64,000 nt of DNA from the NCBI RefSeq assembly GCF_025244925.1, contig NZ_CP104275.1, positions 3,038,001 through 3,102,000 of the forward strand. The letters run 5' to 3'. The notes under the pieces were generated by a model. It had not been told where the DNA came from and ran no database searches. It worked only from the letters and a program-made list of their open reading frames with translations. The stretch is from Arthrobacter zhaoxinii (lineage in GTDB: Bacteria > Actinomycetota > Actinomycetes > Actinomycetales > Micrococcaceae). Shown here in pieces: positions 1 to 64,000 of this stretch; the stretch's first letter is position 1; each line of letters starts with the position of its first letter. Both the position numbers and the translations under genes were made by a program.

Positions 1-1126
1 ACTGGGAGTCGCTGGTGTCCTCGCTGCGCGGCTGCGGCGCAGTGCGCGGGCCGCGGTGTGCCTCGCGGGCGGGCTGGCGGACTTCCTCCCAGCGCTGGCG
101 CGGCAGTGCTTCCGGGTGCCATTCCTGGAGGTGGCTCACCATGGTCTCGCGGATGAGGCAGCGCAGGTCGAAGAGGGTGCCGCTGTCCACCGCGCTCACG
201 AGAATGCGGATCCGCACCATTCCCTTCACCGCTTCCGTCACCTGCAGGACGCCGGTCCGCTGGTCCCACAGGTCGGTGTCGGCCAGGATCTGTTTCAGTA
301 GGGTGCGCAGCTCCCCGACCGGGACGCGCCAGTCCAGGTCCAGTTCCACCGTGCCCAGGATGTCCGACTGGCGGCGGGTCCAGTTCTGGAACGGAGTGGT
401 GGTGAAGTAGGTGGAGGGCAGGATCAGGCGCCGGTCATCCCAGATATGCAGTACCACGTAAGTCATGGTGATTTCCTCGATGGTGCCCCACTCGCCTTCC
501 ACCACAACGACGTCGTCCACCCGGATCGCGTCGGTGAAGGCCAGCTGCATGCCGGCAAAGACGTTGGTCAGGGTGCCCTGCACGGCGAGGCCGGCCACGA
601 TGGACAGCACACCGGCGGAGGCGAGGATGCCGGCGCCCAGGGCGCGGACCTCGGGAATGGTCAGCAGCACGCAGGCCACGGCGAGGCTGATCAGGACGGC
701 AACGCCGACCCGCCTCCCCAGGATAACCTGGGTCTTGAGCCGGCGGAGCCTGCGGTTGTCCCGCGTATCGGTGCTGTACTTCGTGAGGACCATGGCCTCG
801 ATGATCAGCAGGAGCACCACCGCCAGCCACGCCACGGCGCCGATCAGCCCCAGCACCAGCACGTAGTCCACCGCCGGCAGCCAGGAGGAACCGGCTGCGG
901 TGGCTCCCAGGGCGATTCTCGCACCGATCAGCGAGAGGCCCAGCCGCAGCGGATTCCGGGCCTTCACGGTGATCTCCCGGATGCCCGGAATCTTCCGGAA
1001 TGCCCGATGGACCACATCCCGCAGGATCCGGGCCAGGACGAGGGCAATACCCACAGCCACCAGGACGGCAAAGAGCGGTTTGAAGCTGACGGCAAGGGAA
1101 AGCAGGTCTTCCATACCTTCGATCAT
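1..1126 (-). CDS. MscS-family mechanosensitive ion channel (partial, cut by window edge)
   Basis: Small-conductance mechanosensitive channel of the cytoplasmic membrane; the family releases solutes on hypo-osmotic shock. The gene runs off the left edge, so only about the first 375 residues are visible. Hydrophobic helices lie near residues 9-33, 85-112 and 140-185. The last contains the Ala/Gly-rich stretch GILASAGVLSIVAGLAVQG, typical of the MscS pore helix, followed by the beta-domain segment VEGEWGTIEEI near residue 205. ATG at 1126 is used; ATG at 1114 is in frame and equally possible because neither has a clear ribosome site. The visible C-terminal part is hydrophilic and Arg-rich. The family call is firm; gating properties cannot be read from sequence. 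Confidence 0.85.
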   Translation of the reverse strand, partial: MIEGMEDLLSLAVSFKPLFAVLVAVGIALVLARILRDVVHRAFRKIPGIREITVKARNPLRLGLSLIGARIALGATAAGSSWLPAVDYVLVLGLIGAVAWLAVVLLLIIEAMVLTKYSTDTRDNRRLRRLKTQVILGRRVGVAVLISLAVACVLLTIPEVRALGAGILASAGVLSIVAGLAVQGTLTNVFAGMQLAFTDAIRVDDVVVVEGEWGTIEEITMTYVVLHIWDDRRLILPSTYFTTTPFQNWTRRQSDILGTVELDLDWRVPVGELRTLLKQILADTDLWDQRTGVLQVTEAVKGMVRIRILVSAVDSGTLFDLRCLIRETMVSHLQEWHPEALPRQRWEEVRQPAREAHRGPRTAPQPRSEDTSDSQ

Positions 1127-1205
1127 TGCAAACAGCGGTGGGTGGCTGTCCAATCAGGTCTCGCGGCGGACCGTGCGGAGCCGGCCCGCCGGGCGGTTAA
1201 ACAGC

Positions 1206-1234
1206 GGACACCCCGGACGGAATCCGGGGTGTCC
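1206..1234 (-). terminator. Hairpin terminator after the siderophore-binding protein gene
   Basis: Perfect 12-bp stem GGACACCCCGGA / TCCGGGGTGTCC with a 5-nt loop, lying between the end of the minus-strand lipoprotein gene (1271) and the start of the MscS gene (1126). On the minus strand the stem is followed by GCTGTTTAAC, a weak T run. Confidence 0.7.
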
Positions 1235-1270
1235 ACTGCGCCTTCCGGAGAAGGCAGAGAAATCGGGGTC

Positions 1271-2320
1271 CTACTTGGCGTCGTCGGCTGCCGTGGCCGC
1301 GTCGGCGATCATCGGCACCACGTTGTCCAGGGCGTAGGGAATGCTGAGCACGTTGATGGCCGAGGTGGAGAAGACGCGCGTCGGGTCGGCGTCGGCCACG
1401 AGGCCGCCGTTCTTCACAGCGGGGATCTGCCCCAGCAGCGGATCGGAGGCGATGCTGTCAGCAACCTCTTCGCTCGCCACCCAGCTGACAAAGATGTCGG
1501 AATCCAGCTGGTCGAGGTTTTCATCCGACCACGGGATGTAGAACTCGTCTCCCTTGGTGTTCTCCGCTACCACCGGCGCCATGGTGAGGCCGAGGGATTC
1601 AATGAACTTGGGCCGGTTGTCCAGGGCGGTGTAGACGGAATTCTCCGCACCCGGGGCGAGGTTGCCGTAGATGAAGGACTTGCCCTCGAGCTGCGGGTAT
1701 TCGGCAGCCTTGTCGGTGATGGCCTGCTCGGTGTCCGCCACCAGCTGCTCCGCTTCGTCGCTCTTGCCCAGGGCCTCACCGATCATGGTGGTGGTGTCCT
1801 GCCAGGACGTGCCGTAGGCAGTCTCGGGGTAGGCGACCACGGGGGCGATCTTGCTCAGCTTGTCGTAGTCCTCCTGCGACAGGCCGGAGTACGCGGCGAG
1901 GATGACGTCGGGATTGGTGGCTGCGACGTCGTCGAAGGCAATCCCGTCAGTCTCGGAGTACTGCGCCGGCGCGTTCTCCGACCCGATGGGCGCGTCGAGG
2001 TCTTCGAGTGCCTCGTCGATCCAGGGCGTGGTGCCATGGTCATTGCCGCCGAATTCGATCAGCGGCATCCCCACGGGAACCACATCCAGGGCGAGGGCGG
2101 TTTCGGCATTGGCCCAGGCGACAGCGGCGACGCGCTCCGGCACGCCCTCGATGATGGTCTCGCCGAAGGCATGCTCAATGGTGACGGGGAACTGGTCTTC
2201 AGCGGCGGCAGCACTGCCTGAGGTTTCATTTTCACCCGCGGCTCCGGTGGAGCAGGCGGAGAGGGACAGAACGGCGACGGCGGCAGCGGCGGCAGCGCGG
2301 CGCATCCGGGACAGGGCCAT
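1271..2320 (-). CDS. Iron-siderophore ABC transporter substrate-binding lipoprotein
   Basis: Extracytoplasmic binding protein of the FepB/FhuD class (TroA-like fold) that would deliver a ferric siderophore to an ABC permease. The 349-residue product has a lipoprotein signal with lipobox LSAC and lipidated Cys at residue 23, then an Ala/Ser/Glu linker. The body has the class hallmarks: the early segment PERVAAVAWANAETALAL, a central NPDVILAAYSG, and a long helix linking two lobes. ATG at 2320 is preceded by AAGGAG at good spacing. No permease or ATPase gene lies beside it, so it must use components encoded elsewhere. Substrate identity is not determined. An IdeR/DtxR operator would be expected upstream, but no convincing one was found. 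Confidence 0.88.
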   Translation of the reverse strand: MALSRMRRAAAAAAVAVLSLSACSTGAAGENETSGSAAAAEDQFPVTIEHAFGETIIEGVPERVAAVAWANAETALALDVVPVGMPLIEFGGNDHGTTPWIDEALEDLDAPIGSENAPAQYSETDGIAFDDVAATNPDVILAAYSGLSQEDYDKLSKIAPVVAYPETAYGTSWQDTTTMIGEALGKSDEAEQLVADTEQAITDKAAEYPQLEGKSFIYGNLAPGAENSVYTALDNRPKFIESLGLTMAPVVAENTKGDEFYIPWSDENLDQLDSDIFVSWVASEEVADSIASDPLLGQIPAVKNGGLVADADPTRVFSTSAINVLSIPYALDNVVPMIADAATAADDAK

Positions 2321-2478
2321 GTGGGGCTCCTTGGATCACGTAAACGAACGGAACGGACCCGGCGGTCGCGGATCCAAAAATAACGTTATCCCAGGTTCTC
2401 CCCTATTACGCAACGCAAACCTTTCGTAATCCCTTGGCGGCCCGGAACTCCTGCAGAACTGGCGTCCGAAACCTCTGT

Positions 2479-3717
2479 TCAGGCCTTCCCGCGGGCCAGC
2501 CGGCGCACGTCGACGGCCGGGTCCTGCAGCAGCGCCGGGTCGAGGACGCGGCCGGATTCGATCAGTTTCCTGGCCGCCCGAACGGCGGTTCCGCCGTCGA
2601 CGGCGGCCACACCGGCCAGCCTCCCGTCCAGGCCCAGCCGGAAGGCCGTGAAACCGGGACCGGGTTCCCCGCGGAGGACGGTCTGCCCGGGGACGACCAT
2701 GCTGCCGGCCACTTCCAGATGCACGCCGTAGCGGTCGGACCAGAACCAGTCTGCCGCCCCGGCGGGAGGGTCGATGCCGAGCATCCCGGCCGCTGCCGCC
2801 TCGCCCGTGCGGCGTGCCGCGTCCCAGTGTTCAAAGCGCCTGCCGGGCACCCCGCCGGGGCCGAGCCGGCGGGAGGAGTCCCCGGCGGCGAAAATGCGCG
2901 GATGTGAGGTACGCCCGGCGCCGTCCACCAGCACACCGCCGTCCACGGAGAGCCCTGCCGCTTCGGCGAGGGCCGTTTCCGGTTCACTGCCCGCCGCGAC
3001 CAGAACGGCGGTGGCGGAAAGCCTGCCGCCGGCGGCCAGTTCCACCCCCAGGGATTGTCCTTCCGCGGTGATTGCCGCCGCGGTGTCCCGAATATGGGCG
3101 GTTCCGTGCCCGGCGTGGAGCCCCTGCAGGTAGCCGGCCATTTCGGGGCCCACAACCTTGGCGGAGGGCAGCTCGGCAGGATCCACCAGGGTCACCGCCG
3201 CACCCAGTGTCCGGGCCGTTCCCGCCACTTCCGCACCGACCAGTCCCGCACCGAGGATCACCAGATGCGCGCCGGGGACCAGATGCGCCTGCAGGGCCTG
3301 GGCGTCGTCGGCGCTGCGCAGGGTCAACACGCCGGGCAGATCCATCCCGGGCAGCGGCAGCCGGCGGGCGCGGGCTCCGGTGGCGAGCAGGACGACGTCG
3401 GCGGCCAGCTCCCTGCCCGAGTCCAGGACGAGGACGGGCGGGGTTGCGCCGTCGCCGGGTTCAAGCTTGTCCACGGTGTCGGCGATAACGGAGGTGTCGT
3501 TGTCCTCATACCACTGGGCGGGGGCGAGCTGCAGGCGGAGCCGGTCCAGGGTTCCGGCGAGGAACGCCTTGCTCAGCGGCGGCCGGTCGTAGGGCAGCCC
3601 GACCGGGTCCACGAGGGACAGGGTGCCTGTGTAACCCTGCCGGCGGAGTTCGCGGACGGCGCTGAAGCCGGCAATTCCGCCGCCCACCACGGCGATCGAC
3701 GCGGGGGCAGCAGCCAT
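2479..3717 (-). CDS. FAD/NAD(P)-dependent ferredoxin reductase
   Basis: Flavoprotein reductase (412 residues) of the type that passes electrons from NAD(P)H to a Rieske or plant-type ferredoxin serving an oxygenase. An N-terminal FAD-binding motif VVGGGIAGFSAV is at about residues 10-21 and a second dinucleotide motif LVILGAGLVGAEVAG at about 145. The segment LPYDRPPLSK is typical of this reductase family, and GVLVDGAGRTS with FAAGDSS marks the second FAD contact. The ATG at 3717 overlaps the stop of the upstream Rieske gene (TGATG), so the two are translationally coupled. A longer reading from 3885 would overlap the Rieske gene and is rejected. No oxygenase alpha subunit is adjacent. Confidence 0.88.
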   Translation of the reverse strand: MAAAPASIAVVGGGIAGFSAVRELRRQGYTGTLSLVDPVGLPYDRPPLSKAFLAGTLDRLRLQLAPAQWYEDNDTSVIADTVDKLEPGDGATPPVLVLDSGRELAADVVLLATGARARRLPLPGMDLPGVLTLRSADDAQALQAHLVPGAHLVILGAGLVGAEVAGTARTLGAAVTLVDPAELPSAKVVGPEMAGYLQGLHAGHGTAHIRDTAAAITAEGQSLGVELAAGGRLSATAVLVAAGSEPETALAEAAGLSVDGGVLVDGAGRTSHPRIFAAGDSSRRLGPGGVPGRRFEHWDAARRTGEAAAAGMLGIDPPAGAADWFWSDRYGVHLEVAGSMVVPGQTVLRGEPGPGFTAFRLGLDGRLAGVAAVDGGTAVRAARKLIESGRVLDPALLQDPAVDVRRLARGKA

Positions 3718-4061
3718 CAGGCGTCGAGCGGACTCACGTTGGGGTACAGCCAGACGGCACCGTCGCGTACGTCGACGCGGTGCGCCTTGGTGTTGGTGAG
3801 GGCCGGCAGGCACAGGGCCTCGCCTGTGCGAAGGCAGAACCGCGCGGAATGGACGGGGCATTCCACCTCGTCGCCTTCGATCCACCCGTCGGCAAGGGAG
3901 GCATCCTCATGCGTGCAGGTGTCATTGAGCGCATAGAAGCGTCCGTTATCGCTGTGGAACACTGCTATATCGTCCGCGGTGCCAGCCGTTTCAGCATCCA
4001 CCGTGAGGGCTTCGCCCTCATCTATCTCGTCGACATCGGCAACGCGGATTCCCTCGCTCAT
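3717..4061 (-). CDS. Rieske-type [2Fe-2S] ferredoxin
   Basis: Small electron carrier (114 residues) of the non-heme iron oxygenase ferredoxin family (BphF/HcaC-like). The cluster ligands are visible as CTH near residues 48-50 and CPVH near 69-72, the C-x-H ... C-x-x-H pattern of Rieske proteins. Length and layout fit a stand-alone ferredoxin with no membrane anchor. The stop overlaps the reductase start by one base, so the pair forms an electron-transfer module. The partner oxygenase is not in the window, so the pathway served is unknown. Confidence 0.92.
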   Translation of the reverse strand: MSEGIRVADVDEIDEGEALTVDAETAGTADDIAVFHSDNGRFYALNDTCTHEDASLADGWIEGDEVECPVHSARFCLRTGEALCLPALTNTKAHRVDVRDGAVWLYPNVSPLDA

Positions 4062-4115
4062 GCCCTTCCTTCCTCCGGCACCAGGCCAATAACGTATTGC
4101 TCTTGGGTCAACACG

Positions 4116-4637
4116 TTACCCTTGCGGGTCGGAAGGCGCCGCCAGCGGTGACCCGTCCGGCGTCCCCGCCAGGAGCGGCTTGCCGGGGGCCCGCTGCTGC
4201 TTGCCGTGTTCGAGTCCGCGGATGAGCATGATCAGCTCCGATCGCAGCTCCGGGCCGATTCCGGCCGTGGACTCATCCTGTTCGAGGTTTTCAGCGTCGG
4301 CGAGCAGCTTCTGCCCGCGCTCGGAGATCGCCATCCAGCGGCCGGACCGGCCAACGGTCTCGGCCGGCACCTCTTCCACGAGGCCCTGCCCGGCCATGCT
4401 TACCAGCGCCGTACCCAGGGTCTGGGCGGTGACGCGGAGACGCCGGGCTAGTTCTGCACGCCGCATGGGACCGTCGGCCAGGAGCACCCGCAGCACGGTC
4501 ACCCGCTCCTGGGTCAGTCCCACGGCACGCAGTTTGTAATCTACTTCTCGTCTTACCAGTCTTGCAGCCGTTGAGAGCAGCCGCACGGGTTCCCAGTCCC
4601 CCTCGTTCTGCATCTTCCTGCTTCCCTGATACGTCAT
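4116..4637 (-). CDS. MarR-family transcriptional regulator
   Basis: Winged-helix regulator of the MarR family (173 residues from ATG 4637). The DNA-binding part runs over about residues 45-100, with the recognition region MRRAELARRLRVTAQTLGTAL and the wing around VPAETVGRSGRW. The C-terminal 30 residues are Pro/Gly-rich and probably disordered. ATG 4637 has AGGA upstream; a second in-frame ATG at 4613 has GGGAAG seven bases upstream and could be the true start. The gene lies upstream of the Rieske/reductase pair on the same strand with a gap of about 54 bp, so it may control that pair. The ligand is unknown. Confidence 0.85.
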   Translation of the reverse strand: MTYQGSRKMQNEGDWEPVRLLSTAARLVRREVDYKLRAVGLTQERVTVLRVLLADGPMRRAELARRLRVTAQTLGTALVSMAGQGLVEEVPAETVGRSGRWMAISERGQKLLADAENLEQDESTAGIGPELRSELIMLIRGLEHGKQQRAPGKPLLAGTPDGSPLAAPSDPQG

Positions 4638-4722
4638 TGGTAGGCGGTCCTGCTCCGCTGAAACAATCAGTGTGCTTACTATTTCAACGGCAAAGAGGGG
4701 GTACTTGTCAAGCCGGGAAATA

Positions 4723-5352
4723 TTAGTCCGCTGCCCACTGCCTGAACATGCGGACCGCGTCACCCCCGCCTTCGATGCTGACATTGGCTGCCGCGCGGCG
4801 GCCCATGGCATGCAGCGCAAGGTCCACCACGTCCCCCGAGACCAGCACCGAGGACTTGCCGCCCTTCACCCGGCGCCGTCCGGAACCGGGCAGCGCCAGT
4901 TCAACTCCCACGGGGCTGCCGCGGTATCCCATCCGCGCCATCAGGCCCAGCTGCTTCCACAGCGCCTGCTGCTCTCCGGCAGGAAGTTCCCGCGGCTCAG
5001 CCGTACCGTCGCCGCGGCGGATGTCCTCGTGATGGATGACATACTCCACAAGGTTCGCCGCATCCAGCCGATAGGGCGAAAACCGGCCCGGCCCGGCGGC
5101 GAACCGGTCCACCAGAGCGGCATATCCCTCCGGCGTGGACGCCGCGGCGGCCACGGCACCCAGCTGCTTTTCCTGCCCGGGCTTCTGCCGACGCACCGCA
5201 TCGGCGGCAATCTTCCAGGGCGCGTGCTCACGGAGCACCAGGTGGGCCAGCAGCCGGCGCACATCCCAGCCTTCGCAGAGCGTCGGCGCCAGCGGATCAG
5301 CCTCCCGCAGCGTCCGGACCAATTCCGCGCGTTCCGTCTCCACCCATGCCAT
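4723..5352 (-). CDS. TIGR03085-family metal-binding protein (maleylpyruvate isomerase-like fold)
   Basis: 209-residue protein of the DinB-like/mycothiol-dependent maleylpyruvate isomerase superfamily, matching the actinobacterial TIGR03085 family. The N-terminal signature is visible: MAWVETERAELVRTL, then PTLCEGWDVRRLLAHLVLRE. A second histidine-rich segment EYVIHHEDIRR near residue 105 supplies the other predicted metal ligands. Function within the family is not established; mycothiol-linked chemistry is an inference from the fold. ATG 5352 is chosen over the upstream 5418 because AAGGAG sits seven bases before it. It is transcribed toward the MarR gene and divergently from the acyl-CoA dehydrogenase at 5563. 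Confidence 0.82.
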   Translation of the reverse strand: MAWVETERAELVRTLREADPLAPTLCEGWDVRRLLAHLVLREHAPWKIAADAVRRQKPGQEKQLGAVAAAASTPEGYAALVDRFAAGPGRFSPYRLDAANLVEYVIHHEDIRRGDGTAEPRELPAGEQQALWKQLGLMARMGYRGSPVGVELALPGSGRRRVKGGKSSVLVSGDVVDLALHAMGRRAAANVSIEGGGDAVRMFRQWAAD

Positions 5353-5562
5353 GAGAATCTCCTTCAGGTTGATACCGCTGCCGGTTTTCCGCCATTTCCA
5401 GGCAGTTCCCTCCGGCATTGCAGCCTGCCGCCAACATTAGCCACCGAACCCCCTTTACCCCTACCTACTGACGCGTAGCATGGTCCCCACAGTGAGCCGA
5501 TGCTGCTGCGCCGGTGTCGGCATCCGCACCGGGCAGCGCGGCCGTGACGGAGGAGAAATCCC

Positions 5563-7533
5563 ATGAGCACCACTGACATCCACGACGCCAGCCGGAACAG
5601 AAGCGCCCGCAGAATCAAAGAACGCGTGGTCACGGAGAAGGACGCACGCAACGCCACCGAAGCCGCCCGCGATACCGGGGAATCCCGTCCGAGTTTCGCT
5701 CGGGGAATCTATCTGGGCAGCTACAACCTTGATCTGCTGGGTTCCCTGCCGCCGGCCGACCCCGACGAAGAGGCCCGTGCCCGGCTGTTCCTGGAGGCAT
5801 TGACGGATTACTGCCGGACCATGGACGGCCTGGCCATCGAGCGCACCGGCGTGATTCCGGATGAGAACCTGCGCGGGCTCGCGGACCTGGGGGTGTTCGG
5901 CATCAAGATCCCCCAGCAGTACGGCGGCCTGGGCCTGTCCCTGCTCAACTACGGGCGGGCCCTGATGGTCCTGGGCAGCGTGCACCCCAGCCTCGGGGCC
6001 CTGGTCTCGGCCCACCAGTCCATCGGCGTGCCGGAGCCGGTGAAGGTCTTCGGGAACGATGCGCAGAAGGAGGAGTACCTGCCGCGCTGCGCCGCCGGGG
6101 CGGTGACCGCCTTCCTGCTCACCGAGCCCGACGTCGGATCCGACCCGGCACGGCTGCGCACCACGGCCATTCCTTCCGACGACGGCAGCGAATACGTGAT
6201 TGACGGCGTCAAGCTGTGGACCACCAACGGCGTGATTGCCGAGCTGGTGGTGGTGATGGCTGCCGTTCCCCCGCACGGCGACTCCAAGGGCGGCATCAGC
6301 GCGTTCGTGGTGGAAATGGACTCGCCGGGCATCTCGGTGGAGAACCGCAACAACTTCATGGGCCTGCGCGGCATCGAGAACGGCGTCACAAGGTTCACCA
6401 ACGTCCGGGTTCCGGCAGCCAACCGCTTGGGCCGCGAGGGCCAGGGCCTGAAGATCGCCCTGACCACGCTGAACACCGGCCGCCTCTCCATTCCGGCCAT
6501 GTGCGCCGCGTCCGGCAAATGGTCGCTGAAGATCGCCCGCGGCTGGTCCGGCGCCCGTGAACAGTGGGGCCGGCCGATCGGCAGGCACGAGGCAGTAGCC
6601 AAGAAGCTGGCCTACATTGCGGCCACCAGCTTCGCGCTGGAGGCGGTCTTCGAGCTCTCGGCCGAACTGGCCGACGCCGGCACCAAGGACATCCGCATCG
6701 AGGCGGCGCTGGCCAAACTGTGGGCCAGCGAAATGGCCTACAACGTTGCCGACGAGCTGGTCCAGGTGCGCGGCGGACGGGGCTTCGAAACCGCGGACTC
6801 CCTCGCCGCCCGCGGCGAACGCGCCGTCCCGGCCGAGCAGCAGCTGCGGGACCTGCGCATCAACCGGGTGTTCGAGGGCTCCACCGAGATCATGCACCTG
6901 TTCATTGCCCGTGAGGCAGTGGACGCACATTTGTCCGCGGCCGGAGACCTGGCGGTGGCGGACGCCCCGGTGGGGGCCAAGGCCCGCGCGGCGCTGAAGG
7001 CCAGCGGCTTTTACGGCAAATGGCTGCCCACACTCGCGGCGGGCAAGGGCAACATGCCTCGGTCCTACGCCGAGTTCGGCGTTCTCGCCCGGCACCTGCG
7101 CTACGCCGAGCGGGCCTCCCGCCGGCTCGCCCGCTCCACCTTCCTCGGTATGGCCCGCTGGCAGGCCGGGCTGGAACAGCACCAGGTCTTCCTGGGCAGG
7201 ATCGTGGATATCGGTGCGGAAATCTTCGCGATCTCAGCCTCCTGCGTCCGCGCGGTGAACATCCGGCGGGAGGATCCGGCGGAGGGTGCGGGTGCGTTCG
7301 AACTCGCGGACGCCTTCAGCCGGGAGTCCCGGGTGCGGATCGAGTCCCTGTTCAACGGCCTGTGGCACAACTCGGACGACGCCGACCGGAAGCTCTCCAA
7401 GGGGGTGTTGGACGGGCGCTACACCTGGCAGGAGGAAGGGGTGCTGGATGCGTCCGAGGGCACCGGACCGTGGATCTCCGAGACCGCCCTCGGGTCCGGG
7501 CCGAAGGAGAACCTGCACCGCCGGTACCGGTAA
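5563..7533 (+). CDS. Acyl-CoA dehydrogenase, long VLCAD/ACAD9-like type
   Basis: Flavoenzyme for the first step of beta-oxidation, 656 residues, with a C-terminal extension as in VLCAD-type dehydrogenases. The FAD and substrate-binding signature FLLTEPDVGSDPARL is near residues 183-197. The catalytic base is the Glu in RVFEGSTEIM, near residue 436. The extra C-terminal helical domain runs from about 460 to the end. The first 45 residues are polar and charged with no signal peptide. GGAGG-like bases lie just before the ATG. It is followed nine bases later by the convergent end of a TetR gene. A role in fatty-acyl-CoA breakdown is likely; chain length is not determined. Confidence 0.9.
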   Translation: MSTTDIHDASRNRSARRIKERVVTEKDARNATEAARDTGESRPSFARGIYLGSYNLDLLGSLPPADPDEEARARLFLEALTDYCRTMDGLAIERTGVIPDENLRGLADLGVFGIKIPQQYGGLGLSLLNYGRALMVLGSVHPSLGALVSAHQSIGVPEPVKVFGNDAQKEEYLPRCAAGAVTAFLLTEPDVGSDPARLRTTAIPSDDGSEYVIDGVKLWTTNGVIAELVVVMAAVPPHGDSKGGISAFVVEMDSPGISVENRNNFMGLRGIENGVTRFTNVRVPAANRLGREGQGLKIALTTLNTGRLSIPAMCAASGKWSLKIARGWSGAREQWGRPIGRHEAVAKKLAYIAATSFALEAVFELSAELADAGTKDIRIEAALAKLWASEMAYNVADELVQVRGGRGFETADSLAARGERAVPAEQQLRDLRINRVFEGSTEIMHLFIAREAVDAHLSAAGDLAVADAPVGAKARAALKASGFYGKWLPTLAAGKGNMPRSYAEFGVLARHLRYAERASRRLARSTFLGMARWQAGLEQHQVFLGRIVDIGAEIFAISASCVRAVNIRREDPAEGAGAFELADAFSRESRVRIESLFNGLWHNSDDADRKLSKGVLDGRYTWQEEGVLDASEGTGPWISETALGSGPKENLHRRYR

Positions 7534-7542
7534 GTCCGGCGG

Positions 7543-8154
7543 TTACGGCGCCCCCACCGCGCCGCGGCAGATCTGCACGTAGCGCACCGCCAGTTCCTCC
7601 GGGCTGAGCGGACCGCCGGCGCGGTACCACTGGGCCACCCCGGTGCACATGGTGGTGACCGCCCGGCTGGCGTCCTTGGGGTAACCGGTGGCGAAGCGGC
7701 CGCTGCGGACTGCTTCGGCCACGACGTCGTCGAGCAGTTTCTGCTGCCGGTCGCGGGCGGCGATGTGCCCGGCCCTGGCGGTGCCCTCCAGGCTGCGGAT
7801 CTCGCTGGCCGCGATGAACGCGTGTTCCCAGCGGTAGGCGTGGACGAGCACGAGGCACTCGACCAGCAGCGCAAACCGCTCCTCGACGTCGTTCCCTGCC
7901 TCCGCCAGGGCGGCGGTGCTGCGGGCATAGAGGTCCGCCATCGCGGATTCGGCTATCCCCACGAGCAGCGCCTGTTTGGAGGGGTAGTGGTGGTAGAGGC
8001 CGGGCACCGACAGGCCGGCGCGGGTGGCCACGGTGCGGATAGCCGTGCCGTGGTAGCCGTGCTCCACGAAGCAGTCCATCGCGGCACGCAGCAGCGGCGG
8101 GAGGGCGGGGACGGAGAAGTCCCGCCACTCGGGCTGCGTATCGTCGGCGGCCAT
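7543..8154 (-). CDS. TetR/AcrR-family regulator
   Basis: 203-residue TetR-type repressor. The N-terminal HTH occupies about residues 20-65, with AIRTVATRAGLSVPGLYHHY followed by PSKQALL, a textbook TetR recognition helix region. The C-terminal ligand domain is helical. The gene is divergent from the SDR/ACAD/kinase operon starting at 8266. A perfect palindrome between them (8217-8236) is the probable operator for autoregulation and operon control. By analogy with FadR/PsrA-type TetR proteins the ligand may be an acyl-CoA, which is inference. Confidence 0.9.
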   Translation of the reverse strand: MAADDTQPEWRDFSVPALPPLLRAAMDCFVEHGYHGTAIRTVATRAGLSVPGLYHHYPSKQALLVGIAESAMADLYARSTAALAEAGNDVEERFALLVECLVLVHAYRWEHAFIAASEIRSLEGTARAGHIAARDRQQKLLDDVVAEAVRSGRFATGYPKDASRAVTTMCTGVAQWYRAGGPLSPEELAVRYVQICRGAVGAP

Positions 8155-8182
8155 GGTCCCCTCAATGGTGGAAGTGTGACCC

Positions 8183-8213
8183 TTGACACTTTACGGGGCC
8201 TGCACCAGACTAT
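8183..8213 (+). promoter_or_regulatory. Candidate promoter of the SDR-ACAD-kinase operon
   Basis: A consensus -35 hexamer TTGACA at 8183-8188 is followed after 19 bp by GACTAT, a plausible -10 (8208-8213). The palindromic operator begins four bases further on, so a bound repressor would cover the transcription start region. Confidence 0.45.
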
Positions 8214-8216
8214 CCG

Positions 8217-8236
8217 TACCGAGCGGTCGCTCGGTA
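8217..8236. promoter_or_regulatory. TetR operator palindrome
   Basis: Perfect inverted repeat TACCGAGCG-GT-CGCTCGGTA: 9-bp arms around 2 bp, in the divergent gap between the TetR gene (start 8154) and the SDR gene (start 8266). The ACCGA...TCGGT core is common among operators of TetR proteins controlling acyl-CoA metabolism. Confidence 0.8.
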
Positions 8237-8265
8237 GTACTGGGAAGCGGAAGTTGGCGGAGCAC

Positions 8266-9060
8266 ATGACGGAACAAACGCCGGAGCAGTCTGCGGGCAG
8301 GCCGCGGCTGAAGGGTAAAACCGCTGTCGTCACCGGGGCCAGCCGCGGCATCGGCCTCGCCATTGCCCGCCGGCTGGTGGCCGAAGGTGCGAAGGTCTGC
8401 ATCACGGCCCGCAACATCGGGCCGTTGAAGGAAGCCGCCGCCGAGTTCCCGGAAGGCACCGTGCTCGCGATGGCCGGCAAGTCCGATGATCCGGACCACC
8501 GCACCGAGGTGCTGGACACCGTGGCCGAAACGTGGGGCCGGCTGGACATCCTCGTGAACAACGCGGGGGTGAACCCGGTGTACGGCCCGCTGAGCGAACT
8601 GGATCCGGAGGCAGCCCGCCGGATCCTGGACGTCAACGTGCTCGGCACGCTCGCCTGGGTCTCCGCCGTCTGCGCCCACGAAGCCCTGGACTTCCGGGGA
8701 CGCGGCGGCTCCGTGCTGAACCTGTCCTCGGTCTCGGCCCAGACCCCGGCCACCGGCATCGGCTTCTACGGCATCAGCAAGGCCGCGGTTGAGCAGCTCA
8801 CCCGGACCCTCGCCGTCGAACTGGCTCCCACCGTCCGCGTAAACGCACTGGCCCCCGCCGTCGTCAAGACCCAGTTTGCGCGCGCCCTCTATGAGGGCCG
8901 CGAGGAAAAGGTCAGCTCCGCCTATCCGCTGAAGCGGCTCGGCACCCCGGAGGACGTTGCCGGGGCGGCCGCCTTCCTGGCCTCCGACGACGCCGCCTGG
9001 GTCACCGGGCAGATCATCAACCTCGACGGCGGCCTGCTCGTGGCCGGCGGCGCGGCCTGA
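8266..9060 (+). CDS. SDR-family oxidoreductase (FabG-like)
   Basis: 264-residue classical short-chain dehydrogenase. The cofactor motif TGASRGIG lies near residues 23-30, NNAG near 101, the active-site Ser in NLSSVSAQ, and the catalytic pair Tyr/Lys in YGISK near residue 170. It would oxidise or reduce a hydroxyacyl or keto substrate with NAD(P). ATG 8266 is in frame well downstream of the first open codon and has GGAG before it. It is the first gene of an operon with an ACAD (31 bp gap) and an APH-like kinase. In the levulinate pathway LvaD is an SDR in the same position, which suggests a hydroxyacyl-CoA dehydrogenase role (inference). Confidence 0.9.
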   Translation: MTEQTPEQSAGRPRLKGKTAVVTGASRGIGLAIARRLVAEGAKVCITARNIGPLKEAAAEFPEGTVLAMAGKSDDPDHRTEVLDTVAETWGRLDILVNNAGVNPVYGPLSELDPEAARRILDVNVLGTLAWVSAVCAHEALDFRGRGGSVLNLSSVSAQTPATGIGFYGISKAAVEQLTRTLAVELAPTVRVNALAPAVVKTQFARALYEGREEKVSSAYPLKRLGTPEDVAGAAAFLASDDAAWVTGQIINLDGGLLVAGGAA

Positions 9061-9091
9061 CCGTTTCCACCGCCTCCCCTAAGGACCTTTC

Positions 9092-10351
9092 ATGAGCCCC
9101 GTGGCCCTCCCCCCGGAAATCGAAGATCTGCGCCTGCGCACCCGCGAATTTATCCGCGGCACGGTGATGCCCGCGGAACCGCGGCCGGGCGCCGTCGTGC
9201 CGGGCGAGTTGCTGGAGGACCTGCGCACCGCCGCGAAGGCAGCCGGGGTGTTCGCCCCGCACGCACCCCGGGAGTACGGCGGGCAGGGCGTGCCGCTGGA
9301 ACACTGGTCCCCCATCTTCCAGGAGGCCGGCTACTCGCTGATCGGCCCCTCGGCGCTGAACTGCATGGCCCCGGATGAGGGGAACATGCATATGCTGCAC
9401 CTGATCGGCAGCGAGGAGCAGAAGCGCCGCTACCTCGCCCCGCTCATCGCCGGCGAGGCCCGCTCCTGCTTCGGCATGACCGAGCCGCACCCGGGCGCCG
9501 GGTCGGATCCCGCCGCCCTGCGCAGCAGCGCCGCGAAGGTGGACGGCGGCTGGCTGATCAACGGTCACAAACGCTTCACCAGCGGCGCCAACAACGCTGC
9601 GTTCTGCATTGCCATGGTGCGCACGGAGGCGGTGGACGGGGCCCCTGCCGGGGCCACCATGCTGCTGGTGGACATGGATGCCCCCGGGGTGCGGATCGGC
9701 GAGCAGCTGCACACGATGGACCGCGCGATCGGCGGCGGGCATCCGCATCTGCACTTCGACGACGTGTTTGTGCCCGACGGCGCCGTCCTCGGAGCGCCGG
9801 GGGAAGGCTTTCGGTACGCGCAGGTCCGGCTGGGTCCCGCCCGGCTGACCCACTGCATGCGCTGGCTCGGCCTGGCCCGGCGGTCCCTGGACATTGCCCT
9901 GGACCGCACCAACCGGCGGGAGATCTTCGGCTCGGTGATGAATGAACTCGGCCTGGCACAGGAAATGATCGCGCAGTCCGTCATCGATATTGAAACCTCG
10001 GACGCCATCATCACCAAGACCGCTGCCCTGCTGGAAACCGATGCCAAGGCCGGTTCGGCGCTGTCCTCGGTCGCCAAGGCCCACACCTCCGAGGCGGTGT
10101 ACCGGGTGATTGACCGCAGCCTGCAGCTGTGCGGCGGCGACGGCGTCACCGACCGGCTGCCGCTGGCCTCCTACCTCAATGAGGTCCGCGCCTTCCGCAT
10201 CTATGACGGTTCCAACGAGACGCATAAGTGGGCCATTGCCCGCCGTGCCTCCGCACGCCGCCGCCGCGAGGCGGAGCATGGCGCTCCGGACCTTGCCGAT
10301 GTCTCCTTCCCGGTGTCCGACGCCGGTTTTCCCGCCGAAGCGAAAGCCTGA
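9092..10351 (+). CDS. Acyl-CoA dehydrogenase family protein, ACAD10/11- and LvaC-like
   Basis: 419-residue ACAD-fold flavoprotein. The FAD region is visible as CFGMTEPHPGAGSDPAALR near residues 127-145 and the C-terminal FAD loop as QLCGGDGVTDR. Where ordinary dehydrogenases have the catalytic Glu (YEGT), this protein has RIYDGSNETH, an Asp near residue 371. That substitution is known from the ACAD10/ACAD11 branch. The next gene encodes an APH-like kinase, which in ACAD10/11 is fused to the dehydrogenase. Taken together this points to a 4-hydroxyacyl-CoA (via 4-phosphoacyl-CoA) rather than a plain beta-oxidation role. Substrate is unproven. Confidence 0.88.
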   Translation: MSPVALPPEIEDLRLRTREFIRGTVMPAEPRPGAVVPGELLEDLRTAAKAAGVFAPHAPREYGGQGVPLEHWSPIFQEAGYSLIGPSALNCMAPDEGNMHMLHLIGSEEQKRRYLAPLIAGEARSCFGMTEPHPGAGSDPAALRSSAAKVDGGWLINGHKRFTSGANNAAFCIAMVRTEAVDGAPAGATMLLVDMDAPGVRIGEQLHTMDRAIGGGHPHLHFDDVFVPDGAVLGAPGEGFRYAQVRLGPARLTHCMRWLGLARRSLDIALDRTNRREIFGSVMNELGLAQEMIAQSVIDIETSDAIITKTAALLETDAKAGSALSSVAKAHTSEAVYRVIDRSLQLCGGDGVTDRLPLASYLNEVRAFRIYDGSNETHKWAIARRASARRRREAEHGAPDLADVSFPVSDAGFPAEAKA

Positions 10352-10356
10352 ACCCC

Positions 10357-11454
10357 ATGCACTCCGCCCCTGACGGCATCGAAGTTGTAGCCACCCGTTC
10401 CGACGCCGAGGCGCTGGCGTCTCCGCCGCTGCTGATCCTGGACGAGGTCACGGCGTTTTTCGACGCGCACGGCCTCGGGTCGGGTCCGCTGTCCTGGACG
10501 CAGATCGGGGACGGCCAGTCCAACATCACCTACCGGATCCGGCGCGGGAACGAGGACTTCGTGCTGCGCCGCGGGCCGCGCCCGCCGCTGCCGCGCTCCA
10601 CCCATGACATGGTGCGCGAAGCCCGCATCCAGCAGCTGCTGCGCGTGCAGGGGGTACCGGTGCCGGAAATCCTGGCGGTCTGCGAGGACGAGTCCGTCCT
10701 CGGAGTGCCGTTCTACGTGATGGCCTATCTCGACGGCCTGGTTATTACCAACACCATCCCGCCGGCACTGTCCTCGATGGAGGACCGCCGGGCCACCAGC
10801 GCCGCCGTCGTCGACGCCCTGGTGCGCATCCACTCCGTTGATGTGAGCGGCGGGGACCTCGCCTCGTTCGGCAGGCCTGAAGGGTACCTGCAGCGCCAGG
10901 TGGCCCGGTTCTCCGGGTTGTGGGAGGTCAACACGCTGCGCAGGCTGCCCGAGGTGGCCCGGATCGGCAGCTGGCTGGCGGACAACGTGCCGGACAGCTC
11001 CGCCTCGGCGGTGCTGCACGGGGATTACCGGCCGGGAAACCTGATGTTCGCCCCGCAGTCCCCCGCGCGTGTCATTGCCGTCCTGGACTGGGAGATGTCC
11101 GCCGTCGGCGATCCGCTCGCCGATCTGGGCTATCTCACCGCCACCTATTCCGAACCCGGCAGCGCCTCCACACCCCTGGAGCTGACCGGAGTGACCCGCC
11201 ACCCGGGCTATTACACCCGGGCAGATGTCATCGAAGCGTACCGGCAGCGGATGGACCTGGATCTCGACGCACTGCCCTGGTACCAGGCCCTGGCACTGTG
11301 GAAGGCGTCGATTTTCTGCGAGGCCATCTACACCCGCTGGCTCAAGGGCGAGCGGCCCAATGACAAGGTGTTCGGCCCGTCGCTGGAAGCCGGGGTGCCG
11401 CAGCTGCTGCGGGCCGCCGCCGGGTTCGCCGGGCTGGCCCCGGCACCGCTGTAA
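10357..11454 (+). CDS. APH-family phosphotransferase, LvaA / ACAD10-11 kinase-domain-like
   Basis: 365-residue aminoglycoside-phosphotransferase-fold kinase. The N-terminal lobe has the glycine-poor loop GDGQSNITYRI and the Lys-equivalent region FVLRR. The catalytic loop HGDYRPGN is near residue 221 and the metal-binding DWEMSAVGDP near 244. The ATG at 10357 lies five bases after the ACAD stop, so it is surely co-transcribed. The same pairing is seen as LvaA/LvaC in levulinate catabolism and as fused domains in ACAD10/11, where the kinase phosphorylates a 4-hydroxyacyl-CoA. An antibiotic-resistance role is unlikely in this context. Confidence 0.87.
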   Translation: MHSAPDGIEVVATRSDAEALASPPLLILDEVTAFFDAHGLGSGPLSWTQIGDGQSNITYRIRRGNEDFVLRRGPRPPLPRSTHDMVREARIQQLLRVQGVPVPEILAVCEDESVLGVPFYVMAYLDGLVITNTIPPALSSMEDRRATSAAVVDALVRIHSVDVSGGDLASFGRPEGYLQRQVARFSGLWEVNTLRRLPEVARIGSWLADNVPDSSASAVLHGDYRPGNLMFAPQSPARVIAVLDWEMSAVGDPLADLGYLTATYSEPGSASTPLELTGVTRHPGYYTRADVIEAYRQRMDLDLDALPWYQALALWKASIFCEAIYTRWLKGERPNDKVFGPSLEAGVPQLLRAAAGFAGLAPAPL

Positions 11455-11472
11455 CTGCCGCTTGTTACGGGG

Positions 11473-12510
11473 TTACGGCACGACGACGGCGCGGCCGAGC
11501 AGCTGGTTGTTCTTCAGCTTCTCGTAGGCCGCGGGAGCTTCGTCCAGGCTGAAGACTTCGGTGTGGACGTTGATGCCTTCACCGCGGGCGAGGTCCAGCA
11601 CCTCGAACAGCTCCGACCGGGAGCCCCAGTACGGGGCGCGGATGGAGGTTTCCCAGGCCGAGGTGGCACCCAGACCCACCGGAAGGGTGCCGGCGCCGAC
11701 GCCCACCAGCACCTGGTCGCCCTGGGAACCCACCATCGCCTGGCCCATATCCAGGGTGGCCTGGTTGGTTACGAAGTCGAAGAGGGCATCCACGCCCCGG
11801 CCGCCGGTCAGATCCCGGACCAGGTCCACAGCCCCGGGCTCGGATGGGAAGGTGTAGTGCGCGCCGACGTCGGTGGCCAGGTTCAGCTTCGCCTCGTCAA
11901 TGTCCAGCGCCACGACGGTGGCCGCGGTCATGGCCCGCAGGATCTGCACGGCTACGTGCCCCAGCCCGCCGACGCCGATGACGACGGCGGTGGCACCGGA
12001 GGGCAGTTTCTCCAGCGAACCCTTGATCGCGTGGTACGGCGTGAGTCCGGCGTCGGTCAGGGACACGTTCTGCACGGGATCCAGGTCCCCGAGCGGGAGC
12101 AGGTGCCGGGGACTGTCCACGATCAGGTATTCGGCCATGGCTCCGGGAGCGCCGAGCCCGGGCGGGACTATGCCGAATTTCGCCGCGTTCCGGCAGTAGT
12201 TTTCCCGGCCGCTGGAACACTCGTAGCAAAGTCCGCAGCCCCACGGGCCGTAGACGGCCATGGACGTGCCCTCTTCGATGTACTGCACGCCGTCGCCCAC
12301 CCGGTCCACCACGCCGGCGCCCTCGTGTCCCAGGGTCAGGGGCAGCCCGTAAATGTACTCGTTCTCGGGCAGGCTCATGATGAATTCGTCAGAGTGGCAC
12401 ACACCCGCAGCAGTGACCTTCAGGCGCACCTGGCCGGGGCCGGGCTCCGGGGTGTCGATGTCCACCACTTCGGGCGGCTGGCCGATGGCGCGGTATTGAA
12501 GGGCCTTCAT
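11473..12510 (-). CDS. Zinc-dependent NAD(P) alcohol dehydrogenase (MDR family)
   Basis: 345-residue medium-chain dehydrogenase. The catalytic zinc ligands are in GVCHSDE (Cys near residue 37) and GHEGAGVV. The structural zinc lobe is CGLCYECSSGRENYC, four cysteines near residues 91-105. The coenzyme fold motif VIGVGGLGHVAVQ is near 170-182. ATG 12510 follows AGGAG; the longer frame upstream is not used. Its 3' end converges on the kinase gene with an 18-bp gap, so the two transcripts run toward each other. Substrate is not determined; an aliphatic or aromatic alcohol is typical of the family. Confidence 0.9.
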   Translation of the reverse strand: MKALQYRAIGQPPEVVDIDTPEPGPGQVRLKVTAAGVCHSDEFIMSLPENEYIYGLPLTLGHEGAGVVDRVGDGVQYIEEGTSMAVYGPWGCGLCYECSSGRENYCRNAAKFGIVPPGLGAPGAMAEYLIVDSPRHLLPLGDLDPVQNVSLTDAGLTPYHAIKGSLEKLPSGATAVVIGVGGLGHVAVQILRAMTAATVVALDIDEAKLNLATDVGAHYTFPSEPGAVDLVRDLTGGRGVDALFDFVTNQATLDMGQAMVGSQGDQVLVGVGAGTLPVGLGATSAWETSIRAPYWGSRSELFEVLDLARGEGINVHTEVFSLDEAPAAYEKLKNNQLLGRAVVVP

Positions 12511-12632
12511 GGCATGCTCCTGCTCTCCGCACCGGCGCATATCCACGGCACGGGTGGATGGACTTTGCCCCTTAAGCGTGCACCCGTGTCCGGAGTTCCC
12601 ACAGCCCTCCGGCGGCAGGTACGGTGTGGGCC

Positions 12633-13127
12633 ATGAAGAATGTTCCGCTCTCACTGTCCATGGCCGCTGCCGCCGGAGGGTTTACCCTGCTGCGGCCGGC
12701 CGACTGGTCCCCGGGGATGCGCCGAGCCTACGTTTTTGTCCCGGGGGCAGCCGCGGGCACCGTCGCTGCGCTGTCGTTCCGTAAGGGCGCTCGAACTGTG
12801 TTGACGGAGCGGGCCGGGGCCGCTGACCTCGCTCCGGTGACGGCCGGGACTCTCGGCGCTGCGGCCGACGCCGACGCCGCGACCGCCGCCGCATCCCCCG
12901 CGCGGAAGACCGTCGTCGCCGTGGCGGGTGCAGTGATCGCCGGCACAACCGCAAGCGGAGTGCTGGCACTAAGCCTGGTACTGGATGAACGAATCGAAAT
13001 CTGGCTGGTCCGGCGCGGTGTGGCCCGGCCGCGGCGGGTGATGGCGGTGGTCGCGGCGCTCAGCTCGCTGATCCTGGACGTGATTATGGATGCGAAGGAA
13101 GCCAAGGATTCAAAGCCCCGTCAGTAG
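12633..13127 (+). CDS. Hypothetical membrane protein
   Basis: 164-residue protein not recognised. Hydrophobic segments occur near residues 8-22, 33-48, 90-115 and 137-153. An Ala-rich, mildly acidic stretch lies between the second and third, and a basic segment (VRRGVARPRR) precedes the last. This suggests an integral membrane protein with three or four helices. ATG 12633 is used; GTG 12624 is in frame. The 3' end overlaps the convergent hypothetical gene (ends 13121) by seven bases. Position beside the divergent alcohol dehydrogenase gives no functional clue. Confidence 0.6.
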   Translation: MKNVPLSLSMAAAAGGFTLLRPADWSPGMRRAYVFVPGAAAGTVAALSFRKGARTVLTERAGAADLAPVTAGTLGAAADADAATAAASPARKTVVAVAGAVIAGTTASGVLALSLVLDERIEIWLVRRGVARPRRVMAVVAALSSLILDVIMDAKEAKDSKPRQ

Positions 13128-13534
13128 AGGCGGCGGACCGCTTCCGCAATGACCGGATAGGCACCCGTAACGTACGCGGGGCCGTCGAAGTGGGGCAGGC
13201 CTCCCACCTCATCGATGACTTCGTTCAGCCGCCGCCACAGGGCTTCGTCCGAGGTAATCCCTGCGGGCCGGGCCAGAAACCAGGCATATCCGCGCGGGAC
13301 CGGTGGAATGCCGGCCAGCGCCAGGTATTCATTGACCATTTGATACAGCCATTCCTCGTCCTCGCCGGAGAGGATGTCGCGGGAGGGCAGGATGTCATTC
13401 AGGGTGCCGGGGCGGCGGCGGGTATGAACAGGCCCCGCCGCCCACCCCATCATCAGGAACCAGCCGGAGAAGGGCAGGTGGGTGTAGCTGTCGTCTTCCT
13501 TCGTAAGGACAGGAAAATCATCCCAGCTCACCAT
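13121..13534 (-). CDS. Hypothetical protein, possibly an actinobacterial DUF protein
   Basis: 137-residue soluble protein with no recognised domain. It is rich in Trp and acidic residues (MVSWDDFPVL, FSGWFLMMGWAAGP) and has the helical C-terminal half DEALWRRLNEVIDEVGGLP. Codon use matches neighbouring genes, which supports a real gene. ATG 13534 has GAGGGG seven bases upstream; a GTG one codon earlier is also open. Its stop overlaps the end of the convergent membrane-protein gene. No function can be proposed. Confidence 0.6.
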   Translation of the reverse strand: MVSWDDFPVLTKEDDSYTHLPFSGWFLMMGWAAGPVHTRRRPGTLNDILPSRDILSGEDEEWLYQMVNEYLALAGIPPVPRGYAWFLARPAGITSDEALWRRLNEVIDEVGGLPHFDGPAYVTGAYPVIAEAVRRLY

Positions 13535-13566
13535 CACCCGCCCCTCCCCGTGTTCCGTAGCCGGGT

Positions 13567-13668
13567 CTAGCCGAAGAGCGCCGAAGCCTTGGTCAGGGTC
13601 TGAAAGATCCCGTAGGCCAGCGGAGCTCCCACCAGCACCCAGCTCACTGTCAGCTTTGCCTTAGTCAT
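13567..13668 (-). CDS. MFS transporter small subunit (33-residue membrane peptide)
   Basis: A tiny gene of 33 codons. It reads MTKAKLTVSWVLVGAPLAYG followed by IFQTLTKASALFG: one membrane helix preceded by a lysine-rich start. Its ATG overlaps the stop of the OFA transporter gene (TAATG at 13670-13666), showing translational coupling. Peptides of this kind downstream of OFA-family carriers are annotated in databases as MFS transporter small subunits. A helper or stabilising role for the carrier is inferred. Confidence 0.75.
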   Translation of the reverse strand: MTKAKLTVSWVLVGAPLAYGIFQTLTKASALFG

Positions 13669-15071
13669 TAGCGTTCTCCGTTTACGGTAGCGGTCTGTTC
13701 CGGAGCCGCCGGTGAAGACGTCGGCTCGTGGTAGCGGGATGCCACCGGTGTCACCAGCAGGTTGGCGATGAAGCCCACCACCAGCAGGCCCACCATGGTC
13801 AGGAGCGCGGGCTGGTAAGCCGCGGCCGTGAGTTCACCGGGGGTGCCCTGGGAATCCAGGAACGAGTTGACGATCAGCGGACCGGCAATGCCGGCGGCAG
13901 ACCATGCAGTGAGCAGTCGGCCGTGGATCGCGCCGACCTGGTAGGTGCCAAAGAGATCCCGCAGGTAGGCCGGTGCCGTAGCGAATCCGCCTCCGTAGAA
14001 GGAAATGATGATGAACGCCAAAGCCACGTAGAGGAAGGTGGAACCGCCGCCGAACAGGGACAGCAGGATGTACAAGGTGGCACCGAGGCCGAGGTAGATC
14101 ATGTAGATGCGCTTGCGGCCGACCAGGTCCGACGTGGCGGACCAGACAAAACGACCGCCCATGTTTCCAATGGAAAGCAGGCCCACAAACCCACCGGCAA
14201 CGGCGGCGGAGACCAGGGAGACGCCGTCGGGCTGGCGGAAGAAGTCCTGGATCATCGGGGCAGCCTGCTCCAGGATGCCGATGCCGGCGGTGACGTTGCA
14301 GAAGAGCACAACCCAGACCAGCCAGAACTGCTTTGTCTTGATGGCGTTGGCCGCGGAGACGTGGTTGGTGGTGACCATGGCCTTGGCCTTGACCTTGGAG
14401 GGGTCGAAGCCTGCGGGCTTCCAGTCTGCCGCCGGCACGCGGATGCTCCACGCTCCGTAAAGCATGTAGACCAGGTACACCAACCCCAGGGTCAGGAACA
14501 GTTTGCCCACGGCGTCGCCGCTGGCCACCCACCCTTCGGTTCCGGACTCCGGATCAAAGAAGCCCAGAAGGGCCGAGGACAGCGGGCTGGCGACCAGCGC
14601 GCCGCCGCCGAAGCCCATGATGGCCATGCCCGTGGCGAGTCCCGGACGGTCCGGGAACCACTTCATCAGGGTGGAGACCGGGGAAATGTAGCCGATGCCC
14701 AGTCCAATGCCCCCGATGACGCCGTAGCCCAGGTACAGCAGCCAAAGCTGTCCGGTAAAGATGCCCAGGGCACCGATGAGGAAACCGCCCGCCCAGAAAA
14801 CGGCGGAGACAAACATCGCCTTGCGTGGGCCGTTGCGGTCCACCCAGGTGCCCATGACTGCAGCGGAGAGCCCGAGCATCACGATGGCGATCGAGAAGAT
14901 GACGCCAATCTGCGTAAGGCTGGCGTCGAAGTACTCCACCAGAGCCGTCTTGTACACGCTCGTTGCATACACCTGGCCAATACACAGGTGCACTGCCAGC
15001 GCCGCGGGCGGGATCAGCCACCGGTTAAATCCGGGCGGCGCGATAGTTCGGTCGCGGTCCAGCCAGCTCAT
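13668..15071 (-). CDS. OFA-family MFS transporter (oxalate/formate antiporter-like)
   Basis: 467-residue carrier with twelve predicted helices, of the oxalate:formate antiporter subfamily. Features include the N-terminal LIPPAALAVHLCIGQVYATSV, an MFS A-like loop GTWVDRNGPRKAM near residue 75, a second-half loop SDLVGRKR, and the OFA-typical YISPVSTLMKWFPDRPGLA. The central cytoplasmic loop is long. The substrate is an organic anion, but oxalate itself is not demonstrated. It is followed by an overlapping small-subunit gene. Upstream (15072-15383) is a 312-bp divergent region with a long inverted repeat that may regulate it. Confidence 0.88.
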   Translation of the reverse strand: MSWLDRDRTIAPPGFNRWLIPPAALAVHLCIGQVYATSVYKTALVEYFDASLTQIGVIFSIAIVMLGLSAAVMGTWVDRNGPRKAMFVSAVFWAGGFLIGALGIFTGQLWLLYLGYGVIGGIGLGIGYISPVSTLMKWFPDRPGLATGMAIMGFGGGALVASPLSSALLGFFDPESGTEGWVASGDAVGKLFLTLGLVYLVYMLYGAWSIRVPAADWKPAGFDPSKVKAKAMVTTNHVSAANAIKTKQFWLVWVVLFCNVTAGIGILEQAAPMIQDFFRQPDGVSLVSAAVAGGFVGLLSIGNMGGRFVWSATSDLVGRKRIYMIYLGLGATLYILLSLFGGGSTFLYVALAFIIISFYGGGFATAPAYLRDLFGTYQVGAIHGRLLTAWSAAGIAGPLIVNSFLDSQGTPGELTAAAYQPALLTMVGLLVVGFIANLLVTPVASRYHEPTSSPAAPEQTATVNGER

Positions 15072-15173
15072 AAAAACTCCTCTATTTAGCTAAAAAACGT
15101 TTCTGTAATCCACGATGCCCCATATGGGCCCAGTTACCCCGGTCGACACGCATTTCCCGGCATTCCGCGCAAC

Positions 15174-15226
15174 CTACTCGCCGGTAACTAATTTCGAAAA
15201 AGCCTTGCTTTGTTACCGGCGGGTAG
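15174..15226. repeat. Inverted repeat in the OFA / heptad-protein divergent gap
   Basis: Arms CTACTCGCCGGTAAC (15174-15188) and GTTACCGGCGGGTAG (15212-15226) match at 14 of 15 positions around a 23-nt A+T-rich centre. It is the only structure seen in the 312-bp gap 15072-15383 between divergent genes. It could be an operator pair or an RNA stem in either 5' leader. Confidence 0.65.
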
Positions 15227-15383
15227 CTTAGATGTAACAGACATCACACTTAATCCGGCCGGCGGCGTCTCGATGTGGCGGCGGAACCGGTCACTTGCAC
15301 CCCGCGCAGGCTACGCCCACAGGCGTATTGGTTGCCGCGTAGCCAGTCTCAAAAATCCGTAAGAAGCAGAAAAAGGACATTCA

Positions 15384-17516
15384 ATGACGAGTTCCACGTC
15401 CGGGCGCACCACTAACCGCCCGCATACACTTTTAACCGTACTTTTGGCGTTGTTCCTCATCCTCTTGCTTGCCTTCTTCGTGCTCTTTACGGGCAAGGTA
15501 GCCAACGGAGCAGCGGAGCTGAGTGACGGCGCCGAGCGGGCGTCCACCGGCGCCGGCGACCTCAAGGACGGAGCCGCACGGGCGCAGACCGGTGCCGCCG
15601 ACCTCACCGACGGCACCGAGCAGGTCGACGCCGGCGCTAATACCCTGGCCAAGGGCATCGGCTCCGCGAAAGCGGGTGTGACGACGTTGAAGGAAGGCGC
15701 CACCACCCTGGACGAGGGGGCCCTTCAGCTTCTTACCGGTGCGGAGGCCGCCAACACCGGCGCCAACAAGCTCGCTACCGGTGCGACCAACGCCCGTACC
15801 GGTGCCGGCACGCTGACCGCCGGCGCCTACACCTTGGCGACCGGCGCCGGAACGCTGGCGAGCGGTGGCGCCACTCTCCAGGACGGGGCAGCCCGCATCG
15901 AGGACGGCACCAAACAGCTGGCCGGCGGAACCGCCGAACTGAAAAAGGGCGCCGGGGACGCCAAGGTGGGTGCCGGACAGATAGTTTCCGGTACGGATCG
16001 GCTCGCAGCAGGTATTGCGAAGCTGAATGATCCGCAGAAGGGCGTGCCGTTCCTCGACGCCGGCGCACAGAAGCTGGCAGCGCGCAGCGGTGACGCTGTC
16101 GCGGGCGCCAAGAACCTGGAGGCCGGTGCGCTGGGAATCAAGAACGGTGCTGCCAAGCTGAAGGCAGGCGTCAATGACCTGGCCGCTCCTGAAGCCGCAC
16201 CTGCACTGGCAACCGGTGCCAACGGCCTGAAAGCCGGCATCGACCAGATCATCGCCGCTCCCGAGGCACTCAACAACGGGTCTAGGGACCTGGCTGCCGG
16301 CTTGGTCCAGCTTCAGACCGGGGCCGGGGCGCTCTCCGACAGTGCATCAGGCCTCGCGGTCGCAAACGGTCAGTCGGTAGCAGCCTCGCAGCAGACGGTT
16401 GACGCCCTGACCGCGCTTCAGGGCTCTGCCGGAACCATGACCCCGGCCGAGCTCAACGACGCGTTGGCCAATGCCCTGCGCACCGCCACAGTGGCGAAGG
16501 CAAATGTTGACGGAATTTCCACGTACGCCACCGGCTTTAACACCGGTTACGGCCAGGTTGGCCCTGGTTTGGACGCATTCGTTACTGGAGCTGGCGACTA
16601 CTCCAAAGGCGCGAGCGCCTACAGCGAGGGACTCAAAAATGTGAAGAACGGTGCCGCACGGGTTGCTGTGGGAGCCACCGATGTAAACGACGGAATCCTG
16701 CAGGTCCAGGCGGGGATCAATGACGGCGACGGAACCAACCCGGGGCTCGCCGACGCAACCGAGCAACTGCACGGCGGCACCATGGAACTTTCCAAGGGTT
16801 CCGCCGAGCTGCAGGCAGGCGCCAAGCAGATTGCTGGCGGCACAGCCACGGTGAAGGCAGGTGTCAAGGAGCTCGCAGGCGGCATTCCGGCTCTGCAGAA
16901 GGGCGCGAACGACCTGGAGGCCGGCAACGGCAAGATTGCTGCCGGAACCACTCAGCTAGATGCCGGCGCCAACGAGCTCGCCACGAAGTCGCCGGAGCTG
17001 ACCGCCGGAGCCGGCAAGATTGCTGCCGGCGCAGGTGAGCTCACTACCGGAGCCGGCAAGCTCGCCACCGGCGCAGGAACCCTGGCCACCGGCCTGGACA
17101 CCCTGGAAACCGGCGCTTACTCGCTGGCCGACGGCAACTACAAGATCTACGAAGGCACCATCAGCCTCTCCGACGGCACCAGCCGCCTGGTCACCGGCAC
17201 CGAGTCCCTGGACGAGGGCGTGGTGAAGCTCAACGACGGCGGCAAGACGCTGACCGCCGGCACGGGCAAGCTGAAGGAAGGCGCCGAGAAGCTGGCCGCC
17301 GGCAACACCGAACTCGCCGAAGGCAGCACGACCCTGGCCGACGGGAACGTCAAGATCTCGGAAGGCGCAGACACCATGCGGGCCAGCACCACGGCGCTGA
17401 CCCCCGGCGAAATCTTCACCTCACCGAAGATCCTGGCCGTGCTCATCCCGCTGCTCCTGCTGCTGGTTCCGATCGGTATGCTGATTGCCGGCGCCCGCCG
17501 CGGGACCCAGCACTAG
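15384..17516 (+). CDS. YhgE/Pip-like heptad-repeat membrane protein
   Basis: 710-residue protein made almost wholly of x-x-x-Leu-x-x-Gly-type heptads such as LATGAGTLASGGATL and LTAGAGKIAAGAGEL. It has one membrane helix at residues 18-36 (TLLTVLLALFLILLLAFFVL) and another near the C-terminus (ILAVLIPLLLLLVPIGMLIAG, about 682-702). The central extracytoplasmic part should form a long repeat helix or fibre. Similar repeats occur in YhgE/Pip phage-infection proteins and type VII-associated proteins, but the large YhgE membrane domain is missing. AAAGGAC precedes the ATG. A strong bidirectional terminator follows. Function is unknown; a surface or spacer role is inferred. Confidence 0.8.
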   Translation: MTSSTSGRTTNRPHTLLTVLLALFLILLLAFFVLFTGKVANGAAELSDGAERASTGAGDLKDGAARAQTGAADLTDGTEQVDAGANTLAKGIGSAKAGVTTLKEGATTLDEGALQLLTGAEAANTGANKLATGATNARTGAGTLTAGAYTLATGAGTLASGGATLQDGAARIEDGTKQLAGGTAELKKGAGDAKVGAGQIVSGTDRLAAGIAKLNDPQKGVPFLDAGAQKLAARSGDAVAGAKNLEAGALGIKNGAAKLKAGVNDLAAPEAAPALATGANGLKAGIDQIIAAPEALNNGSRDLAAGLVQLQTGAGALSDSASGLAVANGQSVAASQQTVDALTALQGSAGTMTPAELNDALANALRTATVAKANVDGISTYATGFNTGYGQVGPGLDAFVTGAGDYSKGASAYSEGLKNVKNGAARVAVGATDVNDGILQVQAGINDGDGTNPGLADATEQLHGGTMELSKGSAELQAGAKQIAGGTATVKAGVKELAGGIPALQKGANDLEAGNGKIAAGTTQLDAGANELATKSPELTAGAGKIAAGAGELTTGAGKLATGAGTLATGLDTLETGAYSLADGNYKIYEGTISLSDGTSRLVTGTESLDEGVVKLNDGGKTLTAGTGKLKEGAEKLAAGNTELAEGSTTLADGNVKISEGADTMRASTTALTPGEIFTSPKILAVLIPLLLLLVPIGMLIAGARRGTQH

Positions 17517-17565
17517 GGTCCGGGCACCAAAGCCAGCCGCACCACACATCACCTCGCATCACTGA

Positions 17566-17605
17566 GAAAAGGGCAGGGACCGCAGCCGTGGTACCTGCCC
17601 TTTTC
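17566..17605. terminator. Bidirectional terminator between the heptad-repeat and IclR genes
   Basis: Stem GAAAAGGGCAGG (17566-17577) / CCTGCCCTTTTC (17594-17605), 12 bp perfect, 16-nt loop. The A/T ends give a T run on both strands, as expected between converging genes. Confidence 0.85.
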
Positions 17606-17625
17606 CGTGCCCGGGAAAGAACGTC

Positions 17626-18384
17626 CTAGCGGTTCAGCTCGGCGGAGATTTTCGCCGCGGCTTCGCGCAGCAGCGGCACCGCTCGGTCCGCGAAGGCCTC
17701 GTCCACGCGCGAGACCGGACCGGAGACGGAGACCGCCGTGGGGGTGGGGGCGCCGGGAACGGCCATGGCGAAGCAGCGCACCCCAAGTTCCTGTTCCTGT
17801 TCGTCCACCGAGTAACCGCGGTCCCGGATCCGGCCCAGATCCGCCAGCAGCGCCTCGGCACTGCCCAGGCTGTAGCCGGTGGGGGTAGGCATTCCGGCCC
17901 GGCCCACGATGCCGCGGACCTGTTCGTCGGGCAGCTGCGCCAGGATCGCCTTGCCGACGCCGGTGTCATGGGTATGCACCCGCCGGCCCACTTCGGTGAA
18001 CATCCGCATGGAGTGCCGTGACGGAACCTGGGCAATGTAAACCACCATGTCGGCGTCGAGCACGGCCATGTTCGAGGTCTCCCCCAGCTCGTCCGCGAGA
18101 CGTTTCAGCTGCGGCATTGCCAACGCGCCCAGCTGCAGGTTCGCGCCTTCGCCCAGCCGGATCAGTTTCGGTCCGAGTGCGTAGCGCCGGTTGGGCAGCT
18201 GCCTGGCATACCCCAGGCCCACGAGTGTGCGCAGGAGCCGGTGAATGGTGGGCAGGGGCAAGGATGCGGCGGCGGCAAGTTCGCTCAGCGTCACTGCCCC
18301 GCCGGCGTCGGCAATCAGTTCCAGCAGGTCAAAGACGCGTTCCACCGACTGCACGCCGGTTCCGGCAGCACGCTCAGCCATCAT
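17626..18384 (-). CDS. IclR-family transcriptional regulator
   Basis: 252-residue IclR regulator. The winged-helix N-terminus covers residues 10-75, including VTLSELAAAASLPLPTIHRL. The C-terminal effector domain shows the family pattern: YIAQVPSRHSMRMF, then HDTGVGKAILAQLP, RGYSVDEQEQELGVRCFA and a closing SVSGPVSRV. The tandem ATG ATG at 18384/18381 follows GGGGAGGG. The nearest same-strand gene is an unrelated reductase, so targets are not evident. IclR proteins usually control catabolic operons in response to a small organic acid. Confidence 0.9.
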   Translation of the reverse strand: MMAERAAGTGVQSVERVFDLLELIADAGGAVTLSELAAAASLPLPTIHRLLRTLVGLGYARQLPNRRYALGPKLIRLGEGANLQLGALAMPQLKRLADELGETSNMAVLDADMVVYIAQVPSRHSMRMFTEVGRRVHTHDTGVGKAILAQLPDEQVRGIVGRAGMPTPTGYSLGSAEALLADLGRIRDRGYSVDEQEQELGVRCFAMAVPGAPTPTAVSVSGPVSRVDEAFADRAVPLLREAAAKISAELNR

Positions 18385-18463
18385 TGAACCCTCCCCGACG
18401 ATTTGCCCCAACTTTATCGCAGGGCGGAAACTTTCTTCCTTATCCCGCGCAGCTGCACCGGTG

Positions 18464-19093
18464 TCAGGGGGAGATTTTTGATTCGGTTCCGGTACCCGTT
18501 CCGGCCCGCAGCACCGTGGGGTGCAGCGTCACGGAGATAGCCCCGGCCCGCGTGGTCTGCGGCTGGGAGATGCTGTAGGAGGCAGCCTCGCGGATGTCTT
18601 CGAAGAGTCGCTTGCCCTGGCCCACCACCACCGGAAAAATCAGCAGGCGGTACGCGTCCACCAGTCCTGCCGCCGCCAGCGCCTGAACCAGCTGATAGCT
18701 GCCGTGCACCTGCACTTCGCCGCCGTGGCGGGCCTTCACCTGTTCGACGCTGGCCACCAGCTCGCCCTCGAGCAAATGGGTGTTGTGCCAGGGCACCGGC
18801 GGCATGGTTGTGGAGACCAGATACTTGGGCAGCCCGTTCAGTGCCGTGGCTATGGAGTCTCCGGGATCGGTCACTGCCTCCCAGTAGGGCTGCATCATGT
18901 CGTAGGTGTTGCGCCCCAGAAGCAGTGCATCCGCCATGCCGTACCACTCGGAAACAATCTGTTCCAGGTCGGGATCCGCGTGCGGGGTCAGCCAGCCGCC
19001 GCCGGTGAAGCCCCCGGACGCGTCTTCCTCGTTGCTTCCCGGAGCCTGCATGACGCCGTTCAGCGTCAGGAAAGTATTGACCGTCAGCTTCAC
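18464..19093 (-). CDS. Dihydrofolate-reductase-like / RibD C-terminal domain protein
   Basis: 209-residue protein with the RibD_C/DHFR-like fold common in actinobacteria. Typical pieces are LTVNTFLTLNGVMQAPG at the start, ALLLGRNTYDMMQPYW near residue 60, and VHGSYQLVQALAAAGLVDAYRL followed by FPVVVGQGKRLF. Members bind NADPH, but the substrate is usually unknown; a true folate role is unlikely because metabolic DHFR is shorter and differs at the active site. It appears to be a single transcription unit. Confidence 0.85.
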   Translation of the reverse strand: MKLTVNTFLTLNGVMQAPGSNEEDASGGFTGGGWLTPHADPDLEQIVSEWYGMADALLLGRNTYDMMQPYWEAVTDPGDSIATALNGLPKYLVSTTMPPVPWHNTHLLEGELVASVEQVKARHGGEVQVHGSYQLVQALAAAGLVDAYRLLIFPVVVGQGKRLFEDIREAASYSISQPQTTRAGAISVTLHPTVLRAGTGTGTESKISP

Positions 19094-19190
19094 CGAGCAC
19101 CCCGTTCCTAGGTCCCCCTGCTTCTAGGTTCGGCCCGGCATCCGGGGGTGTCAACGGTCCCGGAGAACGCCCGGGGCGCGGCAGCGACGC

Positions 19191-19739
19191 TTAGGCCCAG
19201 GTGTGCGGCGCGGGCCGGCGGGTGCTGGGCAGGGCGACGGCGGCACGCCACTCGCTGATCCACTCCGGCAGTTCCAGGTCCGACGGCGGGACGGCGCCCA
19301 CTGCCTCGAAGATCTCCTCGTTGCTTACCGGGCCGCTCTTGGATACCAGCCGGGTGCAGATGACGGCGCTGGCGTAGATTTCCCCGTCGGCCACCATGCG
19401 CTGCTCGATGTAGATGGCACGCTCGTCGAAGCCGATGACCCGTGTTTCGATGCTGTACCGCTGGTGCAGCTGCAGGGACTTGCGGAAGCTGATGGTCTCG
19501 TTGTTCGCCACCGGGCTCCAGCCGCGCTTCTTCATGACGTCCCAGACGCCGCTGCGGACCAGCAGGTCAAAGCGGCCCAGATCCATCAGTGAGAAGTACA
19601 TGCCGTTGTTCAGGTGCATCGCGAAGTCGATGTCCGTCACCAGGACCTTCAGCGGCACTGAGGAGGTATCGAAGAAACCGAGCTTGGGCCGGCGTCGGGC
19701 ACGGAAGAGGATGAGGATGGTGCGCAGAATCAGGTGCAT
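19191..19739 (-). CDS. THEM6-like hotdog-fold acyl-CoA thioesterase
   Basis: 182-residue protein of the 4HBT thioesterase superfamily, close to the THEM6 branch. The signature DIDFAMHLNNGMYFSLMDLG near residue 35 carries the hotdog Asp and the HxNN motif. A hydrophobic N-terminal segment (MHLILRTILILF) may associate with the membrane. ATG 19739 is preferred because family proteins begin here; ATG 19766 is in frame. It would hydrolyse an acyl-CoA; substrate unknown. Confidence 0.82.
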   Translation of the reverse strand: MHLILRTILILFRARRRPKLGFFDTSSVPLKVLVTDIDFAMHLNNGMYFSLMDLGRFDLLVRSGVWDVMKKRGWSPVANNETISFRKSLQLHQRYSIETRVIGFDERAIYIEQRMVADGEIYASAVICTRLVSKSGPVSNEEIFEAVGAVPPSDLELPEWISEWRAAVALPSTRRPAPHTWA

Positions 19740-19911
19740 GGGCGCTATATTACCGCTCAGTAACATAGTGTCCAGATGCGACGCGGAAGTTTCTCAACCC
19801 CGGGCGCCGGGATGCTACGCCGCCCTCTTCCCGAGACACACATGATGCCCGGCAGGTCCGGCGTCGGCGGCACCCTGTCCCGCCGCCGCCGGCCGCGCTA
19901 CGTTGTCCGGC

Positions 19912-20208
19912 ATGCACACCCTCGTTGTTCTGTTTGGCCATCCCCGAAACCCTGAGGCCTTCCGCCGGCACTACCGCAACGTGCACCTGCCGCTGGTGCG
20001 CAACATTCCCGGGATCCGCGCTCTGCGGGCCTCGCAGGAGCTGGGCTCCTCGGCGGCCACGCCCCCGTTTTTCGCGCTGTTCGAAGCCGATTTCGACGAC
20101 GAACCGGCCATGCAGGAGGCCCTCACCACCGCCGAGGGTCAGGCCGCCAATGCCGACATCCCGAACTTCGCCAGCGGCGGGCTGACCGTGTTCACCTACC
20201 GGCAGTAA
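19912..20208 (+). CDS. EthD-family protein
   Basis: 98-residue dimeric alpha+beta barrel protein of the EthD type. The family core is visible as RRHYRNVHLPLVRNIPGIRA, with the conserved His after a Tyr. The C-terminal strand GGLTVFTY completes the fold. EthD proteins accompany P450 ether-degradation genes or act in quinone metabolism, but no such partner is nearby. It is transcribed alone, divergently from the thioesterase, and converges on the DUF6308 gene with a 26-bp gap. Confidence 0.82.
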   Translation: MHTLVVLFGHPRNPEAFRRHYRNVHLPLVRNIPGIRALRASQELGSSAATPPFFALFEADFDDEPAMQEALTTAEGQAANADIPNFASGGLTVFTYRQ

Positions 20209-20234
20209 GGCACCGTCTTGCAGCTCCTTCAGGC

Positions 20235-20930
20235 TCAGTCGTCGTCGCCCGGCGCCGCCCGGAACCCGCGCTGCTTCGCATCCATCCACAGGATCACGTC
20301 CATGGCCCGCAGGGTGGACACCCGCACCGGCAGCGCGGCCCGGTCCTGGACGGCGGCCAGGTGCCGGACCAAATGCCGGTCGTCCGCGGTCAGCAGCGCA
20401 TGCCATTCCTCCCACTGGGTGAGGGAGGTGCCCGCCCCGATGCTGCGGGCCACCAGCGGATCCCAGATCGGAATCAGTTTCGGGCGTTTGCGGGCCAGCA
20501 GCTTGCTGGTTTTCGTGGCGCCCATCCTCCACTGCCCGCCCCGGTACCCGCGGAAGATGTCCCAGAGCAGCCACGCCGGGCTTTCCTTGCCGAGCACGTG
20601 GACGTATTCGACGCCGGTGACATCCGCCAGCTCCAGGGTCACCGGAATCAGTTCCAGCAGTTCGCCGATTTCCGGCGCCTTGGTTTCGAGCAGGCCCACC
20701 ACCGCAGGTCCCTTGATGTCCTCGCCCAGAAGGGACAGTGCCAGCAGATCATCCGCGGTGATCCGGTTGGCGGCCCCCGGTGAGTCTCCGCCGCCGGCCC
20801 AGGTGTCGAATCTCGCCCCGGTCCGCACATGCCCTGAGTTCAGCTTCTGCGTGTAATAGCGGTGCAGCAGGTCCGCGGCGGCGTCGGCCCGGCCGGCGTC
20901 GAGAATGGCTGGCAGGTCCACGGTGTCCAC
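20235..20930 (-). CDS. DUF6308 family protein, copy 1
   Basis: 231-residue protein of unknown function matching two further copies in this window (25220 and a remnant at 37978). Shared landmarks are HVRTGARFDTWAGGGD near residue 34, ITADDLLALSLLG, RPKLIPIWDPLV and VSTLRAMDVILWM at the C-terminus. The GTG start at 20930 lies one base from the stop of the osmoprotectant-binding protein gene (20932), so it is probably the last, translationally coupled gene of that operon. No catalytic motif is recognised. An operon partner role for an unknown protein is the only inference possible. Confidence 0.78.
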   Translation of the reverse strand: MDTVDLPAILDAGRADAAADLLHRYYTQKLNSGHVRTGARFDTWAGGGDSPGAANRITADDLLALSLLGEDIKGPAVVGLLETKAPEIGELLELIPVTLELADVTGVEYVHVLGKESPAWLLWDIFRGYRGGQWRMGATKTSKLLARKRPKLIPIWDPLVARSIGAGTSLTQWEEWHALLTADDRHLVRHLAAVQDRAALPVRVSTLRAMDVILWMDAKQRGFRAAPGDDD

Positions 20931-20931
20931 C

Positions 20932-21933
20932 TCACTCGGGAGCGGTAATCAGGCCCTTCTCAACCATCCAGTCGAACGCGACGTCGGCGGGTTCCTGGCC
21001 GTAGACATCCACGGCAAGGTTCATCTTCCGCAGTTCCTCGTCCGTAAGCAACGGAGATACCTGCGCAAAGATGTCCACCAGCTCCGGATACTCCTCCAGC
21101 GCCTCGGTGTTGAAGACCGGAGCCGCGTTGTACGCGGGGAAGTATGCCAGGTCATCCTCGAGCACGGTCAACTCCAGCGAATCGATGCGTCCGTCCGTGG
21201 CAAAGACCTCGCCGAAGTTGCATTCGCCGGCGTCGGTGGCCGAATACACGGCACCGGTGTCATAGATCCCCACGTTGGCGTCCGGCACCCCGTTGGGGTC
21301 ACCGCGCGGCATGCCGTACTTTTCCAGCAGCGGGTTCATGCCGTCGGGCCGGGAGTTGAACTCGGCTTCGAGGCAGAAGGTGCGCTCCTCCACGGGCAGC
21401 CGGGCGATGTCGGAGATGCTGTCCACACCCAGTTCCTCCGCGGCCTCGCTGCGGATCGCCATCGCGTAGGTGTTGTTCAGCGGTGCCGGATCGCCCCAGG
21501 TGACGCCGTTGGCCAGGTCCGCGTCATGCACGGCCTGCCACTGTTCCTGCTTGTCGGGGATGCCTGCGCTCTGGCCGAGGTAGGCGATCCATCCGGTGCC
21601 GGTGTATTCCCAGGTCATGCCGGCCTGGCCGGAGAGCAGCAGCTCCCGCGCCGGCTGGCTGCCGGGCACATTGGTCAGGTCCGTGACGTCAAAGCCGGCG
21701 ACCTTGGTGGCCAGCACGGCGATCTTGCCCAGGATGAGCTGTTCGGTGAAGTTCTTGCTCGTAACGGTGAGTTTCGCGTCGTCGGGCAGGCCCTCGACGG
21801 GCTGGATCAGCCCGGGATCCGCCTCCGGCACGTAGGAGGCGGCGGGCTGCAGGCCGCAGCCCGCAAGCAGCAGGCCGACGGCGGCGGCTCCTGTGGCAGC
21901 GAGGCGGACACGTGCGTTTGGCTGCTTTTTCAT
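20932..21933 (-). CDS. Osmoprotectant ABC transporter substrate-binding lipoprotein (OpuCC/ProX-like)
   Basis: 333-residue lipoprotein with signal peptide and lipobox LLAGC (Cys 26). It belongs to the glycine-betaine/choline/carnitine OpuAC family: SKNFTEQLILGKI near residue 59 is the classic start of the binding domain, followed by MTWEYTGTG and NNTYAMAIRSE. It would capture a quaternary ammonium osmolyte outside the membrane. Its ATG overlaps the stop of the upstream permease gene (TAATG). It forms an operon with two permeases and an ATPase, and a DUF6308 gene downstream. Confidence 0.9.
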   Translation of the reverse strand: MKKQPNARVRLAATGAAAVGLLLAGCGLQPAASYVPEADPGLIQPVEGLPDDAKLTVTSKNFTEQLILGKIAVLATKVAGFDVTDLTNVPGSQPARELLLSGQAGMTWEYTGTGWIAYLGQSAGIPDKQEQWQAVHDADLANGVTWGDPAPLNNTYAMAIRSEAAEELGVDSISDIARLPVEERTFCLEAEFNSRPDGMNPLLEKYGMPRGDPNGVPDANVGIYDTGAVYSATDAGECNFGEVFATDGRIDSLELTVLEDDLAYFPAYNAAPVFNTEALEEYPELVDIFAQVSPLLTDEELRKMNLAVDVYGQEPADVAFDWMVEKGLITAPE

Positions 21934-22712
21934 TAGAGTCCCTTCGGCCGGGCGATGTGCTCGACCAGGCGGCCGATCCAGTCGACCACCAGGGCCAGCA
22001 GGGCCACCAGCAGCGCACCGGCCACCAGTACGGTGGTGAGGTTCAGGTTCACGCCCGTGGTGATGAGGATGCCCAGCCCGCCGCCGTTGACGAACGTGGC
22101 CAGGGTGGCGGTGCCCACCAGGAGCACCAGCGCAGTCCGGACGCCGGAGAGCATCACGGGCACGGCGAGCGGCAGTTCCAGCTTAAACAGCACCTGGGAG
22201 TTGCTCATGCCCACGCCGCGTCCCGCCTCCACAATGCGCGGGTCCACCTGCTGCAGGCCGACCATCGTGTTCCGCATAACCGGCAGCAGGGCGTAGACCA
22301 CCAGGGCGCCGATGGCGGCCCAGAAGCCGAAGCCGACCCAGAAGGCCAGCAGCACCAGCAGGCCGATGGCCGGGGCGGCCTGGCCGATGTTGGCCAGGGC
22401 CATGATCGGGCCGGTGAAGCGGCGCATCCGTCCGCGGGTCAGCAGGACACCCAGCGGGATGGCGATGACCAGCACAATCACCGCGGATACGCCGGTGAGC
22501 AGCAGGTGCTGCACGGTGTACTCCCACAGGGCTGCGGGGTCCAGCGTGGTGCGCTCGGTGACGCTGAGCTCGGCGGTGGTCAGCCAGAGCATCAGGAGCC
22601 CGAAGGCGACCGCGATGCCGGCCAGCTGCAGCAGCAGCGGCCGCCAGGATGTCGGGCCGGCGCCGCTCTCGGCTTCGGTCCGGGCCTGGGCGGCCGTGGA
22701 AACGGCGGTCAT
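21933..22712 (-). CDS. Osmoprotectant ABC transporter permease (OpuCB/OpuCD-like), second in operon
   Basis: 259-residue inner-membrane permease with about six helices. The EAA loop that contacts the ATPase is visible as EAGRGVGMSNSQVLFKLELP near residue 162. The segment IGQAAPAIGLLVLLAF is typical of the OpuC-type permeases. The N-terminal 25 residues are polar. Both ends overlap neighbours by one to four bases, showing tight coupling. It pairs with the permease at 23997 to form the membrane channel. Confidence 0.9.
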   Translation of the reverse strand: MTAVSTAAQARTEAESGAGPTSWRPLLLQLAGIAVAFGLLMLWLTTAELSVTERTTLDPAALWEYTVQHLLLTGVSAVIVLVIAIPLGVLLTRGRMRRFTGPIMALANIGQAAPAIGLLVLLAFWVGFGFWAAIGALVVYALLPVMRNTMVGLQQVDPRIVEAGRGVGMSNSQVLFKLELPLAVPVMLSGVRTALVLLVGTATLATFVNGGGLGILITTGVNLNLTTVLVAGALLVALLALVVDWIGRLVEHIARPKGL

Positions 22713-24004
22713 CGGGTGCCCTGGCCGGCGGCAGCACCGGCGTCCTGCGCCGGGACCTCCGTTTCGGTGCTGCGCTGGATGCCACCGCTGTTAATCCCGA
22801 CCGGAGCGCCCGAGGACCCCAGCTGCGCGGCGTCGTTCGCCGCCGTGATGGCCTCCATGACGGTCTGGACGGTGACCGTCCCGAGGAACCGGTCACGCTG
22901 ACCCGTCACCAGGGCTGCACCGGTGCTGGAGACCAGCATGGTGTCCAACGCGTCGTTGAGCGTGGAATGTTCGCTGATCACCGGAAGTTTGGAATCAACG
23001 GTGTCGTTGTGCCGGTCCAGCCGGCTGAGCTGGCGGCGGGAGAGCCACTGGATGGGCCGCTCCCTTTCGTCCAGCACCACGGCGTTCTGCTCGCCGGCAC
23101 CCTGCAGCCGAGAAAGGGTGTCGCTGGCGAGGTCCCCGATGCCGGCCGTAATGGGGGACGTCAGCTCCACCTCGTTCACGCGGGTCAGGGTGAGCTGCTT
23201 CAGGCCCGCGCCGGAGCCGATGAAGTTTTCCACAAACTCGTTGGCGGGGTTGGCCAGGATGCGTTCCGGGGAGTCATACTGCACCAGCTGGGCGCCCTCG
23301 TCGAAGATGGCGATCCAGTCCCCGAGCTTCACCGCTTCGTCGAAGTCGTGCGTCACGCAGACGATGGTTTTGTGCAGCTCGGACTGGATGTGCAGCAGTT
23401 CGTCCTGCAGCCGCTGGCGGGTGATCGGGTCCACGGCGCCGAACGGTTCGTCCATGAGCAGCACGGGCGGATCGGCGGCCAGGGCGCGGGCCACGCCCAC
23501 GCGCTGCTGCTGCCCGCCGGACAGCTCCTTCGGGTAGCGGTCCCGGTACAGGGCGGGGTCCAGGGAGACCAGTTCGAGCAGTTCGTCCACCCTGGCCTGG
23601 ATGCGGTCCTTGTCCCAGTTGAGCATCTTGGGCACGACGGCGATGTTCGCCGCCACGGTCATGTGCGGAAAGAGCCCGCCGGCCTGGATGACGTAGCCGA
23701 TCCCGCGGCGCAGCTGGTCGCCGTCGATCCCGGTGACGTCTTCGCCGTCGAGGATGATCCGTCCGCTGGTGGGCTCGATGAGCCGGTTGATCATTTTCAG
23801 CGTGGTGGTTTTACCGCAGCCGGACGGGCCGACCAGCATCACGATGCTGCCCCGCGGAATCTCCATGGTCAGGCCGCCGACCGCCGGTTTGTCCTGCCCG
23901 GGGTAGCGCTTGGTGACGTCCTCGAGCAGGATGCCGGTGGCTTTGGTTACGGTGCCGGTTTCGGTGGCTTCGGCGCCGGTGATTGGGGTGGGAGTCTCAG
24001 ACAC
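22709..24004 (-). CDS. Osmoprotectant ABC transporter ATP-binding protein with CBS domains (OpuCA-like)
   Basis: 431-residue ATPase that energises osmolyte uptake. Walker A is GPSGCGKTT (about residues 59-67), the ABC signature LSGGQQQRVGVARAL near 161, Walker B VLLMDEPFGAVD near 181, and the switch His in CVTHDFDEA. After about residue 290 comes a regulatory CBS-like region (VISEHSTLNDALDTMLVSST), which in OpuA/OpuC senses ionic strength or nucleotides. The GTG at 24004, with GAGGT five bases upstream, overlaps the upstream permease stop by eight bases; the longer frame from 24055 lies inside that permease and is rejected. Confidence 0.9.
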   Translation of the reverse strand: MSETPTPITGAEATETGTVTKATGILLEDVTKRYPGQDKPAVGGLTMEIPRGSIVMLVGPSGCGKTTTLKMINRLIEPTSGRIILDGEDVTGIDGDQLRRGIGYVIQAGGLFPHMTVAANIAVVPKMLNWDKDRIQARVDELLELVSLDPALYRDRYPKELSGGQQQRVGVARALAADPPVLLMDEPFGAVDPITRQRLQDELLHIQSELHKTIVCVTHDFDEAVKLGDWIAIFDEGAQLVQYDSPERILANPANEFVENFIGSGAGLKQLTLTRVNEVELTSPITAGIGDLASDTLSRLQGAGEQNAVVLDERERPIQWLSRRQLSRLDRHNDTVDSKLPVISEHSTLNDALDTMLVSSTGAALVTGQRDRFLGTVTVQTVMEAITAANDAAQLGSSGAPVGINSGGIQRSTETEVPAQDAGAAAGQGTR

Positions 24005-24638
24005 GGATACCTCGCGGGGTTGTGAGCCGGCCGAGGCCGACCAGGAGAAGGTCAAGGATCAGGGCCAGCAGGATGACGCCGACGACGCCGACCACCACGG
24101 ACTCAAGGGAGTTGGCACCGCCCAGACGGGACAGGCCGGTGAAGATGAAGCCGCCCAGTCCCGGGCCGAGGGCGTAGGCCGCGATGGCGGCGATGCCCAT
24201 CACCATCTGGGCGGACACCCGGACTCCGGCCAGGATGACCGGCCAGGCAAGCGGCAGTTCGATGCGCAGCAGCGTGCGCATCCGGCTCATGCCGACGCCG
24301 CGGGCGGATTCGACGACGGTCGGGGAAATCCCGGCCAGGCCCACCACGGCATTACGCAGGATGGGCAGCGTGGCATAGAACGCCACCACGATCACGGCCG
24401 GAAGCGCACCGAACCCGAAGGGAGCGATCAGCAGGCCGATCAGAGCGAAGGACGGCAGCGTCAGCCCGACCGCGGAGACGCCGTTGGCCACGCCGCTGAG
24501 GGTCTTGTTGCGGTACACCAGGGCCGCGATGACCACGGCAATCACCGTGGCCAGGACCAGGCACTGAAGAACCAAGCTGAAGTGCTGCCATCCGGCGAAC
24601 AGGATCTGTTGATACCGGTCCGCTACGAATTCCCACAC
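23997..24638 (-). CDS. Osmoprotectant ABC transporter permease, first gene of operon
   Basis: 213-residue permease with five or six helices and the EAA-like loop ESARGVGMSRMRTLLRIELP near residue 110. It is the first gene of a five-gene operon running down to 20235 (permease, ATPase, permease, binding protein, DUF6308). Upstream the DNA becomes A+T-richer (24650-24760), so the operon promoter is expected there, but no firm -35/-10 pair was picked. By analogy with opu operons it should respond to osmotic stress. Confidence 0.9.
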   Translation of the reverse strand: MWEFVADRYQQILFAGWQHFSLVLQCLVLATVIAVVIAALVYRNKTLSGVANGVSAVGLTLPSFALIGLLIAPFGFGALPAVIVVAFYATLPILRNAVVGLAGISPTVVESARGVGMSRMRTLLRIELPLAWPVILAGVRVSAQMVMGIAAIAAYALGPGLGGFIFTGLSRLGGANSLESVVVGVVGVILLALILDLLLVGLGRLTTPRGIRV

Positions 24639-25011
24639 ATCAAGACCTCTTCACTTTGGTTACGTATGTTTGGTCGACGCCCGGCCTCACTTAGCTTCCG
24701 GGCGAAAACTACCAAGCAACCTTACCGTTACCTCCCTCACATTAAGCGCCGAAAAGGCTCCAACCGGAACAACGTGACGCTTTCGCAACGGTTCCGGGCC
24801 GGGGTTTGCTGAGTGCCGGAGGGTGCGCGGGGTGGGTTTTCGGGGCCATCCGGGAGGGTTCGGGGCTGTCTGGACGGTTTCGTGCGGGGGGCTTCGGGGC
24901 GACGGGCTTCCGGGCGACGGGGGCGGGGGGGGTTCGGGCACTTCAAGGCGACGCCAGACCTCGCCTTCTGCACAACTGGTGCTGCCCGTCGGACTTCCAG
25001 GGCTGCCGGCA
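24639..25011. other. Intergenic region with a G-rich tract
   Basis: No gene seen. The part near 24650-24760 is the likely osmoprotectant operon leader. From 24821 to 24935 the plus strand is strikingly G-rich with many runs of three or more G, including eight consecutive G at 24925-24932, so it could form G-quadruplexes. The 190-bp repeat unit starts at 25012. Confidence 0.5.
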
Positions 25012-25070
25012 TTCATAGTGCAGTAGACGTCCCCTAGCGGGCCAGGCAGCAGCATCTACTGCACTATGAA
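25012..25070. repeat. Hairpin element type C (18-bp arms, 23-nt spacer), locus 1
   Basis: Left arm TTCATAGTGCAGTAGACG (25012-25029) and right arm CATCTACTGCACTATGAA (25053-25070) pair at 17 of 18 positions with a 23-nt spacer. The same element recurs at 37801-37859 and 58529-58587 with the right arm unchanged. Confidence 0.85.
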
Positions 25071-25083
25071 CCTGCGGCGCGGC

Positions 25084-25175
25084 ATCTAGTGAGCAGATAA
25101 CGCCGGTTAGCGGAATCTAGTGAGCAGATTACGGGCTTATTCCGCGGGGATAAGCCCGTTATCTGCTCAGTAGAT
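25084..25175. repeat. Hairpin element type D (GAGCAGATAACG family), locus 1
   Basis: Two tandem left arms (from 25084 and 25115) precede one right arm (25150-25175). The second left arm and the right arm pair at 24 of 26 positions with a 9-nt loop. The first left arm could pair with the same right arm instead, giving alternative folds. Related copies are at 37874-37964 and 58786-59010. Confidence 0.8.
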
Positions 25176-25219
25176 GCGGGTTCAGGGGCTAAGCCTCTTC
25201 GCCGCAGCACGCTTCCGGA

Positions 25220-25891
25220 CTAGGCCGCTGGCCGGCCTCGCATCCACAGGACCACGTCCATGGCGCGGAGCCGGGAAATCCGGTGGGGAAGCTTCGCGAG
25301 TTCCTGCACATCGTCCAGGTGATGGGCGAGCGCGCAGCCGTCCTCTGTAAGAGCCTCGTGCCAATCGGTCCACTGGTTCAAGGAGCCCTTCGATTCGGTC
25401 TGCGTCTGAACCACCGAATCCCAGATTGGGATCAGCCGGGGACGCTTGCGGGCCATCAGCTTGCTCGCCCGAGTGGGTCCGATTCCCCACTTCTCCTTCT
25501 CCTCCAGATCATTGCCGCGGAGAACGTCCCAGAGCTTCCATGCCGGGCTTCCTACACCAAGGACAGCCTCGAAATCGCCGTCTTTGAGATCGGCAAGGTC
25601 CAAATCGAAAGGGATCCTACTCAGCAACGCAGAAATGTCCACACGCCGCTCGTCCAAGAGGCCAATGACCGCCGTCGGCTCAAACGGGACCGAAAGGAAC
25701 GATGCCGCGAGCATGTCATCGGCCGTGATGGTATTGACGACGTCGGGTGCGTCTCCGCCACCGGCCCACGTGTCGAAGCGTGCTCCGGTACGGACCCTGC
25801 CCTTCAAACCGGGCTTGGTGTAGTAGTTACGGAGCAGCCTGGCGGCTTCAGCAGTAGAAATCTCTTCCAGAAGTAACTTCCGAAGCTTCAT
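25220..25891 (-). CDS. DUF6308 family protein, copy 2
   Basis: 223-residue homologue of the protein at 20235, sharing RVRTGARFDTWAGGGDAP, ITADDMLAASFL, RPRLIPIWDSVV and RISRLRAMDVVLWM. Function unknown. ATG 25891 is chosen because GGGGGAT lies eight bases upstream; an open frame extends to 25930. Codon use is less GC-biased than copy 1. Its 3' end abuts the left 190-bp repeat, and the last 45 or so bases of the gene closely match the remnant at 37978. It may belong to the island rather than the core chromosome. Confidence 0.78.
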   Translation of the reverse strand: MKLRKLLLEEISTAEAARLLRNYYTKPGLKGRVRTGARFDTWAGGGDAPDVVNTITADDMLAASFLSVPFEPTAVIGLLDERRVDISALLSRIPFDLDLADLKDGDFEAVLGVGSPAWKLWDVLRGNDLEEKEKWGIGPTRASKLMARKRPRLIPIWDSVVQTQTESKGSLNQWTDWHEALTEDGCALAHHLDDVQELAKLPHRISRLRAMDVVLWMRGRPAA

Positions 25892-25954
25892 GGCCGTATC
25901 CCCCAATTGTTGGTGGGGAAATGCCCCCACTTCGTTGACTGTACAGAAAACGCC

Positions 25955-25975
25955 CCCCTCCGAAATGCAGAGGGG
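25955..25975 (-). terminator. Probable terminator of the lipoprotein gene
   Basis: Stem CCCCTC / GAGGGG around 9 nt, followed on the minus strand by GGCGTTTTCT. It sits 23 bp after the stop of the frameshifted lipoprotein reading frame. Confidence 0.5.
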
Positions 25976-25997
25976 ACGCTGCGCCTAACGCGCTCGG

Positions 25998-26560
25998 TTA
26001 ACCGACTTGAATTCGGGCCGCTTCCTGCAGCAGCGGGTCGGTAACGGTGACGGTGGCCGGACCGGGCGCAATGTCGAAGACGACGGTCCCCCGGGACTTA
26101 TCACCGACCTGCACCTCACCGGTCCCGAGCTGGTTATCCGCGAACAGATAGGTCTCACCCTTCCGGCCCTCGTCGTCCTTCGCGTTGAAATAGAGCGGGT
26201 TGGCGGACGTCACGCCGGACTCGGTTTCCCACAGGACGTCGAGCACCAGGAAGCTCCCATTCACAGCAGCAGGTGCAAAGGACTGCGCGCTTGCCGTGTC
26301 GGCATGTTCGGCGGAGACGATCGTGATGCGGGCTATGTTGCCGTTGCCCATGTCCGCGGTAAAGGGCACGCCGACGGCGGGGCGGCAGCGGACGGCGCTG
26401 CTTCAGCAGCGGTCGTCTGTCCGGCGTCGGGCGCGTTGCCGGCACCCACCCCGGTGCTGGATTCGGCGGAGCAGGAGGACAGTGCCAAGCCCAACGCAAG
26501 TGCCGCGGTGGGAAGCAGGAGTCGCTTGCGGGTTACGGCTGCTGAGAGGTTTGCACGCAT
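25998..26560 (-). pseudogene. Lipoprotein interrupted by a frameshift
   Basis: The start (ATG 26560, AAAGGAAA upstream) encodes a clear lipoprotein signal with lipobox LSSC (Cys 30) and an Ala/Pro/Thr linker. That frame ends at 26333. The body continues in another frame from about 26369 to 25998 as VPFTADMGNGNIARITIVSA and onward, a beta-rich domain resembling DUF4352-type secreted domains. A single-base change near 26360-26385 would join them into about 187 residues. Either the gene is broken or the assembly has an indel in this GC-rich spot. It follows a membrane-anchored protein gene on the same strand. Confidence 0.65.
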
Positions 26561-26603
26561 GGTGTTTCCTTTGTTTGATTGGTTGGAAAGTGGGTGGTTA
26601 CTG

Positions 26604-27146
26604 CTACTTGTCCACGATGTTGACTACTACGTTCATGCCGCTGTCCGGGTGATAGCTCCAGGACGCATTGAAGTCCTCCCACTCGGCGGTTTGCCTTCCG
26701 TCCAGAGCTCGAGTACTGCCCATCTGGCTGCTGACGCTGTCCGGCATATCCACTTCATGGAGCACACAGACCATGTCCGCATAGTCGGCACCTGAGGAAT
26801 CCTCACCGGCACCGCTCATCGTCAGGCTCTGCCCTTCGTCGCCGAGCTGGATGTACGGATCATCCTCGACCTGGCATTCCGCCACTGCGTCTGCGAGGGC
26901 ATTGGAAGGTGAGGATAGATCCAGCTCGGCCATCAGAAGGCCCGCACCCAGCCCAACTACCAAGCCCGCTCCGGCAAACAAGGCGTAATTCCGCCGGGTC
27001 CGGAACTGCTGGGCGGCAACAGGATCCCGCGGAGTTATGGGAAGCGGACCTGGGGGTGCCGGCGGTATAACATCCGGAAGACCAGGCCCGGAAAGAGCCT
27101 CCGGGTCGGTATGTGCTCCGGCCTGGCCAAAGGATTCCTGCGTCAT
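26604..27146 (-). CDS. Hypothetical membrane-anchored protein
   Basis: 180-residue protein with a Pro/Gly-rich cytoplasmic N-terminus (PDVIPPAPPGPLPITPRDP), one membrane helix near residues 54-75 (YALFAGAGLVVGLGAGLLMA) and an acidic outer domain. The outer domain contains cysteines near 90 and 127 that could form a disulfide. GGAAGAAG precedes the ATG. It lies 43 bp upstream of the frameshifted lipoprotein on the same strand, suggesting a two-gene surface-protein unit. No domain was recognised. It is divergent from the restriction operon. Confidence 0.65.
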   Translation of the reverse strand: MTQESFGQAGAHTDPEALSGPGLPDVIPPAPPGPLPITPRDPVAAQQFRTRRNYALFAGAGLVVGLGAGLLMAELDLSSPSNALADAVAECQVEDDPYIQLGDEGQSLTMSGAGEDSSGADYADMVCVLHEVDMPDSVSSQMGSTRALDGRQTAEWEDFNASWSYHPDSGMNVVVNIVDK

Positions 27147-27395
27147 GGTCTTCTTCCTTACTGCGATGGGAACTGCTTGGAGAAGCTGCGACCGTTCCCC
27201 CCAACACCTGCAACGGCCGCAGCTTGCGGGAAACGACCTGTGGCCTCATTCCCGCTCCATCAACGTAGGCCTTTGGTTTTAACAAACGGATATAGAAGAC
27301 CGATAACCCTCTTTATCAATGTTTTCCACCGCCAAGATGCTGATAGCCGTACTCTGGACCTAACGCACTCATCCGACAGCAAAGGAGCCACCACA

Positions 27396-29447
27396 GTGAC
27401 CACACCAGCCCGGCTCCTCATCTCGCTTTCAGACATCGCGCTTCTCGCCAAGGTCCAGCGGCCAACCGTCTCCATGTGGCGCAGCCGTTTCCGCGGCAAG
27501 AACTCGCCATTTCCCGAACCCGTCGCGTCCCGTAACGGACAGGAACAATTCGACGCAGGGCAGGTGGCCGAGTGGCTGACCGCAACCGGGCATGGCAACA
27601 ATCCCGACGTCGAGGCGGACCTCGGCGCCTTCGCCGTCGCATCCGATCTGCCCCGGGACACCACTCTGGTCTTCGCGACGCTCACCGCGCTGCTGGCACT
27701 GCGGGTACTTACCGGGGAGACTATGGTCGGCAAAGACGCGGATGAGCTCCTGGACCTGGCCGACGAACAGGATCCCGACGACGAACTGCTCTTCCGGGAA
27801 CTGGACGCCGCCGGCCAGGCGCTGGAGCCGCTGGCCCGCTACGCGGAACTGCTGGTGGAGGGCGCGTTCCACCCGGCCGCGGCCTTCGAGAAGCTGCTGG
27901 CGGACCGTTTCCGCCAGGGGCTGCGCCCACACACCGACGTGGCCCTCACCGAACCGGGGATGGAATTGGTGGCCGCCATCGCCGTCGAGCTGGCCACCGC
28001 ACTTTCGGACGCCCCGGTATTCGCCGACCCGGCCAGCGGCAGCAGCGACCTGCTCCTGGCCGTGGCTCGCATCCTGGGCGACGGCACCGATGCCACTCTC
28101 ATGGGCGGGGACGACGACGGCGGCTCCGCGCGGCTGGTCCGCCGCCGCCTGCTCGTGCATGGGCTGCCCCAGAAGCGGCTGGCCGTCGAACAGTCCGGCG
28201 CCTTCGGCCTGACCGGCTCCGCCGTTCATGTAGCCCAGTATCCGTCCCCCGGATCGCCGGACATGGATGCCCTGCAGGTCCTGAACGCCATCGACCACAG
28301 CGTGCTGCAAATGGATGACCGGCAGCGCGGCGTTGTGCTGGGTCCGGCCTCGGTGCTGTGCGATGTCCTGCCCAAGGGCGACCTGCGGGCGATCCGTTCC
28401 GGACTGATCCGTGACGGCCGCGTCCGGGCAATTGTCCGGCTGCCCAAAGGGCTGCTGAAGAGCAAGCCCCGGCAGATTTCCGCCCTCTGGGTGTTGGGCC
28501 CTTCGCACCCCAACGTGCCCATCCCGGAACGCTGGACCATGGTCGCGGACCTCACCGGTGAAAGCCTGACCCCGGACGTCGTCCAAGACCTGGTCAGCGA
28601 CCTGGCAGCAAGCATGGGTTCCCGGGCGGCCATCTGGGCGCATTCCTTCCGGTTCGCGAGGCTGGTCCTCACCCGGTCCATCCTCCCCGGTGACACTTCG
28701 CTGGTGGCGTCCGCACACGCCGCACCTCCGCAAAGTGTCACCGCCGGAGCCACGGCTGCGCTCCGGGCTGATGACATCCTGGAAGCACTCAGCACCAATA
28801 GTCCAGCAAATACCCTGTTCCGGTATTCGGTTGAACCGGTCACGGAAACACCCGCCCGCCGGCGGCCCCGCGCCCTCGGCGATCTCTTGACGGAGAAGCG
28901 GGTCCATTACGTGCAGGGGAACCGCCTGCACGACGGCGAAACCGGGTCGGGGAACGGCACGCCTGTTCTCGGGGTACCCGAGCTCCTGGGCGAGGTACCG
29001 CTCGGTTCACGCCGAGTGGACCTCATGTCCTTCAGCACCCTGCACGAGAACGGCCGGCTCACGGAACCCGGCGACGTCGTGTTCTGCACCGGGCCGCGAG
29101 CCGCGGCCGTCGTGGACAGCGAGGGGTCCGCCGTCGTCGACTATCCGGCCCGGATCCTCCGGATTAACAAGGAAAGGGCCGGCGGCCTGCTGCCGGAAAT
29201 GCTGACTGCGGATATCAACGCCCAGGCCGGCAACCGCGGCCCGTGGAAGCGCTGGCCGGTCCGCCAGATCCGGGACGATCCCGGGTTGGAGGTGGCCGCC
29301 TTCCTGACCGAAATCGAAACGCAACGCACCCGCGCCCGCGCCCGGCTCGAACAGCTCGAGGAACTCACTACGCTGGTCTTGGACGGCGTAGCCGGAGGAA
29401 CCCTCACCGTGACAGACACATACGCCGCAATGGAAGGAAACAGCTAG
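27396..29447 (+). CDS. Degenerate N6-methylase-like protein with N-terminal HTH and C-terminal specificity-like region
   Basis: 683 residues, first gene of the type I R-M operon. An HTH is seen at residues 6-30 (LSDIALLAKVQRPTVSMWRS). The middle resembles an HsdM catalytic domain, with a motif-I-like FADPASGSSDLLLAVARIL near 208 and the late segment GRVRAIVRLPKGLLKSKPRQ. The NPPF/Y catalytic motif is absent: QYPSPG stands there, near 281. The tail (from about 490) resembles an HsdS half ending EQLEELTTLVLDGVAGGTLT. GTG 27396 with AAAGGAG is chosen over the earlier 27111. It overlaps hsdM (TAGTG). It may be an inactive regulator or targeting subunit; that is inference. Confidence 0.75.
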   Translation: MTTPARLLISLSDIALLAKVQRPTVSMWRSRFRGKNSPFPEPVASRNGQEQFDAGQVAEWLTATGHGNNPDVEADLGAFAVASDLPRDTTLVFATLTALLALRVLTGETMVGKDADELLDLADEQDPDDELLFRELDAAGQALEPLARYAELLVEGAFHPAAAFEKLLADRFRQGLRPHTDVALTEPGMELVAAIAVELATALSDAPVFADPASGSSDLLLAVARILGDGTDATLMGGDDDGGSARLVRRRLLVHGLPQKRLAVEQSGAFGLTGSAVHVAQYPSPGSPDMDALQVLNAIDHSVLQMDDRQRGVVLGPASVLCDVLPKGDLRAIRSGLIRDGRVRAIVRLPKGLLKSKPRQISALWVLGPSHPNVPIPERWTMVADLTGESLTPDVVQDLVSDLAASMGSRAAIWAHSFRFARLVLTRSILPGDTSLVASAHAAPPQSVTAGATAALRADDILEALSTNSPANTLFRYSVEPVTETPARRRPRALGDLLTEKRVHYVQGNRLHDGETGSGNGTPVLGVPELLGEVPLGSRRVDLMSFSTLHENGRLTEPGDVVFCTGPRAAAVVDSEGSAVVDYPARILRINKERAGGLLPEMLTADINAQAGNRGPWKRWPVRQIRDDPGLEVAAFLTEIETQRTRARARLEQLEELTTLVLDGVAGGTLTVTDTYAAMEGNS

Positions 29448-31060
29448 TGCCCCCGAAAACAAAGGTTGCCGCCCTGCCGTCAACCATGAAGGAACTCAAG
29501 GACACACTCTGGAAGGCCGCCGACAAGCTGCGCGGTTCGATGGACGCGTCCCAGTACAAGGACGTGATCCTGGGCCTGGTCTTCCTGAAGTACGTCTCCG
29601 ACGCGTTCGAGGAACGCCGCAGCCAGATCCGGGCAGAGCTGGAAGCGGACGGCATGAACGAGGACCAGATCGCCCAGTTGATCGACGACGTGGACGAGTA
29701 CACCGGGCGCGGCGTCTTCTGGGTGCCGGCACGGGCACGCTGGCAGTACCTGGCCGAAAACGCCAAGGGCACCCAGGCATCCGCCGATGCCCCGGCGAAG
29801 TCCATCGGCGAACTCATCGACGACGCGATGACGCTCATCATGGGCGCCAACCCCACCCTGGCCGCCACGCTGCCCACCATCTACAACCGCGACAACGTGG
29901 ACCAGCGCCGCGTCGGCGAACTGCTGGACCTGCTGAACTCGGCCCGCTTCACCGGCGACGGCGCCAAAAAAGCCCGTGACCTGCTCGGCGAGGTCTACGA
30001 GTACTTCCTCGAGAAGTTCGCCCGCGCCGAGGGAAAGCGGGGCGGCGAATTCTACACGCCTGCCGGCGTCGTCCGCGTGCTCGTAGAGGTCCTTGAACCG
30101 GACCACGGCCGCGTCTACGACCCGTGCTGCGGTTCGGGCGGCATGTTCGTACAGACCGAGAAGTTCCTCGAAGCCCATAACAAGGAGGGCTCGGACATCT
30201 CGGTGTACGGGCAGGAGCTGAACGAGCGCACCTGGCGGATGGCCAAGATGAACCTGGCCATCCACGGTCTGAACGGCAACCTGGCCTCCCGCTGGGGCGA
30301 TACATTCGCCCGGGACCAGCACCCGGAGATGGAAGCCGACTACGTGCTGGCCAACCCGCCGTTCAACATCAAGGACTGGGCCCGCTCCGAGTCCGATCCG
30401 CGCTGGAAGTTCGGCGTCCCGCCGGCCAACAACGCCAACTACGCCTGGATCCAGCACATCATCTCCAAGCTGGCCCCCGGTGGCAAAGCGGGCGTGGTCA
30501 TGGCCAACGGCTCCATGTCCTCCAACTCCGGCGGCGAGGGCCAGATCCGCGCCCAGCTCGTGGAGGCGGATCTGGTCTCCTGCATGATCGCCCTTCCCAC
30601 CCAGCTGTTCCGCAGCACCGGCATCCCGGTCTGCACCTGGTTCTTCGCCAAGGACAAGACCGCGGGCGCCAACGGCTCCATCGACCGTTCCGGCCAGGTG
30701 CTGTTCATTGACGCCCGCAACCTCGGCTTCATGGTGGACCGTGCCGAGCGTGCCCTGTCCGAGGACGACATCAGCAAGATCGCCAACACCTTCCGCGCCT
30801 GGCGCGGCAAGGCTTCCGCGGTCGATGCCGGCCTCGAGTACGACGACGAGCCCGGCTTCTGCTATTCGGCCACCTTGGAGGAGATCAAGGCCGCCGATTA
30901 CGCCCTGACCCCGGGCCGCTACGTCGGTGCTGCCGCGATCGAGGACGATGGAGAGCCGATCGAAGAGAAGATCGAGCGGCTGAAGAAGGAACTGTTCGAG
31001 CAGTTCGAGGAATCTGACCGGCTTGCGAAGGTTGTGCGCGAGCAGTTGGGGCGGATCTGA
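29447..31060 (+). CDS. hsdM: Type I restriction-modification system methyltransferase subunit
   Basis: 537-residue adenine-N6 methyltransferase subunit that works with HsdS, and with HsdR for cleavage. The N-terminal HsdM domain begins KELKDTLWKAADKLRG, followed by DVILGLVFLKYVSDAFEERR. The AdoMet motif VYDPCCGSGGMF is near residue 222 and the catalytic motif NPPFNIKDW near 303. The GTG start at 29447 shares a base with the stop of the preceding methylase-like gene, and AAGGAA lies upstream. Its stop overlaps hsdS (TGATG). All catalytic motifs are intact, so methylation activity is expected. Confidence 0.95.
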   Translation: MPPKTKVAALPSTMKELKDTLWKAADKLRGSMDASQYKDVILGLVFLKYVSDAFEERRSQIRAELEADGMNEDQIAQLIDDVDEYTGRGVFWVPARARWQYLAENAKGTQASADAPAKSIGELIDDAMTLIMGANPTLAATLPTIYNRDNVDQRRVGELLDLLNSARFTGDGAKKARDLLGEVYEYFLEKFARAEGKRGGEFYTPAGVVRVLVEVLEPDHGRVYDPCCGSGGMFVQTEKFLEAHNKEGSDISVYGQELNERTWRMAKMNLAIHGLNGNLASRWGDTFARDQHPEMEADYVLANPPFNIKDWARSESDPRWKFGVPPANNANYAWIQHIISKLAPGGKAGVVMANGSMSSNSGGEGQIRAQLVEADLVSCMIALPTQLFRSTGIPVCTWFFAKDKTAGANGSIDRSGQVLFIDARNLGFMVDRAERALSEDDISKIANTFRAWRGKASAVDAGLEYDDEPGFCYSATLEEIKAADYALTPGRYVGAAAIEDDGEPIEEKIERLKKELFEQFEESDRLAKVVREQLGRI

Positions 31061-32301
31061 TGGCTGAGCTGACATATCATCGGCTACGAGATGTTGTGGA
31101 TGTCTCTGACTTCGTCGCCAACGGCAGTTTTGAGTCGTTGCGAAACAACGTCACGACCTCCACTACACCAGGCTTCGCAGTCCTCGTGAGACTCGTCGAT
31201 TACAACGCTGGCTGGACAGGACCCTTCAGCTACGTTGACGAATCCTCATATAAGTTCCTAAAGAAGAGCCGCCTCATCCCTGGCGATGTCATCATTAGCA
31301 ACGTTGGCGCAAATGCTGGCACGGTTTTCAGAGTCCCAGATTTAGGGATGCCAACAACGCTGGGGCCGAATGCAGTAGTCTGTCGCCCAATTGACCCTGA
31401 TGTGCTCCGTCAGGATTTTTTCTACTACCTGATGTCTTCTCCTGTAGGTCAAGACTTGCTGGAATCGATAATTAGCGGTAGTGCGCAGCCGAAATTTAAC
31501 AAGACCGCTTTACGCCAAATTCGACTGTCCATACCGTCCTCTGCTGAGCAGCGGGCGATCGCTGAGGTGCTGGGGGCCCTCGACGACAAGATCGCCGCCA
31601 ACACCAAGCTCACTGAGATGCTTACCCACTCCCTCTCCGCCTCTTACCAGAAAGTAGTTGGAAGTCCAGAGGAGCTCGTTCCTTTCTCGGATCTAGTTAC
31701 AGTCACTAAGGGCGTCTCATACAAGAGCGTCGACCTCACCGAGTCGTCGACCGCCCTAGTCACGCTAAAATCCTTCGACCGTAACGGAGGCTACTCGGCC
31801 AGAGGCCTCAAGGAGTACTCGGGCCCCCATAAGCCGCAACAAGTCATCCGACCTGGAGATCTGGTAGTGGCCCAAACAGACCTCACGCAAGCTGCCGAAG
31901 TCGTTGGCCGCGCAGTACGCGTTCCGGCCAGCAGCCGGCACTCCACACTTGTCGCCAGTTTGGATTTGGCAATCGTGCGCCCGGCCGGGGACGAGCCGGA
32001 AGAGTTTCTGCTCGGCACGATGCTTCAAGGCCGGTTCCGCACGCATTGTCAGAGCCTGACCAGCGGAACGACAGTACTTCACCTGAAATCGGACGCAATT
32101 CAATCGTTTATGGCGCCATTGGTTTCACGAGAGATACAGCTTCGGTATGCAGCATTGGCGCGACCTATGTTGCACCTGGGTGATTCCATAACGGCGGAAA
32201 ACGAAACCCTCGCCGCCACCCGCGACGCACTGCTACCGCAGCTGATGTCCGGGAAGCTGCGAGTAAAAGATATTGAAAACACCATGGGGGAAATGGTCTA
32301 A
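31060..32301 (+). CDS. hsdS: Type I restriction-modification system specificity subunit
   Basis: 413-residue subunit that sets the DNA target. Two target-recognition domains (about 1-150 and 200-350) are each followed by a helical conserved region: SSAEQRAIAEVLGALDDKIA near 163 and NETLAATRDALLPQLMSGKL near the end. These helices act as the ruler between half-sites. The DNA is visibly more A+T-rich than hsdM and hsdR, especially in the first recognition domain (31090-31500), as is common for exchanged HsdS modules. It is coupled by overlap to hsdM and abuts hsdR (stop then ATG directly). The recognition sequence cannot be predicted here. Confidence 0.95.
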   Translation: MAELTYHRLRDVVDVSDFVANGSFESLRNNVTTSTTPGFAVLVRLVDYNAGWTGPFSYVDESSYKFLKKSRLIPGDVIISNVGANAGTVFRVPDLGMPTTLGPNAVVCRPIDPDVLRQDFFYYLMSSPVGQDLLESIISGSAQPKFNKTALRQIRLSIPSSAEQRAIAEVLGALDDKIAANTKLTEMLTHSLSASYQKVVGSPEELVPFSDLVTVTKGVSYKSVDLTESSTALVTLKSFDRNGGYSARGLKEYSGPHKPQQVIRPGDLVVAQTDLTQAAEVVGRAVRVPASSRHSTLVASLDLAIVRPAGDEPEEFLLGTMLQGRFRTHCQSLTSGTTVLHLKSDAIQSFMAPLVSREIQLRYAALARPMLHLGDSITAENETLAATRDALLPQLMSGKLRVKDIENTMGEMV

Positions 32302-35300
32302 ATGGCACAGGCACAGCAGCTGGGGTACTCCGAAGCCGATTGGGAAGGCAGCGCATTGGAGATGCTCGCCGAACCGCTCGGCTGGCGCCCGAAAACCGGA
32401 CAGGACATCGCACCCGGCACCGGCGAGCGCGATACCTGGGATGAGCTGCTCATCCGGCCCCGGCTGCTGGCCGCCCTGCAGAGGTTCAATCCGACAGTAC
32501 CCGTCCAGTACCTGAAGCAGGCCCTGGCGGAAATCGCCGCCCCCAAGTCCGCCGATGCCATCACCGAGAACAAGCGCATCCATGACTACCTCACCGGCGG
32601 CTTCCGGCTCACCTACATCGACGCGGACGGCACCGAGGTCAGCCCCACGCTGCGCCTGCTCAGCCACGACCCGGACGAGAACGACTGGCTGGCCGTCAAC
32701 CAAGTCACCCTCCAGCACGGCGACTATAAACGCCGCTTCGACCTGGTGCTCTACTGCAACGGTATGCCCGTGAGCATCATCGAGCTGAAGAAGGCCGGCA
32801 GCAAGAACGCCGACGTCGCCGCGGCTCACAACCAGCTCGCCACCTATCTGCGCGAATTCCCCATGGCGTTCCGGTTCTGCGTCTTCACGCTCGCCTCCGA
32901 CGGACTGTTCGCCAAATACGGCACCCCGTTCACCCCGTTCAACCACTTCTCGCCCTGGAACGTGGACGACGACGGCAAGCCGGTCGCGCCGGGCGCTCTG
33001 CTCGACGGCGAACCCGCCACCGGCCTGGATACCGCCCTGTTGGGCCTGTACAACCAGGAACGGTTCCTGCAGCTGGTCAACAACTTCGCCGCCTTCGACG
33101 AGGGCGCCTCCGGCCTGACGAAGCGGATCGCCAAGCCGCACCAGTACTTCGCCGTCACCAAAGCCGTGGGCAACACCGTCCAGGCAGTAGGCAGCAACGG
33201 CAAGGCCGGCGTCGTCTGGCACACCCAGGGCTCGGGCAAGTCCATGGAAATGGAGCTCTACACCAACCTGGTGGTCCGCCACCCCAAGCTGCGCAACCCC
33301 ACCGTCGTCGTCATCACCGACCGCAACGAACTGGACGGGCAGCTGTACGAAACCTTCGTGCAGAGCCAGCTGCTGCCCGAGACCGCCCGGCAGATCCGTA
33401 AACGCTCCGAACTGCGCGAAGAGCTGAGCAGCCGCACCACTGGCGGCATCTACTTCACCACGCTGCAGAAGTTCGGCCGCAGTCAGGCCGAGCGCGACGC
33501 CGGCGCGGAGCACCCGCTGCTCTCCGACCGGACCAACATCATTGTGGTGGTGGATGAAGCGCACCGCAGCCACTACGACAACCTGGACGGCTACGCGCGG
33601 CACCTGCGCGACGCCCTGCCGCACGCCACCCTGATCGCCTTCACCGGCACCCCCATCTCCTTCGAGGACCGCAACACCCGCGACGTGTTCGGCGACTACA
33701 TCGACATCTACGACCTCAATCGGGCGGTCGACGACGGCGCCACCGTCCCCGTGTACTTCGAGCCGCGGCTGATCAAGGTCGGCCTGGCCGAAGGCATCAC
33801 CGAGGAATCCCTGGATGAGGCCGCCGATGAAGCCACTGCCGGCCTGGACGATACCGAGCGGGCGCGCATCGAGCAGAGCGTCGCCGTCGTCAACGCCGTG
33901 TACGGGGCTCCGGAGCGCATCGCCGCACTCGCCCAGGACCTGGTGGCGCACTGGGAACGGCGCCGGGAGCAGATGGGCAAGTTTATCGATGCGCCGGGCA
34001 AGGCCATGATCGTGGGGGCCACCCGTGAGATCTGTGCCCGGCTCTATGACGCCATTGTGCAGATCCGTCCGGACTGGCACTCGGATGAGCTCGACAAGGG
34101 CAAGATCAAGGTGGTGTACTCCGGCACGGCCTCGGACACTCCCCCGGTCTCCAACCATGTCCGTCGCGACTCGATGAACGCCGTCATCAAGGAACGGCTC
34201 AAGACCGTGGATGACGAGCTGGAACTGGTGATCGTCAAGGACATGATGCTCACCGGCTACGACTCCCCGCCCCTGCACACCCTTTACCTGGACCGGCCGC
34301 TGAAGGGCGCCCTGCTGATGCAGACCCTCGCCCGGGTGAACCGCACCTTCCGCGGCAAGGAGGACGGCCTGCTCGTGGCCTACGCCCCGCTGGCGGAAAA
34401 CCTCGCCGCCGCGCTGAAGGAATACAGCCGGCAGGACGGCAAGCAGCAGCCGCTGGGCAAGAACATCGACGAAGCCATCGCGCTCACCGAAACCCTGGTG
34501 GAAAAGCTGCGGGAGCTGCTTGCCGGACACAACTGGAAGGCCACGCTGAACAAGGGCGGCCCGAAAGCGTTCCTGCACGCCGTCACCGGAGCGGTGAACT
34601 ACCTGCGCGATCCACTCACCCCCGGAAACCAGCCGGAGCCCGACGGCGAAAGCCTCGCCTCCCAATACCGGCGGTATTCCGGGCAGCTGGCGCGGGCGTG
34701 GGCACTGTGCTCGGGCTCCGAGCATCTGTCCCGACTGCTGCCCGAGATCAAGGTCTACGAAGAAATCCGGGTCTGGATGGCCAAGTGGGATGCCGAGGAC
34801 CGCCAGTCCCGCGGCGAGCCCGTGCCCGAGGACATCTCCCGGCTACTCGGTCAGCTGATCGCCACCTCGACGGTCTCCGGGGAGGTACTGGACATTTACG
34901 AGGCCGCCGGCATGCCGAAGCCGTCGCTGGATGACCTGACGCCGGAATTCATGGCCCAGACCCAGCAGGCAAGGAACCCGCAGCTGGCCATCGAAGCGCT
35001 CCGGAAACTCATCTCGGAGGAGGCCACCCGCACCACGCGCAACAACGCCATCCGTGAGCGGGCCTTCTCGGAGCGGATCACCGAGCTGATGAACAAATAC
35101 ACCAACCAGCAGCTGACTTCCGCAGAGGTGATCGCCGCTCTCGTGGAGCTGGCCAAGGAGGTCTCACAGGAGAAGGACCGAGGCAAGCAGTTCTCGCCGG
35201 CGCTGAACGAGGACGAGCTGGCGTTCTACGACGCGGTGTCACAGAACGAGTCCGCGGTGGATGTGCAGGGCGAAGGCGTCCTGGCGAACATTGCCCGCGA

Positions 35301-35499
35301 TCTGGTGAAGGTAATGCGCCGCGACGTCCGCACGGACTGGACCGTGCGCGACGACGTCCGGGCCAAGCTGCGCTCCTCGATCAAACGGCTCCTGGTCCTG
35401 AACGGTTACCCGCCGGACAAGCAGCCGGCCGCCATCAAGCTCGTCATGGAGCAGATGGAGTCCATGGCCCCGCGGTTTGCGGAGGCGCGGGCGGGCTAG
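32302..35499 (+). CDS. hsdR: Type I restriction endonuclease, motor and nuclease subunit
   Basis: 1065-residue translocating nuclease that cuts unmodified DNA when complexed with HsdM and HsdS. The N-terminal PD-(D/E)xK nuclease is visible as RRFDLVLYCNGMPVSIIELKK (Asp near residue 146, ELK near 161). The motor has Walker A WHTQGSGKS near 306-314, the DEAH box VVDEAHRS near 418, TLIAFTGTP and the late helicase motif LLMQTLARVNRTFRGKEDG. A long helical C-terminal region contacts the methylase core. The ATG immediately follows the hsdS stop. The gene looks intact, so the system should restrict. Confidence 0.95.
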   Translation: MAQAQQLGYSEADWEGSALEMLAEPLGWRPKTGQDIAPGTGERDTWDELLIRPRLLAALQRFNPTVPVQYLKQALAEIAAPKSADAITENKRIHDYLTGGFRLTYIDADGTEVSPTLRLLSHDPDENDWLAVNQVTLQHGDYKRRFDLVLYCNGMPVSIIELKKAGSKNADVAAAHNQLATYLREFPMAFRFCVFTLASDGLFAKYGTPFTPFNHFSPWNVDDDGKPVAPGALLDGEPATGLDTALLGLYNQERFLQLVNNFAAFDEGASGLTKRIAKPHQYFAVTKAVGNTVQAVGSNGKAGVVWHTQGSGKSMEMELYTNLVVRHPKLRNPTVVVITDRNELDGQLYETFVQSQLLPETARQIRKRSELREELSSRTTGGIYFTTLQKFGRSQAERDAGAEHPLLSDRTNIIVVVDEAHRSHYDNLDGYARHLRDALPHATLIAFTGTPISFEDRNTRDVFGDYIDIYDLNRAVDDGATVPVYFEPRLIKVGLAEGITEESLDEAADEATAGLDDTERARIEQSVAVVNAVYGAPERIAALAQDLVAHWERRREQMGKFIDAPGKAMIVGATREICARLYDAIVQIRPDWHSDELDKGKIKVVYSGTASDTPPVSNHVRRDSMNAVIKERLKTVDDELELVIVKDMMLTGYDSPPLHTLYLDRPLKGALLMQTLARVNRTFRGKEDGLLVAYAPLAENLAAALKEYSRQDGKQQPLGKNIDEAIALTETLVEKLRELLAGHNWKATLNKGGPKAFLHAVTGAVNYLRDPLTPGNQPEPDGESLASQYRRYSGQLARAWALCSGSEHLSRLLPEIKVYEEIRVWMAKWDAEDRQSRGEPVPEDISRLLGQLIATSTVSGEVLDIYEAAGMPKPSLDDLTPEFMAQTQQARNPQLAIEALRKLISEEATRTTRNNAIRERAFSERITELMNKYTNQQLTSAEVIAALVELAKEVSQEKDRGKQFSPALNEDELAFYDAVSQNESAVDVQGEGVLANIARDLVKVMRRDVRTDWTVRDDVRAKLRSSIKRLLVLNGYPPDKQPAAIKLVMEQMESMAPRFAEARAG

Positions 35500-35518
35500 T
35501 CCGCTTTTGGTTCACCTT

Positions 35519-35545
35519 GTGGCCCGGCCGTTTGTGCCGGGCCAC
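35519..35545 (+). terminator. Hairpin terminator after hsdR
   Basis: Perfect 10-bp stem GTGGCCCGGC / GCCGGGCCAC with a 7-nt loop, 20 bp after the hsdR stop and followed by a T/C-rich run. It partly separates hsdR from the unknown gene at 35622, which therefore may have its own promoter or depend on read-through. Confidence 0.75.
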
Positions 35546-35621
35546 TGCCCTGCTCTTTTCCCTTACCCTTTTTCTCTCCACCCGCGTCAACGATGACGCG
35601 CTGCCCGAAAGACGATCCACC

Positions 35622-37574
35622 TTGCTCGAAAAAGAACTTCGCCAGAAACTCCAGCCCCTCCGGGATGATCTGGCCCGTGCCACTGACCCCGAATACGACG
35701 AGAAGGCGCCGGTCCACCGACTGGCCAAGGAACTCAACCGGTCGATCCAGTGGGTCATCCGTAAGAGTGGTGGCGACGCCGAGGAAATGCATGCGAGCTA
35801 CCGCCTGACCACGGCTCAGGAATCCCACGTCAGGGAGGCCCACCGTCAGGAGTTGACGGTCCCCGAAGGGCATCCTGACAGCCTCTCCATGACACTTTCG
35901 CGGCTCGCCCGTGATCTGATGCTGCCTCGCATCGACGTCATAAATGAGGTAATCCTCCGTGGAGTACCTCGGGAGGAAGCGACCCCGACACTGATGTTGT
36001 ACACCTCCGAGGTGCAGGTACTGCTTGAATTCTTCGGGAAGCGCTGGAAATGGCGGCAGGACCATCCGCTCCCCTATACACCGAGTGCTGACGGCAGGAT
36101 CTCCTTCGAGACATACGAGCGGATCCGCCAGGACGAACGCGAAAGCCTCGAGAGGGAGGGGTTGCTACCCTCCCGTTTAGAGTTGTCCCGCCATCCCAAA
36201 CGGGAGTGGCCACAAATCATTGAGCATTCGCAGCGTTTGAAATCTCAGCCACCGCTTCCGACGGCCACGCGAAACGTAAGTACCGCCTCAGCGTCGAGTT
36301 CTGTGAATGTGCTTTCCTTGGCGTCCGGGGGTGAGTCTCAAAAGCCCGCAGCCAAATCTGGCAAGCCGTTCGGGAAGAACGGTATACCTGCCAAATCCGC
36401 GCTCAGATCACCAGATCCTGAGGCTGCCGTCAAGCTCGCTCTGAGTCATGATGCCCACGCTGCGGGGCGAGTGAAGAGGTTACAGATAGCCGCAGCAACG
36501 AACACTGCTTTGACCCCTCCGAAGCCGGCCTCTGTAGCTCAGCTGCAAAACCGCAAGGTAGTGGGACTGATTCAAAAGGAGGTGGAGGGCGGACAGCATA
36601 CCGGCTTGTCTCCCGAGCCCGCATTCCGGACCTATCGCACCACCGTGAGTGCTGGTTCCACTGCGGTTGCAGACCTGCAGGAGACTCTAAAAGAGTTCCA
36701 TCCGCGGATGTATGCCACATTCTTCGATCAGTTCCGGGATGTTCTGGCGGTGGACAGGCTAGTCGCGAGGACCATGCGGGCAGGGAGAGGATTCATCGCC
36801 ACGGACCCCGAGCATGTCCGGATTATCAACGAGGTTTGTGAGTACAGCTACGGGATTTTCGCCTACTGGGAGATGGGCTCCAGAATTGGCCGTAAGGCGC
36901 GGAGCCTTCCACTCCCGTCTGCCAAGAAAGTCAAAACCGCTCTAGTGAAGCTCCGCCCTATGTACATGGGCGTACTGACCGATCTGTGCCACCGGCGCTT
37001 TGTTTTCTGGCGGGTTGGAAAGATCTGGGACCTATTGGAAGTCCGGTTCGACGACGTACATGACTGGTTGGACGGCTTAGCTACCGGAGAATATGTTCCA
37101 CTTACAACGCACCACATTCCGCTGGGCAACTATAAGAACGTTGCCGCCTGCACAGACTTCTCTAACCGCGACCAGGACATAGTGAAGTTCATGTCGGAAG
37201 CCGCTGAGAACCTACGGCAGGGAGTCCACGGAGTCCGGGGTAAAAAGGCAACCAATAGTGCTGCGGCATTCGAGCCTCGAACAACGGGAGCATCGGGTTC
37301 GTCAGGGCAAAGGACGCTTGGGTACCGGCCGGAGAACACGTGGCTGGTCCCGATCACCATCACTAACGGGCAGGTCGACACCACCCTCGACGAGGATTTC
37401 TTCAGCTCGCCGGACGACATGAAACCACATGAAGTTCGGTCGTTTTACCGCCGGCCCAGAGGATCTTCACCCAACGCTCCTCGAACCGAATTTGTCAGCG
37501 GACACATCCGCGGAGGACGCGGTGCATTCGCCGATATGAAGCTACTCCCAGCGGTCACTATCGGCCGTAGATAA
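35622..37574 (+). CDS. Unknown protein downstream of the type I R-M operon
   Basis: About 650 residues; no family recognised. The first 160 residues are charged and helical (LLEKELRQKLQPLRDDLARA; AKELNRSIQWVIRKSGG, HTH-like in feel). Residues about 210-300 are Ser/Ala/Lys-rich and probably a flexible linker. The later half is a compact domain with FFDQFRDVLAVDRLVARTMR, LTDLCHRRFVFWRVGKIWDL and LTTHHIPLGNYKN. No membrane helix or standard nuclease, NTPase or methylase motif was seen. The frame is open from TTG 35517, but that crosses the hsdR terminator; TTG 35622 is preferred, weakly. Base composition is lower in GC than the core genes. A defence accessory is possible but unproven. Confidence 0.6.
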   Translation: MLEKELRQKLQPLRDDLARATDPEYDEKAPVHRLAKELNRSIQWVIRKSGGDAEEMHASYRLTTAQESHVREAHRQELTVPEGHPDSLSMTLSRLARDLMLPRIDVINEVILRGVPREEATPTLMLYTSEVQVLLEFFGKRWKWRQDHPLPYTPSADGRISFETYERIRQDERESLEREGLLPSRLELSRHPKREWPQIIEHSQRLKSQPPLPTATRNVSTASASSSVNVLSLASGGESQKPAAKSGKPFGKNGIPAKSALRSPDPEAAVKLALSHDAHAAGRVKRLQIAAATNTALTPPKPASVAQLQNRKVVGLIQKEVEGGQHTGLSPEPAFRTYRTTVSAGSTAVADLQETLKEFHPRMYATFFDQFRDVLAVDRLVARTMRAGRGFIATDPEHVRIINEVCEYSYGIFAYWEMGSRIGRKARSLPLPSAKKVKTALVKLRPMYMGVLTDLCHRRFVFWRVGKIWDLLEVRFDDVHDWLDGLATGEYVPLTTHHIPLGNYKNVAACTDFSNRDQDIVKFMSEAAENLRQGVHGVRGKKATNSAAAFEPRTTGASGSSGQRTLGYRPENTWLVPITITNGQVDTTLDEDFFSSPDDMKPHEVRSFYRRPRGSSPNAPRTEFVSGHIRGGRGAFADMKLLPAVTIGRR

Positions 37575-37800
37575 CAGTCAGACCGCACACTAAGTGTTCC
37601 TAGGGAACAAGAGCGCTTCTGTACAGCTGATGCTGTCCTCCGGGCTTGCAGGCGACATCAGGTGTACAGAAGGCGGCGTATGCCGGGCTCCTCCGGCACA
37701 GTTTCCCACCCGGTGTGACGTTTGGGGCTGGTGTTGTCCCAGCGGGAACAGAACCACCACTGACTGGGATGCTCTGCCGGAATTCGAAGGCTCTGGCACG
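37575..37800. other. Intergenic region at the right edge of the island
   Basis: No gene seen between the unknown protein and the DUF6308 remnant. It carries a hairpin at 37620-37668 and, at 37720-37735, GTTTGGGGCTGGTG. The latter is the reverse complement of a motif in the 102-bp tandem repeats near 58.3 kb. Confidence 0.5.
37620..37668. repeat. Hairpin element type E (13-bp arms, 23-nt spacer)
   Basis: Arms TGTACAGCTGATG (37620-37632) and CATCAGGTGTACA (37656-37668) pair at 12 of 13 positions around exactly 23 nt. A degenerate relative with the same spacing lies at 58615-58663. Confidence 0.7.
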
Positions 37801-37859
37801 TTCATAGTGCAGTAGATGTCCCCTAGCCGGCTGGCACCCAGCATCTACTGCACTATGAA
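37801..37859. repeat. Hairpin element type C, locus 2
   Basis: Perfect 18-bp inverted repeat TTCATAGTGCAGTAGATG (37801-37818) / CATCTACTGCACTATGAA (37842-37859) around a 23-nt spacer. Confidence 0.88.
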
Positions 37860-37873
37860 CCCGCGGCGCGGCA

Positions 37874-37964
37874 CCTAGTGAGCAGATAACGGGGTTTAGC
37901 GGAATCCAGTGAGCAGATAACGCGGCTATTCAGCAGGGATAAGCCCGTTATCTGCTCAGTAGAT
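37874..37964. repeat. Hairpin element type D, locus 2
   Basis: Two left arms with GTGAGCAGATAACG precede the single right arm CGTTATCTGCTCAGTAGAT (37946-37964). The 12-bp core pairs perfectly. Same layout as locus 1. Confidence 0.8.
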
Positions 37965-37977
37965 GCGGGTTCAGGGG

Positions 37978-38226
37978 CTAAGCCTCTTCGTCTTCACCGG
38001 CCGGGGGCTGGGGCGTCCCGCCGCCGGTGCCGTGCATCCACAGGACCACGTCCATGGCGCGAAGCCGGGAAATCCGGTGTGGCAGTTCCGCCCGACGCTG
38101 GATTTCGTCGAGGCGGAGGGGGAGCGCCCCGCTGTCCTCAGTGAGCGCCGCGTGCCAATCAGTCACCGGGTCAGGGAGTACTTCAGGCTCATCCCCGATT
38201 CCCAGATGGGGATCAAGCGATTCCCG
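37978..38226 (-). pseudogene. DUF6308 remnant, copy 3 (3' fragment)
   Basis: Only the C-terminal third of a DUF6308 gene remains. Homology to copy 2 starts near 38224 (RLIPIW), is broken by an indel with a frame change around 38170-38200, and then continues as TDWHAALTEDSG and PHRISRLRAMDVVLWM to a short altered tail. Nothing upstream could supply the missing N-terminal part, since an unrelated membrane-protein gene starts at 38274. The fragment marks the right end of the putative island and shows that the island junction falls inside a DUF6308 gene. Confidence 0.75.
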
Positions 38227-38273
38227 CACACCAATCCCGGCAGCCCCGCACCCCGTCCCCTAGAGTGATCGCC

Positions 38274-38822
38274 ATGGATACTCCGACCCAGTTTGCCGTC
38301 ATAGCGTTCGGCGTCTTCGTAATATGCGTCGGTCCCGCCCTGCTCGTGCCGGGTGTTCTCGCATATTCCGGCCGTTGGACGTCTTGGGTAGGTCCGTCCG
38401 GCTCCCAGTCGACGGCGAAGCACTCCCGGCTGGGCTTCATGATGTTCTGGGCCGGTGTGCCGATGACCGTGATGGATGTTCTCCTCGGCCTGGAAGCGCT
38501 GGGTGTGGACGCCTCGCTGACAAGGGAGCTCATCCTGGCACCCATGATTCTCTGCATGCCCATAGTGATGATGCACATCTATTTCCTCCCAAAGGTCCTC
38601 CGGCCCCTCCTGCTGCCTCAGTGGTACCGGGACTGGGAGGACCCGATCAACGAGCGCGCTGACCAGGAGACCGAGTTGCGCCGGGCCAGACGGAAACGCC
38701 TCCGGAAACTGCCCCGGGCTGAAAGGCGCCGGGTTCGGCTCCAGGAAATGGGTGCGGCTGACCGCCTGATCATCGTCGAGGTTGATCAGAAGGTCATCTG
38801 GGAGAAAACGTCGCGCTACTAG
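38274..38822 (+). CDS. Hypothetical membrane protein
   Basis: 182-residue protein, unrecognised. Three hydrophobic segments lie near residues 9-30, 57-78 and 90-110. A strongly basic cytoplasmic tail follows (RRARRKRLRKLPRAERRRVR, about residues 135-155). ATG 38274 is used, with GTG 38265 as an in-frame alternative. The 3' end overlaps the convergent DoxX gene by four bases. It sits immediately outside the island right repeat. Confidence 0.65.
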   Translation: MDTPTQFAVIAFGVFVICVGPALLVPGVLAYSGRWTSWVGPSGSQSTAKHSRLGFMMFWAGVPMTVMDVLLGLEALGVDASLTRELILAPMILCMPIVMMHIYFLPKVLRPLLLPQWYRDWEDPINERADQETELRRARRKRLRKLPRAERRRVRLQEMGAADRLIIVEVDQKVIWEKTSRY

Positions 38823-39277
38823 TCCTTCCGCCCGTCCCGCAGCGCCTTCCACGCACCGGTGGACCAGAGTGCCCACAGCACCAGCGGCGGCTGGAAGAAC
38901 AGCCGGGCCAGCCGGGCGCCGTCGGACTCCAGACCGAACGCGTCCGTATGCGTGACGTACTGGGAAATGTTGCCCGGGAAGATCGCGATGAAGAAGGCAG
39001 CCGCGGCCAGGCCCACCGGCACCCGCCGCTTCGGCAGCAGGATCAGCGCCGCGCCGAGGCTGATCTCGGCGACGCCGGAGAGCAGCACCACGGCGTCCTC
39101 CCCCAGCGGCACCCATTCGGGCACCTGCGCCTGGAACTCCTGCCGGGCGAAGGTCAGGTGAGAGGTCCCGGCAAAGGCCAGGAACGTCCCGAGGCCGACG
39201 GCGGCCCAGCGACGGGGTTTCGACGTCGGCGGTGCGGGGCGGGCGGCAAGGGCAAGGACCTTCGAGAGGGGAGACAT
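38819..39277 (-). CDS. DoxX-family membrane protein
   Basis: 152-residue integral membrane protein with four helices, of the DoxX/DoxD-like family. Helix one carries GLGTFLAFAGTSHLTFAR. The conserved stretch LLSGVAEISLGAALILLPKR and the following AAAFFIAIFPGNISQYVTHT are typical of the small DoxX subgroup. Roles proposed for the family include redox homeostasis at the membrane; none is shown here. Transcribed alone, convergent with 38274. Confidence 0.82.
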   Translation of the reverse strand: MSPLSKVLALAARPAPPTSKPRRWAAVGLGTFLAFAGTSHLTFARQEFQAQVPEWVPLGEDAVVLLSGVAEISLGAALILLPKRRVPVGLAAAAFFIAIFPGNISQYVTHTDAFGLESDGARLARLFFQPPLVLWALWSTGAWKALRDGRKD

Positions 39278-39336
39278 GCTCCCGACGCTAACACCCCCGC
39301 CCCGACCGGGGCAGGGGTGCGGTCAATGGCGGCTGC

Positions 39337-40512
39337 TCAGGTGAGCCGGTTGTAGGCCAGCTGCGCCAGGGCGGCGGCCTGGTCCCCCAGCACCGCGTCG
39401 TCAAAGACCACCCGCGGGGAATGGTTCCACGCGGCAGTGACCGGATTGACCTCCGGCGGCGTCGCTCCCAGGAAGAGGAAGGTGCCTGGAACCTCATTGA
39501 GCACCAGGGAGAAATCCTCGGAGCCCATCAGCGGATCCCGGGATTCAAGCACCCGGTCCTCGCCGAAGATCTCCCGCAGCCCGGTGACGGCCTCCCGCGT
39601 CCGGTCCGCGTCGTTGCGGGTGACCGGGTACCGGATGGTGAAGTCCACCGCGACGGTGCACCCGTGCGCGGCCGCGATTCCCTCGGCGAGCGCCTTGGAT
39701 TCGACAATCACGCGGTCCAGGGATTCCTCCGACAACGTGCGGACCGAGGCGCCAAGGCTGGCGGTATCGGGAATAACGTTGATCGCTTCCCCGGCGGAAA
39801 GCTGGGTCACTGTGAGCACAATCGGATCGAACGCGGAAAACCGGCGCGTGGCCATAATCTGCAGCGCCGTCGCGATTTCGGTCAGAGCGGGCACCGGATC
39901 GATGGCCGTCTGCGGCTGCGAGCTGTGCCCGCCGGATCCCTTCACCGTGATCCTCAGTTCGTTCGCACCGGCCATCAGCGTGCCGGGCTTGGTGCGGAAG
40001 ACCCCCAGCGGACCGGGACGCACATGGATGCCGTAGGCGGCGACGGGACGTTCCCCGGCGGCGTCGAGCACTCCCTCGTCCAGCATCAGGCTCGCACCGT
40101 CGTGGCCCTCCTCCCCCGGCTGGAACATAAAGATCACATTGCCGGAGAGGTCCTGCTGCTGGGCGCAGAGCAGGCGGGCTGCACCCACGAGGCCGGCAAC
40201 GTGCAGGTCGTGTCCGCAGGCGTGCATGGCGCCGTTGGTGGAGGCATAGTCCAGATCGGTCAGTTCACTCACCGGCAGTGCGTCCATGTCGCCGCGCAGC
40301 AGGACCGTCGGGCCGGGTTCGGCTCCGCGCAGTACGGCGACCACGGAGGTGGTCTTGACCCCCAAAGTGATGTCCAGATCCAGCCCCTCCAGGGCGGCAA
40401 GGACCTTTTCCTGCGTCCGGGGCAGGTTGATTCCGGTCTCCGGGTCCCGGTGCAGCTCCCGCCGCAGGGCCACCAGTTCAGGCAGGATCGCCTGTGCTTC
40501 CTGTACAAACAT
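39337..40512 (-). CDS. M20-family metallopeptidase / amidohydrolase
   Basis: 391-residue enzyme of the hippurate hydrolase / N-acyl-amino-acid amidohydrolase group. Metal-binding and catalytic segments are intact: LRGDMDALPVSE near residue 71, HACGHDLHVAGL near 101, FQPGEEGHDGASLML near 131 with the catalytic Glu pair, and MGSEDFSLVL near 345. The lid domain in the middle has GSGGHSSQPQTAIDP. It would hydrolyse an N-acylated or amidated amino acid in the cytoplasm; the exact substrate is unknown. Monocistronic by spacing. Confidence 0.9.
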   Translation of the reverse strand: MFVQEAQAILPELVALRRELHRDPETGINLPRTQEKVLAALEGLDLDITLGVKTTSVVAVLRGAEPGPTVLLRGDMDALPVSELTDLDYASTNGAMHACGHDLHVAGLVGAARLLCAQQQDLSGNVIFMFQPGEEGHDGASLMLDEGVLDAAGERPVAAYGIHVRPGPLGVFRTKPGTLMAGANELRITVKGSGGHSSQPQTAIDPVPALTEIATALQIMATRRFSAFDPIVLTVTQLSAGEAINVIPDTASLGASVRTLSEESLDRVIVESKALAEGIAAAHGCTVAVDFTIRYPVTRNDADRTREAVTGLREIFGEDRVLESRDPLMGSEDFSLVLNEVPGTFLFLGATPPEVNPVTAAWNHSPRVVFDDAVLGDQAAALAQLAYNRLT

Positions 40513-40852
40513 GCTGTAAGTCCTGTCATCTACGCTGATGGCCGGCTGCCGTCCGGGCTGCCTCTACCTACGCAGTAAATCACTCCCTTCGCTCCAGCAC
40601 AGCGGTGCGGGCCCCACCCGTGCCGTTTCCGGTGCGACGACGGCGGCCGGCGGCAGCGGCGGTACGACGACGGCGGCCAGCGGCAGCGGCGGTACGACGA
40701 CGGCGGCAGGCTGGGCAGCCGACACACCGGCACCCGGGGCGTCCCCGGGCACCAACGTCGAACCGCACCACAGTGGCGGACTCCCTCATCCCCCGGTCGC
40801 TCATCCCCGCGGCGGAGCCCCCGCGCACCGTTCGGCTCCTAGACTGGGCACC
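40513..40852. other. Intergenic region with a 30-bp minisatellite
   Basis: 340 bp between divergent genes. Units of 30 bp at 40631-40660 and 40661-40690 and a partial third at 40691-40710 repeat GGTACGACGACGGCGGCC plus CAGCGGCAGCGGC. The plus frame is open and would add about 105 residues to the kinase gene, but it is low complexity and lacks family homology, so it is left non-coding. Otherwise only divergent promoters are expected. Confidence 0.55.
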
Positions 40853-42250
40853 ATGATCGAGACCATGGCCTTCGACCGGGCCGACGCCGCCGCAGAGCAG
40901 CACCAGAAGACGCGGCCGCGCTGGCTCACCCGTCTCCCCTGGCGGACCGGCGAGGACTGGGAACGCCCGGGGCCCACCCGCGACCAGCAGCGCCACGACG
41001 TCATCGGAACCCTGGTCCTGCTGGTGGTCTCCGCGTTCATTTTGGAGGTGAGCCGCGGAATCGGCGCCCTGGCCGGGGAAACCGAGCCCATCTGGATCCA
41101 GCACCTGGCGCTGGCTCTGATTATCCTGCCCTTGGTGGTGCGCCGACGTTACCCGGTGGCGGTCATGCTGGTCTGCAGCGCCGTGTTCCTGGGCCTGGGA
41201 CTGCTGGTGCCCATGGTCGCCACCCAGATGACCTTCCAGGCGGCCTATTTCGCCTCGCTCTACACAGCCGTGGCATGGGCGAAGGACCGAAGGATGCTCT
41301 GGCTCGGCACCACCGTGGTTATTGCGGTGATGGCCTTGTGGGTCATCCTCTCCTTCACCGTCTCGTCCTCCTATGACGGCATGCTGGAACGGATCACGGA
41401 AGGCGATGACACCTACCGCGGATTCCTGCCGCCGCTGGTTTCCCTGGCCCTGTACAACCTGGCGATCAACGCGGCGTTCTTCGGCGGAGCCATCATGTTC
41501 GGCATGAGTGCCTGGCGCAGCGCGCACCAGCGTGAACTTCTTGTCCGGCAGTCCGCGCAGCTGGAACTCCAGGCGACGGAACTGGCCCGGCAGGCGGTGC
41601 TGGACGAGCGGCTGCGCATCGCGCGGGAGCTGCACGACGTCGTCGCGCACCACATCTCGGTGATCGGCGTCCAGGCCGGCGCGGCCCGGCGCGTGCTGGA
41701 GAAAAAGCCGGAAGCTACGGCGGGCGCCCTGCAGACCATTGAGGCCTCCTCCCGGGAGGCGGTCGAGCAGATGCGCTCCCTGCTGGGCGTGCTCCGCGCC
41801 GGCGGGGACCCGGGCCCAGAGTCCGACGGCGGTGCGCGGCGCAGTCCGGAGCCCGGCCTGGCGGACGTCCCCGAACTGGTGCAGGAGCAACCGGGACTGT
41901 CGGTGTCCTACCACCGGTCCGAGGACGCTCCCGGCGCCCTGGACCGGGTCCCCGCGCCCATGGGCCTCTCGATTTACCGGACGGTTCAGGAGTCCCTCGC
42001 CAACGTCCGCAGGCACTCCACCGCAGGGGCCGCCGTCGTCGCGCTCCGGACCGGCACCACGGAGACAGGGAACCGCTGGGTGGAAGTCGAAACCGTGGAC
42101 AACGGCAGGCCGCGCGCCGGGGACACTGCGGGGTCCGGCTTCGGTATCCGGGGCATCCGTGAGCGTGCTGACCTGCACGGCGGCATCGCCGAAATAGGTC
42201 CGCGGTCCGGCGGCGGCTGGCGCGTCAGGGTCCGCTTTCCGGTGCGTTGA
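40853..42250 (+). CDS. Two-component sensor histidine kinase, NarL/HisKA_3 type
   Basis: 465-residue membrane kinase. About six helices occupy residues 55-225 and form the sensor. The dimerisation and phosphoacceptor site is RIARELHDVVAHHISVIGV near residue 259, with His in ELHD. The HATPase has the N box YRTVQESLANVRRHS near 374 and the G box GSGFGIRGIRERADLHGG near 430. ATG 40853 is chosen; ATG 40865 is an alternative. The response regulator gene follows after 77 bp, and then an ABC exporter that the pair may control, a common arrangement in actinobacteria. The signal is unknown. Confidence 0.9.
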   Translation: MIETMAFDRADAAAEQHQKTRPRWLTRLPWRTGEDWERPGPTRDQQRHDVIGTLVLLVVSAFILEVSRGIGALAGETEPIWIQHLALALIILPLVVRRRYPVAVMLVCSAVFLGLGLLVPMVATQMTFQAAYFASLYTAVAWAKDRRMLWLGTTVVIAVMALWVILSFTVSSSYDGMLERITEGDDTYRGFLPPLVSLALYNLAINAAFFGGAIMFGMSAWRSAHQRELLVRQSAQLELQATELARQAVLDERLRIARELHDVVAHHISVIGVQAGAARRVLEKKPEATAGALQTIEASSREAVEQMRSLLGVLRAGGDPGPESDGGARRSPEPGLADVPELVQEQPGLSVSYHRSEDAPGALDRVPAPMGLSIYRTVQESLANVRRHSTAGAAVVALRTGTTETGNRWVEVETVDNGRPRAGDTAGSGFGIRGIRERADLHGGIAEIGPRSGGGWRVRVRFPVR

Positions 42251-42327
42251 CCGCTACCGTGGGTGCCGGGGGCGGTACCGTGCCGTGGGCTGGGGCATGC
42301 CCCTGCGAAAAGGAGAGACACAAGTCG

Positions 42328-43068
42328 ATGGAACCGATCCGGGTCCTGCTGGCCGATGACCAGGCCCTGCTGCGGGCGGGGTTTGCCATGATGCTTTCAG
42401 TTGAAGACGAAATCGAGGTGGTGGGGCAGGCCGCCAACGGCCGCGAAGCGGTGGACTTCGCTGCGGCGCATCCCGTGGACATCATCCTCATGGACGTGCA
42501 GATGCCGGTGCTGGACGGCATCCGGGCCACCGAACAGGTGGTGCAGGCCGGCACCGCGAAGGTCATCATCCTCACCACCTTTGAACGCGACGACTACCTG
42601 TTTGACGCCATCAGCGCCGGGGCGAGCGGCTTCCTGCTCAAGAACTCCGATCCGGATGACCTGGTCGCCGCGGTCCATGCGGTGGCCTCCGGCCATGCCC
42701 TGCTGGCGCCGGAGATGACCGTCCGGATGATCGAGCGCTTCGCCCGGCAGCTGCATGCCGAGGCCGCGGGGTCGCCGACAAGTCCGGCGGGCACCCCGGC
42801 TGCCGGGATCCGTCCGCCGGCCGGCTCCAGCCAGCAGCGGAAACTGCTGGCTTCGCTCACCTCCCGCGAGCGCGAAGTACTGGTGAACGTGGCCGCCGGG
42901 CGCAGCAATGCCGAGATTGCCGCGGGCATGTTCGTGGCCGAAGCGACCGTCAAAACCCACGTCTCCAATCTGCTGGGCAAGATCCAGGTCCGGGACCGGG
43001 TGCAGGCCGTGGTGTTCGCGTACGAGTCCGGCCTCATCCTCCCGGGGGATAAGCCCGCCGCCGGCTGA
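42328..43068 (+). CDS. LuxR/NarL-type response regulator
   Basis: 246-residue regulator paired with the kinase upstream. The receiver domain begins IRVLLADDQALLRAGFAMML. The phosphorylated Asp is in DIILMDVQMP near residue 54, and the conserved Lys is in FLLKNSDPDD near 106. The LuxR HTH is at 177-235: LTSREREVLVNVAAGRSNAEIA. A Pro/Ala/Gly-rich linker of about 25 residues (SPTSPAGTPAAGIRPPAGS) is longer than usual between the domains. AAAAGGAG lies upstream of ATG 42328 with somewhat long spacing. Likely targets are the adjacent ABC transporter genes. Confidence 0.92.
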   Translation: MEPIRVLLADDQALLRAGFAMMLSVEDEIEVVGQAANGREAVDFAAAHPVDIILMDVQMPVLDGIRATEQVVQAGTAKVIILTTFERDDYLFDAISAGASGFLLKNSDPDDLVAAVHAVASGHALLAPEMTVRMIERFARQLHAEAAGSPTSPAGTPAAGIRPPAGSSQQRKLLASLTSREREVLVNVAAGRSNAEIAAGMFVAEATVKTHVSNLLGKIQVRDRVQAVVFAYESGLILPGDKPAAG

Positions 43069-43173
43069 GCCCCGCAGGTTCCATCCCGCGGCCGATCCGC
43101 TCCGGCGTCCTTCTGCCTAAGCTCGAAGCAGAAGACAACCGCCAGGCCCGGCTTCCGCCGAAAGGAACAGCCC

Positions 43174-44055
43174 ATGTTGCAGGTCCGCAACCTCACCCGA
43201 CGCTTCGGGGACAAGACCGCCGTCGACGACGTCACGTTCGACATTCCGTCCGGCCGCATGACCGGCTTCGTCGGCGCGAACGGCGCCGGCAAGACCACCA
43301 CCATGCGCATGATCATGGGCGTGCTGACCGCCACGTCCGGCGACGTACTGCTGGACGGTTCCCCCGTGACCGCCGCGCAGCGGGCGCAGTTCGGGTACAT
43401 GCCCGAAGAGCGCGGCCTCTACCCCAAGCAGCCCATCATCGACCAGCTGGTCTACCTCGGCCAGCTGCACCGGATGAGCCAGTCCTCCGCCCGGCGCGAG
43501 GCACTGGCGCTGCTGGACCGGTTTAATCTGGCCGACCGGAGCAAGGACAAGCTCGAATCGCTCTCCCTGGGCAACCAGCAGCGCGTGCAGATCGCCGCCT
43601 CGCTGCTGCACCGGCCTACCGCCCTGATCCTGGACGAACCGTTTTCCGGACTGGATCCGCTCGCGGTCGACTCGATGGTGGAGCTGCTGCGCGAACGGAC
43701 CGCGGCCGGCGTGCCGGTGCTGTTCTCCAGCCACCAGCTGGACCTGGTGGACCGGCTCTGCGACAACCTCGTGGTCCTGCAGAACGGCCGTCTGATGGCC
43801 GCCGGCACCGGCGACGATCTGCGCGCCACGGCACCCCGGCGGCACCGCATCACGGTGTCCCCCGACGCCGGCTGGCTGCGCGAGGAAACCGGGCTCACCG
43901 TCATCGATGTGGCCGGCCCCTCCGCGCTCGTGGAGTTCGACGACGACGTGCACGCCCAGCGCACCCTGGCCGCCGCACTCTCCCGCGGCACGGTGCAGGA
44001 ATTCGCCCCCATCCGACCTTCCCTGAGCGACATCTACCGTGAGGTGACAGCATGA
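43174..44055 (+). CDS. ABC transporter ATP-binding protein (NatA-like)
   Basis: 293-residue ATPase of an ABC-2-type exporter. Walker A is GANGAGKTT near residue 37; a degenerate signature LSLGNQQRVQIAASLL is near 131; Walker B is ALILDEPFSGLDP near 149; and the switch His is in FSSHQLDLV. The C-terminal 80 residues form the accessory domain seen in NatA/DrrA-like proteins. AAAGGAAC precedes the ATG. The stop overlaps the permease start (ATGA), so the two make one exporter. Substrate may be sodium, an antibiotic or a lipid; not determined. Confidence 0.9.
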   Translation: MLQVRNLTRRFGDKTAVDDVTFDIPSGRMTGFVGANGAGKTTTMRMIMGVLTATSGDVLLDGSPVTAAQRAQFGYMPEERGLYPKQPIIDQLVYLGQLHRMSQSSARREALALLDRFNLADRSKDKLESLSLGNQQRVQIAASLLHRPTALILDEPFSGLDPLAVDSMVELLRERTAAGVPVLFSSHQLDLVDRLCDNLVVLQNGRLMAAGTGDDLRATAPRRHRITVSPDAGWLREETGLTVIDVAGPSALVEFDDDVHAQRTLAAALSRGTVQEFAPIRPSLSDIYREVTA

Positions 44056-45281
44056 GCACCGAAACCCGCACCCCCGTGGCCACGCCCGGGCAGACTCCGG
44101 AAGCCCCGGACAACACCCCGGCCTGGGCAATCGTGACGCTGCGCGAAGTCATGGTCAAAATGCGCGACCGCACCTACCTGCTCTCCACCCTGGTGACCCT
44201 GCTGCTGATCGGTGGCAGCGTTTTCTTCAACGCCTACATGTCCGCCCGCGGCTCGGACCACACGGTGGCCGTGGCCGATTCCGCCGCCACCGAAATCATC
44301 GCCGCCGCGGACGCCGCCGGCTCTGAAAATGACGGCAACACCTCCTTCGAAGCCGTGACGGCCGACTCCCCGGAGGCTGCCCTGCAGCTGGTCCGCGACG
44401 AAGAGGCCGACGCCGCGCTGCTGCAGGAGGAGAACGGCAACTGGACCCTGACCGGGAAGGACGAGATCGATTCCGGGCTGCGCGGGCCGGTCTCCGAAGC
44501 CCTGACCGGCTATGTCATCAGTGCCAATGCCGCCGCCGCGGGTACCACGGCCGCGGAACTGACGGCAGGCAGCGAGCTGGACGAAGCCCTGCTGGAAGGC
44601 GACGCCGAGCAGGCCGTCATCGCCTCCGTCATTGGCTTCGCATTCAGTTTCCTCTTCTACATGGCCACGATCCTGTTCGGCATGGCCATTGCCACCTCCG
44701 TGCTCGAGGAGAAGCAGAACCGGGTGGTGGAGATCCTGGCCACCGCCATCCCCATCCGCCAGCTCCTCTACGGCAAGGTCATCGGCAACACCATCCTGGC
44801 CGTGGTGCAGCTGGCACTCTACGGCGGGGTGGCCCTCCTGACGCTGAACCTCACCGGAACCGCGGACATGGTGGGATCCATCATTCCGGTATCCGGCTGG
44901 TTCCTGGTCTTCTTCCTGGTCGGGTTCCTGATCCTGGCCGCCGGCTGGGCGATGCTCGGCGCCATGGCCAGCCGTTCCGAGGACCTGAACAGCAGCTCCA
45001 CTCCGGTGATGGCCATCATTTTCGCGGCACTCTTCGCCGGCCTGTTCGCCAAGGGACAGCTGCTGGTCATCGCCTCGTTCGTGCCGGTCATTTCCTCCGT
45101 AGCCATGCCCATCCGGATGCTCAACTCGGACGTGCCGCTGTGGCAGACCTTCGCGTCGCTGGCCCTTGCGCTGGCCGCGGCCTACGCGCTGCTGTCCTTC
45201 GCCGCCAGGATCTACCGGCGGGCCGTCCTGCAGAGCGGAGGCGCACTGACCCTGCGCAAGGCCATGAAGCTGGAGCAGTAG
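44052..45281 (+). CDS. ABC-2 type permease (NatB-like)
   Basis: 409-residue membrane partner of the ATPase upstream. The first helix is near residues 43-62, then a large extracytoplasmic domain (about 65-190), acidic and Ala-rich. Five more helices follow at 195-400, including IASVIGFAFSFLFYMATILFG. The coupling segment EEKQNRVVEILATAIPIRQL near 221 is the hallmark of NatB/YhaP-type permeases. Ends before a strong hairpin terminator. Probably under control of the neighbouring two-component system. Confidence 0.9.
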   Translation: MSTETRTPVATPGQTPEAPDNTPAWAIVTLREVMVKMRDRTYLLSTLVTLLLIGGSVFFNAYMSARGSDHTVAVADSAATEIIAAADAAGSENDGNTSFEAVTADSPEAALQLVRDEEADAALLQEENGNWTLTGKDEIDSGLRGPVSEALTGYVISANAAAAGTTAAELTAGSELDEALLEGDAEQAVIASVIGFAFSFLFYMATILFGMAIATSVLEEKQNRVVEILATAIPIRQLLYGKVIGNTILAVVQLALYGGVALLTLNLTGTADMVGSIIPVSGWFLVFFLVGFLILAAGWAMLGAMASRSEDLNSSSTPVMAIIFAALFAGLFAKGQLLVIASFVPVISSVAMPIRMLNSDVPLWQTFASLALALAAAYALLSFAARIYRRAVLQSGGALTLRKAMKLEQ

Positions 45282-45306
45282 CCCCGGAAGGGAGCATCAC
45301 AAATGG

Positions 45307-45334
45307 CAGGCGGGGAGCATCGGCTCCCCGCCTG
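45307..45334. terminator. Terminator between the ABC permease and acyl-CoA ligase genes
   Basis: Perfect 12-bp stem CAGGCGGGGAGC / GCTCCCCGCCTG with a 4-nt loop, followed on the plus strand by TTTCATTT. It stands between converging genes. Confidence 0.88.
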
Positions 45335-45351
45335 TTTCATTTGTGCTGCAG

Positions 45352-46905
45352 TCAGCCCGAATACTGCCGGCGCAGCTCAGCCTTGCGGATCTTTCCACTC
45401 GCTGTTCGGGGAAAGTCCTCCACCATCGTCACGGTGCGCGGCACTTTGTACCGGGCCAGCCGCGCGAAGAGGTGTTGCTGTACTTCTTCGGCCGTCAGCG
45501 CGTATCCCTCCCGCAGGCTGATGACCGCCCGGGGCACTTCGCCCCATTTGCTGTCCGGCACTCCGATCACGGCAACGGCAGCCACGGCCTCCAGTTCCGC
45601 AATGGCCTGCTCGACCTCGGCCGGATAAATGTTCTCTCCGCCGGAAATGATCATGTCCTTCAGCCGGTCGGAGATGAACAGGTACCCGTCGTCGTCGAAA
45701 TAGCCCATGTCCCCCGAGCGGAACCATGCGTCCTCCGCGTAGGCCTCCGCGGTGGCGTCGGGCCGGTTCCAGTAGGAGCGGATGACGTTGGGGCCGGAAA
45801 TCTGGATCTCCCCCACCTCCCCCGCCGGGAGCACCCCGCCGTCCGGGCCCGTGACCCGCACGTCGGTGAAAAAGTGCGGCAGCCCGGCAGAGCCTGCCTT
45901 TTCCCGGGACCGCGCGGCGGGAAGCGCCGTGGCACCCGGAGCCGTTTCGGTCATTCCATAGCCGTTGGAGAAGGACAGGCCGCGGGCCTCATAGGCCTCC
46001 AGGACGCGCAGGGGCACTGCGGATCCGCCGCAGGTGATGGTGGTCAGCGAGCTGATGTCCCGCTTGTCCCAGTCCGGATGTTCGCACAGCATCTGGTACG
46101 TGGTGGGAACGCCGCTGATGTAGGTAGCCGCATACTGTTCAATCGCGGCCAGCGTGCGGCCCGGTTCGAACCTGGTTTCCAGCACCACCGTTCCGCCCTT
46201 GAGGAGCACCGGAAGCACACCCATGTCCAGGGAGGCGACGTGGAACAACGGGGAGATCATCAGGGCGACCTCGGTCCCGGACACGTCATAGTCCACCAGC
46301 ACGTTGTAGCAGTTCCAGGCGAGGTTGGCGTGGGACAGCAGGGCACCTTTGGGCTGGCCGGTGGTGCCGGAGGTGTAGAGGATCATCGCCCCGTCCTCTC
46401 CCCGGACGGGCAGGTCCAGCCGGTCCGGGGACGCTCCGGCAATCACCGCGTCGAAGTCAGACACGGGCTGCCCGCCTGCTGCGGCCGGACCGACCTCCGG
46501 CGCGGCGCCGTCGGCGACCTCCAGCCGCACCGCCACCGAGGTGCCGGCCGATCCCAGCTGCGCCAGCCGGGCGAGCGCACCCGTGTACACCAGGACCGTG
46601 CTGCCCGAATCCTGCAGTGCAAACCGGATCTCGGGCGGCGCCAGGCGGGTGTTCAGCGGAACAAAGACGGCGCCCAGGGTTCCGGCGGCGAAGAACGTCT
46701 CCAGGAAGGCGGGATGGTTATCCCCGAGGAACGCCACCCGGGAGCCGTGGTCCACACCGGACGCCCGCAGTGCCTGTGCCAGCCGGTTGATCCGCTCGTC
46801 CAGCTCCGTGTAGCTGATGCCCCGGCCCTGGAAGACCAGTGCCGTCCGGCCGGCGGACTTCAGGCGCCGGCGGTGTATCCATGATCCCAGCCCCTGGTTT
46901 TCCAT
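45352..46905 (-). CDS. Acyl-CoA synthetase, AMP-binding (class I adenylate-forming)
   Basis: 517-residue ligase that activates a carboxylic acid to its CoA thioester via an acyl-adenylate. The P-loop-like motif ILYTSGTTGQPKGALLSH is near residue 175, the A5 region NGYGMTETAPG near 315, the A7 motif WFRSGDMGYFDDDGY near 394, and the catalytic Lys in RTASGKIRKAEL near 500. It lies four bases after the stop of a NitT/TauT-type binding protein, so they are co-transcribed. This suggests the ligase acts on the compound the binding protein helps to import (inference). Substrate unknown. Confidence 0.9.
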   Translation of the reverse strand: MENQGLGSWIHRRRLKSAGRTALVFQGRGISYTELDERINRLAQALRASGVDHGSRVAFLGDNHPAFLETFFAAGTLGAVFVPLNTRLAPPEIRFALQDSGSTVLVYTGALARLAQLGSAGTSVAVRLEVADGAAPEVGPAAAGGQPVSDFDAVIAGASPDRLDLPVRGEDGAMILYTSGTTGQPKGALLSHANLAWNCYNVLVDYDVSGTEVALMISPLFHVASLDMGVLPVLLKGGTVVLETRFEPGRTLAAIEQYAATYISGVPTTYQMLCEHPDWDKRDISSLTTITCGGSAVPLRVLEAYEARGLSFSNGYGMTETAPGATALPAARSREKAGSAGLPHFFTDVRVTGPDGGVLPAGEVGEIQISGPNVIRSYWNRPDATAEAYAEDAWFRSGDMGYFDDDGYLFISDRLKDMIISGGENIYPAEVEQAIAELEAVAAVAVIGVPDSKWGEVPRAVISLREGYALTAEEVQQHLFARLARYKVPRTVTMVEDFPRTASGKIRKAELRRQYSG

Positions 46906-46909
46906 GGCG

Positions 46910-47920
46910 CTACTGCACCGTCATGGCATCGACGTCCGGTTCCTTTGCCACAAACTCGTACTTCATCATGAGGGCACCCATATCGTCCAGCTGGTCGCTT
47001 CGAAGTTCGGCATCGAACTCCTCCATGGCCAGGTTCTCGGCGACTGCCGGGTCCATATCCATGAACGCCGGAAGGGTGGCGCGGACGTCGTCGATGTTGG
47101 CCTGCGCAGAGGTGAGCGTTTCGGTGACGGCTTCCTTGAACGCCGTGACAGTTTCCGCGTTTTCCTCCGCGTACCGGCCGGAGGTAAACGTGACCATCGT
47201 AGGCATCCCGGGGACCGCTTCCTGGTTCGGATAGCCCACCAGGACATAGTCAGGATTGGCCAGGGCACGGCTCAGGAAAGGCTCGGGCAGCCAGATTGCG
47301 TCGGTGTTGCCGAGCTCGAGCTGGGCTTCCATATCCGGGAAGGGCAGCTCGTTGAACTTGATCTGCTCCGGATCGGCGCCGGCCAGGGCGGCGCTTTCCA
47401 TGATGGTCAGATCACCTTGGGTATTGACCGCGTTGACGGTAGTGGTTTTGCCTTCCAGATCCGCGAAGGACGTGATCCCGGAGTCCGCGCGGGCCACCAC
47501 GCCGTTGATGTCATTGCCCTCGGAGAGGGAATTCGAGTACCCGGAGACGATCTGCATATCCAGGCCCTTGTCCTTGGCCACCATGACCGACAGCGGGTTA
47601 CCCACGGCGAAATGGATATCACCGGTGGAGACCGCGGGCAGCATGGCCGCACCGCCCTGGCCCCGCTGGAGCTCTATTTCCAGCCCGTGCTTCTCGAAAA
47701 TTCCTTCGTCAATGCCGTACTGCATGGCTGAGGACGGCGCGATGGACAGCACCCCCACCACTATCTGCTGCAGTTCACCGGTGCCGGAACTTTCACTGCC
47801 CGACGGCGACGACTCGGCCTCGGAGCCGCCAGTCGAACCGGAGCAGCCGGTCAGTGCCAGTGCCAGCAGAACTCCGCCTGCCGCAGCGGTGGACAGTTTC
47901 CTGGTGATCGTGTTCCTCAT
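46910..47920 (-). CDS. ABC transporter substrate-binding lipoprotein, NitT/TauT (SsuA/NMT1) type
   Basis: 336-residue lipoprotein with lipobox LALTGC (Cys 26) and a Ser/Gly/Glu-rich linker. The binding domain resembles the SsuA/TauA/NMT1 family: VVGVLSIAPSSAMQYGIDEG, then GLEIELQRGQGGAAMLPAVS and a hinge near TVNAVNTQGD. Such proteins bind sulfonates, nitrate, thiamine precursors or aromatic acids. No permease or ATPase is adjacent; instead an acyl-CoA ligase gene follows at four bases. The ligand may therefore be an organic acid, which is inference. Confidence 0.87.
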   Translation of the reverse strand: MRNTITRKLSTAAAGGVLLALALTGCSGSTGGSEAESSPSGSESSGTGELQQIVVGVLSIAPSSAMQYGIDEGIFEKHGLEIELQRGQGGAAMLPAVSTGDIHFAVGNPLSVMVAKDKGLDMQIVSGYSNSLSEGNDINGVVARADSGITSFADLEGKTTTVNAVNTQGDLTIMESAALAGADPEQIKFNELPFPDMEAQLELGNTDAIWLPEPFLSRALANPDYVLVGYPNQEAVPGMPTMVTFTSGRYAEENAETVTAFKEAVTETLTSAQANIDDVRATLPAFMDMDPAVAENLAMEEFDAELRSDQLDDMGALMMKYEFVAKEPDVDAMTVQ

Positions 47921-48090
47921 GACCTACCTCTTCATTGTGGTGGTAAGAGTGGTGCCCTGGCCGTAACCCCGGACGGTGGCTCCATGAACCCGTGGCGGCG
48001 GCTGGCTCCATGTCACCCCGGATCATTGAGAATGTCAACAGTATTATTTTTCCCATACCGGCAGGGACCCCGGGAAGCGCACAAAAAAGC

Positions 48091-48123
48091 GGTGCGGTGG
48101 TCCGCAAGGCAGACCACCGCACC
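48091..48123 (-). terminator. Rho-independent terminator of malQ
   Basis: Perfect 12-bp stem GGTGCGGTGGTC / GACCACCGCACC with a 9-nt loop; on the minus strand it is followed by GC then six T. It lies 53 bp beyond the malQ stop. The rest of the gap 47921-48175 should hold the promoter of the binding-protein gene. Confidence 0.9.
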
Positions 48124-48175
48124 GGTGCTGAAACGAAATCTCCGCAACGCCCGGAGGCGAGGGCGGAGTGGAACC

Positions 48176-50344
48176 CTAGATCCCCTTCTGCATCAGGGCT
48201 GCCAGGGAGCGGAACCTTTCGTTCTGTTCCAGATTATCCAGCAGCACCGCGTCGCCGTCGGGACCGCAGAGGGGAATCCGCCAGTTCGGATACTCATCGG
48301 CCGTCCCCGGCTGGTTCTGGGTCTTCTTCTCGCCCACCAGATCCGCCAGGGCCACTCCCAGAAGCACCGAGGGGGTCTGCAGGATGAATTCGTGCAGCGC
48401 CTCCACGGTCTGCTGCACTTCCTCGCCGTGCATCTGCCCGGCCACCTGATCAGAGGCGGACTCCGGCAGCAGTCCGCGCTGCCGGAGCGCGTCCAGCACG
48501 GCCTCCTGCGCCTCGCTGTCCGCCTTCCGCTCTTCCTCCACCGGCCGGTTGAGCAGGCCCAGGGATTCGCGCAGGTTCACGTGTTCGCCGGCCAGGTAGC
48601 CGGCAGTCGGCGGGAGGTCATGGGTGTTGACGCTGGTCAGCGCGCCCACCCGGTATTCCTCGGGTGCCCGGGGGCCGTCCTCGGTCTGCTCGAACCACAG
48701 GATGGAGGTGCCCAGCACCCCGCGCTCGGCGAGGTATTCCTGGACCCACGGCTCAAATACGCCCAGGTCTTCGCCGATGACGACGGCGCCGGCCCGCTGG
48801 GCTTCCAGCGCCAGGATGCCGATCATCGCCTCGTGGTCGTAGTAGACGTACGCACCCTCGCCCGGAGACCCGGCCTCCTGCGGGATCCACCAGAGCCGGA
48901 TCAGGCCCAGGATGTGGTCCACGCGGATACCGCCGGCATGCCGGAGGATGGTGCGGATCATGTCCCGGTAAGCGGCATAGCCGGACTCGGCCAGGCGTCC
49001 CGGGTGCCACGGCGGCTGGCTCCAGTCCTGGCCGCGCTGGTTGAACATGTCCGGCGGTGCACCCACGGAAATGCCGGAGGTCAGCACATCACGGAGCATC
49101 CAGGCGTCGGCGCCGCTGGGGTGCACACCCACAGCGAGGTCATGGATGACGCCGATTCCCATGCCGGCCTTCTTCGCGGCCCGCTGGACGGCTTCGAGCT
49201 GCTCGTCGCAGATCCACTGCAGCCACTCGAAGAAGTCGATGCGTTCCTGCAGCCGGGGCAGCTGCCGGATCACGTAGTCGCTGTCCGGACCGGTGGCCTC
49301 GGCCCATTCCGGGGCGCCGGGGGCCAGTTCCTCTGCCAGAGCACACCAGCGGGCGAAGTTTTCCAGGCCCTGCCCGGCGTCGGCCTTGAAGGCGTCAAAC
49401 TGCTTCTGCCGGCCCGGGCTGCGCTCCACCTGGTACACATCCTGCAGTGCCTGCAGTTTGGCGGCATAGCTGGCGTTGCGGTCCAGTTCCGCCGCGGAGG
49501 TGTTAGCCGGGTAAAGCGATCGGGCCGCTTCTTCGGCCGCCTGGCGCCGGTCGTCGGTGAGGTAGGCGTATTCGGGTACTGCTTCCACCCGAATGTACAG
49601 CGGGTTGAAGAACCGCCGGGTGGTGGGGAGGTACGGGGAAGGCTCGATGGGGGGAACGGGCTCCGCAGCGTGGAGCGGGTTGATCAGGACGAACCCGGCG
49701 TCGTAATCCGTGCCCGCAACGGCGGCAAGGTCCGCCAGATCGGTAAGGTCTCCGATCCCCCAGGACCGGGAGGAGCGGACGGAGTACAGCTGCGCCTGCA
49801 CGCCCCAGGCGCGGTCGGCTTCCAGCGAGTCCGCAGTGTCGAGCCGGTCCGGGGTGACCACCAGCACGGCGCTGCCGGAGGTGTCGCCGCTTACCACTTC
49901 CAGACGGTGCCAGCCCAGTTCCAGTCCCTTGGGCAGGGGAACCATGGTGCGTGCCACGGCTGAGCCGTCCACGTCGCGTTCCTCCTCGGGCGTGGAGGGC
50001 CAGTCCAGTTCCTGCTCCGAGCCGTCTTCCAGGCGGAGGGTCAGCTGCGCGGAGCTGTCCGGCGGCAGGTGGACCGGCACGCTGCCCGGCTGACCCTGGC
50101 GGACGACGACGGTGGGCGGCAGCGGGCGCTTCCATGCGGCTGCCTTTGACTCGGTCAGGGACCGCTCCAAGTCCTGCTCTGAATCGGTGGCCAGGCCCAT
50201 GGCGGAAAGGACGCTGCGCAGCGTGGAGTCCGAAACCGGTTGCTCGGAACCGTCCCATCCGGTGAAGGTGGTGGCTACCTTGTGAAAATCGGCAAGCTGA
50301 TGGAGAAGATCCGGGGTGGACGGGGCTTTGGGCTTTTCACTCAT
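48176..50344 (-). CDS. malQ: 4-alpha-glucanotransferase (amylomaltase)
   Basis: 722-residue glycoside hydrolase family 77 enzyme that transfers glucan segments in maltose and glycogen metabolism in the cytoplasm. Active-site segments are present: the nucleophile region GIRVDHILGLIRLWW near residue 470, the acid/base AVVIGEDLGVFEPWV near 520, and the third acid in VNTHDLPPTAGYL near 575. As in other actinobacterial MalQ proteins there is an N-terminal beta-domain of about 150 residues. ATG 50344 has no strong ribosome site. It is monocistronic and ends before a strong terminator. Confidence 0.95.
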   Translation of the reverse strand: MSEKPKAPSTPDLLHQLADFHKVATTFTGWDGSEQPVSDSTLRSVLSAMGLATDSEQDLERSLTESKAAAWKRPLPPTVVVRQGQPGSVPVHLPPDSSAQLTLRLEDGSEQELDWPSTPEEERDVDGSAVARTMVPLPKGLELGWHRLEVVSGDTSGSAVLVVTPDRLDTADSLEADRAWGVQAQLYSVRSSRSWGIGDLTDLADLAAVAGTDYDAGFVLINPLHAAEPVPPIEPSPYLPTTRRFFNPLYIRVEAVPEYAYLTDDRRQAAEEAARSLYPANTSAAELDRNASYAAKLQALQDVYQVERSPGRQKQFDAFKADAGQGLENFARWCALAEELAPGAPEWAEATGPDSDYVIRQLPRLQERIDFFEWLQWICDEQLEAVQRAAKKAGMGIGVIHDLAVGVHPSGADAWMLRDVLTSGISVGAPPDMFNQRGQDWSQPPWHPGRLAESGYAAYRDMIRTILRHAGGIRVDHILGLIRLWWIPQEAGSPGEGAYVYYDHEAMIGILALEAQRAGAVVIGEDLGVFEPWVQEYLAERGVLGTSILWFEQTEDGPRAPEEYRVGALTSVNTHDLPPTAGYLAGEHVNLRESLGLLNRPVEEERKADSEAQEAVLDALRQRGLLPESASDQVAGQMHGEEVQQTVEALHEFILQTPSVLLGVALADLVGEKKTQNQPGTADEYPNWRIPLCGPDGDAVLLDNLEQNERFRSLAALMQKGI

Positions 50345-50403
50345 AAAACCAATCTATGGCCCCGGCCCCGCCGAACGCACCTTCGGGGTCGGCTGCCTGC
50401 CCG

Positions 50404-50730
50404 CTAGGGGTGTTCCTGCGTGAGGCGCCAATTGTCCTGGAAATCCGGATGGTCTTCGTGGACGGCAGCGAGCGCGGAAAGCGCCAGCCGCGTCCATTCC
50501 AGCTCCTCGCGGAACTGGGGATCCTCGTCGGGGTCCACCACCATGCGCGAAAGGGCATGGCGGCGGGTGCCCCCGATGATCTCGATGAGCATAAGCTTCG
50601 TTTCGCATTCCTTCAGCAACCGTTCCTCATACCAGCGGTCGGAGAGTGAAACGTCGGAGGATGCGAGTAGTTTGCGGGCTTCGGAAATGTCTTCCTGGAA
50701 ACGTGTGACCAGGAAATCGACGATATCCAT
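50404..50730 (-). CDS. DUF6221 family protein
   Basis: 108-residue actinobacterial protein of unknown function. The family start MDIVDFLVTRFQEDISEARK is clear, as is the middle part ETKLMLIEIIGGTRRHALS with acidic and aromatic residues (HPDFQDNWRL) near the end. It is probably helical and cytoplasmic. It lies upstream of malQ on the same strand with a 59-bp gap; any link is unproven. Confidence 0.75.
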   Translation of the reverse strand: MDIVDFLVTRFQEDISEARKLLASSDVSLSDRWYEERLLKECETKLMLIEIIGGTRRHALSRMVVDPDEDPQFREELEWTRLALSALAAVHEDHPDFQDNWRLTQEHP

Positions 50731-50842
50731 GGCCCGAATCGTACCTGTCCGGCGCCCGCCGGTCAGGAGTCCATGCGTGAACGGGAATATTTAATGGCCA
50801 AGCCGTGGTTACTGTAAGCATCAACTAAACAGGAGACGCATT

Positions 50843-51076
50843 TTGCCGGTAGCTAACGCCCACTCCCAATCCACGACGTCGCACGCCAGGCGCGTGCGCA
50901 GCATCCGTTCCCTTCGCCGCGGCGACACCGTTGAAGCCCGCAGCGGCGGCACCACCTATTTCCGCGGCGAGGTCCAGGACACCGCCCCCGGCCTGTCCAC
51001 GGTCTGGATCCGCGATGAGTCCACCGGCCAGCGGACGGCGGCCAGCATGGACGATTTCAGCCTCTGGAAAGAGTAG
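50843..51076 (+). CDS. Small hypothetical protein with TTG start
   Basis: 77 residues. The first 25 are basic and Ser-rich (HARRVRSIRSLRRGDTV). The rest reads as a small beta-barrel: GGTTYFRGEVQDTAPGLSTV, then WIRDESTGQRTAASMDDF. TTG 50843 is supported by AGGAG eight bases upstream. A nucleic-acid or SH3-like binding fold is possible from the size and pattern, but no family was recognised. It converges on the SDR-like gene. Confidence 0.65.
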   Translation: MPVANAHSQSTTSHARRVRSIRSLRRGDTVEARSGGTTYFRGEVQDTAPGLSTVWIRDESTGQRTAASMDDFSLWKE

Positions 51077-51098
51077 GGGATCCCGCTCCCGGGCGGAA

Positions 51099-51857
51099 TC
51101 AGCGGTCAATCAGGGCACCGGCGCTGATGTTCAGCGTCGCCGCTGTCATGCTGGCGGCACGGTCGGAGGCGGCGAAGGCCGCCACGTTGCCGACGTCGTC
51201 CAGGGTGGCCGCGCGGCCCAGCATCGTGGAGCGGACCATGGCGTCGGCAATCTCGCCGGCGCCTTCCATGTTTTCCGGCAGTGTTTCCGGAACCCCGCCG
51301 CTGCGCAGGGTCAGCACCCGGATCCCGTAGGACCCCAGCTCACTGGAGAGCTGGCGGCGCATGGACTCCATCGCCTCAAAAGCTGTCTGCAGCCCGCCCA
51401 GGAACAGACCGGGCACCGGATCCCCCGAGCCGCCGAACACCAGAATCACCCCTGACCGCTGGCGCATCATATGCCGTGCTGCGGCCTGCGAGGTCAGGAA
51501 AATGGTCTCGACGGCGGTGGCGACCGGCCGGAGATAATCGGCCACGGACATTTCGGCCATAGGCGTCCCCTGCACGTCCCCGTGCTGGATCACGTTCATG
51601 GAGATGTCCAGGCTGCCGGCTGCCGCCACCACGTCGTCGGCATGCTCGTTAACCGCCCGCGCGTTGGTGGCATCCAGCAGGGCCGTGTCCGCCGTTCCCC
51701 CGGCCTGCCGGATCCGCTCCGCCACCGCTTCGAGCGGTCCGGGTGTGCGGCCGGCGAGGAACACCCGCGCCCCCTCCCGGGCAAAGGCCTGCGCCACGGC
51801 TGAGCCAATGCCGCCGCCCCCGCCGTAAATCACCGCATTCTTTCCACTGAGGTCCAT
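51099..51857 (-). CDS. SDR-family protein lacking the catalytic Tyr/Lys pair
   Basis: 252-residue short-chain-dehydrogenase fold. The cofactor loop is YGGGGGIGSAVAQAFAREG and the substrate helix contains NVIQHGDVQG. The strand before the active site has ILVFGGSGDPVPGLFLGGLQ, where a YxxxK motif would normally appear; neither Tyr nor Lys is seen at the expected spacing. The enzyme is therefore probably not an ordinary alcohol/ketone dehydrogenase. ATG 51857 is preferred because GGGAGG precedes it; a longer frame to 51923 is low complexity. It is divergent from an acyl-CoA ligase. Confidence 0.8.
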   Translation of the reverse strand: MDLSGKNAVIYGGGGGIGSAVAQAFAREGARVFLAGRTPGPLEAVAERIRQAGGTADTALLDATNARAVNEHADDVVAAAGSLDISMNVIQHGDVQGTPMAEMSVADYLRPVATAVETIFLTSQAAARHMMRQRSGVILVFGGSGDPVPGLFLGGLQTAFEAMESMRRQLSSELGSYGIRVLTLRSGGVPETLPENMEGAGEIADAMVRSTMLGRAATLDDVGNVAAFAASDRAASMTAATLNISAGALIDR

Positions 51858-52037
51858 GGTCCCGCCTCCCGGTTGCCCTGCCTGCCCTGCCGGTCCCGCC
51901 CGCCCGCATACGGTCCCCATCATGGGCCGCTGCCCGGTGCAGACACAATGTCCCGGCTAAGCCCGCGTCGGCCTAGCATGGAGACTACGGCCGCGGGAGT
52001 GATCCACGGCACACTTGATGGAACGGAGCCGCACAAG

Positions 52038-53690
52038 ATGTTCAACGCCCTCACTGTCCAGGAACCGGTGGCGCCCGCCGCGCTGCTGTGCGACCGGCAT
52101 CCCGCCGACTCGGTTGCCTTTACCGTCATTGAGCAGGACCTCTCGGCCACGGACCTGACCTACGGGGAACTGCAGGAGAGTTCGGAGCGGGCAGCGGCTG
52201 CGCTTGCCCGGCTGGGGGTGCGCCGCGGGGACCGGGTGGCAACGCTGATGGGCAAGAGCGGCGACCTGGTGACAGTGCTGCTGGGCCTGTGGCGGCTGGG
52301 GGCGGTCCATGTGCCGCTGTTCACCGCGTTTGCCACGCCTGCCGTTTCCGTCCGGCTGGCCGCCAGCGGAGCCCGGGTGGTGGTCGCGGACGGAAACCAG
52401 CTGGACAAGGTTTCACCGCTGGTTTCCGACCTTGGACTCACGGTCCTGGCCGCCGGGGCAGCCGGGGATGCCGGGGATGCCGGGGCAGCCGGGGCAGCCG
52501 GGGATGCAGCCGCCGGGGTCCAGGACTGGCTGGAGCTGCTGTCCACCGAGCAGCCCGGCATGCCGCCGGCAGTCCTGGATCCGGAGGACCTGCTGGTGGA
52601 GATCTTCACGTCGGGCACCACCGGGGCGCCCAAGGGAGTTCCCGTGCCGGTGTCCGCGCTCGAAGCGTTTTCCGCGTACTTCTCCTACGGATTGGATGTG
52701 CGGGATGAGGACGTGTTCTGGAACGCTGCAGATCCGGGCTGGGCCTACGGCCTGTACTACGGGATCCTGGCGCCGCTGGCTGCGGGCCGCCGGAACCTGC
52801 TGCTGCGCGGCAGTTTCAGCGCGAAGCTGTGCTGGCAGGTCCTGGAGCGGTTCGGCGTCACGAACTTCGCCGCGGCGCCCACCATTTTCCGCTCGCTGCG
52901 GGCCGAAGCGCCCGACGGCGTCGGCCCCCTGGCGCTGCAGCGCGCCTCAAGTGCGGGCGAACCTCTGGACGCCGAAACCATCAGCTGGGCCACCCGCTGC
53001 CTGGGCACTCCCGTCCGGGACCACTACGGGCAGACGGAAATGGGGATGTGCATTGTGAACGGCTGGGAGGAATCGGTGTCCCGCGAGATCCGCCCCGGAT
53101 CCATGGGCCACGCCCTGCCCGGCTACCGCACCGAAGTGCTGTCACTGGAAGAAGACTCTCCGGCCGCGCCGGGCGAGAAGGGGCGGGTGGCCATTGACGT
53201 TCCGGCCAGCCCGTTGATGTGGTTCCGCGGCTACACGGACAATCCGCAGAAATCCGCAGAACGCTACAGCAGTGACGGCCGCTGGTACTACACCGGAGAC
53301 ACCGGGTCACGCGATGCCGACGGCTACACCTACTTCTCCGCCCGGGATGACGATGTGATCATCATGGCCGGTTACCGGATCGGCCCGTTCGAGGTCGAAT
53401 CCGTCCTGGCCACGCATCCGGAGGTGGCGGAGAGTGCCGTGATCGGGGTGCCGGACGAGCTGCGCGGGGAACGGCTCGAGGCGTACGTGGTGCTCCGCTC
53501 CGGCTCCGGCTCCCCCGAGCTGGCGGCGGAACTGCAGCAGCTGGTCAAGACGCAGTATGCCGCCCATGCGTATCCGCGGGCGGTGCACTTTGTGGAGGAG
53601 CTGCCAAAAACGCCGAGCGGAAAGCTGCAGCGTTTCCTGCTGCGTGCTTCCCGCCCGGCGTCGGAGTCCGAACCTCCGGTGAACGCCTAG
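52038..53690 (+). CDS. Acyl-CoA synthetase (acetyl-/medium-chain acyl-CoA ligase-like)
   Basis: 550-residue adenylate-forming enzyme. The phosphate loop IFTSGTTGAPKGVPVPVS is near residue 191, DPGWAYGLYYG near 233 matches medium-chain ligases, DHYGQTEMGM near 330 is the A5 motif, YYTGDTGSRDADGY near 415 is A7, and the catalytic Lys is in PKTPSGKLQRF near the end. A low-complexity insert of Gly-Asp/Ala-Ala units lies at about residues 139-158, encoded by 9-bp tandem repeats. ATG 52038 has GGAG nine bases upstream; ATG 51978 is possible. It converges with putA, overlapping by four bases. Confidence 0.88.
   Translation: MFNALTVQEPVAPAALLCDRHPADSVAFTVIEQDLSATDLTYGELQESSERAAAALARLGVRRGDRVATLMGKSGDLVTVLLGLWRLGAVHVPLFTAFATPAVSVRLAASGARVVVADGNQLDKVSPLVSDLGLTVLAAGAAGDAGDAGAAGAAGDAAAGVQDWLELLSTEQPGMPPAVLDPEDLLVEIFTSGTTGAPKGVPVPVSALEAFSAYFSYGLDVRDEDVFWNAADPGWAYGLYYGILAPLAAGRRNLLLRGSFSAKLCWQVLERFGVTNFAAAPTIFRSLRAEAPDGVGPLALQRASSAGEPLDAETISWATRCLGTPVRDHYGQTEMGMCIVNGWEESVSREIRPGSMGHALPGYRTEVLSLEEDSPAAPGEKGRVAIDVPASPLMWFRGYTDNPQKSAERYSSDGRWYYTGDTGSRDADGYTYFSARDDDVIIMAGYRIGPFEVESVLATHPEVAESAVIGVPDELRGERLEAYVVLRSGSGSPELAAELQQLVKTQYAAHAYPRAVHFVEELPKTPSGKLQRFLLRASRPASESEPPVNA
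52452..52517 (+). repeat. 9-bp in-frame minisatellite inside the acyl-CoA ligase gene
   Basis: Tandem GGGGATGCC / GGGGCAGCC units encode Gly-Asp-Ala and Gly-Ala-Ala triplets. The unit length of nine keeps the frame, so copy number may vary between strains without breaking the gene. Confidence 0.75.
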
Positions 53691-56600
53691 ATCAGCGCGT
53701 CCGAGAGGAAGTTCGGCGTTCCGAAGCGGTGCGCGGTGATGCTGACGGCCTGCTCGTGCAGGAACGGCAGCAGCTCCAGGCGGCCGGATTCGGTGACGGG
53801 CTGGGCGTAGACCGCGATATCCGGGGTGCCGCCGGTGGCTTCGGCCAGCGCCGGGGCGGAGCCGCCGATGAGCCGGACCCGACCGGAGGTCAGCGAGGCA
53901 GCCGAAGCCAGCCAGGCGGCGTCGTCCTGAACCCGGAACTCAAGTCCGAGTTCGGTCAGGACGGCCCGCACTCCGGCGGGGAGGTCGACGGCGGCGGACA
54001 CGGACACGTTCGATCCTGCGGTCAGCGCTGCGGCCAGGACCCGGACGAGCCGGGCTGCGGGCTGGCCTTCGGCGAGGCGCACGGTGACCGGAACGGGAAC
54101 GTACCGGAACACGTTGCGCTCGGCGGACAGGGCGGACACGTCCTTCGCGGTGCCGAATTCACTGTTCCAGGCACGCGCGTCGCTGTTCGCAGCGCGGCGG
54201 AGGAAGGCGGCGTCGTCGGCAGTGAAGACCGAGCCGGCCGATTCCGCGGCGGCGACCAGGCGTGCTGCCGGCGCTGCTGCGGGCAGTTCAACGGCTGCTT
54301 CGGAGGTGCCGTTTACGGCTTCCCAGTTGCCCAGGCCGATCAGGTAGTTCGGACCGCCGGCCTTGGTGCCTGCACCCACGGCGGACTTCTTCCAGCCGCC
54401 GAACGGCTGGCGGCGGACGATGGCGCCGGTGATGCCGCGGTTCACGTACAGGTTGCCCGCGGAGATGCGGTTCAGCCAGACGTCCATTTCCGCGGGCTCA
54501 AGGGAGTGCAGGCCCGCGGTGAGGCCGTAGTCGATGTCATTGGCCATATCGATGGCCTCTTCGAGGGTAGCGGCGGTCATGACGCCGAGGATCGGTCCGA
54601 AGTACTCGGTGAGGTGGTACTCCGAGCCGCGGCGGACACCGGTGCGGATGCCCGGGCTCCACAGCCGGCCGCTCTCATCGAGCTGTTCCGGCTTCAGCAG
54701 CCAGGTTTCGCCCTCGCCCAGTTCGGTAAGGCCCCGAAGGAGCTTGCCGGCGGCGGGCTCGATGACCGGGCCCATCTGCGTGGTGGGATCTTCGGGGTAG
54801 CCGACCTTCAGTGACTGGACGGCGTCCACGAGCTGGTTCCGGAAGCGCTGGGACCGAGCCACGGAACCGACCAGGATCACCAGCGACGCGGCGGAGCATT
54901 TCTGCCCGGCATGGCCGAAGGCGGACGCAGCGACGTCGCGGGCGGCGAGGTCGAAGTCCGCACTCGGGGTGACGATCACGGTGTTCTTGCCCGAGGTTTC
55001 GGCCAGGAGCGGCAGATCGGGGCGGAAGGAGCGGAACAGTTCGGCGGTCTCGTAGCCGCCGGTCAGGATCACGCGGTCCACGGCCGGGTGGGAAATCAGC
55101 TGGCGGCCGAGTTCCTTTTCACCCAGCTGGACGAGCTGCAGGACGTCGCGCGGAACGCCGGCTTCCCAGAGGGCTTCCACCATGACCGCACCGCTGCGGG
55201 CGGACTGGCGGGCGGGCTTGATAACGACGGCGGACCCGGCGGCCAGCGCCGCAAGGGTCGAGCCTGCCGGGATGGCTACCGGGAAGTTCCACGGCGGGGT
55301 GACCACGGTCAGGCGGGCCGGGACGAAGCGGGCGCCCTCCACGGTGTCGAGTTCGCGGGCGAGCTCGGCGTAGTAATGCGCGAAGTCGATGGCTTCGGAG
55401 ACCTCGGGGTCCGACTGGTCCAGGGTCTTGCCGGTTTCGGCGGCCATGACCTCCATCAGATCGGCACGGCGTGCCTCGAGGACTTCGCCCGCGCGGTGCA
55501 GGACCTCGGCGCGTTCGGCACCGCTGAGTGCACCCCAGGCCTTGCTCTTGGTGACGGCGGTGTTGATGACGGCGTCGAGCTCCGCCTCGTTGCTCACGGC
55601 GGCCGCGGCGACGGCGGCCTTGCCCAGTTCGGACCCGGGGACGCGGGCGAGGATGCCGCGGCCCCAGGCCTGGTTTGCGGGCAGCGACGGATCGCTGTCC
55701 GGGGTGTTGTCGAAGCTGTCCGTGGCCGCGGCCACGGCGGGGAGGTTCCGGTCCTGCACACGGTGCGGGGCAGGAACGGCGGTGTCCAGGTTCTCCAGCG
55801 AAGCCAGGAAGCGCAGTTTCTCGCGTTCGAACAATGCCTCGTTGTCGGCCAGTTCAAACACGGCGGACATGAAGTTCTCCGAGCTGGCGCCTTCCTCCAG
55901 CCGGCGGATCAGGTAGGCAATGGCAACGTCGAATTCCGCCGGGTGCACCACCGGGGTGTAGAGCAGCAGGCTGCCGACGTCGCGGCGCACCACCTCGGCC
56001 TGGCCCGCGGCCATGCCCAGCAGCATTTCGAATTCGATGCCGTCCCGCACGCCGCGTTCCCCGGCCAGCAGCCAGGCGAACGCGACGTCGAACAGGTTGT
56101 GTCCGGCAACGCCGATCCGCACGTTCTTGATGCGGTCCGGATGCAGGGCGTAGTTGATGACGCGCTTGTAGTTGGTGTCGCTGTCCGCCTTGGTGTGCCA
56201 GGTGGCCAGCGGCCAGCCGTGCAGGGAGGCTTCGACCTGTTCCATGGGCAGGTTGGCGCCCTTGACCACGCGGACCTTGATGGCGGCACCGCCGTCGGCG
56301 CGGCGGGCGGCAGCGAATTCCTGCAGGCGCACCATGGCCGAGAGGGCGTCCGGGAGATAGGCCTGAAGCACGATGCCGGCTTCCAGGTCTTTGAACTCAG
56401 GCTGCGAGAGGATCCCGGTGAAGACCGCCATGGTCATCTCCAGGTCCTTGTACTCCTCCATGTCCAGGTTGATGAACTTCTTCACCGGGGACTGCGCGGC
56501 GCGGCGGAAGAGCGGGGTGAGGGAGTCGATGACGTGCTGCACGGCCTCGTTGAATGCCCACGGGGAGTGCGGGGCCACGGTGGAGGAGACCTTGATGGAG

Positions 56601-57151
56601 ACGTAGTCGACGTCGTCGCGGGCCAGGAGGGCGTGGGTGCCTTCCAGACGGCGGGCTGCCTCGTGCTGGCCGAGGACGGCCTCGCCGAGGAGGTTCATGT
56701 TCAGCCGGGTGTTGTCCTTGCGGATGCCCGCGATGGCCTTGCCGAGCTTGGCGTCGGTGGCGTCAACGATGAGGTGGCCGACCATTTCGCGCAGCACCTT
56801 GCGGGCGGCGGGGATGACCACCTGCGGCACAACCGGTCCGAGGATGCCGCCGGCACGCACGGCGGCACGCATGTACCAGGGCAGGAATCCGGGCACACGG
56901 GGGGCCAGGGCGGCGAGGTTGCGGGCGGCGACGCGGATATCTTCGGGGCGCACAACGCCGTCGACGAAGCCCACGGTGAAGCCCAGACCGTCCGGGTCCT
57001 TGAGGACCCCGGCCAGCTGGGCGGCGGACGCGTCCACGGGCACGGCAGCTGCCTCGGTCAGCCAGCGGCGGACAAGGGCGACGGACTGCTCTGCCAGCTC
57101 GGCGCTGGGGGCGGCGTCGGCGGTGGCGCGGTCCTCATAGGTGTCGGTCAT
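53687..57151 (-). CDS. putA: Bifunctional proline dehydrogenase / L-glutamate-gamma-semialdehyde dehydrogenase
   Basis: 1154-residue enzyme converting proline to glutamate in two steps, using FAD then NAD. The proline dehydrogenase barrel (about 90-470) includes RVVKGANLPMEQVEASLHGW. The aldehyde dehydrogenase part (about 530-980) has the catalytic Glu in LLAETSGKNT and Cys in GHAGQKCSAASL. A C-terminal domain of about 150 residues follows. The N-terminal ribbon-helix-helix repressor domain of E. coli PutA is absent, so control must come from elsewhere, plausibly the divergent LysR gene at 57292. Start ATG 57151. Confidence 0.95.
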   Translation of the reverse strand: MTDTYEDRATADAAPSAELAEQSVALVRRWLTEAAAVPVDASAAQLAGVLKDPDGLGFTVGFVDGVVRPEDIRVAARNLAALAPRVPGFLPWYMRAAVRAGGILGPVVPQVVIPAARKVLREMVGHLIVDATDAKLGKAIAGIRKDNTRLNMNLLGEAVLGQHEAARRLEGTHALLARDDVDYVSIKVSSTVAPHSPWAFNEAVQHVIDSLTPLFRRAAQSPVKKFINLDMEEYKDLEMTMAVFTGILSQPEFKDLEAGIVLQAYLPDALSAMVRLQEFAAARRADGGAAIKVRVVKGANLPMEQVEASLHGWPLATWHTKADSDTNYKRVINYALHPDRIKNVRIGVAGHNLFDVAFAWLLAGERGVRDGIEFEMLLGMAAGQAEVVRRDVGSLLLYTPVVHPAEFDVAIAYLIRRLEEGASSENFMSAVFELADNEALFEREKLRFLASLENLDTAVPAPHRVQDRNLPAVAAATDSFDNTPDSDPSLPANQAWGRGILARVPGSELGKAAVAAAAVSNEAELDAVINTAVTKSKAWGALSGAERAEVLHRAGEVLEARRADLMEVMAAETGKTLDQSDPEVSEAIDFAHYYAELARELDTVEGARFVPARLTVVTPPWNFPVAIPAGSTLAALAAGSAVVIKPARQSARSGAVMVEALWEAGVPRDVLQLVQLGEKELGRQLISHPAVDRVILTGGYETAELFRSFRPDLPLLAETSGKNTVIVTPSADFDLAARDVAASAFGHAGQKCSAASLVILVGSVARSQRFRNQLVDAVQSLKVGYPEDPTTQMGPVIEPAAGKLLRGLTELGEGETWLLKPEQLDESGRLWSPGIRTGVRRGSEYHLTEYFGPILGVMTAATLEEAIDMANDIDYGLTAGLHSLEPAEMDVWLNRISAGNLYVNRGITGAIVRRQPFGGWKKSAVGAGTKAGGPNYLIGLGNWEAVNGTSEAAVELPAAAPAARLVAAAESAGSVFTADDAAFLRRAANSDARAWNSEFGTAKDVSALSAERNVFRYVPVPVTVRLAEGQPAARLVRVLAAALTAGSNVSVSAAVDLPAGVRAVLTELGLEFRVQDDAAWLASAASLTSGRVRLIGGSAPALAEATGGTPDIAVYAQPVTESGRLELLPFLHEQAVSITAHRFGTPNFLSDALI

Positions 57152-57243
57152 GACTTGGTGCTCTTTTCATCTAACAGGTGGTTATCCCCCGGGGGTACTG
57201 ATCCAGTATCCGCTTGTAGTTCAATTAGATAAAGCGATCTTTT

Positions 57244-57261
57244 CCAACCAATACAGGTTGG
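57244..57261. promoter_or_regulatory. Palindrome in the putA / lysR divergent gap
   Basis: CCAACC-AATACA-GGTTGG is a perfect 6-bp inverted repeat around 6 bp, located between putA (start 57151) and the LysR gene (start 57292). This is the usual place for a LysR-type binding site. Confidence 0.55.
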
Positions 57262-57291
57262 CTCTCCTTATCAATTCGAAGGACGTCCCGC

Positions 57292-58197
57292 GTGCTTGAT
57301 ATCCGCCGCCTTCGGCTGCTGCATGAACTGAAAGTCCGGGGCACGCTGGCGTCCGTTGCCACGGCATTGAATTTCAGTCCGTCCTCGGTGTCGCAGCAGC
57401 TGGCCCTGCTGGAAAAGGAGGTGGGGGTGCCGCTGCTGCGCAAGACCGGGCGGCGGGTCACGCTCACTCCGCAGGCCGAGATCCTGGTGGAGCACGCGGC
57501 CGGCATCCTGGATGCCATGGAGCGGGCCGAAGCTGGTCTGGCCGAGTCCCTGATCACCGTGACGGGAACGGTCCGGCTGGCTGTCTTCCAGTCCGCGGCT
57601 CTGGCCCTGATGCCGGATGCCCTGACCATCCTTGGCCGGGATTATCCGGAGGTGCGGATCGAAATGACCCAGCGCGAACCGGAAACCGCCCTCTATGAAA
57701 CCTGGGCCCGGGATTTCGACCTGGTGATTGCCGAACAGTACCCCGGGCACGCGGCGCCCAGGCATCCCGGGCTGGACCGGGTGCAGCTCACCACGGATGC
57801 CATCCATCTGGCGGTGCCTGCCGGGGAGTTGGGCGGCGGCGAGGTCCGGTCCATCGCAGACACCGCATCCCGTGCCTGGGTGATGGAACCCCGCGGCGCC
57901 GCCTCGCGGCACTGGGCCGAGCAGGCGTGCCGGCAGGCGGGGTTCGAGCCGGATGTTCGGTATGAAACGGCGGACCTGCAGGCGCAGATCCGACTGATCG
58001 AGTCCGGCAACGCCGTCGGCCTCATGCCGGAACTGGTGTGGACCGGCCGCACTCCGACGGTCCGGCTGCTGGATCTGCCGGGGCGGCCGCGGCGGACCAT
58101 CTTCACCTCGGTCCGGGAGGCGGGGAGCCAGCGTCCGGCCATCCTCGCGTGCCGGGAGGTCCTGGAGCGGACGGCCCGGCTGGTGTCCTCCGTGTAG
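57292..58197 (+). CDS. LysR-family transcriptional regulator, candidate putA activator
   Basis: 301-residue LysR regulator. The winged HTH is at the N-terminus (MLDIRRLRLLHELKVRG, then LNFSPSSVSQQLALLEKEVG), with the linker helix to about residue 85 and a substrate-binding domain to the end. The GTG at 57292 is supported by AAGGA eight bases upstream. It is divergent from putA, and a palindrome between them fits a LysR site, so proline or P5C-responsive control of putA is likely. This is inferred from arrangement, not shown. Confidence 0.9.
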   Translation: MLDIRRLRLLHELKVRGTLASVATALNFSPSSVSQQLALLEKEVGVPLLRKTGRRVTLTPQAEILVEHAAGILDAMERAEAGLAESLITVTGTVRLAVFQSAALALMPDALTILGRDYPEVRIEMTQREPETALYETWARDFDLVIAEQYPGHAAPRHPGLDRVQLTTDAIHLAVPAGELGGGEVRSIADTASRAWVMEPRGAASRHWAEQACRQAGFEPDVRYETADLQAQIRLIESGNAVGLMPELVWTGRTPTVRLLDLPGRPRRTIFTSVREAGSQRPAILACREVLERTARLVSSV

Positions 58198-58228
58198 GTG
58201 TGTGCCGGGCGGGCTGGGGCCTGGCCGC

Positions 58229-58520
58229 CAGCACAGCGTCCCACCGGGTGGGCTGCTGTTGCTGATGGGACCTCAGGAGCTACGACGAGCCCCAAACCGT
58301 GGGACCCCGTACGCGGAGGGGTCTCCCGCCAGCACAGCGCCCCATCGGGTGGGGCAGCTGATGCTGGTGGGAGCTCAGGAGATACCACCAGCCCCAAACC
58401 ATGGGACCCCGTGCGCGCTGGGACTGACTCCCAGCACAGCGTCCCATCGGGTGGGGCCTCTGGTGCTGATGGGACCCCAGTAGACACCACCAACCCCAAA
58501 CCGTGGGACCCCGTGCGCGC
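58229..58520. repeat. 102-bp tandem repeat, three copies
   Basis: Units begin with CAGCACAGCG at 58229, 58330 and 58432, giving periods of 101 and 102 bp. Each contains GCCCCAAACC (ACCCCAAACC in the third) followed by a GTGGGACCCCGT-like stretch. The middle unit has an internal stem GCTGGTGG / CCACCAGC (58363-58370 and 58385-58392). Confidence 0.85.
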
Positions 58521-58528
58521 TAACGCCA

Positions 58529-58587
58529 TTCAGTGTGCAGTAAATGCAGTCCGGCCGCTCGGCAGGCAGCATCTACTGCACTATGAA
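58529..58587. repeat. Hairpin element type C, locus 3
   Basis: Right arm CATCTACTGCACTATGAA (58570-58587) is identical to the two island copies. The left arm TTCAGTGTGCAGTAAATG (58529-58546) has drifted at three positions. The spacer is again 23 nt. Confidence 0.8.
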
Positions 58588-58785
58588 GCCGCAGCTCGGC
58601 TCCGCGTCGGCTGGTTCACAGCTGATGTCCTCTGCGGTTCCGCCAGGCAGCTTCAGGTGTACGTACACAAGAGGCGCCGGGCTGCCCGCTGGGTGGTGCT
58701 GCTGTGACAGCGGCCCCACCAATAACATCAGCACCAGTCGCTGGGATTCGGAGCCGGCTATACGGGAGATTCACGGGGCGGAACT

Positions 58786-59010
58786 GATCTACTGAGCAGA
58801 TAATGCGCTTATGGCCACCGGATAACCCCGTTATCTGCTCAGCAGATCCCGAACCCCCGCGAATAACCCCGTTATCTGCTCAGCAGATCCCGAACCCCCG
58901 CGAATAACCCCGTTATCTGCTCAGCAGAAACCGGACCCCCGCGAATAACCCCGTTATCTGCTCAGCAGAAACCGGACCCCCGCGAATAACCCCGTTATCT
59001 GCTCAGCAGA
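58786..59010. repeat. Type D hairpin plus 41-bp tandem array, locus 3
   Basis: Left arm GATCTACTGAGCAGATAATG (58786-58805) pairs at 18 of 20 positions with the first right arm (58829-58848). The right arm CGTTATCTGCTCAGCAGA then recurs at 58829, 58870, 58911, 58952 and 58993, exactly every 41 bp, with near-identical sequence between. Unvarying spacers and the absence of cas genes exclude a CRISPR array. Confidence 0.88.
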
Positions 59011-59101
59011 ACCCAGTCCCCCGCACTCATCACCCCCGGGACCAGCACAGCGGCAGCGCCTACCCCAGACCAGGCCGGCATCCCCCACCCCGCACAGCAC
59101 A

Positions 59102-59133
59102 ACGGCGGACCCCGGAAGCCCGGGACCCGCCGT
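59102..59133 (-). terminator. Probable terminator of the PRC-barrel gene
   Basis: Stem ACGGCGGACCCCGG / CCGGGACCCGCCGT pairs at 12 of 14 positions with a 4-nt loop, 24 bp after the minus-strand stop. There is no T run, so strength is uncertain. Confidence 0.5.
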
Positions 59134-59156
59134 CGTGCGCGTTGGAGAGTTGGAAC

Positions 59157-60107
59157 CTAGCGGCTACCGCCGGACCCGGATCCGGAGGACCCGGACGAAC
59201 CTGAGCCGGAACCGGACCCGCCGGACTTCTTCCCGCGGCCGGAGGAGCTGTCGTTCACGTCCGTGTCGATCTGCTCCTTGCGGACCTCCTCGGACACACT
59301 CTCCGTGCCGGTGACCGTCTCCGTATCCAGGCGAACACGCTCCACCGGTTCGGTGTGCTTGGACACCACTGCTTCTTCGGCGTGGAGGGTCACTTCGTGC
59401 TCGTCTTCGCTGAGTTCGGCGCCGGAGAGGGCATCACCCGCATTGGCGTCCGTAATGGGCTCACGCTCGATCCGCACTTCCTCGTGGCTGACCGGCACCT
59501 GCTTGGTGACGGTCTCCGTCACGATGTACTTGCGCAGCCGCGCCTTGCCCACTGCCCGGCTCTCGGTGCCGACGTTGAGCCGCTCCTCCGAACGGGTCAT
59601 GGCGTCGTCTCCGCTGGAACCCGAGCCCGAACCCGAACCGGAGCCGGAGGACGAGGAAAGGCTGGACGTGCCCGAACTGGTGGACGTGCCCGCGGTCCGT
59701 GAATCCGAAACGGTACCGCTGCCCATGCTGCTGTCCCGCGTCTCGGTGATGGTGTCGGTTTCCGAGACGGACTCGGAGGATCCGTCGTCGTAACTGAAGC
59801 CGTAGTAGCGGTAGAGGGTGACTTCCTCATCGGGGCTGATCGAACCGTCGCTTTCAATGTGCGGCGCGTTCTTAACCTCTTCCTTGGAGTAAGGCACCAG
59901 GACGTCGGCGCCCTCAACGGTTGCCTCGCTGAGGGGAATGAACGTTTCCGAGGTGCCGAAGAGGCCGGTGTTCACGGTGACCCATGCCGGTTCGTCGGTC
60001 TGGTCGTCCAGGTAGAAGGTGCCTACGGCGCCGATCCGGTCACCGTTTGGACCCACCACATTGCCCGAACCACTCATGAGTCCTTCGACCTGCTGATTCG
60101 TGATCAT
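59157..60107 (-). CDS. PRC-barrel and DUF2382 domain protein
   Basis: 316-residue protein. The N-terminal PRC-barrel (residues 1-105) begins MITNQQVEGLMSGSGNVVG and contains EPAWVTVNTGLFGTSETFIP. A Ser/Gly-rich linker (about 115-170) follows. Then comes DUF2382 (about 175-285), with EERLNVGTESRAVGKARLRK and repeated acidic Glu/Val/Thr stretches, and a final Ser/Gly tail. This architecture (YsnF/AvaK-like) is common in soil actinobacteria and cyanobacteria and linked to stress, but its biochemical role is unknown. GAGGAG six bases before ATG 60107 supports the start. It is soluble by sequence. Confidence 0.88.
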   Translation of the reverse strand: MITNQQVEGLMSGSGNVVGPNGDRIGAVGTFYLDDQTDEPAWVTVNTGLFGTSETFIPLSEATVEGADVLVPYSKEEVKNAPHIESDGSISPDEEVTLYRYYGFSYDDGSSESVSETDTITETRDSSMGSGTVSDSRTAGTSTSSGTSSLSSSSGSGSGSGSGSSGDDAMTRSEERLNVGTESRAVGKARLRKYIVTETVTKQVPVSHEEVRIEREPITDANAGDALSGAELSEDEHEVTLHAEEAVVSKHTEPVERVRLDTETVTGTESVSEEVRKEQIDTDVNDSSSGRGKKSGGSGSGSGSSGSSGSGSGGSR

Positions 60108-60320
60108 CTTGTTCTCCTCGCGACAGCGAATCCGCCGAGTCGGTTGACCGACGGCAATTCACCACCGGCCTGAGCGGAGACAGCAGGGCGATCGGTAATC
60201 CGCCTGCGGCTCCGGGCCGGCTGGTTGACTGGTGAGGAACCTGGCACACATACCAAGCCCACTTACAATTCCAACCGCTGGCCCGGGGACCGTCAATAGG
60301 TACTTATAGAGAGGGAAGAA

Positions 60321-62009
60321 CTACGCGTCCTGCAGCAGCTTGTCCCGCACCTGGCGGCGCAGCACCTTGCCCAGCATGGACTTGGGCAGTTCCTCAATAA
60401 CCACGATCTTCCGCGGCACCTTGTAGGGCGTGAGCCGTTCGCGGCAGTAGGCGCGCAGCGCGGCCTCGTCGAGTTCGGCACCTTCCTGGAGGACGACGGC
60501 GGCCACCACCTGCTCGCCGCCGTCGGCCCGGGGCAGGCCCACCACGGCGGCGTCGAGGATGTGCTGGTGGGTGCGCAGCACGTCCTCGACCTCCGACGGC
60601 GAGACGTTGAAGCCGCCGGTGATGATCAGTTCCTTGCGGCGGTCCACCACCTTCACGAAGCCGTCCTCGTCCACGGTGACGATGTCCCCGGAGCGCAGCC
60701 AACCGCCGTCGAGCAGTACCTCGGCAGTGCCCTCGGGGTTGTTCCAGTACCCTGCGAAAACCTGCGGCCCCCGGATGAGCAGCTCGCCGGGGGCACCGCG
60801 CTCGACGTCGTTCTCCGGGTGTTCCGGGTCCACCACACGCATGTCGGTGCTCGGGAAGGGAACGCCGATGGTGCCGTTGCGGCGCGATTCGGCGAACGGG
60901 TTGCCCAGGGCCACCGGGGAGGATTCGGTCAGTCCGTAGCCTTCGACCAGCAGCCCGCCGGAGACCTCTTCCCAGAGCTTCACCGTTGCGGCGGGGAGGG
61001 TCATGGCGCCGGAGATGGCGAAGCGGATGGTGGACAGGTCCACGCCGCGCTTCTTGGACTCGTTCGCGGTCTTTTCGTAGATCGGCGGAACGGCGCAGAA
61101 GACGGTGGGCTTGGATTTCTTGGCTGCGGCCAGCACCAGGTCGACGTCGAACTTGGGGAACAACACCAGCCGCGATCCGGTCAGGACCGAGAAGGTCAGG
61201 TACAGGGTCAGGCCGAAGGCGTGGAACATCGGCAGCACGCCGTAAATGACTTCCTTGCCCTCCTGCGCACCGTGCATCCAGGCCTTGCCCTGCAGTGCGT
61301 TGGACCGCAGATTGTAATGCGTCAGCATCACGCCCTTGGGCAGCCCGGTAGTGCCGGAGGTGTACTGCAGCGCTGCCAGGTCGGTGACCTCCGGGCGCGG
61401 GTGCTCCGGCGCCAGGGGTGCGTTGTCCAGCAGCTCTTCCCAGGACATGGTGCGCTCGGTCTTAACCGTCAGGCCCGCGCGGGTGCGCCGCAGGGACGGA
61501 ACGGGCAGGGCCAGCGCCATTCGCTTGATGCGGGGCATCGTCTTGGTGATGTTCACGGCCACGATGGTTTCCACGGCCACGTCGCCGGGGAAGTCCTGGA
61601 CCTTCTCCACCGCCTTGTCCCAGACGATGGCCACCTTCGCCCCGTGGTTTTCGAACTGGTGGCGCAGCTCGCGCTCCGTGTACAGCGGGTTGTGGCCGAC
61701 GACGACGGCGCCCAGCCGGAGCACAGCGTAGAACGCGATGAGGTACTGGGGGCAGTTGGGCAGGATGACGGCGACCCGGTGGCCCTTGCGCACGCCCAGC
61801 TTCCGCAGGCCTTCAGCGGCCCGGTTAATCCGGTCGCCGAGGTCCCGATACGTGGTTTCCGCGCCGAAGAATTCCAGGGCCACCTTGCTGCCGAACCGCT
61901 CCACAGCATCTTCCATCATGGCTGTCAGGGACTCCGTGGGCAGCTCAATCTGCGCGGGAACGCCGGGCTGATAGTTCTTGACCCAATGCGGTTCCGGGGC
62001 AGCAGACAT
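60321..62009 (-). CDS. Long-chain fatty acid-CoA ligase
   Basis: 562-residue acyl-CoA synthetase (FadD-like). Motifs: LQYTSGTTGLPKGVMLTH near residue 205, VEGYGLTESSPVALGN near 350, WLRSGDIVTVDEDGF near 436 and the catalytic Lys in PKSMLGKVLRRQVRD near the end. The intermediate segment YTERELRHQFENHGAKVA is typical of long-chain ligases. ATG 62009 is chosen over 62033 because AAGGAG sits seven bases upstream. Activated acyl-CoA could feed the dehydrogenases at 5.5-10 kb. Monocistronic by spacing. Confidence 0.92.
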   Translation of the reverse strand: MSAAPEPHWVKNYQPGVPAQIELPTESLTAMMEDAVERFGSKVALEFFGAETTYRDLGDRINRAAEGLRKLGVRKGHRVAVILPNCPQYLIAFYAVLRLGAVVVGHNPLYTERELRHQFENHGAKVAIVWDKAVEKVQDFPGDVAVETIVAVNITKTMPRIKRMALALPVPSLRRTRAGLTVKTERTMSWEELLDNAPLAPEHPRPEVTDLAALQYTSGTTGLPKGVMLTHYNLRSNALQGKAWMHGAQEGKEVIYGVLPMFHAFGLTLYLTFSVLTGSRLVLFPKFDVDLVLAAAKKSKPTVFCAVPPIYEKTANESKKRGVDLSTIRFAISGAMTLPAATVKLWEEVSGGLLVEGYGLTESSPVALGNPFAESRRNGTIGVPFPSTDMRVVDPEHPENDVERGAPGELLIRGPQVFAGYWNNPEGTAEVLLDGGWLRSGDIVTVDEDGFVKVVDRRKELIITGGFNVSPSEVEDVLRTHQHILDAAVVGLPRADGGEQVVAAVVLQEGAELDEAALRAYCRERLTPYKVPRKIVVIEELPKSMLGKVLRRQVRDKLLQDA

Positions 62010-62090
62010 GGAGGACTCCTTCTGGTCGGACAATACTTCGACTATATCGAGGCAGCAGCCCTGTGGATAAAAAAGTTGTGCCGCACCACG

Positions 62091-63056
62091 CTATCCGACG
62101 GCGGGGTCCAGAGACGCCAGATACCGGGCCAGGGCACGGGGCGCGGACCGCGGAGCCGCCGCTTCGACGGCGGCGTTGTAGTTCGTGTTGGTGTTCACGT
62201 CATAGGTGAGCAGCCGGCCGTCCGCGGCCTCGATGAACTCAATGCCGCAGACCTCCAGCCGGTTGCGGCGGGCGAATTCCAGGTACTTGCCGATCACGGG
62301 GTGGTCGAAATCCTCGCGCAGGCTGAACAGCTGGGTGTCCGCGTCCGGAGCAATGGTGGCGCCGGGCGGCATGATCGGCTTGCCCGTGGACGGGTCGATG
62401 GCGCAGGCATCGGCGGGGCAGAGCTGGAATCCACCGCGGGCCGTGTCCGCCTTGATGGCGTAGAGGAATTCCCCGCCCACAATCTCCGCCCGGGTGATGA
62501 AGGGCTCGGCCGCAACAATGTACTCCTGGATCAGGGTGATGCCGTCCGCCGGCTCCTCGAACTCCTCCGACGCGACGTAGTCCGCCAGTTCGCCGTGGGA
62601 TTCGAACTTCCGGACCCCGAGTCCCTTGCCGCCCTGGTTGTGCTTGGTGATGAACGGCGCCTCGAATTCCTTCGCTGCGGCCAGGATTTGGTGGCGTCCG
62701 ACGGCAGCGACGGTGCGTGGAGTGTCGATGCCCGCGGCGCGCAGCGCGGTCAGCTGGTCCACCTTGCTCATTTCCAGCTCCAGCACGCGGCGGCCGTTGA
62801 CCGTCCGGCGGCCGTGCGCTTCGAGCCAGGACAGCACCGCCCGGGCGTAGTCCTTGGACAGCCCGTGCTCCCTGGTGTGCGAGGAGGCGCTGATCCGGGA
62901 CCAGAAAATCCCCTCCGGCGGCACGGAGTCCAGGTCCAGGACGCCGTCGGTGAGCAGCCATTCCTCCACGTGCACACCTTCGGCTTCGAAGGCGCGGGCA
63001 AACGGCGGGAACCACTCGGGGTTCTCATGCAGGGCATAGACCGTGGGGGTGCTCAT
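62091..63056 (-). CDS. ATP-grasp ligase, RimK-like (alpha-L-glutamate ligase type)
   Basis: 321-residue ATP-grasp enzyme. Key parts: MSKVDQLTALRAAGIDTPRT near residue 97, the ATP-binding loop FITKHNQGGKGLGVRKFE near 135, the second nucleotide segment ITLIQEYIVAA near 173, and the metal-binding CGIEFIEAADGRLLTYDVN near 270 ending in NTNTNYN. RimK-like enzymes ligate amino acids or acids through acyl-phosphates. No peptide or carrier partner is adjacent, so the product is unknown. Confidence 0.85.
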   Translation of the reverse strand: MSTPTVYALHENPEWFPPFARAFEAEGVHVEEWLLTDGVLDLDSVPPEGIFWSRISASSHTREHGLSKDYARAVLSWLEAHGRRTVNGRRVLELEMSKVDQLTALRAAGIDTPRTVAAVGRHQILAAAKEFEAPFITKHNQGGKGLGVRKFESHGELADYVASEEFEEPADGITLIQEYIVAAEPFITRAEIVGGEFLYAIKADTARGGFQLCPADACAIDPSTGKPIMPPGATIAPDADTQLFSLREDFDHPVIGKYLEFARRNRLEVCGIEFIEAADGRLLTYDVNTNTNYNAAVEAAAPRSAPRALARYLASLDPAVG

Positions 63057-63170
63057 GGGACTCGCTTTCGCCGGTTCGTCGTCGGCCGGGAGGGCCGGCG
63101 GTGCAGAGCAACCCTAGGCCCGACGGCGGGGCGATGCCAGCTTCCGTGACGCCCGACGTCGGCCGCCCTC

Positions 63171-63923
63171 CTACCGCCCCCGGCCTGCCAGCTTAGCCAC
63201 GAGTGCCTGCGGCGCCCGGTTGCCGACGGTGGCCAGCACCCGGTACCGCTTGGACGGAATGGAGATGCCCTTACCCGCGAAGGCGTCTGCGAGGGCTTCG
63301 CGCACCACGCGGTCCGCATTGAGCCACATCCACTTGGGGTAGATGGTCTTGTCCATCTCCATCCGCGCGTGGAAATCCGTGTGGACAAAGCCCGGGCAGA
63401 CGGCGGTCACGGTGATGCCCCGGTCCCGGTAATAGAGGTTGGCCCAGCGGCTGAAGTTGATCACCCAGGCCTTCGCGGCGCTGTAGGTTCCCCGCGGGAT
63501 GAAGCCGGCCACCGAGGCCACATTGATGATCCGGCCGCCGCCGCGGGAGGACATGGCATTCAGCGCTGCGTGGCTCAGCTGCAGCGGCGCGCCCACCAGC
63601 ACGTTCAAGTGGTCCACTTCGTCCTGCAGTTCGTTGCGGGCAAAATCGTTCTTCAGCCCGTAGCCGGCGTTGTTGACCAGCAGTCCGACGTCGGGTTTCC
63701 GTACGCGGTCAGCGACGGCGGCCACCCCTTCCGGGGTAGCGAGGTCCGCCGCAATCCACTCGGTCTTCACGGAGTAGTCCCGTGCCAGTTCCTCCGCGGT
63801 GGATTCCAGCCGCTCAGTATTCCGGCCGGTGAGCACCAGGTTGTACCCGCGCTGCGCGAGCTGGCGGGCGAACTCCGCGCCGATCCCGGATGTGGCTCCT
63901 GTGATAACTGCTGTCTGCGTCAT
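63171..63923 (-). CDS. SDR-family NAD(P)-dependent oxidoreductase
   Basis: 250-residue classical-type SDR. Cofactor motif TGATSGIGAEFARQL at residues 8-22, arginine after the second strand (TGRNTERLE) suggesting NADP preference, NNAGYGL near 87, active Ser in NVASVAGFIP near 137, and the catalytic Tyr/Lys in YSAAKAW near 150. AAAGGTGG precedes ATG 63923. It lies upstream of the ATP-grasp gene on the same strand with a gap of 114 bp. Substrate unknown. Confidence 0.9.
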   Translation of the reverse strand: MTQTAVITGATSGIGAEFARQLAQRGYNLVLTGRNTERLESTAEELARDYSVKTEWIAADLATPEGVAAVADRVRKPDVGLLVNNAGYGLKNDFARNELQDEVDHLNVLVGAPLQLSHAALNAMSSRGGGRIINVASVAGFIPRGTYSAAKAWVINFSRWANLYYRDRGITVTAVCPGFVHTDFHARMEMDKTIYPKWMWLNADRVVREALADAFAGKGISIPSKRYRVLATVGNRAPQALVAKLAGRGR

Positions 63924-64000
63924 ACCGCCACCTTTCTATGCCGCGGCGGGTTTGGCAACGCGGCCGGTTGTGTACGCCCCTTGCCGGTGCCGGCGGTGGT

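Follow-up and report, generated by a model that had tools for sequence, protein, structure and literature searches.

The first gene of a Type I restriction-modification (R-M) operon in Arthrobacter zhaoxinii encodes a protein of 683 amino acids, here named PM (27396..29447, plus strand), that is probably a transcription regulator of its own R-M system. It has the sequence of a methylase whose catalytic motifs are lost, and comparison of related loci predicts that it binds a palindrome in its own promoter. All coordinates refer to the window, the whole stretch of 64,000 nucleotides that was analyzed (contig NZ_CP104275.1, positions 3,038,001 to 3,102,000 of the forward strand). Here the operon has the order PM-hsdM-hsdS-hsdR, with hsdM (29447..31060, catalytic motifs intact in the motif alignment), hsdS (31060..32301) and hsdR (32302..35499), all on the plus strand, assigned by domain and PADLOC matches and hsdR by NCBIfam as well. 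PADLOC scores the window's HsdM with 611 bits as a Type I methylase and with 168 bits as mad2; the NCBIfam cut-offs for MAD2 and MAD5 are missed by HsdM (54.6 bits vs 720) and by HsdS (34.6 vs 400), and PM matches neither. The whole R-M island is flanked by direct repeats of 190 nt, 89% identical, at 25012-25201 and 37801-37990, about 12.8 kb apart, and further copies of 143 nt (78%) adjoin them. Downstream of hsdR lies an ORF of 685 amino acids (35517-37574, plus strand) without a match in Pfam, NCBIfam or PADLOC; a 49% relative of it also follows hsdR in the genome G566 (L100).

Translation of PM starts at a GTG at 27396, preceded by the ribosome-binding site AAAGGAG at 27381-27387, and the TAG stop (29445-29447) shares one base with the GTG start of hsdM. 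Among 18 relatives, 15 junctions could be read; the stop codon of PM overlaps the hsdM start in 11 of these and is close to it in the other four. A preliminary description of this DNA had given the ORF, its coordinates and its motifs correctly, and had proposed an N-terminal HTH, the outline of an HsdM core and an HsdS-like end, with a normal hsdM following in coupled translation; each of these elements was recovered. The HTH region (residues 8-66, 27417..27593, plus strand) is HTH_17/MerR-like as judged from alignment, Pfam and relatives, chiefly from alignment, since the Pfam signal is weak: HTH_17 is called in one of 16 PM members, and several distant relatives that share the layout match it under the cut-off. 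Residues 147-473 approximately (27834..28814, plus strand) match HsdM in profile-profile comparison with a pairwise E of 4e-6 and a probability of 87%, and the Pfam N6_Mtase model (PF02384) falls slightly short of its cut-off (19.5 bits vs 20.4). The match of residues 519-666 approximately (28950..29393, plus strand), a target-recognition domain (TRD) plus helix, to half an HsdS is weaker, with a pairwise E of 2.4e-4 and a probability of only 43%; one half aligns, and not the two target-recognition domains with conserved helices that characterize an HsdS. PADLOC has no match to PM, Pfam barely detects it, and sequence searches of the PDB returned nothing significant.

Both catalytic motifs of the methylase are affected. 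Motif I is degenerate (VFADPASGSSDLLLA, 28017..28061, plus strand), and even a loose G-x-G pattern fits just three of the 46 aligned copies of PM. At the position of the HsdM motif IV, NPPF, the window has QYPSPG (28236..28253, plus strand), and [NDS]PP[FYWH] is found at or near this position in none of the 46 copies, the window included. The HsdM adjoining PM has NPPF in 46 of 46 cases and DPxCGSGG in 46 of 46, so that the loss of NPPF, which the preliminary description had noted in this one protein, is conserved and stands out against an intact neighbor. By this loss of motifs PM is, on the evidence of its sequence, a catalytically dead methylase. That it should nevertheless function as a methylase through an uncommon catalytic motif is extremely improbable: distant relatives of the same layout do keep NPPY, NPPF or DPPY, but within the PM family the motif IV position is not just altered, it varies (QYPSPG, SYPPPG, HFPAAN, LQLAS), and the glycine pattern of motif I is likewise disrupted.

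In spite of this loss the gene is not decaying. Nei-Gojobori dN/dS values were calculated for eight pairs of PM genes, six of them with a whole-gene dS above 0.4; in these six the ratio is about 0.17-0.29 for the whole gene and 0.08-0.28 for the M-like part. The two closest pairs gave about 0.26 and 0.47, with changes too few to weigh. PM is thus kept by purifying selection, the pseudo-methylase region included, and a decaying pseudogene was rejected on the ground that dN/dS was at most 0.38 in each of three measured regions in the six pairs with dS above 0.4. Mean pairwise identity is 55% in the HTH, 38% in the former cofactor half, 55% in the second M half (301-430), 46% in the TRD-like part and 38% in the last helix.

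Proteins with an HTH, an N6 methylase and a tail also occur elsewhere in the phylum. Motif IV is intact in six distant relatives, as DPPY in L066, L068 and L086 and as NPPY/F in L091, L094 and L096; others (L087-L090, L092, L093, L095, L070 and L071) have HPPF, HPPY, YPPT, DPPA or EPPM, and in L067, L069, L072-L074, L076 and L084 the motif was not found. Homologues with an intact NPPF/Y, which the preliminary description had named as evidence against its reading, are therefore present among the distant relatives (six loci) and absent from the 46 aligned copies. Judged from these motifs, the active site appears to have weakened on more than one occasion among such proteins. Several of these relatives lie directly upstream of hsdM, e.g. 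in L066, L067, L068, L071, L072, L084 and L094. In L066 (5058-11613, minus strand) the gene of the DPPY protein precedes two HsdM genes that differ from each other, then hsdS, and hsdR adjoins them; the row encodes three methylase-like proteins. Four solo HTH-methylase proteins that belong to a single genus in a different family within the same class (L088, L090, L093 and L095) have HPPF or HPPY, and a TCACA-N8-TGTGA palindrome is found upstream of these four among the ten loci examined (L087-L096); perhaps it is their own operator.

A scan of genome contigs yielded 18 PM relatives, mostly from Arthrobacter and its kin plus Cryobacterium and Isoptericola, one of them (L018) plasmid-borne. Near the PM locus L101 an abiF RNA (16697-16732, minus strand) scores above the Rfam gathering threshold. 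In the window's family, the Micrococcaceae, the PM profile matches in 47 of 245 genomes, some via the HTH only, and 40 strong PM loci are present in 38 of the 245; in a sample of the phylum 13 of 396 genomes match, mostly through the HTH. Within the 245 family genomes, 39 of the 41 hsdM genes at 79% identity or more adjoin PM. In a further one, G499, PM and hsdM are split over contigs with the end of PM just upstream of hsdM, which brings the count to 40 of 41. The exception among the 41 close hsdM genes is G473 (L128), where a close hsdM and the complete hsdMSR are present without PM or its site, so that the R-M system can do without PM. Of 11 hsdM genes at 54-56% identity, three have a very diverged PM relative upstream and eight have none. 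The idea that other HTH regulators take the slot before hsdM where PM is absent was dropped, as the neighbors scanned are UDG-like, BPS1-like, TIM-barrel or of no family, and the scan gave no HTH. No paper on the PM family or its operator was recognised in the open-licence PMC literature that was searched.

The evidence for a regulatory role comes from the promoter. Upstream of PM lies the predicted operator CGATAACCCTCTTTATCA (27301..27318, without strand), with the core GATAA-N6-TTATC at 27302-27317, the single exact occurrence of this core in the 3.47-Mb genome. We compared 48 upstream regions, taken from the distinct PM loci that matched at an E of at most 1e-100 and whose N-terminus could be read; L017, L018 and L112 (frameshifted; L112 is the L017 locus), L122 (a fragment) and L084 (weaker) stand outside this set, and the 46-row set also omits L013 and L123, with no HsdM within the sequence piece. 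The palindrome is found in 48 of 48 loci, 47 times exactly and once with one mismatch, nine of its ten core bases being invariant throughout and the tenth in 47; the exact site is also present in L017, L018 and L112. On the PM side a TANNNT hexamer stands at 31-33 nt from the palindrome in 45 of the 48 loci (TACTCT at 27350..27355, plus strand, 31 nt past the operator, in the window), and an opposite -10-like hexamer stands at 32-34 nt on the other side in 44 (TACGTT at 27262..27267, minus strand, 33 nt from the operator). The -10 hexamer on the PM side carries 0.80-1.21 bits of information at five of its six positions. No -35 consensus was seen at 8-30 nt on the PM side, where information peaks at 0.41 bits in one position. 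Note that start codons were chosen by rule, and that the long distances in L097, L110 and L116 may reflect wrong starts.

In the 245 family genomes the motif TGATAA-N6-TTATCR occurs at 58 sites, 37 of them at most 300 bp upstream of a strong PM, two before a detached hsdR (G419, G447), one before a D2 gene (see below; G429) and 18 without an evident link. Seen from the gene, the exact site is present at 37 of the 39 strong PM loci whose upstream sequence was available, and G490 and G409 have it with one and two mismatches. At nine hsdM loci without PM no site was found at up to two mismatches, giving a Fisher p of 1e-10 against the 48 PM loci with related loci counted as independent; eight of the nine have an HsdM that is only 54-56% identical and are the weaker control for it. 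L084, from another order and with a PM of 28-34% identity, retains a one-mismatch site. The same 110-kb contig has a second operator-like palindrome, TGGTAACCCCCGTTATCA, at 18667-18684, about 8 kb from PM and before another gene. Upstream of the distant relatives no palindrome of the GATAA type was found in 20 of the 22 examined, and L074 has one imperfect candidate.

Should the palindrome belong to another, unlinked regulator, PM would ride beside it by chance. The 18 sites without evident PM link fit such a view, as does the fact that binding by PM is deduced from sequence comparison. Against it, the site is scarce and in most cases linked to the system, it is absent from the nine hsdM loci without PM, and it accompanies PM in loci beyond the family (L005, L019) and in a different order (L084), where a host regulator common to all of them would need to track PM; we regard this explanation as quite unlikely. 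Two further candidates were discarded. The palindrome as the recognition site of the R-M system is at odds with an HsdS that changes from locus to locus beside a constant palindrome, and GATAA-N5-TTATC as the operator proved to be a repeat family, found also in genomes without PM. In the window these repeats, operator half-sites with a spacer shorter by one base that also occur in kin without PM, form tandem units about every 41 bp at 58799-58999 and are found at 25149 and 37938 as well.

A second copy of the site is found where hsdR has left the operon. Of 17 hsdR genes at least 3 kb from hsdS or on another contig, 12 have an operator-like site, always 67-75 nt ahead of the start; of 28 hsdR genes within 2 kb of the end of hsdS, none has one (at up to two core mismatches; Fisher p 2e-7, related loci counted as independent). 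The distance between hsdS and hsdR was taken from a conserved motif close to the end of hsdS, or from coordinates for loci with only 1.5 kb upstream, and the 17 detached genes omit L169 with its broken hsdR as well as duplicate loci. Eleven of the 12 sites have an intact left half, TGATAA, and ten have a degenerate right half, so that this usually half-degenerate copy is presumably the weaker site. Random windows of 400 nt reach the score of an hsdR site in 117 of 2448 cases, the 12 sites are not independent as nine come from one genus (three genera in all), and five detached hsdR genes (L099, L103, L158, L162 and L163) lack a site. Taken with the promoter palindrome, this copy lends strong comparative support to the suggestion of the preliminary description that the protein could regulate the operon.

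The promoter on the far side of the operator leads to genes of two families, D1 and D2, both of which look by eye like single-pass membrane proteins with outer domains. In the window this is D1 (26604..27146, minus strand), with an apparent single membrane helix, also judged by eye, and an outer domain with two invariant cysteines; it often adjoins PM, and its family has a conserved TRALDG...W...YHPD ending at the C-terminus. Pfam gave no informative or convincing family for either protein. In 44 of the 48 loci D1 and/or D2 lie no more than 2.5 kb from the operator and are transcribed outward from it, and at least one of them lies within 3.5 kb of 35 of the 40 strong PM loci in the family; the D1 starts assigned in other loci may be wrong. 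As obligatory partners of PM they were rejected, with PM absent in 18 of 37 D1 rows and in 13 of the strongest 43 of 60 D2 rows. Since they occur without PM, e.g. at the corresponding chromosomal position in relatives of the window's genus, they may be regulated neighbors or mark a favored place of insertion. The leader of the divergent gene contains a hairpin (27183..27225, minus strand; loop with TTGGGGGG) recognized by stem and loop counts. A GC-rich stem of at least 12 bp with a GGGG loop is found in the divergent leaders of 27 of 48 loci vs 7 of 480 Markov-shuffled controls, and TTGGGGG occurs in the first 200 nt in 28 of 48 vs 29 of 1920 random windows. The loop is kept, often as TTGGGGG, and the stem sequences differ; the z-score of the fold energy averages only a modest -1.3 in 40 loci, and Rfam returned nothing relevant for the hairpin.

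Which protein of these loci reads the palindrome can be approached by their covariation. HsdS has a mean identity of 28% between loci and does not correlate with HsdM (r 0.07); PM identity tracks HsdM (r 0.60) and not HsdS (r 0.12). HsdS, replaced freely and uncorrelated with PM while the site is constant, is an unlikely constant binder, and PM is the sole common protein of these loci in which an HTH was seen. The same figures tell against a role of PM in setting or altering specificity, an option of the preliminary description that gained no support for a protein lacking the catalytic motif and not following HsdS. In a related reading PM would be a structural or specificity subunit, a dead half M-S unit that joins HsdM or HsdS and alters the site or strand of action of the complex. 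The M-like region and, more weakly, the S-like tail are recognizable, the M-like part 301-430 is conserved like the HTH (55% mean identity), and translation is coupled to hsdM; PM nonetheless varies independently of HsdS, G473 has hsdMSR without it, and the HTH and the constant promoter palindrome would be left unexplained. We consider such a subunit unlikely.

As a regulator, PM would bind TGATAA-N6-TTATCA as two molecules between back-to-back promoters, one serving PM-hsdM-hsdS(-hsdR) and the other a divergent gene for an envelope protein. A detached hsdR often has a separate copy of the site, which is half-degenerate in most cases and presumably weaker, and modification and restriction might in this way be tuned or timed separately, as they are by C proteins and the methylase-repressors of the SsoII type. 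Binding of the site by PM, the domain used, its dimer state and the sign of control are all points that we infer. The HTH could be the binding part, or the tail could, as a dimer of half-HsdS would also read a two-part palindrome. Judged by spacing, activation appears slightly favored over repression, because a constant 31-33 nt separate the site from the -10 box and no consensus could be seen for a -35 box. The conserved M/S-like body of 680 amino acids would have no explanation in a PM that served just as a small regulator. As PM resembles one M plus half an S, it is conceivable that free HsdM or HsdS docks on it. PM might then be a sensor of stoichiometry that releases restriction once the methylase is assembled and also controls the divergent envelope genes, a possibility that we put forward tentatively and think rather doubtful.

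C proteins are small HTH proteins, and PM differs from them in its 683 amino acids made of methylase parts; no model of a controller protein was among its Pfam, PADLOC or NCBIfam matches. It resembles them as a dedicated candidate regulator within the operon, with operators of apparently different strength and a predicted separate control of restriction (PMC12707154, PMC3874152). In Type II systems C proteins can postpone restriction when the system enters a new host (PMC12707154, PMC3874152), and the review PMC12707154 also names a repressor of the C family for an hsd locus in Mycoplasma. In shape PM resembles the SsoII/Ecl18kI-type methylases, with an HTH joined to a methylase and an inverted-repeat site near R-M promoters (PMC3978073, PMC12707154). 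For M.SsoII, PMC3978073 places the N-terminal regulatory domain on the inverted repeat and proposes the methylase domains on flanking DNA. Both are methylase-shaped regulators, a role that in PM is predicted; the SsoII/Ecl18kI-type proteins are active cytosine-5 methylases of Type II systems (PMC3978073, PMC12707154). PM in contrast is HsdM-like (N6) with dead motifs and an HsdS-like half, stands beside a separate, motif-intact HsdM, and has no active C5 methylase fused to its HTH. The nearest published Type I case that we found is RptR, a repressor of Type I R-M islands in Gammaproteobacteria, a four-helix protein of 9 kDa that binds TAGCTA repeats over the -10 box (PMC12255303). PM is likewise the first gene of a Type I R-M operon with a conserved operator in its own promoter, and differs from RptR, as described in PMC12255303, in size, architecture and operator. 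To the Type I subunits themselves PM is linked through residues 147-473 and 519-666 approximately, by profile comparison, and it departs from them in the loss of both catalytic motifs, the added HTH and the single S-like half.

To our knowledge the control of Type I restriction upon entry into a new cell is poorly known. With a candidate regulator that is built from the enzyme's own parts, a likely operator and a mostly weakened operator copy at hsdR, delayed Type I restriction would become directly testable in these bacteria. If PM were in addition a sensor of stoichiometry, restriction would be linked to the cell surface via the divergent envelope proteins.
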